Shown: piece by piece, positions 1 through 39,741 of the stretch
Position numbering within the stretch: the first letter of the stretch is position 1
How the letters are laid out: each line of letters begins with the position of its first letter
Source: Sphingomonadaceae bacterium
GTDB lineage: Bacteria > Pseudomonadota > Alphaproteobacteria > Sphingomonadales > Sphingomonadaceae
Length of the DNA: 39,741 nt
Reading direction: 5' to 3'
Assembly (NCBI GenBank): GCA_020630295.1
Contig: JAHDBR010000020.1
Span: 1 to 39,741 of the forward strand
The notes under the pieces: model-generated
What the model saw: the letters and a program-made list of their open reading frames with translations, nothing else
Database searches by the model: none
Told to the model about the DNA's origin: nothing
Made by a program: the position numbers and the translations under genes

Positions 1-2
1 CC

Positions 3-116
3 GACGCCGCCCGCTCAGAGAAAGAGGTCATGGACAGCATCACCGCCAAAATCGCGAAGTTCAGAGAGCGCGAGGACGCGATGCAGAAACTGATTGAGGC
101 GGAGGGGAATGTTTAG
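3..116 (+). CDS. C-terminal end of an unidentified protein (5' partial)
   Basis: An open frame enters from the left edge and ends at a TAG at 114-116, leaving 37 visible residues. They are strongly charged and heptad-like, with Lys/Glu/Arg alternating with Ile/Leu/Met (for example KIAKFREREDAMQKLIEAEG), so the protein probably ends in an amphipathic or coiled-coil helix. Too little remains to name the family. A recombinase or phage-type protein would suit the accessory character of the next 3.5 kb, but this is a guess. A short perfect hairpin follows the stop (121-135). Confidence 0.5.
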   Translation, partial: DAARSEKEVMDSITAKIAKFREREDAMQKLIEAEGNV

Positions 117-403
117 TTTTCTTGAGCCCCTCAAGCGCCGGGCGCGAGGCATTCGCCTCGCTTGGCTTCGCTCTACCGAGCGGCGTGCGGTCGCACGCTG
201 ACTGCCGTGACCAAGTGCGGGGCAACTTCGCTATCTAGCACCAAGTCCACAGAGCATCACCGCTAGCTTGGAATGGATCGGTTCGCGACCAGCGAACCGC
301 AAGCGCGACTGCGCGTCGCCCGTTAGGGCGGAAGCCTAAGGGAGCGGATGCGACCGCCGGCGCCTGAGGCCAAAACAAACAACACACTGGAAAACCCCAC
401 CCC
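117..403. other. Non-coding, hairpin-rich stretch
   Basis: I find no credible gene here. A minus-strand frame at 235-423 has the low-complexity Trp/Arg/Ala-rich look of an artefact. The stretch contains a run of short perfect inverted repeats: 121-135 (CTTGAG, 3-nt loop), 144-161 (GCGAGGC, 4-nt loop), 183-198 (GCGTGCG, 2-nt loop), 279-299 (CGGTTCGC, 5-nt loop), 305-319 (GCGAC, 5-nt loop) and 323-339 (TTAGG, 7-nt loop). It is GC-rich, unlike the AT-rich cassette that follows. Confidence 0.6.
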
Positions 404-580
404 ATGACCATCACGATCCACAAGAACTTCCTGAAACAAGGCGACCCTGCCCTGACTCACCCATGGGGCAAAAGCTACAGCCCACTACGCCCGAACGGCG
501 TGCCCAACAGGCCGTTGCCTACCGACCCTCAAGCCGAGCGCGAGTGGCTGGCGCGGGAGTGGTTGGGGAAAGCTGTCTAA
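404..580 (+). CDS. Possible 58-aa small protein, unknown
   Basis: An ATG frame of 58 codons ends in TAA. The product begins MTITIHKNFLKQGDP and ends in a Trp-rich amphipathic helix (EREWLAREWLGKAV). Amino acid use is balanced and protein-like, which argues weakly for a real gene. There is no recognisable Shine-Dalgarno sequence, since the bases before the ATG are C/A-rich. It lies between the hairpin-rich stretch and the cassette promoter. I recognise no family. It could be a small phage or island protein, or chance. Confidence 0.3.
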   Translation: MTITIHKNFLKQGDPALTHPWGKSYSPLRPNGVPNRPLPTDPQAEREWLAREWLGKAV

Positions 581-738
581 CTCAGTCCAAAATTCGGCCG
601 CTCTCACAGCGTTAAGCTCACGGTCAGAAGATCTGGCAATCATCACAGAACTTACCGCGAGTTGCCATCAGGTGCTAAAACGAACTGTGGCGAGCCGGCT
701 GCGAGGTGCAATTTGCTTCATCGCTCCAAAACCAAATA
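581..738. other. Intergenic, nothing recognised
   Basis: No ORF, RNA gene or repeat could be supported. Composition shifts from mixed to AT-rich towards the right, marking the approach to the AT-rich cassette. Confidence 0.4.
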
Positions 739-785
739 CTCTGGTGATAAGTATTCCTTGTATGGAATATTTAGATCACCTAGAG
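739..785. promoter_or_regulatory. Large imperfect dyad, candidate operator of the HTH-ASCH cassette
   Basis: The left arm is CTCTGGTGATAAGTATTCC (739-757). After a TTGTAT spacer, the right arm GGAATATTTAGATCACC continues as TAGAG (764-785). The core TATTCC/GGAATA is perfect. The outer GGTGA/TCACC and CTCT/AGAG blocks also pair, with a 2-nt and a 1-nt bulge and one G-T mismatch. The dyad ends 26 bp before the GTG start of the XRE-type regulator. A weak promoter reading (TTGTAT, 17 bp, TAGAGA) would lie inside it. Autorepression by the downstream HTH protein is the obvious inference. A structured 5' leader is the alternative. Confidence 0.5.
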
Positions 786-811
786 AACCAAAAAAGGTTT
801 AGGGAACAACA

Positions 812-1603
812 GTGACACAACTACTCGGAAAAGTGATCGAAGCGTCGGCCTTGAAATCCGATCCACGTAATGAGGAGGTTGGTCCTGCTTTAAAAAAGCT
901 TAGACAAATGTCGCAGCTTACACAACGAGAAATGGCCTCGCGTTTAAGTGTTCAACAATCTGCTATATCGAAGATCGAAAAAGGCGGTGATGTTCATATT
1001 TCTACCATTCGAAAATATGTTGAAGCGCTAGGAGCTACGCTCAGAATGGGCGCATCATTCCCAGCGGAGGCTCCATTGGCACTCCATATTTGCGATGCGT
1101 TTGATATTGAATGCGGTAATGACGATCAATTTGTACTACCAATCTTAGGTGACGATGCGTTTCGTCCTCAACGTGATGTCGTATTGTCAATCCGCCCGCA
1201 CTATTCTGAACGCATTCTTGACGGTCACAAAACCGTGGAGCTAAGACGACGGTTTCCGGTGTCAGCGCCTCAAGGAACGATAGCATATATCTACTCTACG
1301 TCCCCCGTCCGGGCAATAGTTGGAATGGCCCAAATTGATGATGTTTTAAAACTGCCGATTGACAAGATCTGGGCAGATTTCGAAACAAAAGCATTTATTG
1401 AACGAGCAGACTTCGATAAGTACTTTGATGGATTGGGTATGGGTTTTGCTTTACTTTTTAAGAACGTCAGGTCATTTGAGAATCCAATACCTCTCGAGGA
1501 ACTGCGAGAGAGGTTCAACTTTGAACCACCGCAATCATTTTTATATGCGAAACAAAATCTTCGGAAGGCGTTAGAAAATGAGTACTCAGTCGTATCTGAT
1601 TGA
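812..1603 (+). CDS. HTH (XRE)-ASCH domain regulator, first gene of the cassette
   Basis: This 263-aa protein has a helix-turn-helix of the XRE/Cro type at about residues 24-78, with LTQREMASRLSVQQSAISKIE as its recognisable core. An ASCH/PUA-like domain follows at about 123-245, carrying the hallmark G-x-K-x-x-E-x-R (G138, K140, E143, R145). It resembles the family described as predicted transcription regulators with HTH and PUA-like domains. ASCH domains are thought to bind RNA or nucleotide ligands, so it may sense a nucleic-acid ligand and control its own operon. The GTG start is set by AGGGA at 801-805, six bases upstream. The 3' end overlaps the next gene by 26 bp. Codon use is AT-rich compared with lepA, which suggests transfer. 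The ligand is unknown. Confidence 0.85.
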   Translation: MTQLLGKVIEASALKSDPRNEEVGPALKKLRQMSQLTQREMASRLSVQQSAISKIEKGGDVHISTIRKYVEALGATLRMGASFPAEAPLALHICDAFDIECGNDDQFVLPILGDDAFRPQRDVVLSIRPHYSERILDGHKTVELRRRFPVSAPQGTIAYIYSTSPVRAIVGMAQIDDVLKLPIDKIWADFETKAFIERADFDKYFDGLGMGFALLFKNVRSFENPIPLEELRERFNFEPPQSFLYAKQNLRKALENEYSVVSD

Positions 1604-3119
1604 TACGAACATTCTCATTGGCCTAGAAGATAATAGTGCTGTTAAGCCTGCCTATGCCCGCTTTTCCAGTTTATCTGCAAAACACAAAGTCGAAATTTTT
1701 GTCCACGAAGCTGCACGCGATGACATCGCTCGAGACAAAAATGTATCGCGAAGAAAAATCTCCCTTAGTAAAATCGCCAAATACCAAATTTTGGCGAAGC
1801 GCAAAGGGCTAAAGCAATCAGATCTTGAGGACGAATTTGGTAAGCTTAAAAAGCCGAATGACGTTGTCGACGCAACTCTTTTGCACGCACTACAAATCAG
1901 CGCCGTCGACTTTCTTGTAACTCAAGACAAAGGCTTGCATGAGCGAGCCCAGAGAAACTCATCAGATTTAGGTCGTCGGGTTCTCTTTGTCAGTGATGCT
2001 ACCGAACTTCTCGCGACCACTTATGAGCCGAAATCAGTAGGAATTCGCCACGTCGCTGATGTCAAGGCTCATACTATCGATCACAAAGATACCTTTTTCG
2101 ATAGTCTTCGCGAGGGCTATCCTAAGTTTGACAGTTGGTGGCAAGAAAAGTGTGTGAGGCAGCGGCGGTCGTGTTGGGTCGTTTATGATGACGATCAGTT
2201 AGCCGGACTCATAGTTCGGAAAGATGAAAAGTCTTCAGACACGGATGCCAAAACTCCCGCCCAGAAAATTCTGAAAATCTGCACATTTAAGGTCAGGCCT
2301 GAGATGAGGGGGGTAAAGCTCGGCGAGCTACTTTTGAAACAAGTTTTGTGGTTTTGCCAATCGAACAGTTATGATTTAACATATGTTACTACATATGACG
2401 ACCAAGCATTGTTGATTAACTTGCTTGAATATTATGGCTTCACAAAGACTGGCGAAAAAGAAGACGGAGAGTTGATTTATGAGAGAGGTTTTTCACAATC
2501 GCGAGCAAGTACGGACGATCACGATGACCAGTTTTTACTCGCTAGGACGCACTACCCCAGATTCATCAAAAACAGCGAAACGCTTGGGTTCGGCATCCCA
2601 ATAAAAGAAGACTATCACGACACTTTGTATCCTGACTTGTGGGATCCACATCAACCGGATCTTTTTCAGGGAACCTCTGTCGCGGAGCAACCCACGCGGC
2701 CCGGTAATACCATCAGGAAAGTCTATCTTTGCCGCGCGCCTTCAAACCTTGGCCCTTCCGGATCAATTTTATTTTTCTACAAGGGCAAGTCCAATGATCC
2801 TCCATCGCAAGCGATCACGGCGATTGGCATTTTAGATGAGGTCACCCTCGCAACGTCGACGAAAGAACTAATGGTCAAGACAGGCGGTCGTTCTGTGTAT
2901 AGTAAGCAACAATTATCTGAATGGAATGCTTCCGAAACTAAACCTGTGAAGGTTATAAATTATCTTTTAGTGAACTATATAAGGCCACCTGTTGGTATAT
3001 CCGAACTTCAGGAATTAGGCGTAATTAGCGGGAAAAATCCACCTCAGTCTATTTATTCAATTCCGTCAAAATCTCTAGGCTTGTTAATCGATCGGAGTAA
3101 TTTGGGATTTGATACGTGA
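1578..3119 (+). CDS. PIN nuclease-GNAT acetyltransferase-PUA-like fusion protein
   Basis: This 513-aa protein has three parts. Residues 1-150 form a PIN-like domain: LIDTNILIGLED gives D9, VHEAARDDI gives E44 and D48, VVDATLLHAL gives D98, and TQDKGLHERA gives D117, matching the acidic metal-binding set of PIN ribonucleases. Residues 155-305 look like a GNAT acetyltransferase, with a motif A stretch VRPEMRGVKLGELLLKQVL and YGF near the end. Residues 375-513 resemble an ASCH/EVE/PUA-like beta-barrel (ILFFY, AIGILDEV). The start overlaps the upstream gene, with GGAAGG at 1563-1568, and the end overlaps the next gene in a GTGA. A PIN-GNAT fusion next to an HTH-ASCH gene suggests an RNA-targeting effector, toxin-like. 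Substrate and acetyl acceptor are unknown. The PIN call is firm, the C-terminal PUA-like call less so. Confidence 0.85.
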   Translation: MSTQSYLIDTNILIGLEDNSAVKPAYARFSSLSAKHKVEIFVHEAARDDIARDKNVSRRKISLSKIAKYQILAKRKGLKQSDLEDEFGKLKKPNDVVDATLLHALQISAVDFLVTQDKGLHERAQRNSSDLGRRVLFVSDATELLATTYEPKSVGIRHVADVKAHTIDHKDTFFDSLREGYPKFDSWWQEKCVRQRRSCWVVYDDDQLAGLIVRKDEKSSDTDAKTPAQKILKICTFKVRPEMRGVKLGELLLKQVLWFCQSNSYDLTYVTTYDDQALLINLLEYYGFTKTGEKEDGELIYERGFSQSRASTDDHDDQFLLARTHYPRFIKNSETLGFGIPIKEDYHDTLYPDLWDPHQPDLFQGTSVAEQPTRPGNTIRKVYLCRAPSNLGPSGSILFFYKGKSNDPPSQAITAIGILDEVTLATSTKELMVKTGGRSVYSKQQLSEWNASETKPVKVINYLLVNYIRPPVGISELQELGVISGKNPPQSIYSIPSKSLGLLIDRSNLGFDT

Positions 3120-3670
3120 AGCAAATTAATATCGCTGCGATTGGGATTTCAGGAGTTGGAAAAACAACATTTTTAAATGCCGTTGCAAGACGAGTTAGGT
3201 TTCAACATCTAACAGGCGGGAGCTTAATATCAGCTGCAAGGCAAAAATCTTTAGCAAACAGAGATAGCCTAAGATTGGATGATATTGCAAAAAACCAGCG
3301 TTTGCTGATCGACGGTTTTAACGCTGCTCGATCGCCAGAATATGAAGTGGCGATCTTAGATGGGCATATTCTGATAGATGCCGATAGCGAAATACAAATC
3401 ATCGATTACAAGATTTTTGAAGAGCTAAATATTGCCGCATTTTTGCACATCAGTACAACTGTCGAAAGGATTTCCTATCACCGATCTGCCGACACTTCTC
3501 GTAAGAGGCCCATCAGAACTGAAACCGAACTAGCAGAGCAACAAGGCTTGTCCGAAAACTATACAAAAAGCGCTGCCAGCGCCCTCAGATTGCCTTTCAA
3601 ACGCTTCGAACTCAAAGATGCAGACATTGCTGCGGACTTTATCACGAGAATAAAATTATCAGCGGACTAA
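3116..3670 (+). CDS. Small P-loop ATPase / nucleoside-kinase-like protein
   Basis: This 184-aa protein has a Walker A loop, GISGVGKTT (residues 10-18), and a Walker B-like VAILDGH (78-84, D82). A basic segment follows, YHRSADTSRKRPIRT (121-135), like the arginine-rich lid of adenylate-kinase or polynucleotide-kinase-type P-loop enzymes. It starts at a GTG that overlaps the stop of the PIN-GNAT gene (GTGA), so translation is probably coupled and the product is part of the same system. It may phosphorylate a nucleotide or RNA end, or act as a regulatory ATPase; the sequence does not decide. Codon use is AT-rich like the two upstream genes. Its stop lies only 31 bp from the convergent lepA stop, with no hairpin terminator in between. 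Confidence 0.8.
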   Translation: MKQINIAAIGISGVGKTTFLNAVARRVRFQHLTGGSLISAARQKSLANRDSLRLDDIAKNQRLLIDGFNAARSPEYEVAILDGHILIDADSEIQIIDYKIFEELNIAAFLHISTTVERISYHRSADTSRKRPIRTETELAEQQGLSENYTKSAASALRLPFKRFELKDADIAADFITRIKLSAD

Positions 3671-3701
3671 AGTTTTTTAGCCGAACCAAGACCGCCTGTC
3701 A

Positions 3702-5519
3702 TCACTCCTCCCCCATCCGCAGCGCGGCAATAAACGCCTCCTGCGGAATACTTACATTGCCGTATTCGCGCATCTTGGCCTTACCCTTTTTCTGCTTTTC
3801 CAGCAGTTTCTTCTTCCGCGAAATATCGCCGCCGTAGCATTTGGCGGTCACATCCTTGCGCATTGCGCTGATCGTTTCGCGGGCGATCACTTTGCCGCCG
3901 ATGGCTGCCTGTACGGGGATTTTGAACAGGTGGCGCGGGATCAGGTCTTTTAGCCGTTCGCACATACCGCGGCCCCGCGCCTCGGCCACGTCGCGGTGGA
4001 CGATCATGCTGAGCGCGTCGACCGGTTCGCCGTTTACCAGAATGCCCATTTTCACCAGATCGCCTTCGCGCAGGCCGATCTGTTCGTAATCGAAGCTGGC
4101 ATAGCCCCGGCTGATGCTTTTCAGGCGGTCGTAGAAATCGAACACCACTTCGTTGAGGGGCAGTTCATAGGTCACTTGCGCGCGCCCGCCGACATAGGTC
4201 AGGTCCAATTGCACGCCGCGCCGGTCCTGACACAGTTTCAGGATGCTGCCGAGGTAATCATCGGGGGTGTAGATCACCGCCTTGATCCACGGCTCCTCTA
4301 TACTGGCGATGCGGCTGGGGTCGGGATAATCGGCGGGGTTGTGCAGCATCAGCTCGCCCGCAGGTTCGGTCTTCGATTTGTTGAGCTGGATGCGGTACAC
4401 GACCGAGGGGGCGGTGGTGATCAGGTCCAGATCATATTCGCGGGTCAGCCGTTCCTGGATAATCTCCAGATGGAGCAGCCCCAGGAACCCGCAGCGGAAG
4501 CCGAAGCCGAGCGCGGCGCTGGATTCGGTTTCAAAGGTGAAGCTGGCATCGTTGAGGCGCAGCTTGGCGATGCTTTCGCGCAGTTTTTCGAAATCGGCGG
4601 CGTCGACGGGGAACATTCCGCAGAACACCACCGACTGGACTTCCTTATAGCCGGGCAGAGGCTCTGTCGCGCCGTTCTTCACCGTGGTGATCGTGTCACC
4701 CACGCGGGCCTGCTCCACCTCTTTGATCTGGGCGGTGATGAAGCCGATTTCGCCGGGGCCGAGTTCGGGCAATTGTTCGATTTTCGGGCGCATACAGCCG
4801 ACGCGGTCAATCAGATGCTCGGTTTCCCCGACCATGAATTTGACGTTGAGGCCTTTCTTGATGACGCCGTCAATGACCCGCACGAGGATGACCACGCCGA
4901 GATAGGGATCGTACCAGCTATCGACGAGCGAGGCCTTTAGCGGTGCGTCGCGGTCCCCCTTGGGCGCGGGGATTTTGGCGACGACTTGTTCGAGGATATC
5001 CTCAATCCCGATGCCCGATTTGGCGGAGGCGAGGACGGCTTCCGATGCGTCAAGGCCGATGACGTCCTCGATTTCCGCGCGGACTTGCTCCGGCTCGGCG
5101 GCGGGGAGATCGATTTTGTTGATGACGGGGACGATTTCGTGGTCATGTTCGATGGATTGGTACACGTTGGCGAGCGTCTGCGCCTCCACCCCCTGCGCCG
5201 CGTCCACCACCAGCAGCGCGCCCTCGCACGCGGCCAGGCTGCGCGAAACTTCATAGGCGAAATCGACGTGGCCGGGGGTGTCCATCAGGTTGAGCTGATA
5301 CGTCTCGCCATCATGGGCGGTGTATTCGAGGCGGACGGTTTGCGCCTTGATGGTGATGCCGCGCTCTTTCTCGATATCCATATTGTCGAGCACCTGCTCC
5401 GACATCTCGCGCGCGGTCAGCCCGCCCGTATGTTGGATTAGCCGATCGGCGAGCGTCGACTTGCCATGATCGATATGCGCGATAATGGAAAAATTGCGAA
5501 TTTTTGAAAGTTCAGTCAT
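3702..5519 (-). CDS. lepA: Elongation factor 4 (LepA), ribosome back-translocase GTPase
   Basis: The product is 605 aa, the usual LepA length. The N-terminus carries the G1 loop AHIDHGKST followed by [16 protein letters not shown] and NKIDLP, the standard translational GTPase motifs. The C-terminus has the LepA-specific region ending in [18 protein letters not shown] and [13 protein letters not shown]-4 acts on stalled or mistranslocated ribosomes and is peripheral to the inner membrane. I prefer the ATG at 5519; a GTG immediately upstream (5522) would add one residue but overlaps the G-rich ribosome binding site. It lies downstream of two c-di-GMP genes and may share readthrough from them. 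Composition is typical of the host, in contrast with the adjoining cassette. Confidence 0.97.
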
Positions 5520-5604
5520 CACCCCCGCAATTAGCGACAGCTCACCCGAATGTCAGCCACTAAGTGCAGGATAAATCCCGTTCAGTAAATGTGGTGAAAT
5601 TGCG

Positions 5605-7821
5605 TTACGATCGCCGGCCAATTGCTGCTATGTCCATCTGAACAAATTGCGGCCTAGTGGGGTTCCCATCAGCCCTTCTATTTTGGACCAACGGGTAGTT
5701 CCCCGGCGGAAGGGCCTTAAGAGGCATGCCGGCAGCGGCCAGTGCGTAAGGAGATACGCGGTGCCGGGTGCATAGTCCGTCTGCGCCATCGCTGACCAGC
5801 GGCACCTCGAACTCGACTCCTTGTGAATGTTCATCCGACCGCCGCACTGCGCCGATCGCAAGCTGACCCTCGCCCAGGTCCAGAATCAGGTTTGTGCCGC
5901 GAGGGATATTCAGAACACCTTCAATCATCGCGCCAGTCGCAGAAAGGTTGCGTAATACGGCTTCGTAGCGGTGGTCTTCGTGGATAACGCCGATTTTCCG
6001 AAAAACTGTTTTTCGGTCCGCGCGATACTTTGCAGGACCGACGGGCGTAAATTTCAGATTCCCATCGGCAAAGCGGGCCATGACGTCTTCATGCGGCATA
6101 GCTCTGGAGAAAACGAAGCCCTGAATCAGATCCGCACCATGATCAATCACTAGCGATAGCTCGTCTTCAGACTCCACCCCTTCGGCAACAGTTTGCATAC
6201 CTAATGCTTGGGCAAGACTAACCACAGCCGTGATGATTGCGGAATTATTGTTACCTTCGGCTGTCGAACCACGGACGAAGCATTGGTCAATCTTCAGCTT
6301 GTCAAATGGCGCATCGCGCAAATAGCCAAGGGATGAATAACCGGTACCAAAATCGTCTAACGCCAATCGCACGCCAAGGTCTTTCAATTGCGCAAACATA
6401 CGATTTGTCGCGTATGGATCGCTCATAAAGACGCTCTCGGTAATCTCCAGTTCTAGACGCTTCGGTGAAATTCCTGAGGCATTAAGAGCCCGCTCTACAA
6501 TGGCAGGGAATTCCTCATTGGCAAACTGAACCGCCGACACGTTGACTGCCACACGGACGGTCGAAGGCCATTGAGATGCATCCTGGCAAGCGCGCATAAG
6601 TGCCCACTCGCCAATATCGGCAATGATGCTCGTTTCCTCGGCAATGGGAATGAATTCAGCCGGGCTGATCCACCCGCGTTCCGGATGGTTCCAACGCATG
6701 AGCGATTCAAAGCACTTTGCCTCCCGCGTTTCACTGCAAACGAGCGGTTGATAGTGCAATTCCAGCTCATCGCGTTGCAAGGCATCGCGCAAGTCTTCTT
6801 CAATTTGCTTGCGAAGCCGCGCACCATCCTTGAGGTCGCTGGCATAAAAACGAAACTGCCCTCGCCCGCCGCCCTTAGCTGCGTAAAGTGCCAAATCCGA
6901 ACTGCTGACCAGCTCTTCTGAGTCAAGTCCATCGTATGGAGCGATGGCGATGCCTACGGAAGTCCCGATAATCGCTCTGCTTCCGCTTAGCGAATATGGC
7001 TGCGATATCATCTGGATCAATCGCTGGGCCAGATCGCCCAACTGCCCCCGGTCATCCATGTCGGGCAGGATAATCTGAAATTCATCGCCGCCTAGGCGTC
7101 CGATTTCGCCCTTTTCTCCGACAACACTTTTCAACCGTTGGGCCACTTGCTTGAGAAGCTCGTCTCCAGCCGGATGACCAAGAGTATCGTTGACCTGCTT
7201 AAATCGGTCCAAATCCAGCATCATTAATGCACAGCTACGCTTAGCTGTCTTGAACGCTGTCAAAGTAGCCGTCAGACGCTTCTCCATCGCATGCCGGTTG
7301 GCCAATCCTGTCAGCGTATCGAATTTTGCCAACCGCGATGCGTCGAGCGTGCGTTCGCGAATACTCGTGATATCCTTTGCGCCGCCCCGATAGCCTAAAA
7401 ACTTGCCGTCCGCGCTTATCTGCGGCTTGCCGGAAACAGACCACCAAATTTCAGCATCCGACCCGGAAACGGAAATACGAGCAGACAACTCACTGAAAGA
7501 GTTTCTGGCACTCATCAGGAATGGCAACGGCCGCTCTGCCTTCTCGGGATCGTCGTTCTTGTCAGGTATAAAAAGGCTGGTCAGTTGCTGGCCTACCAAC
7601 TGCTCCGAAGTTTTTCCCAAAGCTTTGGCTGCGCTGTCGGAAAGATACATCAGCGCTCCGGTGGGATCAGTTGCCCAAAACCAACCTAAATCTAGATCCT
7701 CAAAATTGTTGAGAAGCTCGACCCGTTTCATCAAATCGCCTTTGCCAATCGGTGCGTGGGAACCCGCATGATCAGCGGAAGCTCCACCCGTTATCCGCGC
7801 AAAAAGACCGTTCTTACTCAT
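5605..7821 (-). CDS. Soluble PAS-GGDEF-EAL-PilZ cyclic-di-GMP protein
   Basis: This 738-aa cytoplasmic protein has a PAS domain (about 40-150), GGDEF (163-325, motif at 244-248), EAL (340-590) and a PilZ-like domain (598-705, with NLSATG matching the D/N-x-S-x-x-G motif). GGDEF makes c-di-GMP, EAL degrades it and PilZ binds it. The cyclase motif is intact, but the product-inhibition RxxD before it reads GEKG. The EAL motif is ESLMRW rather than EALLRW, although the other EAL signatures (NVS, ELEITES, DDFGTGYSS, KIDQ, VAEGVE) remain. No membrane segment or signal is visible. It starts 30 bp after the stop of its larger paralogue, so the two form a tandem pair and a probable operon. The net direction of activity cannot be predicted. 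Confidence 0.93.
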   Translation of the reverse strand: MSKNGLFARITGGASADHAGSHAPIGKGDLMKRVELLNNFEDLDLGWFWATDPTGALMYLSDSAAKALGKTSEQLVGQQLTSLFIPDKNDDPEKAERPLPFLMSARNSFSELSARISVSGSDAEIWWSVSGKPQISADGKFLGYRGGAKDITSIRERTLDASRLAKFDTLTGLANRHAMEKRLTATLTAFKTAKRSCALMMLDLDRFKQVNDTLGHPAGDELLKQVAQRLKSVVGEKGEIGRLGGDEFQIILPDMDDRGQLGDLAQRLIQMISQPYSLSGSRAIIGTSVGIAIAPYDGLDSEELVSSSDLALYAAKGGGRGQFRFYASDLKDGARLRKQIEEDLRDALQRDELELHYQPLVCSETREAKCFESLMRWNHPERGWISPAEFIPIAEETSIIADIGEWALMRACQDASQWPSTVRVAVNVSAVQFANEEFPAIVERALNASGISPKRLELEITESVFMSDPYATNRMFAQLKDLGVRLALDDFGTGYSSLGYLRDAPFDKLKIDQCFVRGSTAEGNNNSAIITAVVSLAQALGMQTVAEGVESEDELSLVIDHGADLIQGFVFSRAMPHEDVMARFADGNLKFTPVGPAKYRADRKTVFRKIGVIHEDHRYEAVLRNLSATGAMIEGVLNIPRGTNLILDLGEGQLAIGAVRRSDEHSQGVEFEVPLVSDGADGLCTRHRVSPYALAAAGMPLKALPPGNYPLVQNRRADGNPTRPQFVQMDIAAIGRRS

Positions 7822-7851
7822 TATCCCAACCGTTCAAGTTTATAGATTTTC

Positions 7852-10635
7852 TCATGCCGACTTACGAATTAAGTCGCCGGGCTTTAAAGCCGATGTGGGA
7901 GCAGGCGATACGCCAGCCACGCCGTGTTTTTCCAAATCAATGGGCTGAGAGAATTGCACGCCCATTTGGTCGCCGCGGCTCCATATTGTCGTAATCTGCA
8001 ACACGTCTGTTGCGGACATCGCCAAATTCATCACCGTGCCTGGGGGCACATTCCACAGACCCTCAACCATGGCACCGCCAACACCAATGTTACGAATAGT
8101 TCCGTTGTAATAATTGCCTGCATGTTCCAGCATGACCTTACGCAACATTTTCTGGCGCGGCGGCCGTGAAGATTTCGGTCCAGTCGGTGTCATCGTGTCA
8201 CCGGACATCAATTGCGCCGTCGCTGCTTCACAACTCATCGCTTTGGCGTAAATATAGCCTTGGATGTGGCTGCACCCTAACGCACGGACCAATTCCAGCT
8301 CATCGAGCGTTTCCACGCCTTCTGCGGTGGTATCCATGCCGAGCGACTCCGCCAGCGAGGTAATCGATGTAATGATTGCGCCATTGCGGCTTCCAGGCTG
8401 GGTCGCCCCGCGAACGAAGCTTTGATCGATCTTGATCTTGTCGAAAGGCGCTTTTTTCAAATACCCTAGAGACGAATAACCGGTACCGAAATCATCCAGC
8501 GCCAGACGGACACCAACGCGTTTAAGCGCTGTAAACATGGCGTCAGTTCCTTCGTCATCATTCAAGAAGACGCTTTCCGTAATTTCAAGTTCCAGACGCG
8601 CCGGGTCAACGCCAGATCGCGCAAGGGCATTGGTCACGATCGCTGGCAATTGCGGGTTTGCGAATTGCAGCGGCGAAACATTTACCGCGCATCGAATATG
8701 CTCGGGCCATCGCGCCAGATCAGAACATGCGGTGCGAATTGCCCATTCGCCGATTGCTGCGATTAGTCCGGTGTCTTCGGCGATGGGTACGAATTTGGCT
8801 GGTGACAGCCAACCTTTGACAGGGTGGTTCCACCGAAGAAGCGCTTCAAATCCAGCAATGCGATTGTCTTTCGCGTACACAACCGGCTGGTAGAATAGTT
8901 GCAAATCACCATTGGCGATCGCATCGCGCAAATCTTCTTCCATCTTACTGCGCGCTTCTGCAGCTGCGTGAAGGTCATTGGAATAGAAGTGATACCGACC
9001 GCGCCCGCCGTCCTTTGCCGCATAAAGCGCCAGATCGGAATTCCGGATCAACGCTTCGCTTGTCACACCATCATCGGGCGAAACTGCGATCCCGATCGAT
9101 GCGCCAATTACGACCCGTTGCCCTTCAATAGAATATGGCTGGGAAAGCGAGTGAATAATCTCGTGTGCTAATTGCCCCAGCTGGTCCCGTTCGACGCGTC
9201 CCAGAATGACGACTTTGAACTCGTCGCCGCCCAAGCGCCCCACGCGGCCCATTGCGCCAACCGCTCGTTTCAACCTTTGCGATACTTGTTTCAGCAAAGC
9301 ATCGCCAGCCGGATGGCCCAAAGTATCATTAACGTGCTTGAATCGGTCCAGATCGAGCAGGAAAACCGAACATTCACGTTGTTGCTCTTGCGGAGATGCG
9401 AGAATTTTCTCGAGCGTCTGCTGCATCTGGAACCGGTTCGCCAAGCCGGTCAGCGAATCATATTGCGCCAGCCTGGTAACGCTCTCCTCGCTCCGCTTTT
9501 TCTCTGTCAGATCGGTCCCGGATCCGCGGAAGCCGACGAAGTTTCTGAAACTGTCATAAGCGGGCCGGCCGTTAATTGACCACCAGCGTTCTTCACCCGG
9601 GGTTGCTGCACGCACACCAAGTTCAAGGAAAGAAGACCGTGCCGACATATGGAAGGCCAGCGTCCTTTCGCCCTCTTGCCCTTCATCGCCCAGATCAAAA
9701 AGATCTGTAAACGGGCGACCTATGATCTGGGATTCATCTTGGTGCAGAACCTTAATGATCGAAGGCGATACATAGCTCAACAATCCGCGGCGATCGGTTT
9801 CCCAGAACCAGCCCAAACCGGTTTCTTCGTAATCACGCAGAATATCTTCGGCCCGGTTCCGCTCGCGCTCGCGCGCTTGCTCAATTTCCTCCCGGCTTTG
9901 ATTGATCTTGCCCTGATAATGGCCGACCAAAGCGATCGATAGCGTGGCGAAAAGTAGGGCGAGCACAATCTCCAAGTTCACGACACACAGCGCAGCCGCT
10001 GACCATGATCCGACAACACAGACTGCCTGCTGCACGGTGCGGCCGGACAGAATACTGGAACACATTACGTTAAACGCCAGAATGGCAGCGATGATCCACG
10101 GCCATCCCAAAGTTTGTTCGGCAGCCCAAAGACCGAATATCACACCATAACTTACAGGCGGGATAGCTATGCAGGCCCACGCCAAAATCACGCGCGATCG
10201 CGAAGGAGATTTGGATTCCCGTTCTCGGATCGCGAAGCGTTTGGATGCAAAGCCGATAGCAGCCCCGACAATAGCGACGCATATGATCCAAACGTTTGGC
10301 ACCGTGCGGGCGAGCAGAGACGCCGCAGGCACACAGAACACAATGGCGAGCGCCGTCACCCACCAGTCAATCGGTAAGATATTCTTCGCTTGACGGGAAA
10401 AAGCGGGATCGCGCTTTGGCTTTTTGTCGCGGCTGAGAGAGCGACGTTCTGCCACCCGGCGGCTTTGCGCCGGCTGTGCTCGTGTTTTTTGGGCCTGTTT
10501 CTTTGGCGCCTGTTTCTTTGGAGCCGCTTTGTCGTGCTGTTTTCTCTCAGGCACTGCGCGCAGGGGGTTAGCTGCGTTTGCACGCACTGGCTCATGCCCA
10601 GTCCTCATCCGGTTTTGCGCTTTTGGCTCGCCCAT
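7852..10635 (-). CDS. Membrane-anchored PAS-GGDEF-EAL-PilZ cyclic-di-GMP protein
   Basis: This paralogue of the next gene downstream has an N-terminal extension. Its first 85 residues or so are very basic, with a KKQAPKKQ-type repeat. Several hydrophobic helices follow over about 150 residues, an MASE-like sensor region. PAS, GGDEF (intact GGDEF in GRLGGDEFK), EAL (canonical EALLRW, DDFGTGYSS, AEGVE) and a C-terminal PilZ-like domain (NIGVGGAM) come after. The RxxD inhibitory site reads GAMG, so feedback inhibition is probably lost. The start is uncertain: I take the ATG at 10635 (927 aa), but a GTG at 10683 extends the frame by 16 residues and no choice has a well-spaced Shine-Dalgarno. It is divergent from phaC. 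Confidence 0.9.
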   Translation of the reverse strand: MGEPKAQNRMRTGHEPVRANAANPLRAVPERKQHDKAAPKKQAPKKQAQKTRAQPAQSRRVAERRSLSRDKKPKRDPAFSRQAKNILPIDWWVTALAIVFCVPAASLLARTVPNVWIICVAIVGAAIGFASKRFAIRERESKSPSRSRVILAWACIAIPPVSYGVIFGLWAAEQTLGWPWIIAAILAFNVMCSSILSGRTVQQAVCVVGSWSAAALCVVNLEIVLALLFATLSIALVGHYQGKINQSREEIEQARERERNRAEDILRDYEETGLGWFWETDRRGLLSYVSPSIIKVLHQDESQIIGRPFTDLFDLGDEGQEGERTLAFHMSARSSFLELGVRAATPGEERWWSINGRPAYDSFRNFVGFRGSGTDLTEKKRSEESVTRLAQYDSLTGLANRFQMQQTLEKILASPQEQQRECSVFLLDLDRFKHVNDTLGHPAGDALLKQVSQRLKRAVGAMGRVGRLGGDEFKVVILGRVERDQLGQLAHEIIHSLSQPYSIEGQRVVIGASIGIAVSPDDGVTSEALIRNSDLALYAAKDGGRGRYHFYSNDLHAAAEARSKMEEDLRDAIANGDLQLFYQPVVYAKDNRIAGFEALLRWNHPVKGWLSPAKFVPIAEDTGLIAAIGEWAIRTACSDLARWPEHIRCAVNVSPLQFANPQLPAIVTNALARSGVDPARLELEITESVFLNDDEGTDAMFTALKRVGVRLALDDFGTGYSSLGYLKKAPFDKIKIDQSFVRGATQPGSRNGAIITSITSLAESLGMDTTAEGVETLDELELVRALGCSHIQGYIYAKAMSCEAATAQLMSGDTMTPTGPKSSRPPRQKMLRKVMLEHAGNYYNGTIRNIGVGGAMVEGLWNVPPGTVMNLAMSATDVLQITTIWSRGDQMGVQFSQPIDLEKHGVAGVSPAPTSALKPGDLIRKSA

Positions 10636-10677
10636 ATGGCGGCCATGCCAAATTCCCTTTGAAAAACAGTTAATGCG

Positions 10678-10716
10678 GCGCACATTATGAGTGACTGATT
10701 TTACAATGTGATGCGC
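10678..10716. promoter_or_regulatory. Dyad in the divergent c-di-GMP gene/phaC promoter region
   Basis: GCGCACATT (10678-10686) pairs with AATGTGATGCGC (10705-10716) with a 3-nt bulge, across an 18-bp spacer. A second inverted repeat, CTGCGT/ACGCAG (10733-10738 and 10748-10753), sits in the phaC leader. Either could be a repressor site controlling phaC. I cannot assign a regulator. Confidence 0.3.
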
Positions 10717-10778
10717 TTGCCAATCGCTTTTCCTGCGTGCATGAAATACGCAGAGGATCCACCAGAACAGGGAATTTT

Positions 10779-12476
10779 ATGGCCAAGGATAGCAAGCTCG
10801 AAAACGAAGCCGCACAATCCACCACTGCACTGGGGCCAATGATCGGCCTGGCACGTGAAGATTTCGTTGGCGCTATCGCACTGCTACTCCGCGAAACAGC
10901 CTCTGACCCGATGCGGTCTATGAAACACGCACAAGAAGTGGGGCAGGACATGGTTAAGATCATGACCGGCCAATCCGATCTGGCGCCAGACCCCAAGGAT
11001 AAACGATTTCGGGATCCGGCTTGGCAATATAATCCTTTCTTCCGCGCAGGTGCGCAATACTATCTCGCCGTGCAAAAAGGCATGAGTAACTGGCTTAACG
11101 ATCTGGAATTGGACGATCTCGAGCGAGACCGGGCTAATTTCATCTCCAACATCATCATTGACGGATTGGCGCCCACCAATACGCTCATTGGCAACCCGAC
11201 AGCACAAAAACGGCTGGTCGATAGCGGCGGTCTCAGCCTGATCAAGGGACTGAAGAACGCCTATAATGACATGGTTCACAATAAGGGCATGGTCAGCCAA
11301 GTGGACAAGCGCCCGTTCACACTGGGCGAGAATATCGCGATTTCAAAGGGTTCAGTGGTACTGCGGACAGAGATGATGGAGCTGATCCATTACGCTCCGA
11401 CTACGGACGAAGTATATGAAATTCCCCAGCTGACCATCCCGCCGCAAATCAACAAAATGTACATTAACGACCTGAGCCCGGAGAAATCCGTGGTCAAATG
11501 GCAGCTGGATAATGGCATCCAGACATTTGTGATTTCATGGCGCAATCCGTCGAAAGAACAGGGCCATTGGGATATGGCTGACTATGTCGCTTCCTGCCGG
11601 GAAGCAATGGAAGCCGCGGCCAAGATCACCGGCGCCAAAAAAGTCAACGTATCCGCGGGCTGCTCCGGCGGTCAAACCGCGGCAATGCTGGCAAGCAAAC
11701 TCGCCGCAGATAAAGACGATTTGCTTGGCGCGCTGACATTGATGGTATGCGTGCTGCACCCTAAGCAGAACGATATTGAGGCCGGATCTCTGGTGAGCGA
11801 GAACGGTATGCAGCTGGCACGTCAGCGTGCGGCAAAGAAGGGCGTAATCAAGGGCGACGATCTCGCGCGCGGCTTTGCGTGGCTGAGGCCGAATGATCTA
11901 ATTTGGAACTACGTGATTAACAATTATCTGCTTGGCGATGATCCGCCTGCATTTGATGTGCTTTACTGGAATGCGGACGCGACCAATCTGTCCGCCAGCC
12001 TGATGGGCGATTTCCTGACCGCATTTGAAACTCTGGCCTTCACCCGCAAGGGCGAGGTCGAAATGGTGGACCACAAGGTCGATCTGTCTAAAGTCACCAG
12101 CGATCTCTTCATCCTTGGCGGCGTGACCGATCACATCACACCATGGAAGGCGACATACCGTTCTACCCAGCTCTTCGGCTCGAAGAATGTGACATATGTG
12201 CTGAGCCAGTCCGGACATATGCAAGCAATCTTGAACCCTCCAGGCAACCCGAAGGCAAAATACTTCGTCCAGAAAAAAGACGGAAAGTTGCCGAAAACAG
12301 CCGATGAATGGCTGGAAGGCACAGAAGAAGTCGCGGGCAGCTGGTGGCCGTATTGGGCCGAATGGGTAACCAAACGGGCAGGCAAGAAAAAGGCCGCTCC
12401 GAAGAAACTTGGCAACGCAAAATACAAGCCGCTCGACCCTGCGCCCGGCCCTTACGTGACTGAAGAAGTCGATTAA
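10779..12476 (+). CDS. phaC: Class II-like polyhydroxyalkanoate synthase
   Basis: This 565-aa product polymerises hydroxyacyl-CoA into PHA storage polyester on granules. The alpha/beta-hydrolase fold carries the synthase box AGCSGG with catalytic Cys295. RPNDLIWNYVINNYLLG and DVLYWNADATN (acid region) and SQSGHMQAILNPP (catalytic His) are also present. The length and the wording of these motifs resemble the medium-chain (class II) synthases of pseudomonads more than class I. The C-terminus is the typical lysine-rich tail ending in PAPGPYV. The ATG at 10779 is chosen for GGGA at 10770-10773; an in-frame ATG at 10737 would add 14 residues but lacks this site. The depolymerase gene lies 1.8 kb downstream. 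Chain-length class is an inference. Confidence 0.93.
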   Translation: MAKDSKLENEAAQSTTALGPMIGLAREDFVGAIALLLRETASDPMRSMKHAQEVGQDMVKIMTGQSDLAPDPKDKRFRDPAWQYNPFFRAGAQYYLAVQKGMSNWLNDLELDDLERDRANFISNIIIDGLAPTNTLIGNPTAQKRLVDSGGLSLIKGLKNAYNDMVHNKGMVSQVDKRPFTLGENIAISKGSVVLRTEMMELIHYAPTTDEVYEIPQLTIPPQINKMYINDLSPEKSVVKWQLDNGIQTFVISWRNPSKEQGHWDMADYVASCREAMEAAAKITGAKKVNVSAGCSGGQTAAMLASKLAADKDDLLGALTLMVCVLHPKQNDIEAGSLVSENGMQLARQRAAKKGVIKGDDLARGFAWLRPNDLIWNYVINNYLLGDDPPAFDVLYWNADATNLSASLMGDFLTAFETLAFTRKGEVEMVDHKVDLSKVTSDLFILGGVTDHITPWKATYRSTQLFGSKNVTYVLSQSGHMQAILNPPGNPKAKYFVQKKDGKLPKTADEWLEGTEEVAGSWWPYWAEWVTKRAGKKKAAPKKLGNAKYKPLDPAPGPYVTEEVD

Positions 12477-12492
12477 GGCTTAGGCTGGCGAT

Positions 12493-12527
12493 AGCCGTCG
12501 CGGGACTGTGTAGCGCCCCCGGCGGCT
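12493..12527. terminator. Possible bidirectional terminator between convergent genes
   Basis: An inverted repeat starting AGCCGtCGcGGG (12493-12504) pairs with a right arm ending CGGCT (12527), with two mismatches. It occupies the 50-bp gap between the convergent stops of phaC and the exported-protein gene. A T/C-rich run follows on the plus strand. The absence of a clean T-tract makes this tentative. Confidence 0.35.
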
Positions 12528-14086
12528 TAATCTTCCTTCTTTGTCGGCCTGCTGCCGCCAAGAACCCCTCTCAGCCTGCGTTCCAAACGGCCCCGAATAT
12601 CGCGCGGCTTTTGCTGTACTGGCACTGTTGTATTTGCATTGCCGTTGCCCTGCTGCTGCATCTGTTGACCAGCGCACCCAAAGCTAAGCTTCGTTTCTAT
12701 CCAGTCGCTTGTGGACCAGTTGTAAACACCGGATGGCGGCGCCAGAGCAATGTTTACGCGGTCATCCGAAAAACTTGTCCCGCTGACTGTATAGGGCGCG
12801 TCAGATTTGCTTGTCGTCGTGGTTGTGCCTGTGACGATCCCGGGGCCGCTGCAGTTACTGATATTCGGCTTCAAATTCGTAAAGTTCAACACCATGCCGT
12901 TGCCGTAGGAAGCCGCGCCGTGTGCATGGTCGAAATCGATCCGAATTGTATCGGATTGAATATCGATATCCCACCGTTTCGATACACCGTTGGGACCAAA
13001 CGGGATAACTCCATAATCCGGAAACTCGACGCTGTTATTCGCGGTTTTGGTATAGGAATGTGCCGGATTGTTCATGGACATTATCGTGACATCAGTGCCG
13101 AATAATTTGGGTGCCGGTGGCGGAGGCGGCTGGTTTGTGCGCGGTTTCTGGGTGATCTGGACAGCCCCCGTTGGCGTACTCAGTTCGATGCCCAGGCGGA
13201 AGGCTGCCTGATCCGCTGGATCCAATTGCAATGCCGGGTCAATACCTGCGATCTGGAACGCGCTCACCTGCTGCGGCAACGTATGGGTCTGGCCGGCTTG
13301 CAATTGCACCGCCGGAATACCTTGCCCCGGAAATTGCAGGAAATAGCCATCAGGATCATTCACGCTGGCCAAACTGGGCGCAGTAACCGAGGTAAATTTT
13401 GCGCCGGAGACTGTATAGTCATATCCGGTCGCGATTGGCGGATCGATCCAGAAACGCGTCGGGCAAACCTGCCCTTGTGCGAAGTCAAAAACAAAGGTGC
13501 CATCGTTTGCCACTGTACCGGGCATAATCGGATTGCCCTCTGCATTACATAGCGGCTGCGGACCGCACCGACCCGGTTGACAATTAACTGTGACGGTGTT
13601 GGTCCCGTAGCTGATAATATCAGCCCCTCCATTGCTGCCGGCCTTTACCGCATAATACCGGGCTGTCAGTTCAACCGATGGCTCATTTGCCTGCCACATA
13701 TGCATGTCGACATGTACAAACGGGCAATGGATCAGCCTATACGTATTGCTCCCTTGAGAATCGCACCCCATTGTTCCGTGCGGCGGAAAAGGATCGTCGA
13801 CAATATAGGTAGTTACCGGGTCGCCATCGATACTGAACTCAATAATTTCCTGCGTGAATGGCACATTCTGCGAGGGGTGCTGAGTAGGGAAAAAGTTTGC
13901 CTCGATAAGTATACGCGGCGGGGAAGAATCATATTCGGACAGCTCCGGAGAAGGTAACTCTACCGTATATTCATGGTCGACCTGAAACGAACCATGCGGC
14001 GGTATTTGAGCAAGTGCCGCCGATGAAAAAACTAATGCCGTGGTAGCCGTCCCTGTAGCAAGAATACCCTTTAGTCTGTTCTGCAT
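12527..14086 (-). CDS. Exported protein of unknown function
   Basis: This 519-aa protein starts with a clear Sec signal peptide (basic MQNRLK, a hydrophobic stretch, then SSAALA before QIPPHG). The mature part is rich in Pro, Thr, Gly and beta-branched residues. It contains a small cysteine cluster (CQPGRCGPQPLC), a proline run followed by KLFGTD, and a strongly basic tail (RGRLERRLRGVLGG). I see no catalytic motif, transmembrane anchor or repeat I can name, and I do not recognise the family. It could be periplasmic or outer-membrane-associated. It lies between phaC and phaZ on the opposite strand, convergent to phaC and divergent from phaZ, so it breaks what is often an operon and is not obviously part of PHA metabolism. 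Confidence 0.8.
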   Translation of the reverse strand: MQNRLKGILATGTATTALVFSSAALAQIPPHGSFQVDHEYTVELPSPELSEYDSSPPRILIEANFFPTQHPSQNVPFTQEIIEFSIDGDPVTTYIVDDPFPPHGTMGCDSQGSNTYRLIHCPFVHVDMHMWQANEPSVELTARYYAVKAGSNGGADIISYGTNTVTVNCQPGRCGPQPLCNAEGNPIMPGTVANDGTFVFDFAQGQVCPTRFWIDPPIATGYDYTVSGAKFTSVTAPSLASVNDPDGYFLQFPGQGIPAVQLQAGQTHTLPQQVSAFQIAGIDPALQLDPADQAAFRLGIELSTPTGAVQITQKPRTNQPPPPPAPKLFGTDVTIMSMNNPAHSYTKTANNSVEFPDYGVIPFGPNGVSKRWDIDIQSDTIRIDFDHAHGAASYGNGMVLNFTNLKPNISNCSGPGIVTGTTTTTSKSDAPYTVSGTSFSDDRVNIALAPPSGVYNWSTSDWIETKLSFGCAGQQMQQQGNGNANTTVPVQQKPRDIRGRLERRLRGVLGGSRPTKKED

Positions 14087-14300
14087 AACCAGTCCCCATC
14101 TTTAAGTGCAACGATGCCAAGCAAGGCACTCGATTCCCTGCTTGTCATGGTCGGGGATTACGCCTTTTTGGTTCAAATTCGGCTGGCCCCGGGCCAAACT
14201 CGGTGCATATTTCCCTTGGCGCACGCCTTACGCATTGCGGAAAGGCGGCGATTGTGGTGGAACATCTGCTGAAACCGGATACCTCCCAAGGAGAGCGCGC

Positions 14301-15149
14301 TTGAGCGACCCAATGAAAACTGCCGAAGTCACCATGGAAAATGTGGGCGGGCGGCAATTGCGCGTTGCCCGCTGGCGGCTTGATAAACCCAGCGACCACC
14401 CCCCTGTCCTGTTCTTCAATGGCATCGGGGCCAATATCGAAGCCGTCGCTCCTCTGGCAGAGGCGCTGGATGATCGCGGTTTTATCATGTTTGATATGCC
14501 CGGTGTGGGCGAGTCTCCTGATCCGCTAATCCCGTACAACACAGTCACAATGGCGTGGACCACCACGCAGCTACTGGACCGGTTTGGTCTGGATGTTGTC
14601 GATGTGATGGGGATTAGCTGGGGCGGAGGAATGGCGCAGCATTTCGCCATTCAGCACCCTTCCCGCACCCGCCGCCTGATATTGGTCGCGACGAGCGCCG
14701 GGATGTTGATGGTGCCCGGCAATCCGGCAGCCCTGACGAAAATGGCCAATCCGCGCCGCTATGTCGATGCGGAGTTCATGGCGAAGCATTTTGAGACGCT
14801 GTATGGCGGCGCGCTGGACGGTGCGTCAGGCAAAAGCGGCCATATGTCGCGGCTCAAACCGCCAAGTCCGCGCGGCTATATGTATCAGCTGATGGCTATG
14901 CTCGGCTGGACCAGCGCGCCCGCCCTGCCCTTTATGAAGAAAGATACGCTCATTCTGATGGGCGATGACGATCAGATCGTCCCGCTCATCAACGGCAAAT
15001 TCCTCAACAGTCTTATTCCCAATAGCGAACTGGTTGTGATGAAGGGCGGCGGACATTTGTTCCTGCTCAGCCACAAAGATGAAAGTGTAGAGGCAATTCG
15101 TGATTTTCTGGATGCGCCGGATGCCGAAGAACTGTCTGACGCAGCCTGA
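14301..15149 (+). CDS. phaZ: Intracellular PHA depolymerase, alpha/beta hydrolase
   Basis: This protein resembles the PhaZ enzymes that mobilise medium-chain PHA. It has the oxyanion region FFNGIGAN, then FDMPGVGES and the nucleophile box GISWGGG (Ser106). The acid region GDDDQIVP and terminal GGGHLFL (catalytic His) follow. The start is decided by a good ribosome binding site: AAGGAGAG at 14288-14295 sits properly before a TTG at 14301, giving 282 aa, the usual PhaZ length. The longer frame from 14106 adds about 65 residues unlike the family, and an ATG at 14313 is an alternative. It probably acts with phaC on the same granules. Substrate chain length is inferred only from resemblance. Confidence 0.88.
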   Translation: MSDPMKTAEVTMENVGGRQLRVARWRLDKPSDHPPVLFFNGIGANIEAVAPLAEALDDRGFIMFDMPGVGESPDPLIPYNTVTMAWTTTQLLDRFGLDVVDVMGISWGGGMAQHFAIQHPSRTRRLILVATSAGMLMVPGNPAALTKMANPRRYVDAEFMAKHFETLYGGALDGASGKSGHMSRLKPPSPRGYMYQLMAMLGWTSAPALPFMKKDTLILMGDDDQIVPLINGKFLNSLIPNSELVVMKGGGHLFLLSHKDESVEAIRDFLDAPDAEELSDAA

Positions 15150-15202
15150 GATGGATTAACCGGTAAAGACGATAGATGTGAGTTAGCAAAACAGGGGTTG
15201 GC

Positions 15203-16519
15203 ATGCGGCATATTGCAATCATCGGGTCCGGTCCGGCCGGATTCTACACCGCTGAAGCCGCGCAAAAGCAGTGGGGCGAAGATGTCCGTGTTGATATTTT
15301 CGACAAACTGCCTGTCCCCTACGGCTTGATCCGCACTGGCGTGGCGCCGGATCACCAGTCAATAAAAGGCGTTTCGCGCCGCTATGAAAAAGCCGCTCTC
15401 ACTGACCAAGTCCGGTTTGTGGGCAATGTCTCTGTGGGCGCCGACGTATCCATCGCTGAATTGCAGCAATTATACGATGCAGTGGTGCTTGCCACCGGCG
15501 CACCCAATGATCGTGCCTTTGATATTCCGGGCGCTGATCTTGGCAACGTTTTTGGCAGTGCCAGCTTAGTTGGCTGGTATAATGGACACCCGCAATTTGC
15601 CGATTTGAACCCTGATCTGTCGGGCCGACACGCAGTGGTTATCGGAATGGGCAATGTGGCGCTCGACGTGGCGCGTATTCTGGCAAAGACCGAAAGCGAA
15701 TTTGCCGGAAGTGATATTGTCGGCCACGCACTGGACGCACTTAAATCCTCGGGCGTCGAACACATTACCATCTTGGGCCGCCGCGGGCCGCACCAGATCA
15801 TGATGACACCCAAGGAACTGGGAGAGCTCGCACATTTGGAGCGTGCCTCGCCCCGTGTACGGTTGGACGATCTTCCCGATCCAGCCGAGGATGCCTTGCT
15901 GGAGCCCGGACTGCGCAAATCGGTCACACATCTCCGCAGCTTCGCAGCCATACCCGAAGATATGCACGCCGAAAAACCTGTCGAGGTCGAGTTTGATTTC
16001 TTCGCCAGCCCGACTGCGATGACCGGCGATGGCAATGTGGCATCGGTGGAAATAGAACGGACCGAAGTTAGAACCGGGCGTGCTGTGGGAACGGGTGAAA
16101 GTTACTCCATTCCAGCAGATATTGTGGTCACTTGTATCGGCTATCGCAGCTCCCCGATCGAAGGCGTTCCCTTCGATGAACGCGCGGGCCGCTTCGCCAA
16201 TGATGACGGGCGCATATTAACGGGCCTGTATTGCGTTGGTTGGGCCCGCAGAGGGCCCTCCGGCACAATTGGAACAAACCGCCCGGACGGATACGCGCTG
16301 ATCGACAAGATCGCGGAAGATATTGATGCAGGGCTGCTGGGCCGGACAGGCAAGAAAGGCCGCGAGGGATTTGATGCTTTAGCAGTGGATCGTAAGCTGG
16401 ATATTATCACATTCCGCGATTGGAAAAAGATCGAGGAAGCCGAAGAGGCAGCCGCGCGCGAAGGTGCACCGCGCGAGAAATTCGTCGATATTGAGGCAAT
16501 GATTAAGGCAGGCCACTAG
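15203..16519 (+). CDS. Ferredoxin-NADP+ reductase, adrenodoxin-reductase type
   Basis: This 438-aa flavoprotein begins with the FAD dinucleotide fold IGSGPAGFYTAEAA and then DKLPVPYGLIRTGVAPDHQ, characteristic of FprA/adrenodoxin reductase. The NADP-binding fold is VVIGMGNVALDVARIL, followed by RRGPHQIMMTPKEL. The C-terminal segment GWARRGPSGTIGTNRPDG is also typical of the family. It moves electrons between NADPH and ferredoxin in the cytoplasm. GGGG sits a few bases before the ATG. It follows phaZ by 53 bp on the same strand and may be co-transcribed, though no functional tie to PHA is evident. A partner ferredoxin or P450 is not encoded in this window. Confidence 0.93.
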   Translation: MRHIAIIGSGPAGFYTAEAAQKQWGEDVRVDIFDKLPVPYGLIRTGVAPDHQSIKGVSRRYEKAALTDQVRFVGNVSVGADVSIAELQQLYDAVVLATGAPNDRAFDIPGADLGNVFGSASLVGWYNGHPQFADLNPDLSGRHAVVIGMGNVALDVARILAKTESEFAGSDIVGHALDALKSSGVEHITILGRRGPHQIMMTPKELGELAHLERASPRVRLDDLPDPAEDALLEPGLRKSVTHLRSFAAIPEDMHAEKPVEVEFDFFASPTAMTGDGNVASVEIERTEVRTGRAVGTGESYSIPADIVVTCIGYRSSPIEGVPFDERAGRFANDDGRILTGLYCVGWARRGPSGTIGTNRPDGYALIDKIAEDIDAGLLGRTGKKGREGFDALAVDRKLDIITFRDWKKIEEAEEAAAREGAPREKFVDIEAMIKAGH

Positions 16520-16542
16520 GTCGAAAAACCAATACGCCGCCC

Positions 16543-17433
16543 TTAGCCTAACCAGGCTTTCAGCTCTGCATTCACTGCATCAGGCACGTCTTGCTGAACC
16601 CAATGGGACGCATCCGGGAAACGTTTCACTGTCAGGTCAGGGATATATTGCTCCATTCCGTCAAGGCAGTGAATATCGATCGCAATATCCTGCTCGCCCC
16701 ACAGCACCAGAGTTGGCACGTCAACTGATCCGTCGCCAGTTTCGCGTACATCCGGTGTTTTGAGTAAGGCTCGGTAATAATTCAGCATCGCCTTGATCGC
16801 GCCCGGCCGCTTCGCAGCATAACGGTAAGGCTGCAATTTCTCGTCTGTGAAAAGCTGTTTGTTGATCGCCGAGCTGCGAAACGCCTCGACAATCGGCTGT
16901 GCATTATTGCGCGCCAACAATCTTTCCGGAAGCCATGGAATCTGGAAGAAGAATATGTACCAGCTCTTGCGCAATTGCCGCCATTTGCGGATCTCGCGCT
17001 GGCTGCATTTGGGATGCGGAACATTCAGGATTACCAATTTCGTAAGCGGTCTGACTTTGCGGATGGCAAAATGCCACGCTACCAAGGCACCCCAATCATG
17101 CGCAATTAGAGTAACTTCCTTTGCGCCGCTGGCGTCAATCAAAGCGCCGACATCTTCCGCCAGCGTGTGCAAACGGTAGGCCTCCATCGCCTCCGGACGT
17201 GTGGTCTTTCCGTATCCGCGCATATTCGGAGCCCAGACGCGGTACCCCATTTCCGCCAGAACGGGCATTTGATGCCGCCAGCTATAATGGAGTTCAGGGA
17301 AACCGTGGAGGCAAAGTGCGAGCCGGTCCCCCTTGCCTGCTTGCGCGACTTCAAAGCGTAGCCCGTTCGCTTCTATCCAGCCCATTTCAATGCCGGTTTC
17401 GGCGGGCGGATCCCAACTGAATTCCTGTTCCAT
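16543..17433 (-). CDS. Epoxide-hydrolase-like alpha/beta hydrolase
   Basis: This 296-aa protein has the HGFPE oxyanion motif, PNMRGYG, and an aspartate nucleophile in IAHDWGALVAW, as in epoxide hydrolases and haloalkane dehalogenases. The acid is in the DIAIDIHCLDG region and the base His in DASHWVQQD. A lid tyrosine candidate is in LNYYRALL. A soluble epoxide hydrolase opening epoxides to diols is the likeliest reading; a dehalogenase is possible. The frame continues upstream to 17682, but those residues overlap the divergent deacylase gene, so I take the ATG at 17433 (MEQEFSWDPP). No strong ribosome binding site is visible. A 67-bp divergent promoter gap separates it from the next gene. Confidence 0.88.
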   Translation of the reverse strand: MEQEFSWDPPAETGIEMGWIEANGLRFEVAQAGKGDRLALCLHGFPELHYSWRHQMPVLAEMGYRVWAPNMRGYGKTTRPEAMEAYRLHTLAEDVGALIDASGAKEVTLIAHDWGALVAWHFAIRKVRPLTKLVILNVPHPKCSQREIRKWRQLRKSWYIFFFQIPWLPERLLARNNAQPIVEAFRSSAINKQLFTDEKLQPYRYAAKRPGAIKAMLNYYRALLKTPDVRETGDGSVDVPTLVLWGEQDIAIDIHCLDGMEQYIPDLTVKRFPDASHWVQQDVPDAVNAELKAWLG

Positions 17434-17500
17434 CGCGGCTGTATAGCGCAAGCGGACCCGATATGCTAAATCGGTTGCAAAATAAGATTGGAGAGAGACT

Positions 17501-19255
17501 ATGCCTGCTTTTGACCTGATCATCCGCGGCGGAACCATTGTCGACGGGACCGGCGAACAACGCTTTGAAGGCGACGTCGCCATCAAGGACGGCCTGATTG
17601 CCCAAGTAGGCGACGTGCGCGGCGATGCAACGCAAGAAATGGACGCCAGCGGAATGATAATCACGCCCGGCTTCGTCGACATTCACACGCATTATGACGG
17701 GCAAGCGACCTGGGATCAGGAAATGGCACCATCAAGCTGGCACGGTGTCACGACTGTAGTGATGGGAAATTGCGGCGTCGGCTTTGCCCCTGCGAAACCG
17801 GACCGTCACGAGTGGCTGATCAGCCTGATGGAAGGCGTCGAGGATATTCCCGGCACTGCCTTGGCTGAAGGCATCACGTGGGACTGGGAAACTTTCCCGG
17901 AATATCTCGATGCGCTGGAGAAAATGCCGCGCACGGTCGATATTGGCACCCATGTCCCCCACGGCGCAGTGCGCGCTTATGTGCTGGAAGACCGCGAACA
18001 ACCCGGCGCGGTTCCGACCGATGACGATGTGAAGCGGATGTCCGATATTGTCGAAGAAGGCGTTCGCGCCGGTGCACTTGGCTTTTCCACGTCCCGCACC
18101 GTGCTGCATAAATCTATCGACGGTGAACTGGTGCCCGGCACAACAGCGACCAAAGAAGAACTCATCGAAATCGGCCGAGCGATGGGCCGGGCCGGTCATG
18201 GCGTGTTCGAGATGGCAAGCGACCTGAACCGCGAATGGAAAGAGTTTGAATGGATGGGCAATCTCAGCCGCGAAACGGGTTTGCCGGTGACTTTCGCCGC
18301 GCTCGAATCCATCGCCAAAGAGATGCCTCTGGCCGAACAGATTGAAACTATGCGCGCCGAAAATGACAATGGCGCGAACATTGTTGCCCAGATCGCGCTG
18401 CGCGGAAACGGCATTATCATGGCGTGGCAGGGAACAGTGAACCCCTTCGTCTATCGGCCAAGCTGGCAATCGATTGCAGACCTTCCGTGGGATCAGCAGA
18501 AAGCCAAATTGCTTGATCCCGAATTCAAGAAGCAATTGCTGTCTGAGGCAAATGATTATTCCGAAGCGCCGCAGGATATTCTCGGCGTGGTCATGGTGAT
18601 CACCCAAGGCTGGGCATTGCAATATGAGATGGATCCGGATTTCGATTATGAGCCGGACGCATCTGCAAGCGTTAATGCGCGCGCCAATGCCAAGGGCGTC
18701 GATCCGCAAGAATATGCTTATGATATGCTGTGCGCGGATGACGGCCGCGGATTTATCTATCTCCCGATCCTGAATTATGCAGACGGAAATCTGGATTTCC
18801 TCCACCCGCTTCAGCACGCTGATGATACGGTAAATTCGCTCTCGGATGGCGGTGCGCATTGCGGCACAATTTGCGATGCAGCCTCCCCGACATTTATGCT
18901 GGAGCACTGGGTGCGCGACCGTAAGCGCGGCGACCGGATAACGCTTGAGAATGCGGTAAAGCGTCAATGTCTAGATACGGCGCGGCTATATGGGTTGAAC
19001 GATCGCGGGATTATCGCACCCGGTTATCTGGCAGACCTGAACATTATCGATTTTGATGCGATCAAGCTGGGCAAACCATGGCTGGCCTTTGACCTGCCGG
19101 CAGGCGGGCGCAGATTGCTGCAAAAAGCAGACGGATATGTTGCGACGATCAAGAACGGGGTGGTCACATTCGAGAACGGTAAATGGTCTGGCGCGACACC
19201 CGGCGGGCTAATACGCGGTCCGCAACAGGCAGCACTGGCGGAGGCCGCTGAATGA
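17501..19255 (+). CDS. N-acyl-D-amino-acid deacylase family amidohydrolase
   Basis: This 584-aa protein belongs to the amidohydrolase family 3 group (D-aminoacylase-like). The N-terminal small beta-sandwich FDLIIRGGTIVDGTG leads to GFVDIHTHYDGQATWD, whose HxH ligates metal. WHGVTTVVMGNCGVGFAP and GALGFSTSRTVLH follow. The C-terminal sandwich reads DLNIIDFDAIKLGKP. The family hydrolyses N-acyl-D-amino acids or similar amides in the cytoplasm; exact substrate is unknown. GGAGAGA lies a few bases before the ATG. It overlaps the following dehydrogenase in an ATGA, so the two are translationally coupled, and it is divergent from the epoxide-hydrolase-like gene. Confidence 0.92.
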   Translation: MPAFDLIIRGGTIVDGTGEQRFEGDVAIKDGLIAQVGDVRGDATQEMDASGMIITPGFVDIHTHYDGQATWDQEMAPSSWHGVTTVVMGNCGVGFAPAKPDRHEWLISLMEGVEDIPGTALAEGITWDWETFPEYLDALEKMPRTVDIGTHVPHGAVRAYVLEDREQPGAVPTDDDVKRMSDIVEEGVRAGALGFSTSRTVLHKSIDGELVPGTTATKEELIEIGRAMGRAGHGVFEMASDLNREWKEFEWMGNLSRETGLPVTFAALESIAKEMPLAEQIETMRAENDNGANIVAQIALRGNGIIMAWQGTVNPFVYRPSWQSIADLPWDQQKAKLLDPEFKKQLLSEANDYSEAPQDILGVVMVITQGWALQYEMDPDFDYEPDASASVNARANAKGVDPQEYAYDMLCADDGRGFIYLPILNYADGNLDFLHPLQHADDTVNSLSDGGAHCGTICDAASPTFMLEHWVRDRKRGDRITLENAVKRQCLDTARLYGLNDRGIIAPGYLADLNIIDFDAIKLGKPWLAFDLPAGGRRLLQKADGYVATIKNGVVTFENGKWSGATPGGLIRGPQQAALAEAAE

Positions 19256-20262
19256 AGGCTATCCAAACAGGATCGGCTCCATCCACATTGGAAACGCTAA
19301 AGCTGGCCGATATTGATGACGCAGCACCGCCCGGCCCCGGGGAAATCACAGTCGCGCTTAAGGCATCGTCGTTGAACTATCACGATTACGCAGTCGTGAA
19401 AGGCATGATACCGGCAGCAGAAGGGCGCATCCCCATGTCCGACGGCGCGGGAGTGGTTCAGGCTGTAGGCGATAAGGTCACCGAATATGCGGTCGGCGAT
19501 ATAGTTGTGTCGACATTCTTCCCTGATTGGTTGGACGGCGAGCCTCCAGCTACGGCGTTCACACGCGTTCCGGGTGATGGAATTGATGGCTATGCGAGAG
19601 AGGCCGTGACACTTCCGGCAACATGGTTCACTCGGGCACCGAAGGGCTACACGCCCGCCCAAGCAGCTACGCTGACCTGCGCCGGACTGACCGCCTGGCG
19701 CGCACTGTTTGTCGATTACACATTGAAACCCGGCGATACCGTTCTGGTGCAAGGCACTGGCGGCGTATCTATTTTTGCCCTGCAATTCGCCAAAGCGGCG
19801 GGTGCCACAGTGATTGCCACCAGTTCTTCCGACGAGAAGCTGGAGCGGGTCAAGGCGCTGGGTGCAGACCATGTGATCAACTATAAACAGGTCGAGGCAT
19901 GGGGGCCGAAGGCGCTCGAAATCACCGGCGGCAGAGGGGTCGACTGTGTTATCGAAGTCGGCGGATCAGGCACGCTTGACCAGTCAATGATGGCCACGCG
20001 TGTCGGCGGCCATGTGGCCCTGATCGGTGTGCTCGCCGGATTTGCCGGACCGGTTCAAACCGCGCTGCTATTCTCCAAAAACCTGACTGTGCAAGGGCTG
20101 ACCGTGGGCAGCCGCCAGCATCAGTTGGAGATGATTGCCGGTATCGAGGCAAACGGCATCCAGCCCGTAATATCCGACCATTTCGCACTAGCTGATCTTG
20201 CCGATGCTTTCCGCCATCAGGAAAGCGGTAAGCATTTCGGCAAGATCGCCATCGATATATAG
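19252..20262 (+). CDS. Zinc-independent NAD(P)H:quinone oxidoreductase-like dehydrogenase (MDR)
   Basis: This 336-aa medium-chain dehydrogenase/reductase has a GroES-like N-terminal half (ALKASSLNYHDYAVVKG). The cofactor fold reads VLVQGTGGVSIFALQFAKAAGATVIAT, followed by the usual LGADHVINY. The structural zinc cysteines of alcohol dehydrogenases are absent, and the pattern fits the quinone oxidoreductase branch with NAD(P)H. It overlaps the amidohydrolase stop by 4 bp (ATGA), implying a shared pathway whose substrate is not apparent. Its 3' end nearly abuts the convergent DUF2855 gene (8 bp) with no hairpin terminator. Confidence 0.92.
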   Translation: MKAIQTGSAPSTLETLKLADIDDAAPPGPGEITVALKASSLNYHDYAVVKGMIPAAEGRIPMSDGAGVVQAVGDKVTEYAVGDIVVSTFFPDWLDGEPPATAFTRVPGDGIDGYAREAVTLPATWFTRAPKGYTPAQAATLTCAGLTAWRALFVDYTLKPGDTVLVQGTGGVSIFALQFAKAAGATVIATSSSDEKLERVKALGADHVINYKQVEAWGPKALEITGGRGVDCVIEVGGSGTLDQSMMATRVGGHVALIGVLAGFAGPVQTALLFSKNLTVQGLTVGSRQHQLEMIAGIEANGIQPVISDHFALADLADAFRHQESGKHFGKIAIDI

Positions 20263-20270
20263 GTTCGCTT

Positions 20271-21344
20271 TTATGGGTGGATGACTATGCCTTGCGCAGG
20301 GTCAACCTTGCCGCTCAGCATTGTTAGATAGGCGTCGCGAGCAGCATCGATGCCCTCGCGCACGTCCATTTCAACCGTATCACCCACATCGGCCAAGAAT
20401 TTTTTCCAGCTTTTTGCGACTTCCATACCGAACCCCTGAGGACCCAATTCCTTGACCGCAGCGACCGCATGGTCCGGGGCGAAAAACAGGATCGGTTCCG
20501 GCCCTGACATATCACCCGCCCCGCCTTCACGTGCTTCAATATGCGTGGCGCCCACAAGAGTGGAATATTTCAGATTATCACCGAAGTGCCCGTGTATCTG
20601 CCGCAGCAGACCGGCATTGCCGGCAAAGTCGACCGACACCATTGGCACGTCATCCAGCGTGCCCACATCGTCATAGGCCACGACCTGATCATACAGTCCT
20701 GTCTGCTCCACAAAAGCGACATTCCCCTTGGAAGTCAGACCGATACGGCGGACTGTTGGCGACCGGTCTTTCGCGACGCTAGCTAGTCCCATTGCGGTTT
20801 TCGATGAAGCGCTGGTCAGGATCACCGCTTGCGCACCGAACCAGTTCTCACGCCGCATGAAGCTTTCAATCAGGAAGCCTGTTTTGAACAGCGGGCCAAA
20901 AATCATCCGCTCATTCTCTTTACCGGCGTCATGTTCAGGATCGGCTGCAATACGCGAATACTGGTTATAAATCGGGCTCATCGGCTGGCGGTGCGCAGCC
21001 ATATCCATAAAGCCGTGATCGCTGACTTTTCCGGGCATTACCGTCAGATGTGTGGCCATGGGCAAATAGCCGTACACACGCTCACCCTGCTTAAAGTCCT
21101 CATGTGCGGATTCTTCTACGGCAGCGTGACCCCACATTGGGACAACGCCCATCTCCCCTTCTGCCGGGAAAAAGTTCCAATACCCAAACCGGTCACCCGC
21201 CACAGCGTAAGTAATGTTGTTTGCAGTAACTGCGAAGCTCTCAACCTTCAGGCGCACTGCACCTTCTGGCAGTGCTTGCTCGTTCAGATCGACTACGTTT
21301 GCCTCGACCAGTTTTTCGCGGTGTACGTGGACGGCTTGGGTCAT
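20271..21344 (-). CDS. DUF2855 family protein, reductase-like
   Basis: This 357-aa protein matches my recollection of the DUF2855 family, an MDR-like group without assigned reaction. Recognisable stretches are FAVTANNITYAVAGD, YWNFFP and VPMWGHAAVEES, then a nucleotide-fold-like AVILTSASSKTAMGLA. FFAPDHAVAAVKELG and a C-terminal helix follow. The start is decided by AGGAGAG five bases before the ATG at 21344; an upstream in-frame start at 21392 is unlikely. It may be an NAD(P)H-dependent reductase on a carbonyl or enone, but no catalytic residue can be assigned. It stands alone, downstream of a GST gene by 78 bp on the same strand. Confidence 0.85.
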   Translation of the reverse strand: MTQAVHVHREKLVEANVVDLNEQALPEGAVRLKVESFAVTANNITYAVAGDRFGYWNFFPAEGEMGVVPMWGHAAVEESAHEDFKQGERVYGYLPMATHLTVMPGKVSDHGFMDMAAHRQPMSPIYNQYSRIAADPEHDAGKENERMIFGPLFKTGFLIESFMRRENWFGAQAVILTSASSKTAMGLASVAKDRSPTVRRIGLTSKGNVAFVEQTGLYDQVVAYDDVGTLDDVPMVSVDFAGNAGLLRQIHGHFGDNLKYSTLVGATHIEAREGGAGDMSGPEPILFFAPDHAVAAVKELGPQGFGMEVAKSWKKFLADVGDTVEMDVREGIDAARDAYLTMLSGKVDPAQGIVIHP

Positions 21345-21422
21345 GGGGTCTCTCCTGAATAGTTTCAGATTGGAACCTAGCCTGTCCGTCACAGCCTTGC
21401 GAGAGGCAATTTGCCAAGGTGG

Positions 21423-22049
21423 CTACCCTGCAAACTCCGCTGGCCAAGCCGAAGCGGCAATGGAGGGCCGATTGCGGCAATCCTCTAACCAGTTCGGCAA
21501 TATCTGCATTTGCGCGATGCCCGCTGCGCCCTGAGGCGTCAGCTCTACCGCCCGCAAAATGCAATAGAGGAACACATCAGCCAGCGTGAAGCCGCTGCCT
21601 GTCCAGGCACCGTCTTTCTGCATTTCAAGATCAATGAATGACAGCGTTTTGGCGATGTCGGGCAAATGTTTTTCAATCCGTGCGGTGTCGAGCGGCTGGC
21701 CCGCATAATTATGCATCACATGCGGCATCACGAGACCGTGTTCGAACAACGGGAACAGATAGGCATTTCCCACACCTATCCACCGGTCCATCGCTGCGCG
21801 CGCAACCGGGTCTGCGGGCTGCAATTTTGCGTCATTATGCGCATTGTCGATATATTGGGCGATCGAGACAGTCTCATACAATTCATGCCCGTCAACATGG
21901 ACGACCGGCACTTTGCCGAACGGATGCCGGTTGGCGGGAGAATGGGCAGGCGTGGGCACAACTTCATGCCCCAGCCCCGCTTCTTCACAAACGATCTGGA
22001 CTACGCGCACATATGTAGAGATGACCGGTCCGTGGATCAGGACCGACAC
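21423..22049 (-). CDS. Glutathione S-transferase
   Basis: This 208-aa protein has an N-terminal thioredoxin-like domain (YVRVVQIVCEEAGLGHEVV, FGKVPVVHVDG, LYETVSIAQYID with the glutathione-contacting E-T/S pair) and an all-helical C-terminal domain containing GSGFTLADVFLYCIL, the N-capping box of GSTs. It would conjugate glutathione to electrophiles or act as a peroxidase; class and substrate are not determinable. The start is a GTG. It begins 10 bp after the dnaN stop on the same strand, so the two are probably co-transcribed, an accessory gene riding on a replication gene. Confidence 0.92.
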   Translation of the reverse strand: MSVLIHGPVISTYVRVVQIVCEEAGLGHEVVPTPAHSPANRHPFGKVPVVHVDGHELYETVSIAQYIDNAHNDAKLQPADPVARAAMDRWIGVGNAYLFPLFEHGLVMPHVMHNYAGQPLDTARIEKHLPDIAKTLSFIDLEMQKDGAWTGSGFTLADVFLYCILRAVELTPQGAAGIAQMQILPNWLEDCRNRPSIAASAWPAEFAG

Positions 22050-22059
22050 AGGACGAAGC

Positions 22060-23187
22060 CTAAACCCGCATCGGCATCAAGACGTAAAGCGCGGGCGACT
22101 TGTCATCCTTGCGGATCAATGTCGGCGCGCCTGCATCTGCCAGGTGCAATTCGACAACGTCGCTATCGATCTGGCTCAGGATATCCTTCAGATAATTGGC
22201 GTTAAAACCAATTTCGAACCCGTCGGCACCATATTCGGCAACGACTTCTTCCGTGGCCGTGCCATTGTCAGGGCTTGTCACGGACAAAACAACCTTATCG
22301 GTCTCAAGACCCATTTTAACCGCGCGGGTTTTCTCGGTCGCGATGGTCGCGACGCGGTCTACGCCGTCAAAGAAGCTGCGCGGGTCGATTTTGAGCAGTT
22401 TGTCATTTCCGGTGGGAATGACGCGGCTGTAATCGGGGAATGTACCGTCAATCAGTTTGGAAGTCAGCACAACGCCGCCTTCCCCGCCGAGTGTGAAACG
22501 GATCTTGCTGGCCGACAAATCAATCTGCACGTTTCCGTCCAGGGCTTCCTCCAGCAGCTTGCGCAATTCCGCCACGGCTTTGCGCGGCACGATTACATCC
22601 GGCATTCCATCAGCACCTTCTGGCTGATCGATGGTGAAGCGCGCAAGGCGGTGACCATCCGTCGCCGCAGCCTTCAAAACCGGCTTGTCATCATCGGCCA
22701 CGTGCAGGAAAATTCCGTTCAGGTAATAGCGGGTTTCCTCGGTCGAAATGGCGAAGCGGGTCCGGTCGATCAATTCGGCCAGCAGCTTTGCCGGAAGTTC
22801 GAAACTGGTTGGCAAATCGCCTTCAACGATTGTCGGGAAATCATCGCGCGGGAGCGTGGGCAGGGAGAAGCGGCTACGGCCGGCTTTGATAGCCATCCGG
22901 TTGTCCGCTGTTTCCAGACTGACCTGGCTGCCTTCCGGCAATTTGCGGGCGATATCGAACAGCAAATGCGCCGACACGGTGAACGCGCCAGCCGTATCGA
23001 CAGATGCAGCAGCCATGTTCTCGATCACTTGCAAATCCAGATCGGTCGCCATGACTTTAACCGAGCCGCCTTCATCAGCCTCGATCAGAACATTGGACAG
23101 GATCGGAATGGTGTTGCGCCGCTCAACCACTGATTGAACGTGAGACAAACAGCGCAGCAGTGTAGCGCGTTCGATTGTGGCCTTCAT
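22060..23187 (-). CDS. dnaN: DNA polymerase III sliding clamp (beta subunit)
   Basis: This 375-aa protein starts MKATIERATLLRCLSHVQ and contains RRNTIPILSNVLIEA. Three similar clamp domains follow, with LPTLPRDDFP, PRKAVAELRKLLEE and the terminal SPALYVLMPMRV. It is the ring that tethers the replicative polymerase to DNA. Length and ends are those of normal DnaN proteins. As is common in this order, no dnaA is visible beside it. fabG lies upstream on the same strand 166 bp away, with a structured leader between (see the hairpin at 23256). Confidence 0.97.
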   Translation of the reverse strand: MKATIERATLLRCLSHVQSVVERRNTIPILSNVLIEADEGGSVKVMATDLDLQVIENMAAASVDTAGAFTVSAHLLFDIARKLPEGSQVSLETADNRMAIKAGRSRFSLPTLPRDDFPTIVEGDLPTSFELPAKLLAELIDRTRFAISTEETRYYLNGIFLHVADDDKPVLKAAATDGHRLARFTIDQPEGADGMPDVIVPRKAVAELRKLLEEALDGNVQIDLSASKIRFTLGGEGGVVLTSKLIDGTFPDYSRVIPTGNDKLLKIDPRSFFDGVDRVATIATEKTRAVKMGLETDKVVLSVTSPDNGTATEEVVAEYGADGFEIGFNANYLKDILSQIDSDVVELHLADAGAPTLIRKDDKSPALYVLMPMRV

Positions 23188-23255
23188 CGCGTGTCATTTC
23201 CCTCTTGCGCGCGGGTTGGCCGGAATCGCCAGCCTGCGCCGGTAAAGTCTGCCCC

Positions 23256-23288
23256 AACCTTAGCGGGGAGCCGCTACGGGGCAAGGTT
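23256..23288 (-). promoter_or_regulatory. Stem-loop in the dnaN leader
   Basis: AACCTT (23256-23261) pairs with AAGGTT (23283-23288). Inside, AGCGG (23262-23266) pairs with CCGCT (23271-23275) around a GGAG loop, leaving a 7-nt bulge. It lies about 70 bp upstream of dnaN on the transcript strand and is not followed by a T-tract, so a simple terminator for fabG is unlikely. It may be a leader structure or chance. Confidence 0.25.
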
Positions 23289-23353
23289 ATCGAGGGTGAA
23301 AGGCCGATTCCTTGGGGATAAAACCGGCATCTCTGCACCTTAGCGCAAATTGG

Positions 23354-24106
23354 TTAGCCCATCATGGCCATGCCGCCATTCACGTGCAGCGTTTGACCGG
23401 TCATATAGGCGGCTTCGTCCGAGGCCAGATAGGCCACGGCCGCGCCGATATCGTCGCCCTCGCCCATGCGGCCCATAGGAATCTTGGCGTTTAGCGCTTC
23501 TTTCTGCGCATCGGGCAGTTCATCGGTCATCGCTGTGCGGATGAACCCGGGTGCCACGCAGTTTACGGTAATGCCCCGGCTCGCCAGCTCCTGACCCAGA
23601 CTTTTCGACATTCCCACCAGACCTGCCTTGGCAGCTGCGTAATTCATCTGGCCCGGATTGCCGGTTGTACCAACAACGCTGGTGATTGTGATGATCCGGC
23701 CACCGCGCGCTTTCATCATTGGACGGGCAGATGCGCGCATCAGGCGGAACGCCGCCTCAAGATTGACCTTCATCACTTGGTCCCACTCGTCATCCTTCAT
23801 CCGCATGGCGAGGTTGTCACGGGTAATACCGGCATTATTGACCAGAATGTCCATCTTTCCGAGTGTGTCGACCGTAGCGGGAACAAGTTTCTCCACGTCG
23901 TCCGCGTCGGACAGGTTACAAGTAATCTCCACGTGATCGCCGCCAATTTCGTCATTCAACTGCTCACGAAAAATGCGCAGCTTGTCACCATTGGAGCCAG
24001 ACAGCGCCAGCCGCGCGCCCTGCTTCGCCAGTGCATAGGCAATCGCAGATCCAATTCCGCCGCTGGCGCCAGTAACGAGGGCAGTTTTGCCGGTCAGATC
24101 AAACAT
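23354..24106 (-). CDS. fabG: 3-oxoacyl-[acyl-carrier-protein] reductase
   Basis: This 250-aa short-chain dehydrogenase reduces beta-ketoacyl-ACP with NADPH in fatty acid synthesis. It has the cofactor motif TGASGGIG (12-19), NNAG (90-93), and the catalytic Ser143, Tyr156 and Lys160 in YAAAK. The C-terminus HVNGGMAMMG is typical of FabG. Its ATG overlaps the fabD stop by one base (TGATG), so the two are translationally coupled. The expected acpP does not follow: dnaN is next on the strand. It could also supply (R)-3-hydroxyacyl groups for PHA, but that is speculative. Confidence 0.96.
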   Translation of the reverse strand: MFDLTGKTALVTGASGGIGSAIAYALAKQGARLALSGSNGDKLRIFREQLNDEIGGDHVEITCNLSDADDVEKLVPATVDTLGKMDILVNNAGITRDNLAMRMKDDEWDQVMKVNLEAAFRLMRASARPMMKARGGRIITITSVVGTTGNPGQMNYAAAKAGLVGMSKSLGQELASRGITVNCVAPGFIRTAMTDELPDAQKEALNAKIPMGRMGEGDDIGAAVAYLASDEAAYMTGQTLHVNGGMAMMG

Positions 24107-25044
24107 CAGGACAGTTCCTTCGCAAGAGTTTCAATGTCTTCCATTGTTATGACGCTGGTGACTCGCGCCTCGCGGTCAATGCGGCCGATCATCGGACCCA
24201 GTACCTTGCCGCCCAGCTCGGCGAAATGCTCCACACCTGCAGACCGCATAGCTAGCACGCTTTCGCGCCAACGAACGCGGCCCGTGACCTGTTCGACCAG
24301 CAATTTCTGCTCCTCAGCCGGATCATCGACCAGCGCAGCGGTGACATTTGCGTAGAGCGGCACGCTCATCGGCTCGGGCGTAGTCTCGGCCAGCGCCTCT
24401 GCCATTGCATCGGCGGCGGGCTGCATCAACGAGCAGTGAAACGGCGCGGATACAGGCAAAGGTACGCCCCGTTTGATGCCGTGATCCTTGACCATTGCTA
24501 CTGCGCGCTCAATTGCGCCGACATGGCCGGACAGCACGACTTGCGTCGGGTCATTATCATTCGCGAGTTCGCATATTTCGCCCTCGGATGCTGCCGAGGC
24601 CAAGGCCAGTGCCTTATCCACATCAGCGCCGAGCAACGCGCACATCGCCCCTACGCCCACGGGAACCGCCGCCTGCATGGCCTGCCCACGCAGTTTCAAA
24701 AGCCGGGCCGTATCAGCGAGAGTAAACGATCCGGCGGCGCATAATGCGGTATATTCGCCCAGCGAGTGCCCTGCCACGCAAGATGCATTATCTGTTAGCG
24801 ACACGCCAAAATCATTTTCCAGCACGCGTAGGGTCGCGATAGCGTTCGCCATGATGGCAGGCTGGGCATTTTCGGTGAGGGTCAGTTCCTCTTCCGGTCC
24901 GTCGCTCATCATCGTTGACAGATTTTGCGATAGCGCTTCATCGACTTCTTCGAAAACCTGCCGCGCCGTAGCGCTGGCCGCTGCCAGGTCTGCACCCATG
25001 CCGACTTTTTGACTTCCCTGACCGGGAAAAACGAACGCTCGCAT
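24106..25044 (-). CDS. fabD: Malonyl-CoA:ACP transacylase
   Basis: This 312-aa enzyme loads malonyl groups onto acyl carrier protein. It has the N-terminal FPGQGSQ, the nucleophile box AGHSLGEYTALC (Ser94) and the catalytic His in SAPFHCSLM. Length is the family norm. AGGAG lies six bases before the ATG. It is directly followed by fabG, forming a two-gene fatty-acid cluster. The upstream neighbour on the same strand is the LD-carboxypeptidase gene, 53 bp away. Confidence 0.97.
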   Translation of the reverse strand: MRAFVFPGQGSQKVGMGADLAAASATARQVFEEVDEALSQNLSTMMSDGPEEELTLTENAQPAIMANAIATLRVLENDFGVSLTDNASCVAGHSLGEYTALCAAGSFTLADTARLLKLRGQAMQAAVPVGVGAMCALLGADVDKALALASAASEGEICELANDNDPTQVVLSGHVGAIERAVAMVKDHGIKRGVPLPVSAPFHCSLMQPAADAMAEALAETTPEPMSVPLYANVTAALVDDPAEEQKLLVEQVTGRVRWRESVLAMRSAGVEHFAELGGKVLGPMIGRIDREARVTSVITMEDIETLAKELS

Positions 25045-25097
25045 TCTAAACTCCTATGGCGGCGCGCTGTTGGCGCGCCCGCTGCTAAGCTGCGCGA

Positions 25098-25928
25098 TTA
25101 TGCGGGTGAGCGGCTTCCCGCAAGTCCGAAGGGCACGATTTTGTTGGCTTCGTCGTGCCCTATATCCGCAAGGCCGAGATAGGATATCCCCGTTTTCGCA
25201 CACCAATACTGCGCAATTTCTACCGGGCTGGAGCCGAAAGGCCGGTCATTTTCCGGCACATCGGAAACACGCCCCAATCGCAATCCTGCGATGTTTTGCT
25301 GCGCCAGATGCTGCGTGACGTGGAAAAACAGGCGGTCCACAGCATAAAGATGCTCAGCCACCTCTTCCACCATCACCACATGGTCCGAAAGATCAGGCAT
25401 TAGTTCAGTGCCGACCAGCATGGCCAGAGTGGTCAGGTTGAACGCTGCGACCGGTTGACCTGCAATTGTTGGCTCTAACCCGTCCTTTTCGCCTTTCAGC
25501 CAATCGGTGACGCGCTTTATCGCCTTGTCGCCCCCGTCACGCCGGATATCGCCCACAAGCGGTGCGTGAACAGGCCGTCCGATAGCCGCGCGGTACAGAG
25601 CGCCCAACAGATAGCCATTGTCGGAATATCCCAAAAACGCCTTTTCGCGAGCCGCTTCCGTCAAACCCGCTAAGGCATCCGCGGCAATGCGGTTTGCCCC
25701 GTAACCGCCCATTGCGAACCACACAGCATCGACAGCCGGATCATTGGCACATTCCAGAAACGCCGCCAGCCGCTGCGCATCATCACCGGCAAAATGCCCG
25801 TGTCGCGCAAAGCATTGGGGATGAAATTTCAGATCGATCTCTGCATCGCCGGCCACCATATCAAGCACCGCATCGGCGCGCTCCCGCTCGATCCGTTTGC
25901 CCGGGGCACATATTGCAACTTTCACCAT
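25098..25928 (-). CDS. ldcA: LD-carboxypeptidase, muramoyltetrapeptide type
   Basis: This 276-aa serine peptidase (family S66) removes the terminal D-Ala from peptidoglycan tetrapeptides during cell-wall recycling, in the cytoplasm. The start VKVAICAPGKRI is typical. The nucleophile lies in FLGYSDNGYLL, and the Glu and His of the triad are likely in VMVEEVAEHLY and IGHDEANKIVPFG. The frame runs upstream to 26270, but that part overlaps the divergent ligase gene, so the ATG at 25928 is preferred. The 53-bp divergent gap to a MurC/Mpl-like ligase makes a recycling pair plausible. It is slightly shorter than typical LdcA, without obvious loss of motifs. Confidence 0.9.
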   Translation of the reverse strand: MVKVAICAPGKRIERERADAVLDMVAGDAEIDLKFHPQCFARHGHFAGDDAQRLAAFLECANDPAVDAVWFAMGGYGANRIAADALAGLTEAAREKAFLGYSDNGYLLGALYRAAIGRPVHAPLVGDIRRDGGDKAIKRVTDWLKGEKDGLEPTIAGQPVAAFNLTTLAMLVGTELMPDLSDHVVMVEEVAEHLYAVDRLFFHVTQHLAQQNIAGLRLGRVSDVPENDRPFGSSPVEIAQYWCAKTGISYLGLADIGHDEANKIVPFGLAGSRSPA

Positions 25929-25981
25929 TGAAGCACTTAGCCATCTTGCAACGCCGCGCACAACTGCATACCGCACCCCGC

Positions 25982-27406
25982 ATGAGCGAATTCCCCACTT
26001 ACGAAGAGCTTCTGGCTCGCCCGTTCTTCTTTTGCGGCATCGGCGGGTCCGGTATGCTGCCCCTGGCGCAAATACTGAAAGGCCGCGGCGCAACTGTCGC
26101 CGGATCGGACCGCAGCAACGATCAAGGCCGCACGCCCGAGAAATTTGCCGCGCTGGAAAATCAGGGCTTTGCCCTTCACCCGCAAGATGGCAGCGGCATC
26201 GAAAGCGCTGACCAGATACTGGTCGCATCAGCCGCGGTGGAAGATACAGTGCCCGAAGTGGTGCGCGCATCGGAGCTTGGTTGCCTGCGCATGACCCGTG
26301 CTGAATTGCTTTCCATTTTGTTTAACACAAGCGGAGCAGGCGTCGCGATTGGCGGCACTAGCGGTAAATCGACTGTTACGGGAATGCTCGGCTGGATTCT
26401 TCACGCTGCGGGCAGCGATCCGACCATTATGAACGGCGCGGTGATGAAAAACTTCGTAAGCGCTGAACGCCCCTTTGCTAGCGCGATAGTCGGCGGCGCG
26501 GGTCCGTTTGTTAGCGAAGTTGATGAAAGCGACGGTTCGATTGCGCTGTACCGGCCAGCGGTAGGCGTATTGCTGAATGTCAGTCTCGATCACAAAAGCA
26601 TGGAGGAGTTGCGCGAGCTGTTCGGTGATTTTCTGGCCCGCAGCGGTGTTGCGGTCATCAATGCGGATAATGAAGAGGCGCTTGCCTTGCTCCCGCGTGC
26701 GCAAAAGGCGCTGACCTTTGGCATTGATCAGGAAAAGGCGCAGATTGGCGTTGTTCCGGGTAGCATTGCCGATGGTCCTGTGCGTCAGGCCGCAACAATC
26801 ATCGACCGGCATGATGGCAGTGAGCATCCATTGATCCTGAACCTGCCGGGCCGGCACAATCTGTCCAATGCGCTTGCGGCCATTGCCGGTGCGGTTGCTG
26901 CGGATGTACCTGTCGCGAAGGCTGTCGCGGCATTGGCTGGTTTCGCCGGGTTGGCCCGGCGCTTTAACATTATCGGAACCAGCGAAAGCGGCATTACGGT
27001 GATTGACGACTTTGGTCACAATCCGGAAAAATGCGCCGCGACTTTGCGAACATTGAAAACCCATCCGGGCCGCGTAATCGCGTTTTTCCAACCGCATGGC
27101 TACGGCCCGCTGCGCCAGATGGGGCATGAGCTGGCAGAAACCTTTGCCGATGAACTAGGCCCCGATGATGTCACCATCATGTGCGATCCGGTTTACTACG
27201 GCGGCACTGTGGACCGCAGCCAAGGTAGCGAGCGGATAATCGAAATGATCAAGGACGCTGGCGGTTTGGCAGACCATGTCGCCAGCCGTGAAGATTGCGG
27301 TAAACTGATTGCATCCATTGCAAAGCCCGGTGACAGAATCGTAATTATGGGCGCGCGCGACGATACGCTGACAAAATTTGCGACAGACCTGCTGGACCGC
27401 CTGTAA
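25982..27406 (+). CDS. Mur ligase family protein (MurC/Mpl-like)
   Basis: This 474-aa ATP-dependent ligase has the three Mur domains. The UDP-binding start is FFFCGIGGSGMLPLA. The ATP loop GGTSGKST (124-131) has Ser where MurC and Mpl usually have His (GTHGKT). NVSLDH (199-204), LPGRHNLSNALAAIAG, DDFGHNPEKCAATL and FFQPHGYGPLRQ follow, of which the last compares with FQPHRYxRxR in MurC. It is a diverged relative of UDP-MurNAc:L-Ala ligase or of Mpl, which attaches recycled tripeptide to UDP-MurNAc. The divergent ldcA neighbour favours a recycling role. It is probably not the essential MurC, because no other cell-wall synthesis genes surround it. Exact substrate is unknown. The ATG at 25982 avoids overlap with ldcA. 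Confidence 0.85.
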   Translation: MSEFPTYEELLARPFFFCGIGGSGMLPLAQILKGRGATVAGSDRSNDQGRTPEKFAALENQGFALHPQDGSGIESADQILVASAAVEDTVPEVVRASELGCLRMTRAELLSILFNTSGAGVAIGGTSGKSTVTGMLGWILHAAGSDPTIMNGAVMKNFVSAERPFASAIVGGAGPFVSEVDESDGSIALYRPAVGVLLNVSLDHKSMEELRELFGDFLARSGVAVINADNEEALALLPRAQKALTFGIDQEKAQIGVVPGSIADGPVRQAATIIDRHDGSEHPLILNLPGRHNLSNALAAIAGAVAADVPVAKAVAALAGFAGLARRFNIIGTSESGITVIDDFGHNPEKCAATLRTLKTHPGRVIAFFQPHGYGPLRQMGHELAETFADELGPDDVTIMCDPVYYGGTVDRSQGSERIIEMIKDAGGLADHVASREDCGKLIASIAKPGDRIVIMGARDDTLTKFATDLLDRL

Positions 27407-27407
27407 T

Positions 27408-28070
27408 CTAAACCGCGCGGCTGTGCCCTGCAGCTTCGCTGGCGGCCCGTTCGGATTCAATTGCCGACCGGAAGCCATCGCGGTCGCTTAGGGCGGAAAG
27501 ATATTCGGCCAGTCTTGCCGGTATATATTCTTCCAAACCGATCCGGTTGGCGAGATATAGCGCATATCCCACACATATATCCGCTACTGTGAACCTGTCT
27601 GCGCACAGATATTCGCGCTCCGCAAGTCGTTGCTCTGCCTTGAGTAACCGCTTACCAAACCATTTGGCATAGGCATGACCTGCATCTTGCCAGCCCTTGT
27701 CAGCTTCGAACTTTGCGAACCGTAGATACACCGTTTGCGGAAAAGTGATTGTGGCATCTGCATGGTATGTGAAATCCAGATATTCAGCATAGTCCTGCTG
27801 ACCAGGTTCGACCACCAGATGGTCTGCCCCGCCAATGATGGCGAGGTAATGTGCAATGGCGCAGCTTTCCGTCATCCGGCTGTCACCATGGGCCAGCATC
27901 GGCACCGTACCCAGCGGGTTTTCCTCAAGATATTCGGGGGCACGAAAACGCGGCGGAAACGGCAACACTCGCAGATCAATATCAACACCTGCTTCCGCCG
28001 CGGCCCAGCTGGCCCGAAGCCCGCGTGACCCGGCGCAGGTGTATAGTATCGGCTGGCCAGCTGCGGCCAT
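27408..28070 (-). CDS. Glutathione S-transferase
   Basis: This 220-aa protein starts with a thioredoxin-like half (ILYTCAGSRGLRASWAAAEAG, NPLGTVPMLAHGD, MTESCAIAHYL). A helical domain with ADRFTVADICVGYAL, the GST C-terminal signature, follows. The N-terminal Cys/Ser segment could supply the catalytic residue. It differs clearly from the GST at 21423. Its ATG overlaps the stop of the DUF808 gene by one base (TAATG), so the two are coupled. Its stop is almost adjacent to the convergent Mur ligase stop. The substrate cannot be inferred. Confidence 0.9.
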   Translation of the reverse strand: MAAAGQPILYTCAGSRGLRASWAAAEAGVDIDLRVLPFPPRFRAPEYLEENPLGTVPMLAHGDSRMTESCAIAHYLAIIGGADHLVVEPGQQDYAEYLDFTYHADATITFPQTVYLRFAKFEADKGWQDAGHAYAKWFGKRLLKAEQRLAEREYLCADRFTVADICVGYALYLANRIGLEEYIPARLAEYLSALSDRDGFRSAIESERAASEAAGHSRAV

Positions 28071-29020
28071 TAATGCGCTTCTTTACCGTGGCCGATTTTT
28101 AGCACTTTATGCAAAACAAAAACCAGAACCGCACCTGCAATGAGACCGACAATGGCAGATATGGTCGCATAGGTTAGCCAACCAAGAAAGCCGCCCAGCC
28201 CGCCGGTGAGTTCTTCGACACCATGCTGCAAACCATGGCTGAAATCGGACAGATTGTGCAAACCCAATTCGTGCAAGCCGTGGATCAGAATCCCGCCGCC
28301 GACCCACAACATCGCAATGGTTCCGATGACGGACAGAGCTTTGAGCAGCCAGGGCATCCCCCTCAACAGCAATTTACCCACCGATTGGGCAATCTCTGAC
28401 GGCTTTTGCGACAGGTGCAAACCGACATCGTCCATCTTCACGATCAGCGCGACAGCGCCGTAAACCACGACCGTGATGACCAGACCGACAAGCGCCAGTA
28501 CCGCCCCGCGAGTTAGCAAGGTTTCTGCCGCCACTTCGTTAAGCGTGATGGCCATAATTTCCGCCGACAATATCAAGTCCGTGCGCACCGCCCCAGCAAT
28601 ACGTTTCTTCTCAAACTCAACAGGGTCATCAATCGGATCTTCCAGCGTTTCGCCGTGCTTTTCCCCGCCCAGTTTCTCGATGACCTTTTCGGCGCCTTCA
28701 TAGGACAGATAGAGACCGCCCGCCATTAAGATGAAGATTATCGCAGATGGCAGGAATTCGCTGAGTAACAATGCGCCCGGTAACAGGATCAGTAACTTGT
28801 TCTTCAAGCTGCCTTTGGTGATCTGCCAAATTATCGGCAATTCCCGCGCCGGGCTCAAGCCGGTCACGTAAGAAGGCGTAACCGCGGCATCATCAATGAC
28901 CACACCGGCTGCTTTGGTGCCTGCCCTGCTGGCTGCAACGCCTATATCATCGAGAGATGCCGCTGCTGTGCGCGCGATAATTGATACATCGTCTAAAAGG
29001 GCAACCAATCCACCAGGCAC
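28070..29020 (-). CDS. DUF808/YedI family inner-membrane protein
   Basis: This 316-aa protein matches the DUF808 (YedI-like) family. It begins PGGLVALLDDVSIIARTAAASLDD, as expected near the start of the family. About five to six hydrophobic helices follow (LLILLPGALLLSEFLPSAI, ALVGLVITVVVYGAVALIV and others). Function is unknown. The start is decided by CGGAGA six bases before a GTG at 29020; a TTG at 29065 would add 15 polar residues not expected in the family. It is coupled to the following GST gene. Confidence 0.88.
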   Translation of the reverse strand: MPGGLVALLDDVSIIARTAAASLDDIGVAASRAGTKAAGVVIDDAAVTPSYVTGLSPARELPIIWQITKGSLKNKLLILLPGALLLSEFLPSAIIFILMAGGLYLSYEGAEKVIEKLGGEKHGETLEDPIDDPVEFEKKRIAGAVRTDLILSAEIMAITLNEVAAETLLTRGAVLALVGLVITVVVYGAVALIVKMDDVGLHLSQKPSEIAQSVGKLLLRGMPWLLKALSVIGTIAMLWVGGGILIHGLHELGLHNLSDFSHGLQHGVEELTGGLGGFLGWLTYATISAIVGLIAGAVLVFVLHKVLKIGHGKEAH

Positions 29021-29122
29021 TGAAATCTCCGATTCTGCTACTGACGCAGAAGCATTAGAGATCAATCACGTATATGGCGAGACACATAGCTCCGCCTGTG
29101 GATGAACCGTGCAGGACTGATC

Positions 29123-30136
29123 TTAGGCCCGCAGCGCCATCCAACGTTGTGACTGCGTGCGCAGTTCCGTATCAGTCGATGTGTCCCAATATTTGTCCAA
29201 AGCCGCCCCGGCTGCGCTGCTTTCAGGCGATAGCAAATATTGCTCCACCGCATGCTCCAGCGCTGCAATTGATCCGCATTCGTCGAACGCATAACCGTAT
29301 TCAAGCGGCACTTTGACAGAGGTGAAGCTGCGGGCAAGCTGCGCGGCTTTCCGCATTCCGGGCAACGGCATCATATGTGGTGCCGCCTGGACACTGCCGC
29401 CGAACCGTGAAAACGGCCACATTCTGCGCCAGCTGCGCTGCACCCGCCCGCGCAATCCTTCTTTCGCCAATGAAGCCGTCGATGCCGAAGCATCTTGAGG
29501 CTTGACCGCCGTTCCGATTGCCAGAACGCTGCAATCTCGACTTTCGACACCAAAATGCTCGGCGGCGTATTCGATGGCAGCGACGCCAACTTCTTCGGCG
29601 GTCAAGGACGCAGCGCGAAACCTTCCCCGTTTTGGGTCGTCCACAGGCTCAAGCTCGTGCGGTCTGAAATATACCGCTGCGCTGCAAGCAGACATGGCTG
29701 CATCGCTCAGGAGCATGGACGTGAAATTATCGGACCGCCCGCTCCCAAGCGTAATCGTATCCCATTGCGACTCTGTACCCGCAGCTTGCCGCTCTGCTGC
29801 AATCATAACCTGCGCAGCAGAACGAGGCATCTCTGCAAGGCGCGCCACACCGAATAGCCGCCCCATTTCAGCCTGCAATCCAGCCGACGAATAGAGGCAG
29901 TCACCGCCGTTTTCGCTTGCAAAGAAACCGGCCATCTTAGTGCGAAAGGAGCCTAGAATTTCATCGATGCGGATGCCGTTCGCCAAGGCCAGCGCAGTTA
30001 TGGCGCCGAACGCGCTGCCCGAAAACAAGTCAGCGCTTTTCACTAAATTGCCTTTTGGATCGAGCCGGTGCAGCATAAGTGCAGATGCAAATGCACCCAC
30101 ACCATCACTACCGAATGCGATGATCCTGTAAGACAT
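29123..30136 (-). CDS. Patatin-fold protein, probably catalytically dead
   Basis: This 337-aa protein follows the patatin layout: strand-turn IIAFGSDGVGAF, then ADLFSGSAFGAITALALANG where patatins have a G-x-S-x-G nucleophile elbow. Aligned there (G40, S41, A42, F43, G44), the nucleophile serine is Ala42. The oxyanion glycine/arginine motif DGGGxRG reads DGVGAFA. Near MSACSAAVYFRP, where a D-G-G/A should follow, the text reads RFRAAS, so the catalytic Asp is Ala175. A lipid-binding or regulatory pseudoenzyme is therefore likelier than a phospholipase. Ser41 as a shifted nucleophile is a weak alternative. It is divergent from the rpsF operon. GGGGA precedes the ATG by 10-15 bases. Confidence 0.75.
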   Translation of the reverse strand: MSYRIIAFGSDGVGAFASALMLHRLDPKGNLVKSADLFSGSAFGAITALALANGIRIDEILGSFRTKMAGFFASENGGDCLYSSAGLQAEMGRLFGVARLAEMPRSAAQVMIAAERQAAGTESQWDTITLGSGRSDNFTSMLLSDAAMSACSAAVYFRPHELEPVDDPKRGRFRAASLTAEEVGVAAIEYAAEHFGVESRDCSVLAIGTAVKPQDASASTASLAKEGLRGRVQRSWRRMWPFSRFGGSVQAAPHMMPLPGMRKAAQLARSFTSVKVPLEYGYAFDECGSIAALEHAVEQYLLSPESSAAGAALDKYWDTSTDTELRTQSQRWMALRA

Positions 30137-30468
30137 TTCTTGTGTTCCCCTATGTGCGATCTCAATGAGCGCTGCCGGGTTACACGTTACGTCATTTTAC
30201 GTATTGGAAAATTCAGACATTCTGATTGATTTTATTAACTATTTTCGAATTTTTTGTGCGGATTATCCGATCGGTAGCTGCAATATGGAACATTCGACTA
30301 CCTTAGCATCTAGAGCGCCAATTCTCTCGCTTTACGCTTGCTTTTCACCTCAGTCCCGTTATGTGCGCGCATCCGTTGCTTAAAGTGACGGCTTGAAGAA
30401 AGTCGGAGGGGCCCCGCAATCCCGCGGATCAGCCAGCGATCGACATTACATTATGAAGGAAGCGTAAG
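30137..30468. promoter_or_regulatory. Divergent promoter region and leader of the S6 operon
   Basis: This 332-bp gap has no convincing gene; the 72-codon plus frame at 30165 looks accidental. TACGT (30188-30192) and ACGTA (30199-30203) form an inverted repeat 52-67 bp upstream of the patatin-fold gene, a possible TetR-type operator. The right part (about 30390-30450) is GC-rich with short self-complementary pieces such as GGGGCCCC and CCGC/GCGG. It would be in the rpsF leader, where S6:S18 autoregulatory structures are known in bacteria. I cannot confirm that motif here. AAGGAAG sits just before rpsF. Confidence 0.35.
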
Positions 30469-30834
30469 ATGGCTCTATACGAGCATATCTTTCTCGCACG
30501 TCAGGATCTGAGCCAGGCTCAGGTAGACGCGCTGGCCGCATCGGCCACAGAGATTATCGAAGCGAATGACGGCAAAGTCACCAAGACCGAAACTTGGGGC
30601 CTGAAAAATCTTGCCTACAAGATTGACCGTAACCGCAAGGCGCATTTCGTGCTCATCAACATCGACGGCCCAGGCAGCGTTGTTGCAGAACTCGAACGCC
30701 AGACCCGCATCAACGAAGACGTCATTCGTTACATGACCATCAAGGTTGAAGAGCACGAAGAAGGCCCGTCAGTAATGATGCGCAAAAACGATCGCGATAA
30801 AAAGCGCCGTTCAGACCGTGAGGAGCGTAACTAA
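30469..30834 (+). CDS. rpsF: 30S ribosomal protein S6
   Basis: This 121-aa protein is a typical S6: [12 protein letters not shown] at the start, [19 protein letters not shown] in the middle, and a charged C-terminal tail rich in Lys, Arg and Glu. It binds S18 on the small-subunit platform. AAGGAAG precedes the ATG by about six bases. The stop overlaps the rpsR start by one base (TAATG). It is the first gene of a three-gene ribosomal operon in the usual order. Confidence 0.97.
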
Positions 30835-31058
30835 TGGCACGTCCGTTTTTCCGCCGCCGCAAGTCTTGCCCGTTCTCGGGTAAAGGCGCACCGAAGATCG
30901 ACTATAAAGACGTTCGTCTGCTGCAGGGCTTCATGTCCGAGCGTGGCAAAATCGTCCCTAGCCGCATCACCGCCGTATCCGCCAAGAAGCAGCGCGAGCT
31001 GGCCAAGGCGATCAAGCGCGCACGCCACATCGGCCTGCTGCCATACATCGTTAAGTAA
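30834..31058 (+). CDS. rpsR: 30S ribosomal protein S18
   Basis: This 74-aa product begins [16 protein letters not shown] and has [24 protein letters not shown], then the conserved [19 protein letters not shown]. It pairs with S6 in the 30S platform. The single Cys is in the usual N-terminal position. The ATG overlaps the rpsF stop (TAATG), giving translational coupling. rplI follows after 11 bp. Confidence 0.97.
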
Positions 31059-31069
31059 GGGGAAGAGAC

Positions 31070-31732
31070 ATGGATATCATTCTCCTCGAACGTATCGAGA
31101 AGCTCGGCACAATTGGTGACGTTGTAACCGTGAAAGACGGTTATGCACGTAACTTCCTGCTGCCGAACAAGAAAGCTCTCCGCGCCAACGAAGCCAACAA
31201 AAAGGTTTTCGAAGCCAACCGTGAGCGTCTTGAGAAAGAAAACGCCGAGAAGCGTGTTGATGCCGAGAAATCCGGCAAAGACGTGGATGGCACCGAAGTC
31301 GTGCTGATCCGCGCTTCCTCGAACTCAGGCCAGCTTTACGGCTCGGTCACTGTTCGTGACATCCACAACGGTCTGGCCGAAAAGGGTCACGAAGTGGACA
31401 AGAAGCAGATCATTCTTGGCGCACCGATCAAAACCATCGGTATGTTCGATGTAATGGTCCGTCTGCACCCGGAAGTCGAAGTCACAGTGAAAGCCAACGT
31501 GGCCCGCTCTGACGACGAAGCCGAACTGCAAAGCCAAGGTGTCGACGTTCTCGCACAGATGTTCGAAGACGAGCAAAAGGAAATCGAAGAAGCGGCTGCC
31601 GCCAACTCCGGCAACCGTGATCCGAGCCTTGAGCCAGGCGAAATCCCGGCCGATATGCTTGACGATGACGCTGAAGCACCTGCTGGTGACGACGCAGAAG
31701 AAACACCGGCTGAAGAGACCAGCGAAGACTGA
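31070..31732 (+). CDS. rplI: 50S ribosomal protein L9 with acidic C-terminal extension
   Basis: The first 148 residues or so are a normal L9: [30 protein letters not shown], a long helix rich in Glu/Lys/Arg, then [13 protein letters not shown] and [18 protein letters not shown]9 normally ends near here. This one continues for about 70 residues of acidic, Ala/Pro-rich, probably disordered sequence ([16 protein letters not shown]) to 220 aa. Extended L9 proteins are, as I recall, common in sphingomonads, so the tail is a lineage trait and not an error. GGGGAAGAG precedes the ATG. A strong terminator follows. Confidence 0.96.
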
Positions 31733-31755
31733 TCTTTTCCGCTTGGAACAATCAA

Positions 31756-31787
31756 GGCGCGGCTCCCTCGGGACCCGCGCCTTTTTT
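31756..31787 (+). terminator. Rho-independent terminator of rpsF-rpsR-rplI
   Basis: GGCGCGG (31756-31762) pairs with CCGCGCC (31775-31781), with an inner CCC/GGG continuing the stem, and TTTTTT follows directly. It lies 24 bp after the rplI stop, as expected for the end of this operon. Confidence 0.9.
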
Positions 31788-31849
31788 GTAATAGCCGCGT
31801 AAAAATCGGCTGCTTTGAAAAACAAAAGAGAAAGAGCTATCTGTCCAAG

Positions 31850-33289
31850 ATGAAAACCATTGAAACTATCCTCACCGAACTGGACCGCCTGTATACCGCA
31901 TCTGTCGAGCGATTGCGCGCCGATGTGATCGCTTTTGGCCGCGATGGCACGCTGCCGGCGCCCGTCCGCCGCACGGATGGCAGCTATACATATCCGGAAC
32001 TGGTGATGCGTTTCATGGGCGGGGATCAACCCGCAGATCGCAGCCGCGCCTTTGGCCGGCTGAATGAGCCGGGCACTTATGCAACCACGGTTACCCGTCC
32101 AGCGATGTTTGCATCCTACCTGCGCGACCAGTTGGAACTGATAGGCAGCGATTACGAGATAGAACTGGAAGCGCGCCCGTCACAGCAGGAGATCCCCTTC
32201 CCCTATGTGCTGGATGGAGAAACCGCGGCTGAGCTGGCAGGAATTAGCCCGCAGGATATTGCCCGCCATTTCCCGTCCACCGAACTGGCCGATATCGGCG
32301 ATGAGCTGGCAGACGGTATCGAGATTGACGATAGCGGTGACAGCATCCCATTGTCGCTGTTTGACGGATTGCGGACCGATTTCTCTTTGGCCCGCCTTGC
32401 GCATTATACAGGCACAGATACGCAGCATTTCCAGCGCTATGTCTTGTTCACCAACTATCACCGCTATGTCGATGAGTTCGTCGATTGGGCTGGCGCGCAA
32501 CTCGGCACGAACGGCTACACCGCCCTGGCGGGCGCTGGGGGGCTCTATCTGGATAGTAAGACGGACAATGCGAGCCAGCAATTGTCTGACACCGCATGGC
32601 GCAAGCACCAGATGCCTGCCTACCATCTCGTCAACGAAGGAGGCTGCGGCATTACGCTCGTGAATATCGGCGTCGGCCCGTCCAATGCGAAGACCATTTG
32701 CGACCACCTTGCTGTTTTGCGCCCAGAAGCATGGCTGATGATCGGCCACTGCGGCGGATTGCGCCCGACGCAGAAAATCGGCGACTATGTTTTGGCGCAC
32801 GCTTATCTGCGCGATGATCACGTGCTTGACCCGGTTTTGCCACCCGAAATTCCCCTGCCCGCCATTGCCGAAGTTCAGCAAGCGCTTGCAGGAGCGGCAG
32901 AGGAAGTATCTGGCGAACAGGGAGCGGACCTCAAGAAGCGCATGCGCACCGGCACAATCGTGACCACCGATGACCGGAATTGGGAGCTGCGCTACACCAC
33001 CAGCGCGAAGCGCCTAAGCCTCAGCCGGGCTGTCGGGATTGATATGGAAAGCGCCACTATCGCGGCGCAGGGATACCGGTTCCGTGTTCCGTATGGCACG
33101 CTTCTATGTGTCAGCGACAAGCCTCTGCACGGCGAAATCAAAATGCCGGGTCAAGCGAACAAGTTCTACGAAGAAGCCATCGCGGCCCACCTGCAAATCG
33201 GGGTGAAGGCCTGCAAATTGATGCACGAGGAAGGCGACCGCTTGCACTCGCGCAAATTGCGTGCATTCAACGAACCGCCATTTAGGTGA
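31850..33289 (+). CDS. amn: AMP nucleosidase
   Basis: This 479-aa enzyme hydrolyses AMP to adenine and ribose 5-phosphate. The N-terminal regulatory half includes FGRLNEPGTYATTVTRP and FTNYHRYVDEFV. The C-terminal nucleoside-phosphorylase-like half has GVGPSNAKTICDHLAVLRP, MIGHCGGLRPTQKIGDYVLA, and IDMESATIAAQGYRFRVPYG with the conserved Asp-Met-Glu. CVSDKPLHGEIK near the end is also typical. Length equals that of known Amn proteins. It stands alone after the ribosomal terminator, apparently with its own promoter in the 117-bp gap. Confidence 0.95.
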   Translation: MKTIETILTELDRLYTASVERLRADVIAFGRDGTLPAPVRRTDGSYTYPELVMRFMGGDQPADRSRAFGRLNEPGTYATTVTRPAMFASYLRDQLELIGSDYEIELEARPSQQEIPFPYVLDGETAAELAGISPQDIARHFPSTELADIGDELADGIEIDDSGDSIPLSLFDGLRTDFSLARLAHYTGTDTQHFQRYVLFTNYHRYVDEFVDWAGAQLGTNGYTALAGAGGLYLDSKTDNASQQLSDTAWRKHQMPAYHLVNEGGCGITLVNIGVGPSNAKTICDHLAVLRPEAWLMIGHCGGLRPTQKIGDYVLAHAYLRDDHVLDPVLPPEIPLPAIAEVQQALAGAAEEVSGEQGADLKKRMRTGTIVTTDDRNWELRYTTSAKRLSLSRAVGIDMESATIAAQGYRFRVPYGTLLCVSDKPLHGEIKMPGQANKFYEEAIAAHLQIGVKACKLMHEEGDRLHSRKLRAFNEPPFR

Positions 33290-33295
33290 TCTCAA

Positions 33296-33343
33296 TAAAA
33301 AGGGCACCAAAGGCAGTGCGATATGCGCCTGTCTATGGTGCCC
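33296..33343 (-). terminator. Terminator of the 24-codon membrane peptide gene
   Basis: GGGCACCA (33302-33309) pairs with TGGTGCCC (33336-33343). Inner GGCAG/CTGTC (one G-U) and GCG/CGC segments extend it to a long stem. On the minus strand the stem is followed by TTTTTATT (33301 down to 33294), so it terminates minus-strand transcripts. On the plus strand there is no T-tract after it, so it is a poor terminator for amn. Confidence 0.8.
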
Positions 33344-33363
33344 GTAAATTGCATTGGTAAGGC

Positions 33364-33438
33364 TTAGAGTACGCCCAAGACCCGCAATACGATTACAATG
33401 ATCACTACGGTGACGACTAATCCGATAATTCCGCGCAT
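33364..33438 (-). CDS. 24-aa single-pass membrane peptide
   Basis: An ATG frame of 24 codons encodes MRGIIGLVVTVVIIVIVL followed by RVLGVL, almost wholly a transmembrane helix with an arginine near each end. Support for a real gene comes from AAGGGGAGAG six bases before the ATG and an independent terminator 20 bp after the stop. It is too short for routine gene calling. The function is unknown: small hydrophobic peptides of this kind often modulate membrane complexes or stress responses, or are type I toxins. No antisense RNA promoter was recognised to support the toxin reading. Confidence 0.7.
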   Translation of the reverse strand: MRGIIGLVVTVVIIVIVLRVLGVL

Positions 33439-33526
33439 ATTTACTCTCCCCTTAGGCACTGAAAACGCTCAGAATTGTGCGTCCAGTGTTCAGATAATGC
33501 GCCGCAGTGAATATCGTTCCGATTCT

Positions 33527-34369
33527 CTAAGAAGTGTGCCCGGGCTGCGTTCGAGTGACAGTTACTTTTGCTTTTCGCACTTCAGAGCCTGTTTCCGGGC
33601 TACTGACCACCACTCGGGTCGTATCCGTGCGTCTCCACACTTTGCCTGATGCATCTAGATCGAACAGCACCGTTATACTGCCGTGATAACCGATCTGTTC
33701 CGCTGCAACGGCCGCTTGGGCTTCTGTTAGCGTGTCGCCCATCATCTGTGCTAGGATCAGCCTTTGTTCGGCATCGCTTTTGCGCGCAGCCACTTGATCG
33801 ACAGCAAACTCCGCGATCAGCTGTTTCTCCGTCATATCCGCATATTCAAGTACGGCTTCGCCAGTCCCTTGTGGATGCGTGAACTGCGCGCCTTCCTTTA
33901 TCTCCGGTCCGCCCAACCGATGCGATGCGATCTGCTCCAGTGCCGATTCCGGGTCGCAATCATATTTGAATGGGAAGCCGCCCCCATGTGTCCATTTGCC
34001 GCATAATTCCCTCGGAATTCCGTATCTATCCAGCCACTCTTGAATCCGCTCTTCAAGATCGGAGCGATTATGCAGACTGACAGTGCCATCGTTTTGCTCG
34101 AGAATGCGCACGGGGAAGTACCAGAAATTGGTTTTGCCCCCTTCCGGTACCGAATATTCGATAATCTTTGCGTCAGGCCGTCTCTCAATGACAGTCTCGA
34201 CCAGAGCTTGCCGGCCGCTGGACTGACTTGAGGTCGCGCCATCCCCTTCGCTCGAATTCTCATATTCAAGCTGGATCAGGACCGGCTGCTCCGCCCCCAA
34301 TTCATGGGCGTAAGCTGATTGAACCCAAATCAACGCGGCTACGGAAACCCAAAAGCTTCTCAGGCTCAC
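33527..34369 (-). CDS. Exported protein of unknown function
   Basis: This 280-aa protein carries a Sec signal peptide (MSLRSFWVSVAALIWVQSAYA, probable cleavage before HELGA). The mature region has acidic and Gln/Glu-rich stretches, a Cys pair (LCGKWTHGGG and YDCDPES) that might form a disulphide, a helical section (AEQRLILAQMMGDTLTEAQ) and a C-terminal beta-rich part with Thr/Val repeats. I recognise no family. The start is a GTG overlapping the stop of the upstream lipoprotein gene (GTGA), so it is translationally coupled to it and probably acts with it in the periplasm. Confidence 0.8.
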   Translation of the reverse strand: MSLRSFWVSVAALIWVQSAYAHELGAEQPVLIQLEYENSSEGDGATSSQSSGRQALVETVIERRPDAKIIEYSVPEGGKTNFWYFPVRILEQNDGTVSLHNRSDLEERIQEWLDRYGIPRELCGKWTHGGGFPFKYDCDPESALEQIASHRLGGPEIKEGAQFTHPQGTGEAVLEYADMTEKQLIAEFAVDQVAARKSDAEQRLILAQMMGDTLTEAQAAVAAEQIGYHGSITVLFDLDASGKVWRRTDTTRVVVSSPETGSEVRKAKVTVTRTQPGHTS

Positions 34370-35460
34370 TGAACGCCGCCTCCTGACGGGACCATCATTC
34401 CGTTATCGCCTCCGAAAATAGCCAGACCGTCGCCGCCATCGCCGACTTTAAGGCGGCGATAGACTTTGCCGGATGTGGCATCCACTTCTGCCACCGTGTC
34501 GCTGCCCGTCTCCGCGACATAGATCAGCTGTCCATCTGGCGACCATAATATCGTGACTTGCTGCCGCTGCTCGGCCTCTTCTGCGCTGGATACGGCAATG
34601 GTTCGCACCACCTTGCCGCTGTCCAGATTGATGATTGAGAGTGAGCCGTCAGCCAGATTGGAAGTCGCGGCCACCACGCCTGCCGGATTGATGACAAGCC
34701 GCAGCGGAAAGCGGCCAGTGTCAACTTCTTTGCGGATTTCCAGCGTCGCGGGATCAAGTTCGAAAGCCTTGTTGGAACCGCGGGCAGACACCCACAGCGC
34801 CTTTCCGTCAGGCGACAGGGAGATGCCCTCAGGTTCGATACCCACTTCCACCGACTGCGGCGCTCGGCGCGTTTTCAAGTCCACGCGGGTCACCGTTTTG
34901 GAGCCTAGATCGGTGGTCCAGGCATGGTTCCCGCTTGGCGCGATTGCGAGCATATGGCTGCCGTCCTGCCCCGTCCCATATTCAAAGGTTTCAGTCGCTT
35001 CAGCAAGCGGATTGCGTATCCAGAAAACCGATTTGCGCCCTTCCGCAGTGGCGTAAAGATCGCCGTTTTTGTGCCAGACAATGCCGTGCGGGCGCGCATT
35101 TTCGCCCAGATCGATACTCTTCACCTTGGCAAGATCAGACGTGCGGAAAATGTCGATTGTCTGCCCGCCATAGCAAGCCAGCGCAACGTGATCATCATTG
35201 GGCGATGTCGCCAATTCGTGCGGATTGGTGCAGCTTTTTACCCGCAATGCTTCCTTGCCGGTGCTAAGATCAACCGCTGACAGAGTATTGCCGAACTTGT
35301 TGGCGACCAGCAGGACGCCTGTCGTTTCAGGCCGCCAGTTCTCGTCAACCTCGCCCAGCGGCGGGTAGACGGTCCAGTCCTTTTTGTCCTGTTCCGCAGG
35401 CGCACAGGCCGCCGCCATCAGCAATACTGTGGCAGCGGCGAGTGAGCGTTGCTTTACCAT
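34366..35460 (-). CDS. Beta-propeller (YVTN-type) lipoprotein
   Basis: This 364-aa protein begins with a lipoprotein signal, MVKQRSLAAATVLLMAAAC, with the lipid-anchored cysteine at residue 19. Repeated blades follow, such as GVLLVANKFGNTLSAVDLST, HAWTTDLGSKTVTRVDLKT, KALWVSARGSNKAFELDP and QLIYVAETGSDTVAEVD, about seven in all: a periplasmic YVTN/NHL-like propeller. Propellers of this type bind proteins or ligands; a partner cannot be named. The ATG overlaps the stop of the M2 peptidase gene (ATGGTAA), and its own stop overlaps the next gene, forming a three-gene coupled unit. Confidence 0.9.
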   Translation of the reverse strand: MVKQRSLAAATVLLMAAACAPAEQDKKDWTVYPPLGEVDENWRPETTGVLLVANKFGNTLSAVDLSTGKEALRVKSCTNPHELATSPNDDHVALACYGGQTIDIFRTSDLAKVKSIDLGENARPHGIVWHKNGDLYATAEGRKSVFWIRNPLAEATETFEYGTGQDGSHMLAIAPSGNHAWTTDLGSKTVTRVDLKTRRAPQSVEVGIEPEGISLSPDGKALWVSARGSNKAFELDPATLEIRKEVDTGRFPLRLVINPAGVVAATSNLADGSLSIINLDSGKVVRTIAVSSAEEAEQRQQVTILWSPDGQLIYVAETGSDTVAEVDATSGKVYRRLKVGDGGDGLAIFGGDNGMMVPSGGGVQ

Positions 35461-37316
35461 CCTTGCGGCTGGCCCTTATTCTGTTCGTCGAGCCATTTCT
35501 TCAGCGGCGCGAAATATTCGACCAGCGCTTTACCGCTCATCTGGCGTTCGCCGGTGAAGGCTTCCAACGCATCGGGCCAAGGCTTGGACGCGCCCATTTT
35601 CAGCATCGCATCCAGATTTTCGCCAACCTGCTCATTGCCGTAGAAAGAGCACCGGTGCAGTGGCCCTTCCCAGCCCGCCTGATCACAAGCAGCCTTGTAG
35701 AACTGGAATTGAAGCACCCGCGCGAGGAAATACCGTGTGTAAGGCGTGTTGCCTGGGATGTGGTATTTCGCGCCCGGATCAAACGCGTCTGCCGGGCGGT
35801 CCGTTGGCGGAGTAATGCCTTGATACTCTTCCTTCAGGCCGTGCCACGCCGAATTATATTGATCCGGCGTGATCGAACCGTCGAACACGCCCCAGCGCCA
35901 CTTATCAACCAGCAGACCAAACGGCAGAAACGCAATCTTGTCCATCGCCTGACGCAGCAGCAAGCCAATATCCTTATCCGCACCGGGCACATCCGATCGG
36001 TCCAGCATATCGATCTGGACCAGATATTCCGGGGTAATCGACAGAGCAATCATATCGCCGATGGCCTCGTGGAACCCGTCATTGGCGCCGTTCAGATGCA
36101 GATAGTCCTGCTCGTTATAGGCGCGCTGGTAATAATTATGGCCCAGTTCGTGGTGGATCGTAATGAAGTCATCAGCGTTCTTTTTGATGCACATTTTGAT
36201 GCGGATATCGTCCTTATTGTCGATATCCCACGCGCTGGCATGACACACCACATCGCGGTCACGCGGTTTGGTGAACTGGCTGCGTTGGTAGAAGGTTTCG
36301 GGCAGTGCCTCGAAGCCGAGCGAGCTGAAAAACTGCTCACCCACCTTGACCATATCGACTTCGGACAGGCCCTTCTTTTCAATTAGATCAGTCAGATCGT
36401 AGCCGACATCTCCGGCACCCTCCGGCGCAACGAGCGGATAGACATTGCCCCATTCCTGCGCCCACATATTCCCGAGCAGATCCGCCCGGATCGGGCCGGT
36501 TGCAGGCTGAACGTCATCGCCGTGATGTTCATTCAATTTGCCGCGAACATAGGTATGGAGCGACATATAAAGCGGCTTCACCTCCTGCCACATACGCTCC
36601 AGATCGGCTGAAAATTCCTCTGGCGGCATATCATATCCCGAACGCCACATTGCACCGACATCGGTGAAGCCCAGCTCTTTTGCGCCTTCATTGGCGATTT
36701 CCACCATGCGCGCATAATCATCTTTCATCGGTGCGCCGACATTAGTGTGCCAACTGGACCACATTTCTGAAAGTTCTGCGGGGCTGCGTTCAATATTGCC
36801 CATTTCCGCTTCGATGTCAGAGCCGTTAATCTCAGCGCCGTTCAACACGCCGGTGCCCTTACCGTACTGGCTGTTCAGGCTGGTTGCGATCGTGTTCAGC
36901 TCTGTCGCCGCACCGTCAGTTGTCGGCGCGGGTAAGACGATGCCGTTCCGCAGAATATCCAGTTTGCGTGCCACCACCGGATCAAGCCCGGGGATGGTCG
37001 CATATTTCGCCGCTTCCAAAGCGTAGTCGACCGACTTCTCCGTGCCTTCTGCGCCCACTTTGGCCGCCATCGCATCGGTATCCTGCGTGATATAGGTGGC
37101 GTTGATCCAATAGACCCGGCCTGCCTCGACCGAGAAATCGAACAGATCGCGCTCTACCATAGCCAGCCAGTCTGCGGCACCTTGCGGCGTCATCGGGAAT
37201 GCAGCTTCTGCTTCCATCGGTGCTTTGTCTGCGTGGTGATCGGCCAGCGCCGGTGCGGCCAAAGTCATGGCGATGGCTGATGCTGCGGTTTTCAATGCAA
37301 CTGCGGTAAATTTCAT
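35454..37316 (-). CDS. M2 family peptidyl-dipeptidase (ACE-like), periplasmic
   Basis: This 620-aa zinc metallopeptidase is related to angiotensin-converting enzyme. It has a Sec signal peptide (MKFTAVALKTAASAIAM and on to APALA before DHHADK). The zinc site is HHELGHNYY (HExxH), with the third ligand in FHEAIGDMIALS. Also typical are RDRDVVCHASAWDI and YTRYFLARVLQFQFYKA. It removes dipeptides from peptide C-termini in the periplasm. The ATG at 37316 follows GAGG; the frame extends to 37397, but the upstream residues are not signal-like. It leads a coupled set with the propeller lipoprotein and an exported protein. Confidence 0.95.
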   Translation of the reverse strand: MKFTAVALKTAASAIAMTLAAPALADHHADKAPMEAEAAFPMTPQGAADWLAMVERDLFDFSVEAGRVYWINATYITQDTDAMAAKVGAEGTEKSVDYALEAAKYATIPGLDPVVARKLDILRNGIVLPAPTTDGAATELNTIATSLNSQYGKGTGVLNGAEINGSDIEAEMGNIERSPAELSEMWSSWHTNVGAPMKDDYARMVEIANEGAKELGFTDVGAMWRSGYDMPPEEFSADLERMWQEVKPLYMSLHTYVRGKLNEHHGDDVQPATGPIRADLLGNMWAQEWGNVYPLVAPEGAGDVGYDLTDLIEKKGLSEVDMVKVGEQFFSSLGFEALPETFYQRSQFTKPRDRDVVCHASAWDIDNKDDIRIKMCIKKNADDFITIHHELGHNYYQRAYNEQDYLHLNGANDGFHEAIGDMIALSITPEYLVQIDMLDRSDVPGADKDIGLLLRQAMDKIAFLPFGLLVDKWRWGVFDGSITPDQYNSAWHGLKEEYQGITPPTDRPADAFDPGAKYHIPGNTPYTRYFLARVLQFQFYKAACDQAGWEGPLHRCSFYGNEQVGENLDAMLKMGASKPWPDALEAFTGERQMSGKALVEYFAPLKKWLDEQNKGQPQGW

Positions 37317-37373
37317 AACACGATCCTCTGTTCGGGTCTTCGCGGATTGGCCCGTTTTTGATTGCGATAGTCT

Positions 37374-37430
37374 GAACCGCCAGCCGCCTGTAATCAAGCG
37401 GTCTTTGCAGCGTTTTTGGCGGCGCGGTTC
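37374..37430. repeat. Long-loop inverted repeat between two minus-strand genes
   Basis: GAACCGCcaGCCGCC (37374-37388) pairs with GGCGGCGCGGTTC (37418-37430), with a two-base bulge and a 29-nt loop. The right arm touches the stop codon of the small membrane protein gene, and the left arm lies about 60 bp upstream of the M2 peptidase start. There is no T-tract on the minus-strand exit, so a classical terminator is unlikely. An operator or attenuating leader for the peptidase gene is possible. Confidence 0.4.
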
Positions 37431-37947
37431 AGGTCCGCGCCTGTGTAAACCGCGTCAATAGAAGGCCTGCAATCACGCCGATGGTCGCCGCCAAAAAGCT
37501 GACCATTTTGATCGGCTGCATATCCGCTGCAAATGCCGCCAGTTTCAATTCACCCGCTCCGCGAGAATATTGCAGATATTGCGCAATTGTTTCGCCGTAA
37601 TCGGTCACGCAGAATATGATCGCCGAAAGGCACACCATAATGCCGATTGGGCGCAGCATTCCCTTGGCGCGGTACAGAATGGCGCAGCCGCCGAAGAAGC
37701 AACCGAGCGCGTATATTCCAATGAAAACCAAGTCAGCCACCATAGCCATACCCGCCATCCGGTAAACGCCCGCTTCATGCCAGGCACGATGAATCCGGTC
37801 GACTTCCGCCGCCGTGCCTGCGGCCTGATGATCCAGTATCCCGCCCGGCACTGCGGTAATCGTCAAAGGCAGGCTGAGCATTATCGCCAGCACAAAGAAC
37901 AGCAGCCCGGTAGGCCAGAAGATCGCAAAAAGCCGCCCGTAATTCAT
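37429..37947 (-). CDS. Four-helix integral membrane protein, unknown
   Basis: This 172-aa protein has about four hydrophobic helices: LFAIFWPTGLLFFVLAIML, MAMVADLVFIGIYALGCFF, GIMVCLSAIIFCVTD and VSFLAATIGVIAGLLL. A hydrophilic loop near residues 40-60 contains HRAWHEAG. I recognise no defined family and no catalytic motif. The ATG overlaps the stop of the alpha/beta hydrolase gene (ATGA), so it is coupled to it as the last gene of the terminal four-gene run. Confidence 0.8.
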   Translation of the reverse strand: MNYGRLFAIFWPTGLLFFVLAIMLSLPLTITAVPGGILDHQAAGTAAEVDRIHRAWHEAGVYRMAGMAMVADLVFIGIYALGCFFGGCAILYRAKGMLRPIGIMVCLSAIIFCVTDYGETIAQYLQYSRGAGELKLAAFAADMQPIKMVSFLAATIGVIAGLLLTRFTQART

Positions 37948-38708
37948 ACCGGACCGCTCAGGAATTCGGCCAGAGCATCACCCAAAGCACCCTCGGTCAC
38001 GCTGCCCATATGGGTGCCGGGTATCTCAACATATCGCGCATCCGGCAGAATTTCTGCCAGCCGCGGAGCGGAGCCGTTATCCTGATCCTTATCTCCGCAC
38101 AGAACCAAGGTTGGCATAGTCAGTCGCGCCAAGTCACTTTCCGCTGTATCGGCGACAGATTGCAGCAATAGCCGGCCTGCGATCAAATCAACTTTCATCG
38201 TCTTCATAAAGCTGACCGACATAAATGCAGGATCACCGCGTTTGATCTCGTCAAACCGGTCAATCGCATCAATAAAGAACGCAGACCGGTTGTTCCATCC
38301 AGCCAGCCCTTCCAGCCCCATTCCCGAAAGAACCAGCCTGCGCGGGCTGACCCCGCCCAGCACTGCCCGCACCGATGTCCGCGCACCCAGCGAGAAGCCG
38401 ACAAGGTCAAAATCGGTCAGCTCCAATGCCTCGACCACAGAGGCAACATCGCGGCCCAGAACATCCTCAGGATATGCAGCGGGATCATGAGGTGCCTCGC
38501 TTTGCCCGTGCGCCCGCAGATCTGGCATGATGACCTCGAAACCGGCATCAACCAGTTTCTGCGCATGGCCAAATTTGACCCAGTTCATCTGTGCGTTTGA
38601 AAACAGCCCGTGCAGCAGGATAACGGGCCGTCCCTCACCCGCTGCCGGCACCATGCGGTGCACGGCCAGTTGTGTGCCGTCGAAGGAAGTGATTTTATCA
38701 GACATCAT
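37944..38708 (-). CDS. Alpha/beta hydrolase
   Basis: This 254-aa protein has the oxyanion motif LLHGLFSN, PDLRAHGQS, the nucleophile elbow VGFSLGARTS, an acid candidate in LCGDKDQD and the base His in IPGTHMGSV. It is a Ser-type esterase, lipase or related hydrolase of the alpha/beta fold, cytoplasmic by lack of a signal. The substrate is unknown. I take the first of two adjacent ATGs (38708 and 38705), preceded by GGAA six bases upstream. An in-frame start at 38780 would overlap the GFA gene deeply and lacks family character. Both ends overlap neighbouring genes. Confidence 0.88.
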   Translation of the reverse strand: MMSDKITSFDGTQLAVHRMVPAAGEGRPVILLHGLFSNAQMNWVKFGHAQKLVDAGFEVIMPDLRAHGQSEAPHDPAAYPEDVLGRDVASVVEALELTDFDLVGFSLGARTSVRAVLGGVSPRRLVLSGMGLEGLAGWNNRSAFFIDAIDRFDEIKRGDPAFMSVSFMKTMKVDLIAGRLLLQSVADTAESDLARLTMPTLVLCGDKDQDNGSAPRLAEILPDARYVEIPGTHMGSVTEGALGDALAEFLSGPV

Positions 38709-39153
38709 TAGTTTTTCCGTCTCGCAAACTTTGCCACTCTTCAGCCGTTTGCGGCTGTGTATCCCATTGCGGCAAATCACCGGGCAAGGAAAGCCAAGCC
38801 ACTTTGCGTTTTACCCAGATATGCGCGCGAATGGTGAGACCTGACGGATCGTCAAAAGTGCCGCCTTTGACAGTGACCATTTCAGGCCTGCTATGGCCTG
38901 AGTGGTAAACCCTGGTGCCGCATTTCGTGCAGAAAAAACAGTCTGTGCTTGATCCGCTATCCGTCGCCCTTGTCCACTTTCCGAGCGGGCCCGACACGGC
39001 AAAGTCCGCTGCCTCTACCGGTACTGACACGCCAAACGCGCTGGCCGATTGTTTCTGGCATTCGCGGCAATGGCAGCAATAGGCGCTGCCCGAACCAGCC
39101 GCCTCATAGCGGACAGCGCCGCACTGGCATCCGCCCGCCAATAGCTCGCTCAC
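38698..39153 (-). CDS. GFA family protein (glutathione-dependent formaldehyde-activating-like)
   Basis: This protein of about 151 aa has the zinc-binding pattern of the GFA/CENP-V family: GGCQCGAVRYEA, YCCHCRECQKQSASAF and CFFCTKCGTRVYH. Family members bind zinc and some add glutathione to formaldehyde; most are uncharacterised. The start is uncertain: a GTG at 39153 overlaps the upstream stop as GTGA, and a GTG at 39186 would add 11 residues. GGAG lies very close to the first. The presence of a DsbA-like isomerase just upstream hints at glutathione-linked chemistry. Confidence 0.85.
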   Translation of the reverse strand: MSELLAGGCQCGAVRYEAAGSGSAYCCHCRECQKQSASAFGVSVPVEAADFAVSGPLGKWTRATDSGSSTDCFFCTKCGTRVYHSGHSRPEMVTVKGGTFDDPSGLTIRAHIWVKRKVAWLSLPGDLPQWDTQPQTAEEWQSLRDGKTNDV

Positions 39154-39741
39154 TTCTCCGCCAGTCCCTTTTCGTTCATCCGCCACAGAACCATCTCGAT
39201 GCGGTCCTGTCCGAAGAATGGTTCATCGTCGAACACTAGTGTCGGCACGCCCCAATGACCTGATGCTTCGAGCGCCTCTTGGTTCGCCGCAATTTCTGCG
39301 TCGAGGGCTTCCGCCTCGGCGTGTGCAGCGGCTTCCAATGCGGCCCAGTCAAGCCCCGCCTTACCGGCAGCTTTTTCCAAGTGCCCGCCCTCATTCCAGC
39401 CCGCTGTTCCGCCCCAGATCAGACGGCTGGCCTCGTCAGCGAAGACAAGTCCCTTGCCCTCACGCGCCGCTGCCTGTCCCAACCGGGTCAGCCGGTAAAT
39501 ATGCGGCTGCTCATCCGCAATTTTGCGCGTCATCATATCCTGCACAATCGGATCAGGGTTTGGCGCGGCAAACGGAATGCCATGAAACTGAGCCACACGG
39601 ATCATATCGCGCATGGTATAGCCAAGCCAGTTAGGGTGGTTGCGCTCGAAAAAATCGGGCTGCCGGATTGCCAGCGGATATACCGGGCGCAGCGTAATCT
39701 CGACATCAAACATCTCTGTCAATGCGCGGTAACGCCCGATT
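39150..39741 (-). CDS. DsbA-family 2-hydroxychromene-2-carboxylate isomerase-like protein (5' partial)
   Basis: The frame is open to the right edge of the window, so the start lies outside. Visible residues begin IGRYRALTEMFDVEITLRPVY, continue with RNHPNWLGYTMRDMIRVAQF, and end with GHWGVPTLVFDDEPFFGQDRI, the cis-proline loop and C-terminus of DsbA/GST-kappa-type proteins. The likely reaction is glutathione-dependent isomerisation in aromatic degradation, but many members are of unknown substrate. By comparison with the family some 20 N-terminal residues are missing. It is coupled to the GFA gene. Confidence 0.85.
   Translation of the reverse strand, partial: IGRYRALTEMFDVEITLRPVYPLAIRQPDFFERNHPNWLGYTMRDMIRVAQFHGIPFAAPNPDPIVQDMMTRKIADEQPHIYRLTRLGQAAAREGKGLVFADEASRLIWGGTAGWNEGGHLEKAAGKAGLDWAALEAAAHAEAEALDAEIAANQEALEASGHWGVPTLVFDDEPFFGQDRIEMVLWRMNEKGLAEK

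What the first reader, a model, noticed from the sequence alone, without database searches (positions are those of the whole stretch)
739..785. 47-bp imperfect palindrome before the cassette start
Nested arms (CTCT, GGTGAT, TATTCC and complements) surround a 6-bp spacer and end 26 bp before the GTG start of an XRE-type regulator. This is the position and size expected of an autorepressor operator and would give tight control of a toxic operon.
Basis: partly seen in the sequence, partly recalled or inferred. Interest (0 to 1): 0.55.

Follow-up and report, generated by a model that had tools for sequence, protein, structure and literature searches.

The report
Self-repression switch of a defence operon
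A short DNA palindrome in front of a predicted toxin/defence operon recurs before related operons in other bacteria and sits on the likely promoter, so it is most likely where the operon's first protein binds to switch its own operon off; the 47-base span first reported is too wide, and only about 20 bases are conserved.

Summary
The palindrome is real, but the functional unit is the inner 20 bp (751-770, GTATTCC-TTGTAT-GGAATAT), not the 47 bp. All 26 full-length HTH-ASCH loci examined have a dyad in the 110 bp before the gene. In 20 it is TATTCC-N6-GGAATA (10-12 of 12 positions), centred 37-52 bp before the start. The other six (two clades with different recognition helices) have different half-sites. 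None of 27 ASCH loci without an HTH reaches 10 of 12, including 12 with a gene-2 relative; nor do 12 XRE proteins without ASCH. The exact motif occurs once in the window's own genome. In 12 of 14 loci with a TTG/CTG centre, 'TA' follows after exactly 17 bp, so the dyad's centre is probably the -35 box and window 781-786 the -10 box. Best reading: the HTH-ASCH protein binds its own -35 region and represses the operon. The outer arms are out of register and not conserved. The operon (HTH-ASCH, PIN-GNAT-EVE-like, AAA_17) is a known predicted toxin-antitoxin/defence type (Bell et al. 2020; PADLOC PDC-M11). I found no description of its operator in the papers searched. Binding, repression and toxicity are untested.

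The parts
751..770 (.). core operator, GTATTCC-TTGTAT-GGAATAT, dyad centre 760.5
   Evidence: conserved columns 752-757 and 764-768 (1.35-1.87 bits) in 17 non-redundant loci; 10-12 of 12 positions in 21 of 26 HTH-ASCH loci
758..763 (+). likely -35 hexamer TTGTAT, at the centre of the dyad
   Evidence: TTG/CTG centre in 14 loci, 12 of them with TA exactly 17 bp downstream
781..786 (+). likely -10 hexamer TAGAGA (weak match to TATAAT), 17-bp spacer
   Evidence: TA at spacing 17 in 12 of 14 loci, against 0-3 of 14 at spacings 12-16 and 18-22; 781-782 are conserved columns
   Evidence: columns 739-748 carry at most 0.30 bits; out of register with the dyad by 2-3 bp
775..785 (+). outer right arm (ATCACC, AGAG); not conserved as an arm, and 781-785 overlaps the likely -10 box
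812..1603 (+). XRE-type HTH + ASCH protein (263 aa, GTG start), predicted autorepressor and antitoxin; recognition helix about residues 49-57
   Evidence: Pfam HTH_3 3e-09; ASCH 20.7 bits, just under the 21.2 cut-off; PADLOC PDC-M11B 1e-32; helix 49-57 in the model (low confidence overall)
1578..3119 (+). PIN-GNAT-EVE-like protein (513 aa), predicted effector/toxin; start overlaps gene 1 by 26 bp
   Evidence: PADLOC PDC-M11A 5e-116; Pfam Acetyltransf_1 3e-06, PIN_3 below its cut-off; a homologue adjoins the HTH-ASCH gene in 26 of 26 loci
3116..3670 (+). AAA_17 P-loop kinase-like protein (184 aa), third gene, start overlaps gene 2 by 4 bp
   Evidence: Pfam AAA_17 7e-17

Best explanation
Window 751-770 is the operator of the operon's own first protein. 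A dimer of the HTH-ASCH protein binds TATTCC-N6-GGAATA over the -35 box (758-763) of the operon promoter (-10 at 781-786) and blocks RNA polymerase, so that the HTH-ASCH, PIN-GNAT-EVE-like and AAA_17 proteins are kept low and in balance. When the repressor is titrated, degraded or altered (for example by its partner protein or by something the ASCH domain senses), the promoter opens. Shown by sequence comparison: the conserved dyad, its link to the HTH, the half-site change with HTH clade, the -35/-10 spacing. Inferred: dimer binding, repression, the inducing signal, toxicity.
For: (1) Of 26 full-length HTH-ASCH loci, 21 match 10 or more of the 12 positions of TATTCC-N6-GGAATA. After dropping three near-copies, 17 class-A loci align with information confined to 751-770 plus the TA at 781-782 and an A-rich stretch just before the start; the outer-arm columns are near 0 bits. 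(2) 0 of 27 HTH-less ASCH loci reach 10 of 12 (best 9; 10 of 1350 shuffles reach 10), including 12 that carry a gene-2 relative; 0 of 12 XRE proteins without ASCH exceed 8. (3) The operator type follows the protein tree: the 20 TATTCC loci lie on one side of a branch (96/92), four loci with TATGAC/TATGCC-like half-sites form a clade (100/100), and two with an odd-centred dyad form another (100/100). Positions at and just after the recognition helix separate the first two groups (I55 to V/L; G59 to R/K), and the third differs at Q49 (R). (4) TA at spacing 17 in 12 of 14 TTG/CTG-centred loci; non-redundant 10 of 12 against a background of 8 of 140 at other spacings, binomial about 2e-11. (5) One exact TATTCC-N6-GGAATA in the 2.44-Mb genome, this one. 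(6) The HTH is nearest to HigA/HipB-type antitoxin repressors, and HipB binds the similar TATCCN8GGATA (PMC3376134, passages).
Against: No binding or expression data. The window's own dyad is only borderline beyond chance as an ungapped palindrome (p = 0.052). HTH-less controls are also more distant proteins, so absence of the operator may reflect divergence as well as absence of the HTH; 15 of the 27 show no gene-2 relative in the stretch held, and some may be transcribed from a promoter further upstream than the 150 bp scanned. Operator type and HTH clade are confounded by descent: only two changes are needed on the tree, and long branches meet in it. The -10 (TAGAGA) is weak, and no sigma-70-like promoter passed the generic scan near here. 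Two of the 14 TTG/CTG-centred loci (L055, L072) and the TTAA-centred loci (L041, L042, L056, L057, L073) lack the TA at 17 bp.
Confidence: 0.83

Rival explanations
1. The whole 47-bp stretch acts as an RNA or DNA hairpin (attenuator, terminator or cruciform) rather than as a protein site.
For: Strong folding, z -5.2. L056, L073 and L057 have extended in-register palindromes.
Against: In most of the other loci the outer stem is absent. No terminator-like site found here, no Rfam match up to E = 1 in 560-900. With the promoter inferred here the stretch lies upstream of the transcript. What is conserved is sequence, not just pairing.
Confidence: 0.06
2. The dyad is the site of another regulator (a host factor) that happens to control these operons.
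For: Seven one-mismatch copies lie elsewhere in the genome; nothing excludes additional factors.
Against: The dyad goes with the HTH-bearing form of the cassette across several alphaproteobacterial orders and changes with the HTH clade; a host regulator would not be expected to track it.
Confidence: 0.07
3. The full 47 bp is a compound operator: a core site plus outer half-sites for a second dimer.
For: Only 16 of 5000 flank shuffles fold as well.
Against: 264 of 5000 random window flanks do; outer columns carry near-zero information in 17 loci; the arms are 2-3 bp out of register.
Confidence: 0.04

Closest known systems
HipB autorepression of hipBA (TATCCN8GGATA)
   Same: XRE-type HTH antitoxin that represses its own operon; 18-bp palindrome with similar half-sites (TATCC against TATTCC); HTH similarity
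   Different: HipB has four operator sites (PMC3376134, passages); here one exact site. Fused ASCH domain here; partner is PIN-GNAT-EVE-like, not a HipA kinase.
(PIN)-GNAT-EVE / ASCH / AAA_17 predicted toxin-antitoxin operons (Bell et al. 2020, PMC7641849; PADLOC PDC-M11)
   Same: Same three genes, including the HTH(XRE)-ASCH fusion noted there mostly in alphaproteobacteria (passages; PADLOC hits)
   Different: The paper suggests ASCH may regulate expression, but its main text has no occurrence of operator, palindrom-, inverted repeat or autoregulat-. The operator is what is added here.
GevT/GevA of Escherichia phage PhiR47_2 (GenBank PV340567)
   Same: ASCH protein annotated as antitoxin next to a protein annotated as toxin that is 30% identical over 270 aa to gene 2
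   Different: No HTH and the matched part starts at residue 167 of gene 2, so no PIN part matched; gene order toxin first. The names are the depositors' and I found no paper.

Membership tests
(PIN)-GNAT-EVE / ASCH predicted TA-defence operon (PDC-M11) | PDC-M11A-type protein | tested here: met
   PDLC04421 5.5e-116 over residues 6-501
(PIN)-GNAT-EVE / ASCH predicted TA-defence operon (PDC-M11) | ASCH (PDC-M11B) partner | tested here: met
   PDLC04425 1.3e-32 over residues 122-252; Pfam ASCH 20.7 bits, just under its cut-off of 21.2
(PIN)-GNAT-EVE / ASCH predicted TA-defence operon (PDC-M11) | C-terminal EVE domain in gene 2 | tested here: inconclusive
   No Pfam EVE hit in the window protein or in five homologues; EVE is taken from Bell et al.
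(PIN)-GNAT-EVE / ASCH predicted TA-defence operon (PDC-M11) | toxicity neutralised by the ASCH protein; anti-phage activity | not testable with these tools
   needs experiments
XRE autorepressor operator (HipB/HigA-like) | palindrome over the promoter of the regulator's own operon | tested here: met
   the promoter itself is predicted, not mapped
XRE autorepressor operator (HipB/HigA-like) | conserved with the HTH-bearing regulator and absent without it | tested here: met
   21 of 26 against 0 of 27 and 0 of 12 at 10 or more of 12; divergence is a confounder
XRE autorepressor operator (HipB/HigA-like) | direct binding and repression | not testable with these tools
   gel shift and reporter needed

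The most novel reading that the evidence does not exclude
The HTH-ASCH protein is a one-protein switch that senses modified nucleic acid: its ASCH domain binds a modified base or nucleotide appearing during phage infection, which releases the HTH from the -35 operator and turns on the PIN-GNAT-EVE effector, so that one protein is sensor, repressor and antitoxin.
Probability: 0.15. Interest if true: 0.75.

Novelty: new member of a known kind. Interest (0 to 1): 0.42.

Why it matters
It gives an uncharacterised predicted defence/toxin-antitoxin family a concrete, testable control point: a 20-bp operator on a -35 box, with half-sites that differ between HTH clades. A reporter on this promoter would let one screen for what releases the repressor, and so for what the ASCH domain senses.

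Tried and rejected
Rejected: the 47-bp unit as one operator; terminator; known structured RNA; an upstream promoter I first read by eye at 713-740 (TTGCTT/AATACT), dropped because the -35/-10 pair at 758-786 is supported by other loci. Ungapped dyad scoring alone was too weak to find the site: in 9 of 26 loci (L014, L036, L037, L042, L055, L058, L066, L067, L068) the top-scoring dyad lay elsewhere, so the motif-based scan was used; its motif comes from the window, so the window's own p value there is circular. The AlphaFold model of gene 1 is poor (mean pLDDT 53.7, four sequences) and was used only to place the recognition helix; no fold search was run on it. Viral contigs gave one relative for gene 1 and none for gene 2. 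No phage record covered 80% of the HTH-ASCH query (0 of 25 matching records).

Rows dropped before counts: L001, L050, L051, L053 and L065 are repeats of the window, L014 and L015. L036, L037 and L073 were left out of the column counts as near-copies. Of 89 plasmid records with a match I fetched only the 8 covering at least 80% of the query. The second place in the record of hit H3 was not fetched.

Full report
Observation. The inner pair is a true dyad centred at 760.5; the outer pairs are 2 and 3 bp out of register and pair only in a bulged hairpin (z -5.2). As an ungapped dyad the site is borderline against shuffles of its own upstream region (p 0.052).

Surroundings. The site precedes three overlapping genes: an XRE HTH-ASCH protein (812-1603), a PIN-GNAT protein with an EVE-like C-terminus (1578-3119; EVE by the description of Bell et al., no Pfam hit) and an AAA_17 protein (3116-3670). 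PADLOC names them PDC-M11B (ASCH half of gene 1) and PDC-M11A (gene 2); that PDC stands for phage defence candidate is recalled. Bell et al. 2020 (PMC7641849, passages read) describe these operons, including XRE-ASCH fusions mostly in alphaproteobacteria, as predicted toxin-antitoxin systems that had not been tested. A lambdoid phage record calls a related pair GevA antitoxin (ASCH) and GevT toxin.

Homologues. Searches of genomes, genome contigs, plasmids and viral contigs gave 26 distinct full-length HTH-ASCH loci including the window, all with a gene-2 homologue adjoining gene 1. Matches to TATTCC-N6-GGAATA in the 110 bp upstream: 12 of 12 in 9 loci, 11 in 9, 10 in 3, 9 in 2, 8 in 1, 7 in 2. 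The 20 class-A loci are centred 37-52 bp before the start. L023, L035, L043 and L058 (class B) carry TATGCC, CATGAC, TATGAC and TATGCC on the left and GTAATA, GTCATA, GTAATA and GTAATG on the right of a 6-bp centre, at -31 to -44. L067 and L068 (class C) instead share an odd-centred dyad, TACATCTAGTAGATGGT and AACATTTAGTGGATGTT, at -33 and -32.

Controls. 27 ASCH loci without an HTH: none at 10 or more (one at 9). Twelve of them have a gene-2 relative in the stretch held and score 6-8. Twelve XRE proteins without ASCH: none above 8. Own genome: one exact site and seven with one mismatch; the reversed pattern gives none. In the genomes of L014 and L015 TATTCC-N6-GGAAT occurs twice each, once at the cassette.

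Which part is conserved. In 17 non-redundant class-A loci the information lies at 751-770; 752-757 and 764-768 carry 1.35-1.87 bits. Columns 739-748 carry at most 0.30, and 772-780 at most 0.54 (at 774). The next conserved columns are 781-782 (0.71, 0.61), the TA of the likely -10 box. TA stands at spacing 17 in 12 of 14 TTG/CTG-centred loci, and in 0-3 of 14 at the ten other spacings. The likely start near 793 would leave a leader of about 19 bases (inference).

Covariation. On the protein tree the operator classes need two changes, the least possible; 0 of 200 shuffles are as low. This shows agreement with descent, not independent repeats. At or next to the recognition helix, class A has I/F55 and G59 (one T), class B V/L55 and R/K59, class C R49.

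Mechanism. The simplest reading is repression by occlusion of the -35 box by the operon's own HTH-ASCH dimer, comparable to HipB, which represses hipBA by binding TATCCN8GGATA (PMC3376134, passages). What lifts repression is not known. [quoted passage not shown]

Prior art. Searches for GNAT-EVE (one paper), PDC-M11 (none), ASCH with EVE/PIN/XRE, ASCH with PIN/GNAT/antitoxin and ASCH with antitoxin and operator showed, in their listings, no paper on this operator. Subscription papers, and a paper of Iyer et al. 2013 that I looked up by a recalled DOI (not held), could not be checked.

Noticed in passing
window 3670-3706 (3' side of lepA) and L081-L086: Nothing of the DNA after the lepA stop is shared with six congeners, and five of them carry cargo there that is of defence or candidate-defence type or an unassigned methyltransferase: SIR2 (L081), RloB/AbiLii (L082), Methyltransf_35 (L084, no PADLOC hit), PDC-M02B (L085), UG5-nitrilase reverse transcriptase (L086); L083 shows none. 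It looks like an integration hotspot for defence cargo.
   Followed up: partly
L082:1394-1426 and L084:1444-1463: A second, imperfect copy of the lepA 3' end lies about 75-105 bp beyond the gene in L082 (30-33 bp, 88-90%), with a weaker one in L084 (20 bp), as after integration at a gene's 3' end; no such copy was found in the window.
   Followed up: partly
L015:3861-4919 and L038:1237-1962: A separate GNAT-EVE-like gene (27-28% identity to gene 2) lies upstream of the HTH-ASCH cassette in two loci.
   Followed up: no
L056 and L073 upstream regions: The operator extends into a long, almost perfect palindrome (in L056 in-register pairs out to 18 bp from the centre), far beyond what an XRE dimer would be expected to need.
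   Followed up: no

Follow-up and report, generated by a model that had tools for sequence, protein, structure and literature searches.

A PDC-M11 operon at a lepA-side locus of a Sphingomonadaceae bacterium: a probable toxin-antitoxin-like defence module, probably acquired horizontally

Three genes lie near the start of a contig of a Sphingomonadaceae bacterium; the whole stretch of DNA analysed, 39,741 nt long, is referred to here as the window. They encode an HTH-ASCH protein, a PIN-GNAT-EVE protein and a kinase-like P-loop protein (genes 1 to 3, Table 1). All three open reading frames are intact, lie where the initial annotation had placed them and overlap in succession, the second pair by 4 nt (GTGA). 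The remark in that annotation that the genes are AT-rich was borne out as well, with a GC content of 44-47% over 1-4 kb versus 52-60% (about 55%) in the flanks. The same gene order, strand and 26-nt overlap between the first two genes recur in many alphaproteobacteria, which indicates that the trio is more than a chance arrangement. We consider it real, well delimited and probably functional. No Rfam match was found in window positions 1-6000, and scans for promoters and terminators scored fewer hits here than in shuffled sequence.

Table 1. Genes, domains and predicted regulatory site of the trio (window coordinates)
Feature	Position	Strand	Remarks
Predicted operator, palindrome ATTCC-N6-GGAAT	753..768	.	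begins 59 bp ahead of the gene 1 GTG
HTH-ASCH gene (gene 1)	812..1603	+	GTG start, 263 aa; PDC-M11B relative; predicted autorepressor and antitoxin/sensor
HTH (Xre/HipB-like), residues 24-77 of gene 1	881..1042	+	HTH_3 E=3.4e-9 (residues 27-77); TIGR03070 couple_hipB 5.9e-8
ASCH domain, residues 119-255 of gene 1	1166..1576	+	PDC-M11B 1.3e-32; ZmASCH 5guq 1.5e-21
Gene 1/gene 2 overlap, 26 nt	1578..1603	+	identical length in nearly all HTH-ASCH loci
PIN-GNAT-EVE gene (gene 2)	1578..3119	+	ATG start, 513 aa; PDC-M11A; predicted effector
PIN nuclease domain, residues 1-150 of gene 2	1578..2027	+	Pfam PIN_3 match weak
GNAT acetyltransferase domain, residues about 155-305 of gene 2	2040..2492	+	Pfam GNAT at about 174-294
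EVE (PUA-superfamily) domain, residues about 320-505 of gene 2	2535..3092	+	PDC-M11A; Foldseek best match ZmASCH 5y6c
AAA_17 adenylate-kinase-like P-loop gene (gene 3)	3116..3670	+	GTG start, 184 aa

The trio is a new copy of an already predicted, uncharacterised family. PADLOC assigns genes 1 and 2 to the phage-defence candidate PDC-M11: PDC-M11A covers the whole of protein 2 (residues 6-501, E=5.5e-116), the PDC-M11B models match protein 1 in its ASCH part (1e-32) but do not extend to its HTH, and the kinase of gene 3 matches no PDC-M11 model. Bell et al. 2020 (PMC7641849) described the combination of (PIN)-GNAT-EVE, ASCH and AAA_17 as a predicted toxin-antitoxin or defence operon and reported ASCH fused to HTH in alphaproteobacteria; the authors give credit to Iyer et al. 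2013. All domains, the domain order of the effector and the alphaproteobacterial fusion are common to those operons and the trio, with no essential difference. The initial annotation was thus mistaken in knowing of no named system with these parts, and a novel system is ruled out by the PADLOC matches together with Bell et al. 2020. To the known family, the present analysis adds a predicted operator, three types of gene fusion, reciprocal linkage of the genes and a lepA-side hotspot.

A relative already bears toxin and antitoxin names. In Escherichia phage PhiR47_2 (PV340567.1), the depositors annotated a PIN-less pair as GevT toxin and GevA antitoxin, in which GNAT-EVE is followed by an overlapping ASCH gene and both proteins match PDC-M11 models, as do proteins 1 and 2 of the trio. 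The pair differs from the trio in lacking the PIN, HTH and kinase parts and in its reversed gene order, and the names are annotation only. Literature searches yielded no paper behind these names and, for PDC-M11 and GevT/GevA, no experiment on growth or phage infection with a PDC-M11 member. Two other PADLOC candidates, PDC-M63AB and PDC-S04, gave no protection when tested.

The effector protein is matched end to end by PHROG_10674 (1e-202). Its PIN assignment is based on the PDC-M11A match, the description by Bell et al. 2020 and the conserved acidic residues of a PIN nuclease (D9, D95, D98 and D117), which, with N11 and E17, are invariant in 27/27 PIN-bearing relatives; residue 49 is D or E. 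The PIN part of the predicted structure is of low confidence. The GNAT residues K233, T236, G245, G249, G287 and F288 are invariant in all 31 relatives. The PIN-GNAT order with a PUA-like domain proposed initially stands, and the PUA-like domain of gene 2 can be specified as EVE from its PADLOC family, Bell et al. 2020 and its fold. The operon thus combines, as had been suggested, a nuclease domain, with its signature intact, and PUA-like domains, two from that superfamily (ASCH and EVE). With query P0002, an IMG/VR scan returned no relative and a PDB sequence search nothing usable.

The HTH-ASCH protein is matched by PHROG_11553 (2e-81), and its Pfam ASCH match at residues 125-189 scores just under the Pfam cut-off. 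As in type II toxin-antitoxin pairs, a DNA-binding regulator with a HipB-like HTH is encoded by the first of two overlapping genes. In an alignment, the ASCH residues K140, E143, R145, Y161 and S242 are invariant in 30/30 relatives. The ASCH domain is 35% identical to ZmASCH (PDB 5guq/5gus) of Zymomonas mobilis, whose genus also belongs to the Sphingomonadaceae; ZmASCH is a reported weak RNase in which mutation of Tyr47 or Ser128 reduced nucleic-acid binding and Y47F also cut RNA cleavage. These two residues of the single-strand RNase correspond to the invariant Y161 and S242, whereas its Lys53 is replaced by Arg in the window protein, and ZmASCH has no HTH. The ZmASCH gene (L098:5956-6402, 100% match) is solitary and kept in four Zymomonas genomes; no PIN-GNAT-EVE relative was found beside it in these four, nor genome-wide in the one searched whole. 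ZmASCH is therefore ruled out as a characterised part of the trio's system. Since this weak RNase lives without an effector in Zymomonas, an ASCH protein need not be an antitoxin.

Ahead of gene 1 lies a palindrome, ATTCC-N6-GGAAT, whose usual form is ATTCCTTGNAAGGAAT. In 19 of 24 loci it begins 44-63 bp ahead of the HTH-ASCH start codon, whereas it is present in 21/9158 other 160-bp segments of these loci (0.23%). The loci are related, so that they are not independent draws. The upstream sequence around it has visibly diverged between loci. We predict that this conserved element is the autoregulatory operator of the HTH-ASCH operon.

The gene 3 protein matches AAA_17 (E=7.1e-17), has the Walker A motif GISGVGKT and, in the alignment, invariant residues N60, Q61, D82 and H84. 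Its AF2 model (pLDDT 87) has the fold of archaeal adenylate kinase (6pjw, 1kht; TM 0.76), which shares the Walker A motif. Identity to these enzymes is, however, about 19%, the score against the adenylate kinase equivalog PRK04040 is 43.7 bits versus a cut-off of 155, and gene 3 is found beside the effector.

The initial annotation had pointed out the regulator-first layout and proposed profile searches and gene neighbourhoods across distant genomes to check whether the trio is conserved as a unit. Loci were drawn from genomes, plasmids and phages, with profile searches on single domains. A same-strand ASCH gene adjoins or is fused to the effector gene in 37/37 full-length PIN-GNAT-EVE loci, 24 of which also have the kinase. 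The homologues are thus linked rather than scattered singly, often in defence surroundings, and the gene order is kept in many alphaproteobacteria. Beyond the alphaproteobacteria, the linkage holds in actinobacteria and archaea as well (L040, L041, L049). The PDC-M11 family spans bacteria and archaea and is carried on plasmids and prophages. The linkage is also reciprocal: among plasmid records, the effector accompanies the kinase in 12/12 and full-length HTH-ASCH in 8/8. Distances between the proteins co-vary (r=0.95 for effector and ASCH, 0.86 for effector and kinase, 0.82 for ASCH and kinase; 0/2000 permutations reached these values), which shows joint inheritance rather than physical interaction. 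All three pairs of proteins are joined by natural fusions: effector and kinase in L009 (690 aa) and L012 (557 aa, with EVE shortened), ASCH and kinase in L057 (325 aa), and effector and ASCH in L058 (638 aa).

Several variants of the locus were recorded. On a Sinorhizobium meliloti plasmid (L036:5235-7935), the effector gene carries a frameshift and that of the kinase is split into two frames, with HTH-ASCH intact; sequencing error is possible. Such a pattern would be expected if HTH-ASCH were an antitoxin. Permuted relatives with the order GNAT-PIN-(middle)-EVE (L102:3833-6420 and L103:5932-8501; 716 and 706 aa) have an overlapping ASCH gene, and PADLOC recognises their EVE part only; one further relative is located on a Caulobacter plasmid. 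A gene that appears HNH-like by eye (motif CDRCNNYFARK) adjoins the trio in L001:8319-8990, L002:8297-9211, L004:8294-8989, L050:11542-12006 and L104:6722-7444; in L050 it replaces the kinase, with a 4-nt overlap, and the L004 copy has no PADLOC match. Rhizobial loci also carry a PIN-less GNAT-EVE gene near the trio. In four of them (L001:3687-4799, L002:7128-8216, L003:6830-7885, L004:7070-8125) it is divergent and lacks a separate ASCH partner, and a conserved gene of 384-386 aa comes after it; in L043:2273-3487 it shares the strand of the trio and is accompanied by a separate ASCH gene.

Of 61 close genomes, one carries the trio, and all seven congeners lack it. The operon, patchy in its distribution and low in GC, most likely entered the bacterium horizontally. 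In sister genomes, the corresponding slot is bounded by a conserved gene on the upstream side and by the 3' end of lepA, and its cargo differs: SIR2-STALD in G004, an AbiL pair in G003, DRT UG5-nitrilase in G006, PDC-M02A/B in G002, and a C5 methylase with HATPase and Methyltransf_35 in G007; nothing defence-like was found in the slot of G005, one of six congeners examined. Outside the genus but within the family, this side of lepA carries a C5 methylase together with Vsr (G017), GmrSD proteins (G009, G013), an HNH protein (G023) or an IetA-like ATPase (G024), and the nine remaining genomes examined, judged from ORF lists, have no obvious defence cargo there. The region on the 3' side of lepA is thus a defence hotspot, both in this genus and in several others of the Sphingomonadaceae (window 590-3701; L078-L082, L109-L123). 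Genes at this hotspot and near plasmid copies of PDC-M11 include AbiL, DRT UG5-nitrilase, SIR2, GmrSD, LmuB, type IIG R-M and a pAgo-associated REase; such a defence-gene association agrees with the assignment to PDC-M11. With another defence system in most sister genomes, the slot is a place to seek new ones. Its upstream border in several sister genomes is marked by a 58-aa ORF (window 404-580) and a phage terminase small subunit-like gene (L078:3888-4712).

The best explanation, to which we give a probability of roughly 0.58, is that the trio is a horizontally acquired PDC-M11 operon that is autorepressed and probably acts as a toxin-antitoxin-like, RNA-targeting defence. The initial proposal of a toxin-antitoxin or defence module is thus probable, given the regulator in first position, the ASCH linkage, the intact PIN signature and the defence surroundings. 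We infer the toxicity of the effector, its trigger and its target, and the roles of the GNAT domain and the kinase, as follows. The Xre-type HTH of gene 1 would repress the operon at the palindrome, and its ASCH domain would also hold the PIN-GNAT-EVE effector in check. Infection would alter an RNA, DNA or nucleotide ligand in the ASCH or EVE pockets, so that repression and inhibition would be lifted. EVE would then guide the effector onto the target molecule, probably RNA or tRNA, and PIN cleavage, GNAT acetylation or both would halt translation or the phage itself. The third protein, kinase-like and often present, may be a dispensable modulator. In favour of this explanation we count the PDC-M11A/B matches, linkage, fusions, co-divergence, the operator, the invariant PIN residues, the lepA slot, patchiness, the GevT/GevA naming and the L036 locus; against it, the solitary ZmASCH, the lack of protection by PDC-M63AB and PDC-S04, and the low-confidence PIN model. 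For tests, the window copy offers a complete operon with a defined predicted operator and invariant residues at the catalytic sites, and the natural fusions predict a complex.

The main rival, which we regard as rather unlikely, is modification-dependent restriction, in which ASCH and EVE would read modified phage bases and PIN and GNAT would act on the phage molecule without self-toxicity. Modified bases are read by EVE and ASCH domains, and PIN-GNAT-EVE has been described in association with type I R-M (Bell et al. 2020). BapA, a protein with the ASCH fold, acts on phage DNA that contains glucosyl-5hmC, and a type IIG enzyme adjoins the L049 copy. However, PIN domains are typically RNases, and the HTH-first layout, the putative autoregulatory palindrome and the intact HTH-ASCH beside a broken effector in L036 fit a toxin-antitoxin better. 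It is also conceivable, although unlikely, that the products form one three-protein complex, in which ASCH and EVE would be paired readers of modified or damaged RNA (e.g. tRNA), GNAT would mark it, PIN would cut it and the kinase-like subunit would sense nucleotides or process ends. The pairwise fusions are consistent with such a complex without proving it; if real, it would be a composite RNA-surveillance immune machine without a characterised counterpart.

Bell et al. 2020 proposed that PIN-GNAT-EVE is a counter-toxin which destroys the acetylated aminoacyl-tRNAs produced by invading PIN-less GNAT-EVE toxins. PIN-less GNAT-EVE does occur in prophages, and the rhizobial genes described above (L001-L004, L043) lie close to the trio, but most trio loci, among them that of the window, lack a GNAT-EVE gene in their vicinity and the effector retains its own GNAT motifs, which makes this reading quite unlikely here. 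A stress or housekeeping RNA regulator with no phage role, as the conservation of ZmASCH in Zymomonas without an adjacent effector might suggest, is improbable, because full-length HTH-ASCH is always accompanied by the effector in the records examined and the trio is patchy, low in GC, located in a hotspot, and plasmid- and prophage-borne. We consider highly improbable a writer/eraser pair in which GNAT would acetylate a base and ASCH remove the acetyl group like YqfB, an ASCH-protein amidohydrolase active on N4-acetylcytidine (ac4C): K140 and R145 match YqfB Lys21 and Arg26 by spacing, but in the Lys21-Thr24-Glu74 triad the nucleophile Thr24, without which YqfB is inactive (T24A), is replaced by the invariant Glu143, which rules out a YqfB-like eraser role.

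Two further observations concern the surroundings of the operon. The window begins at a contig end, and contig C26 of the same genome probably precedes it, since C26 ends with the same 49 bases. This contig carries a 13-kb insertion relative to sister genomes (L077:4855-18355), probably upstream of the window, with genes that we take to resemble those of poly-gamma-glutamate synthase. At window positions 5605-10683, there are two adjacent, similar large genes, PAS-GGDEF-EAL-like by eye, which probably represent a tandem duplication.
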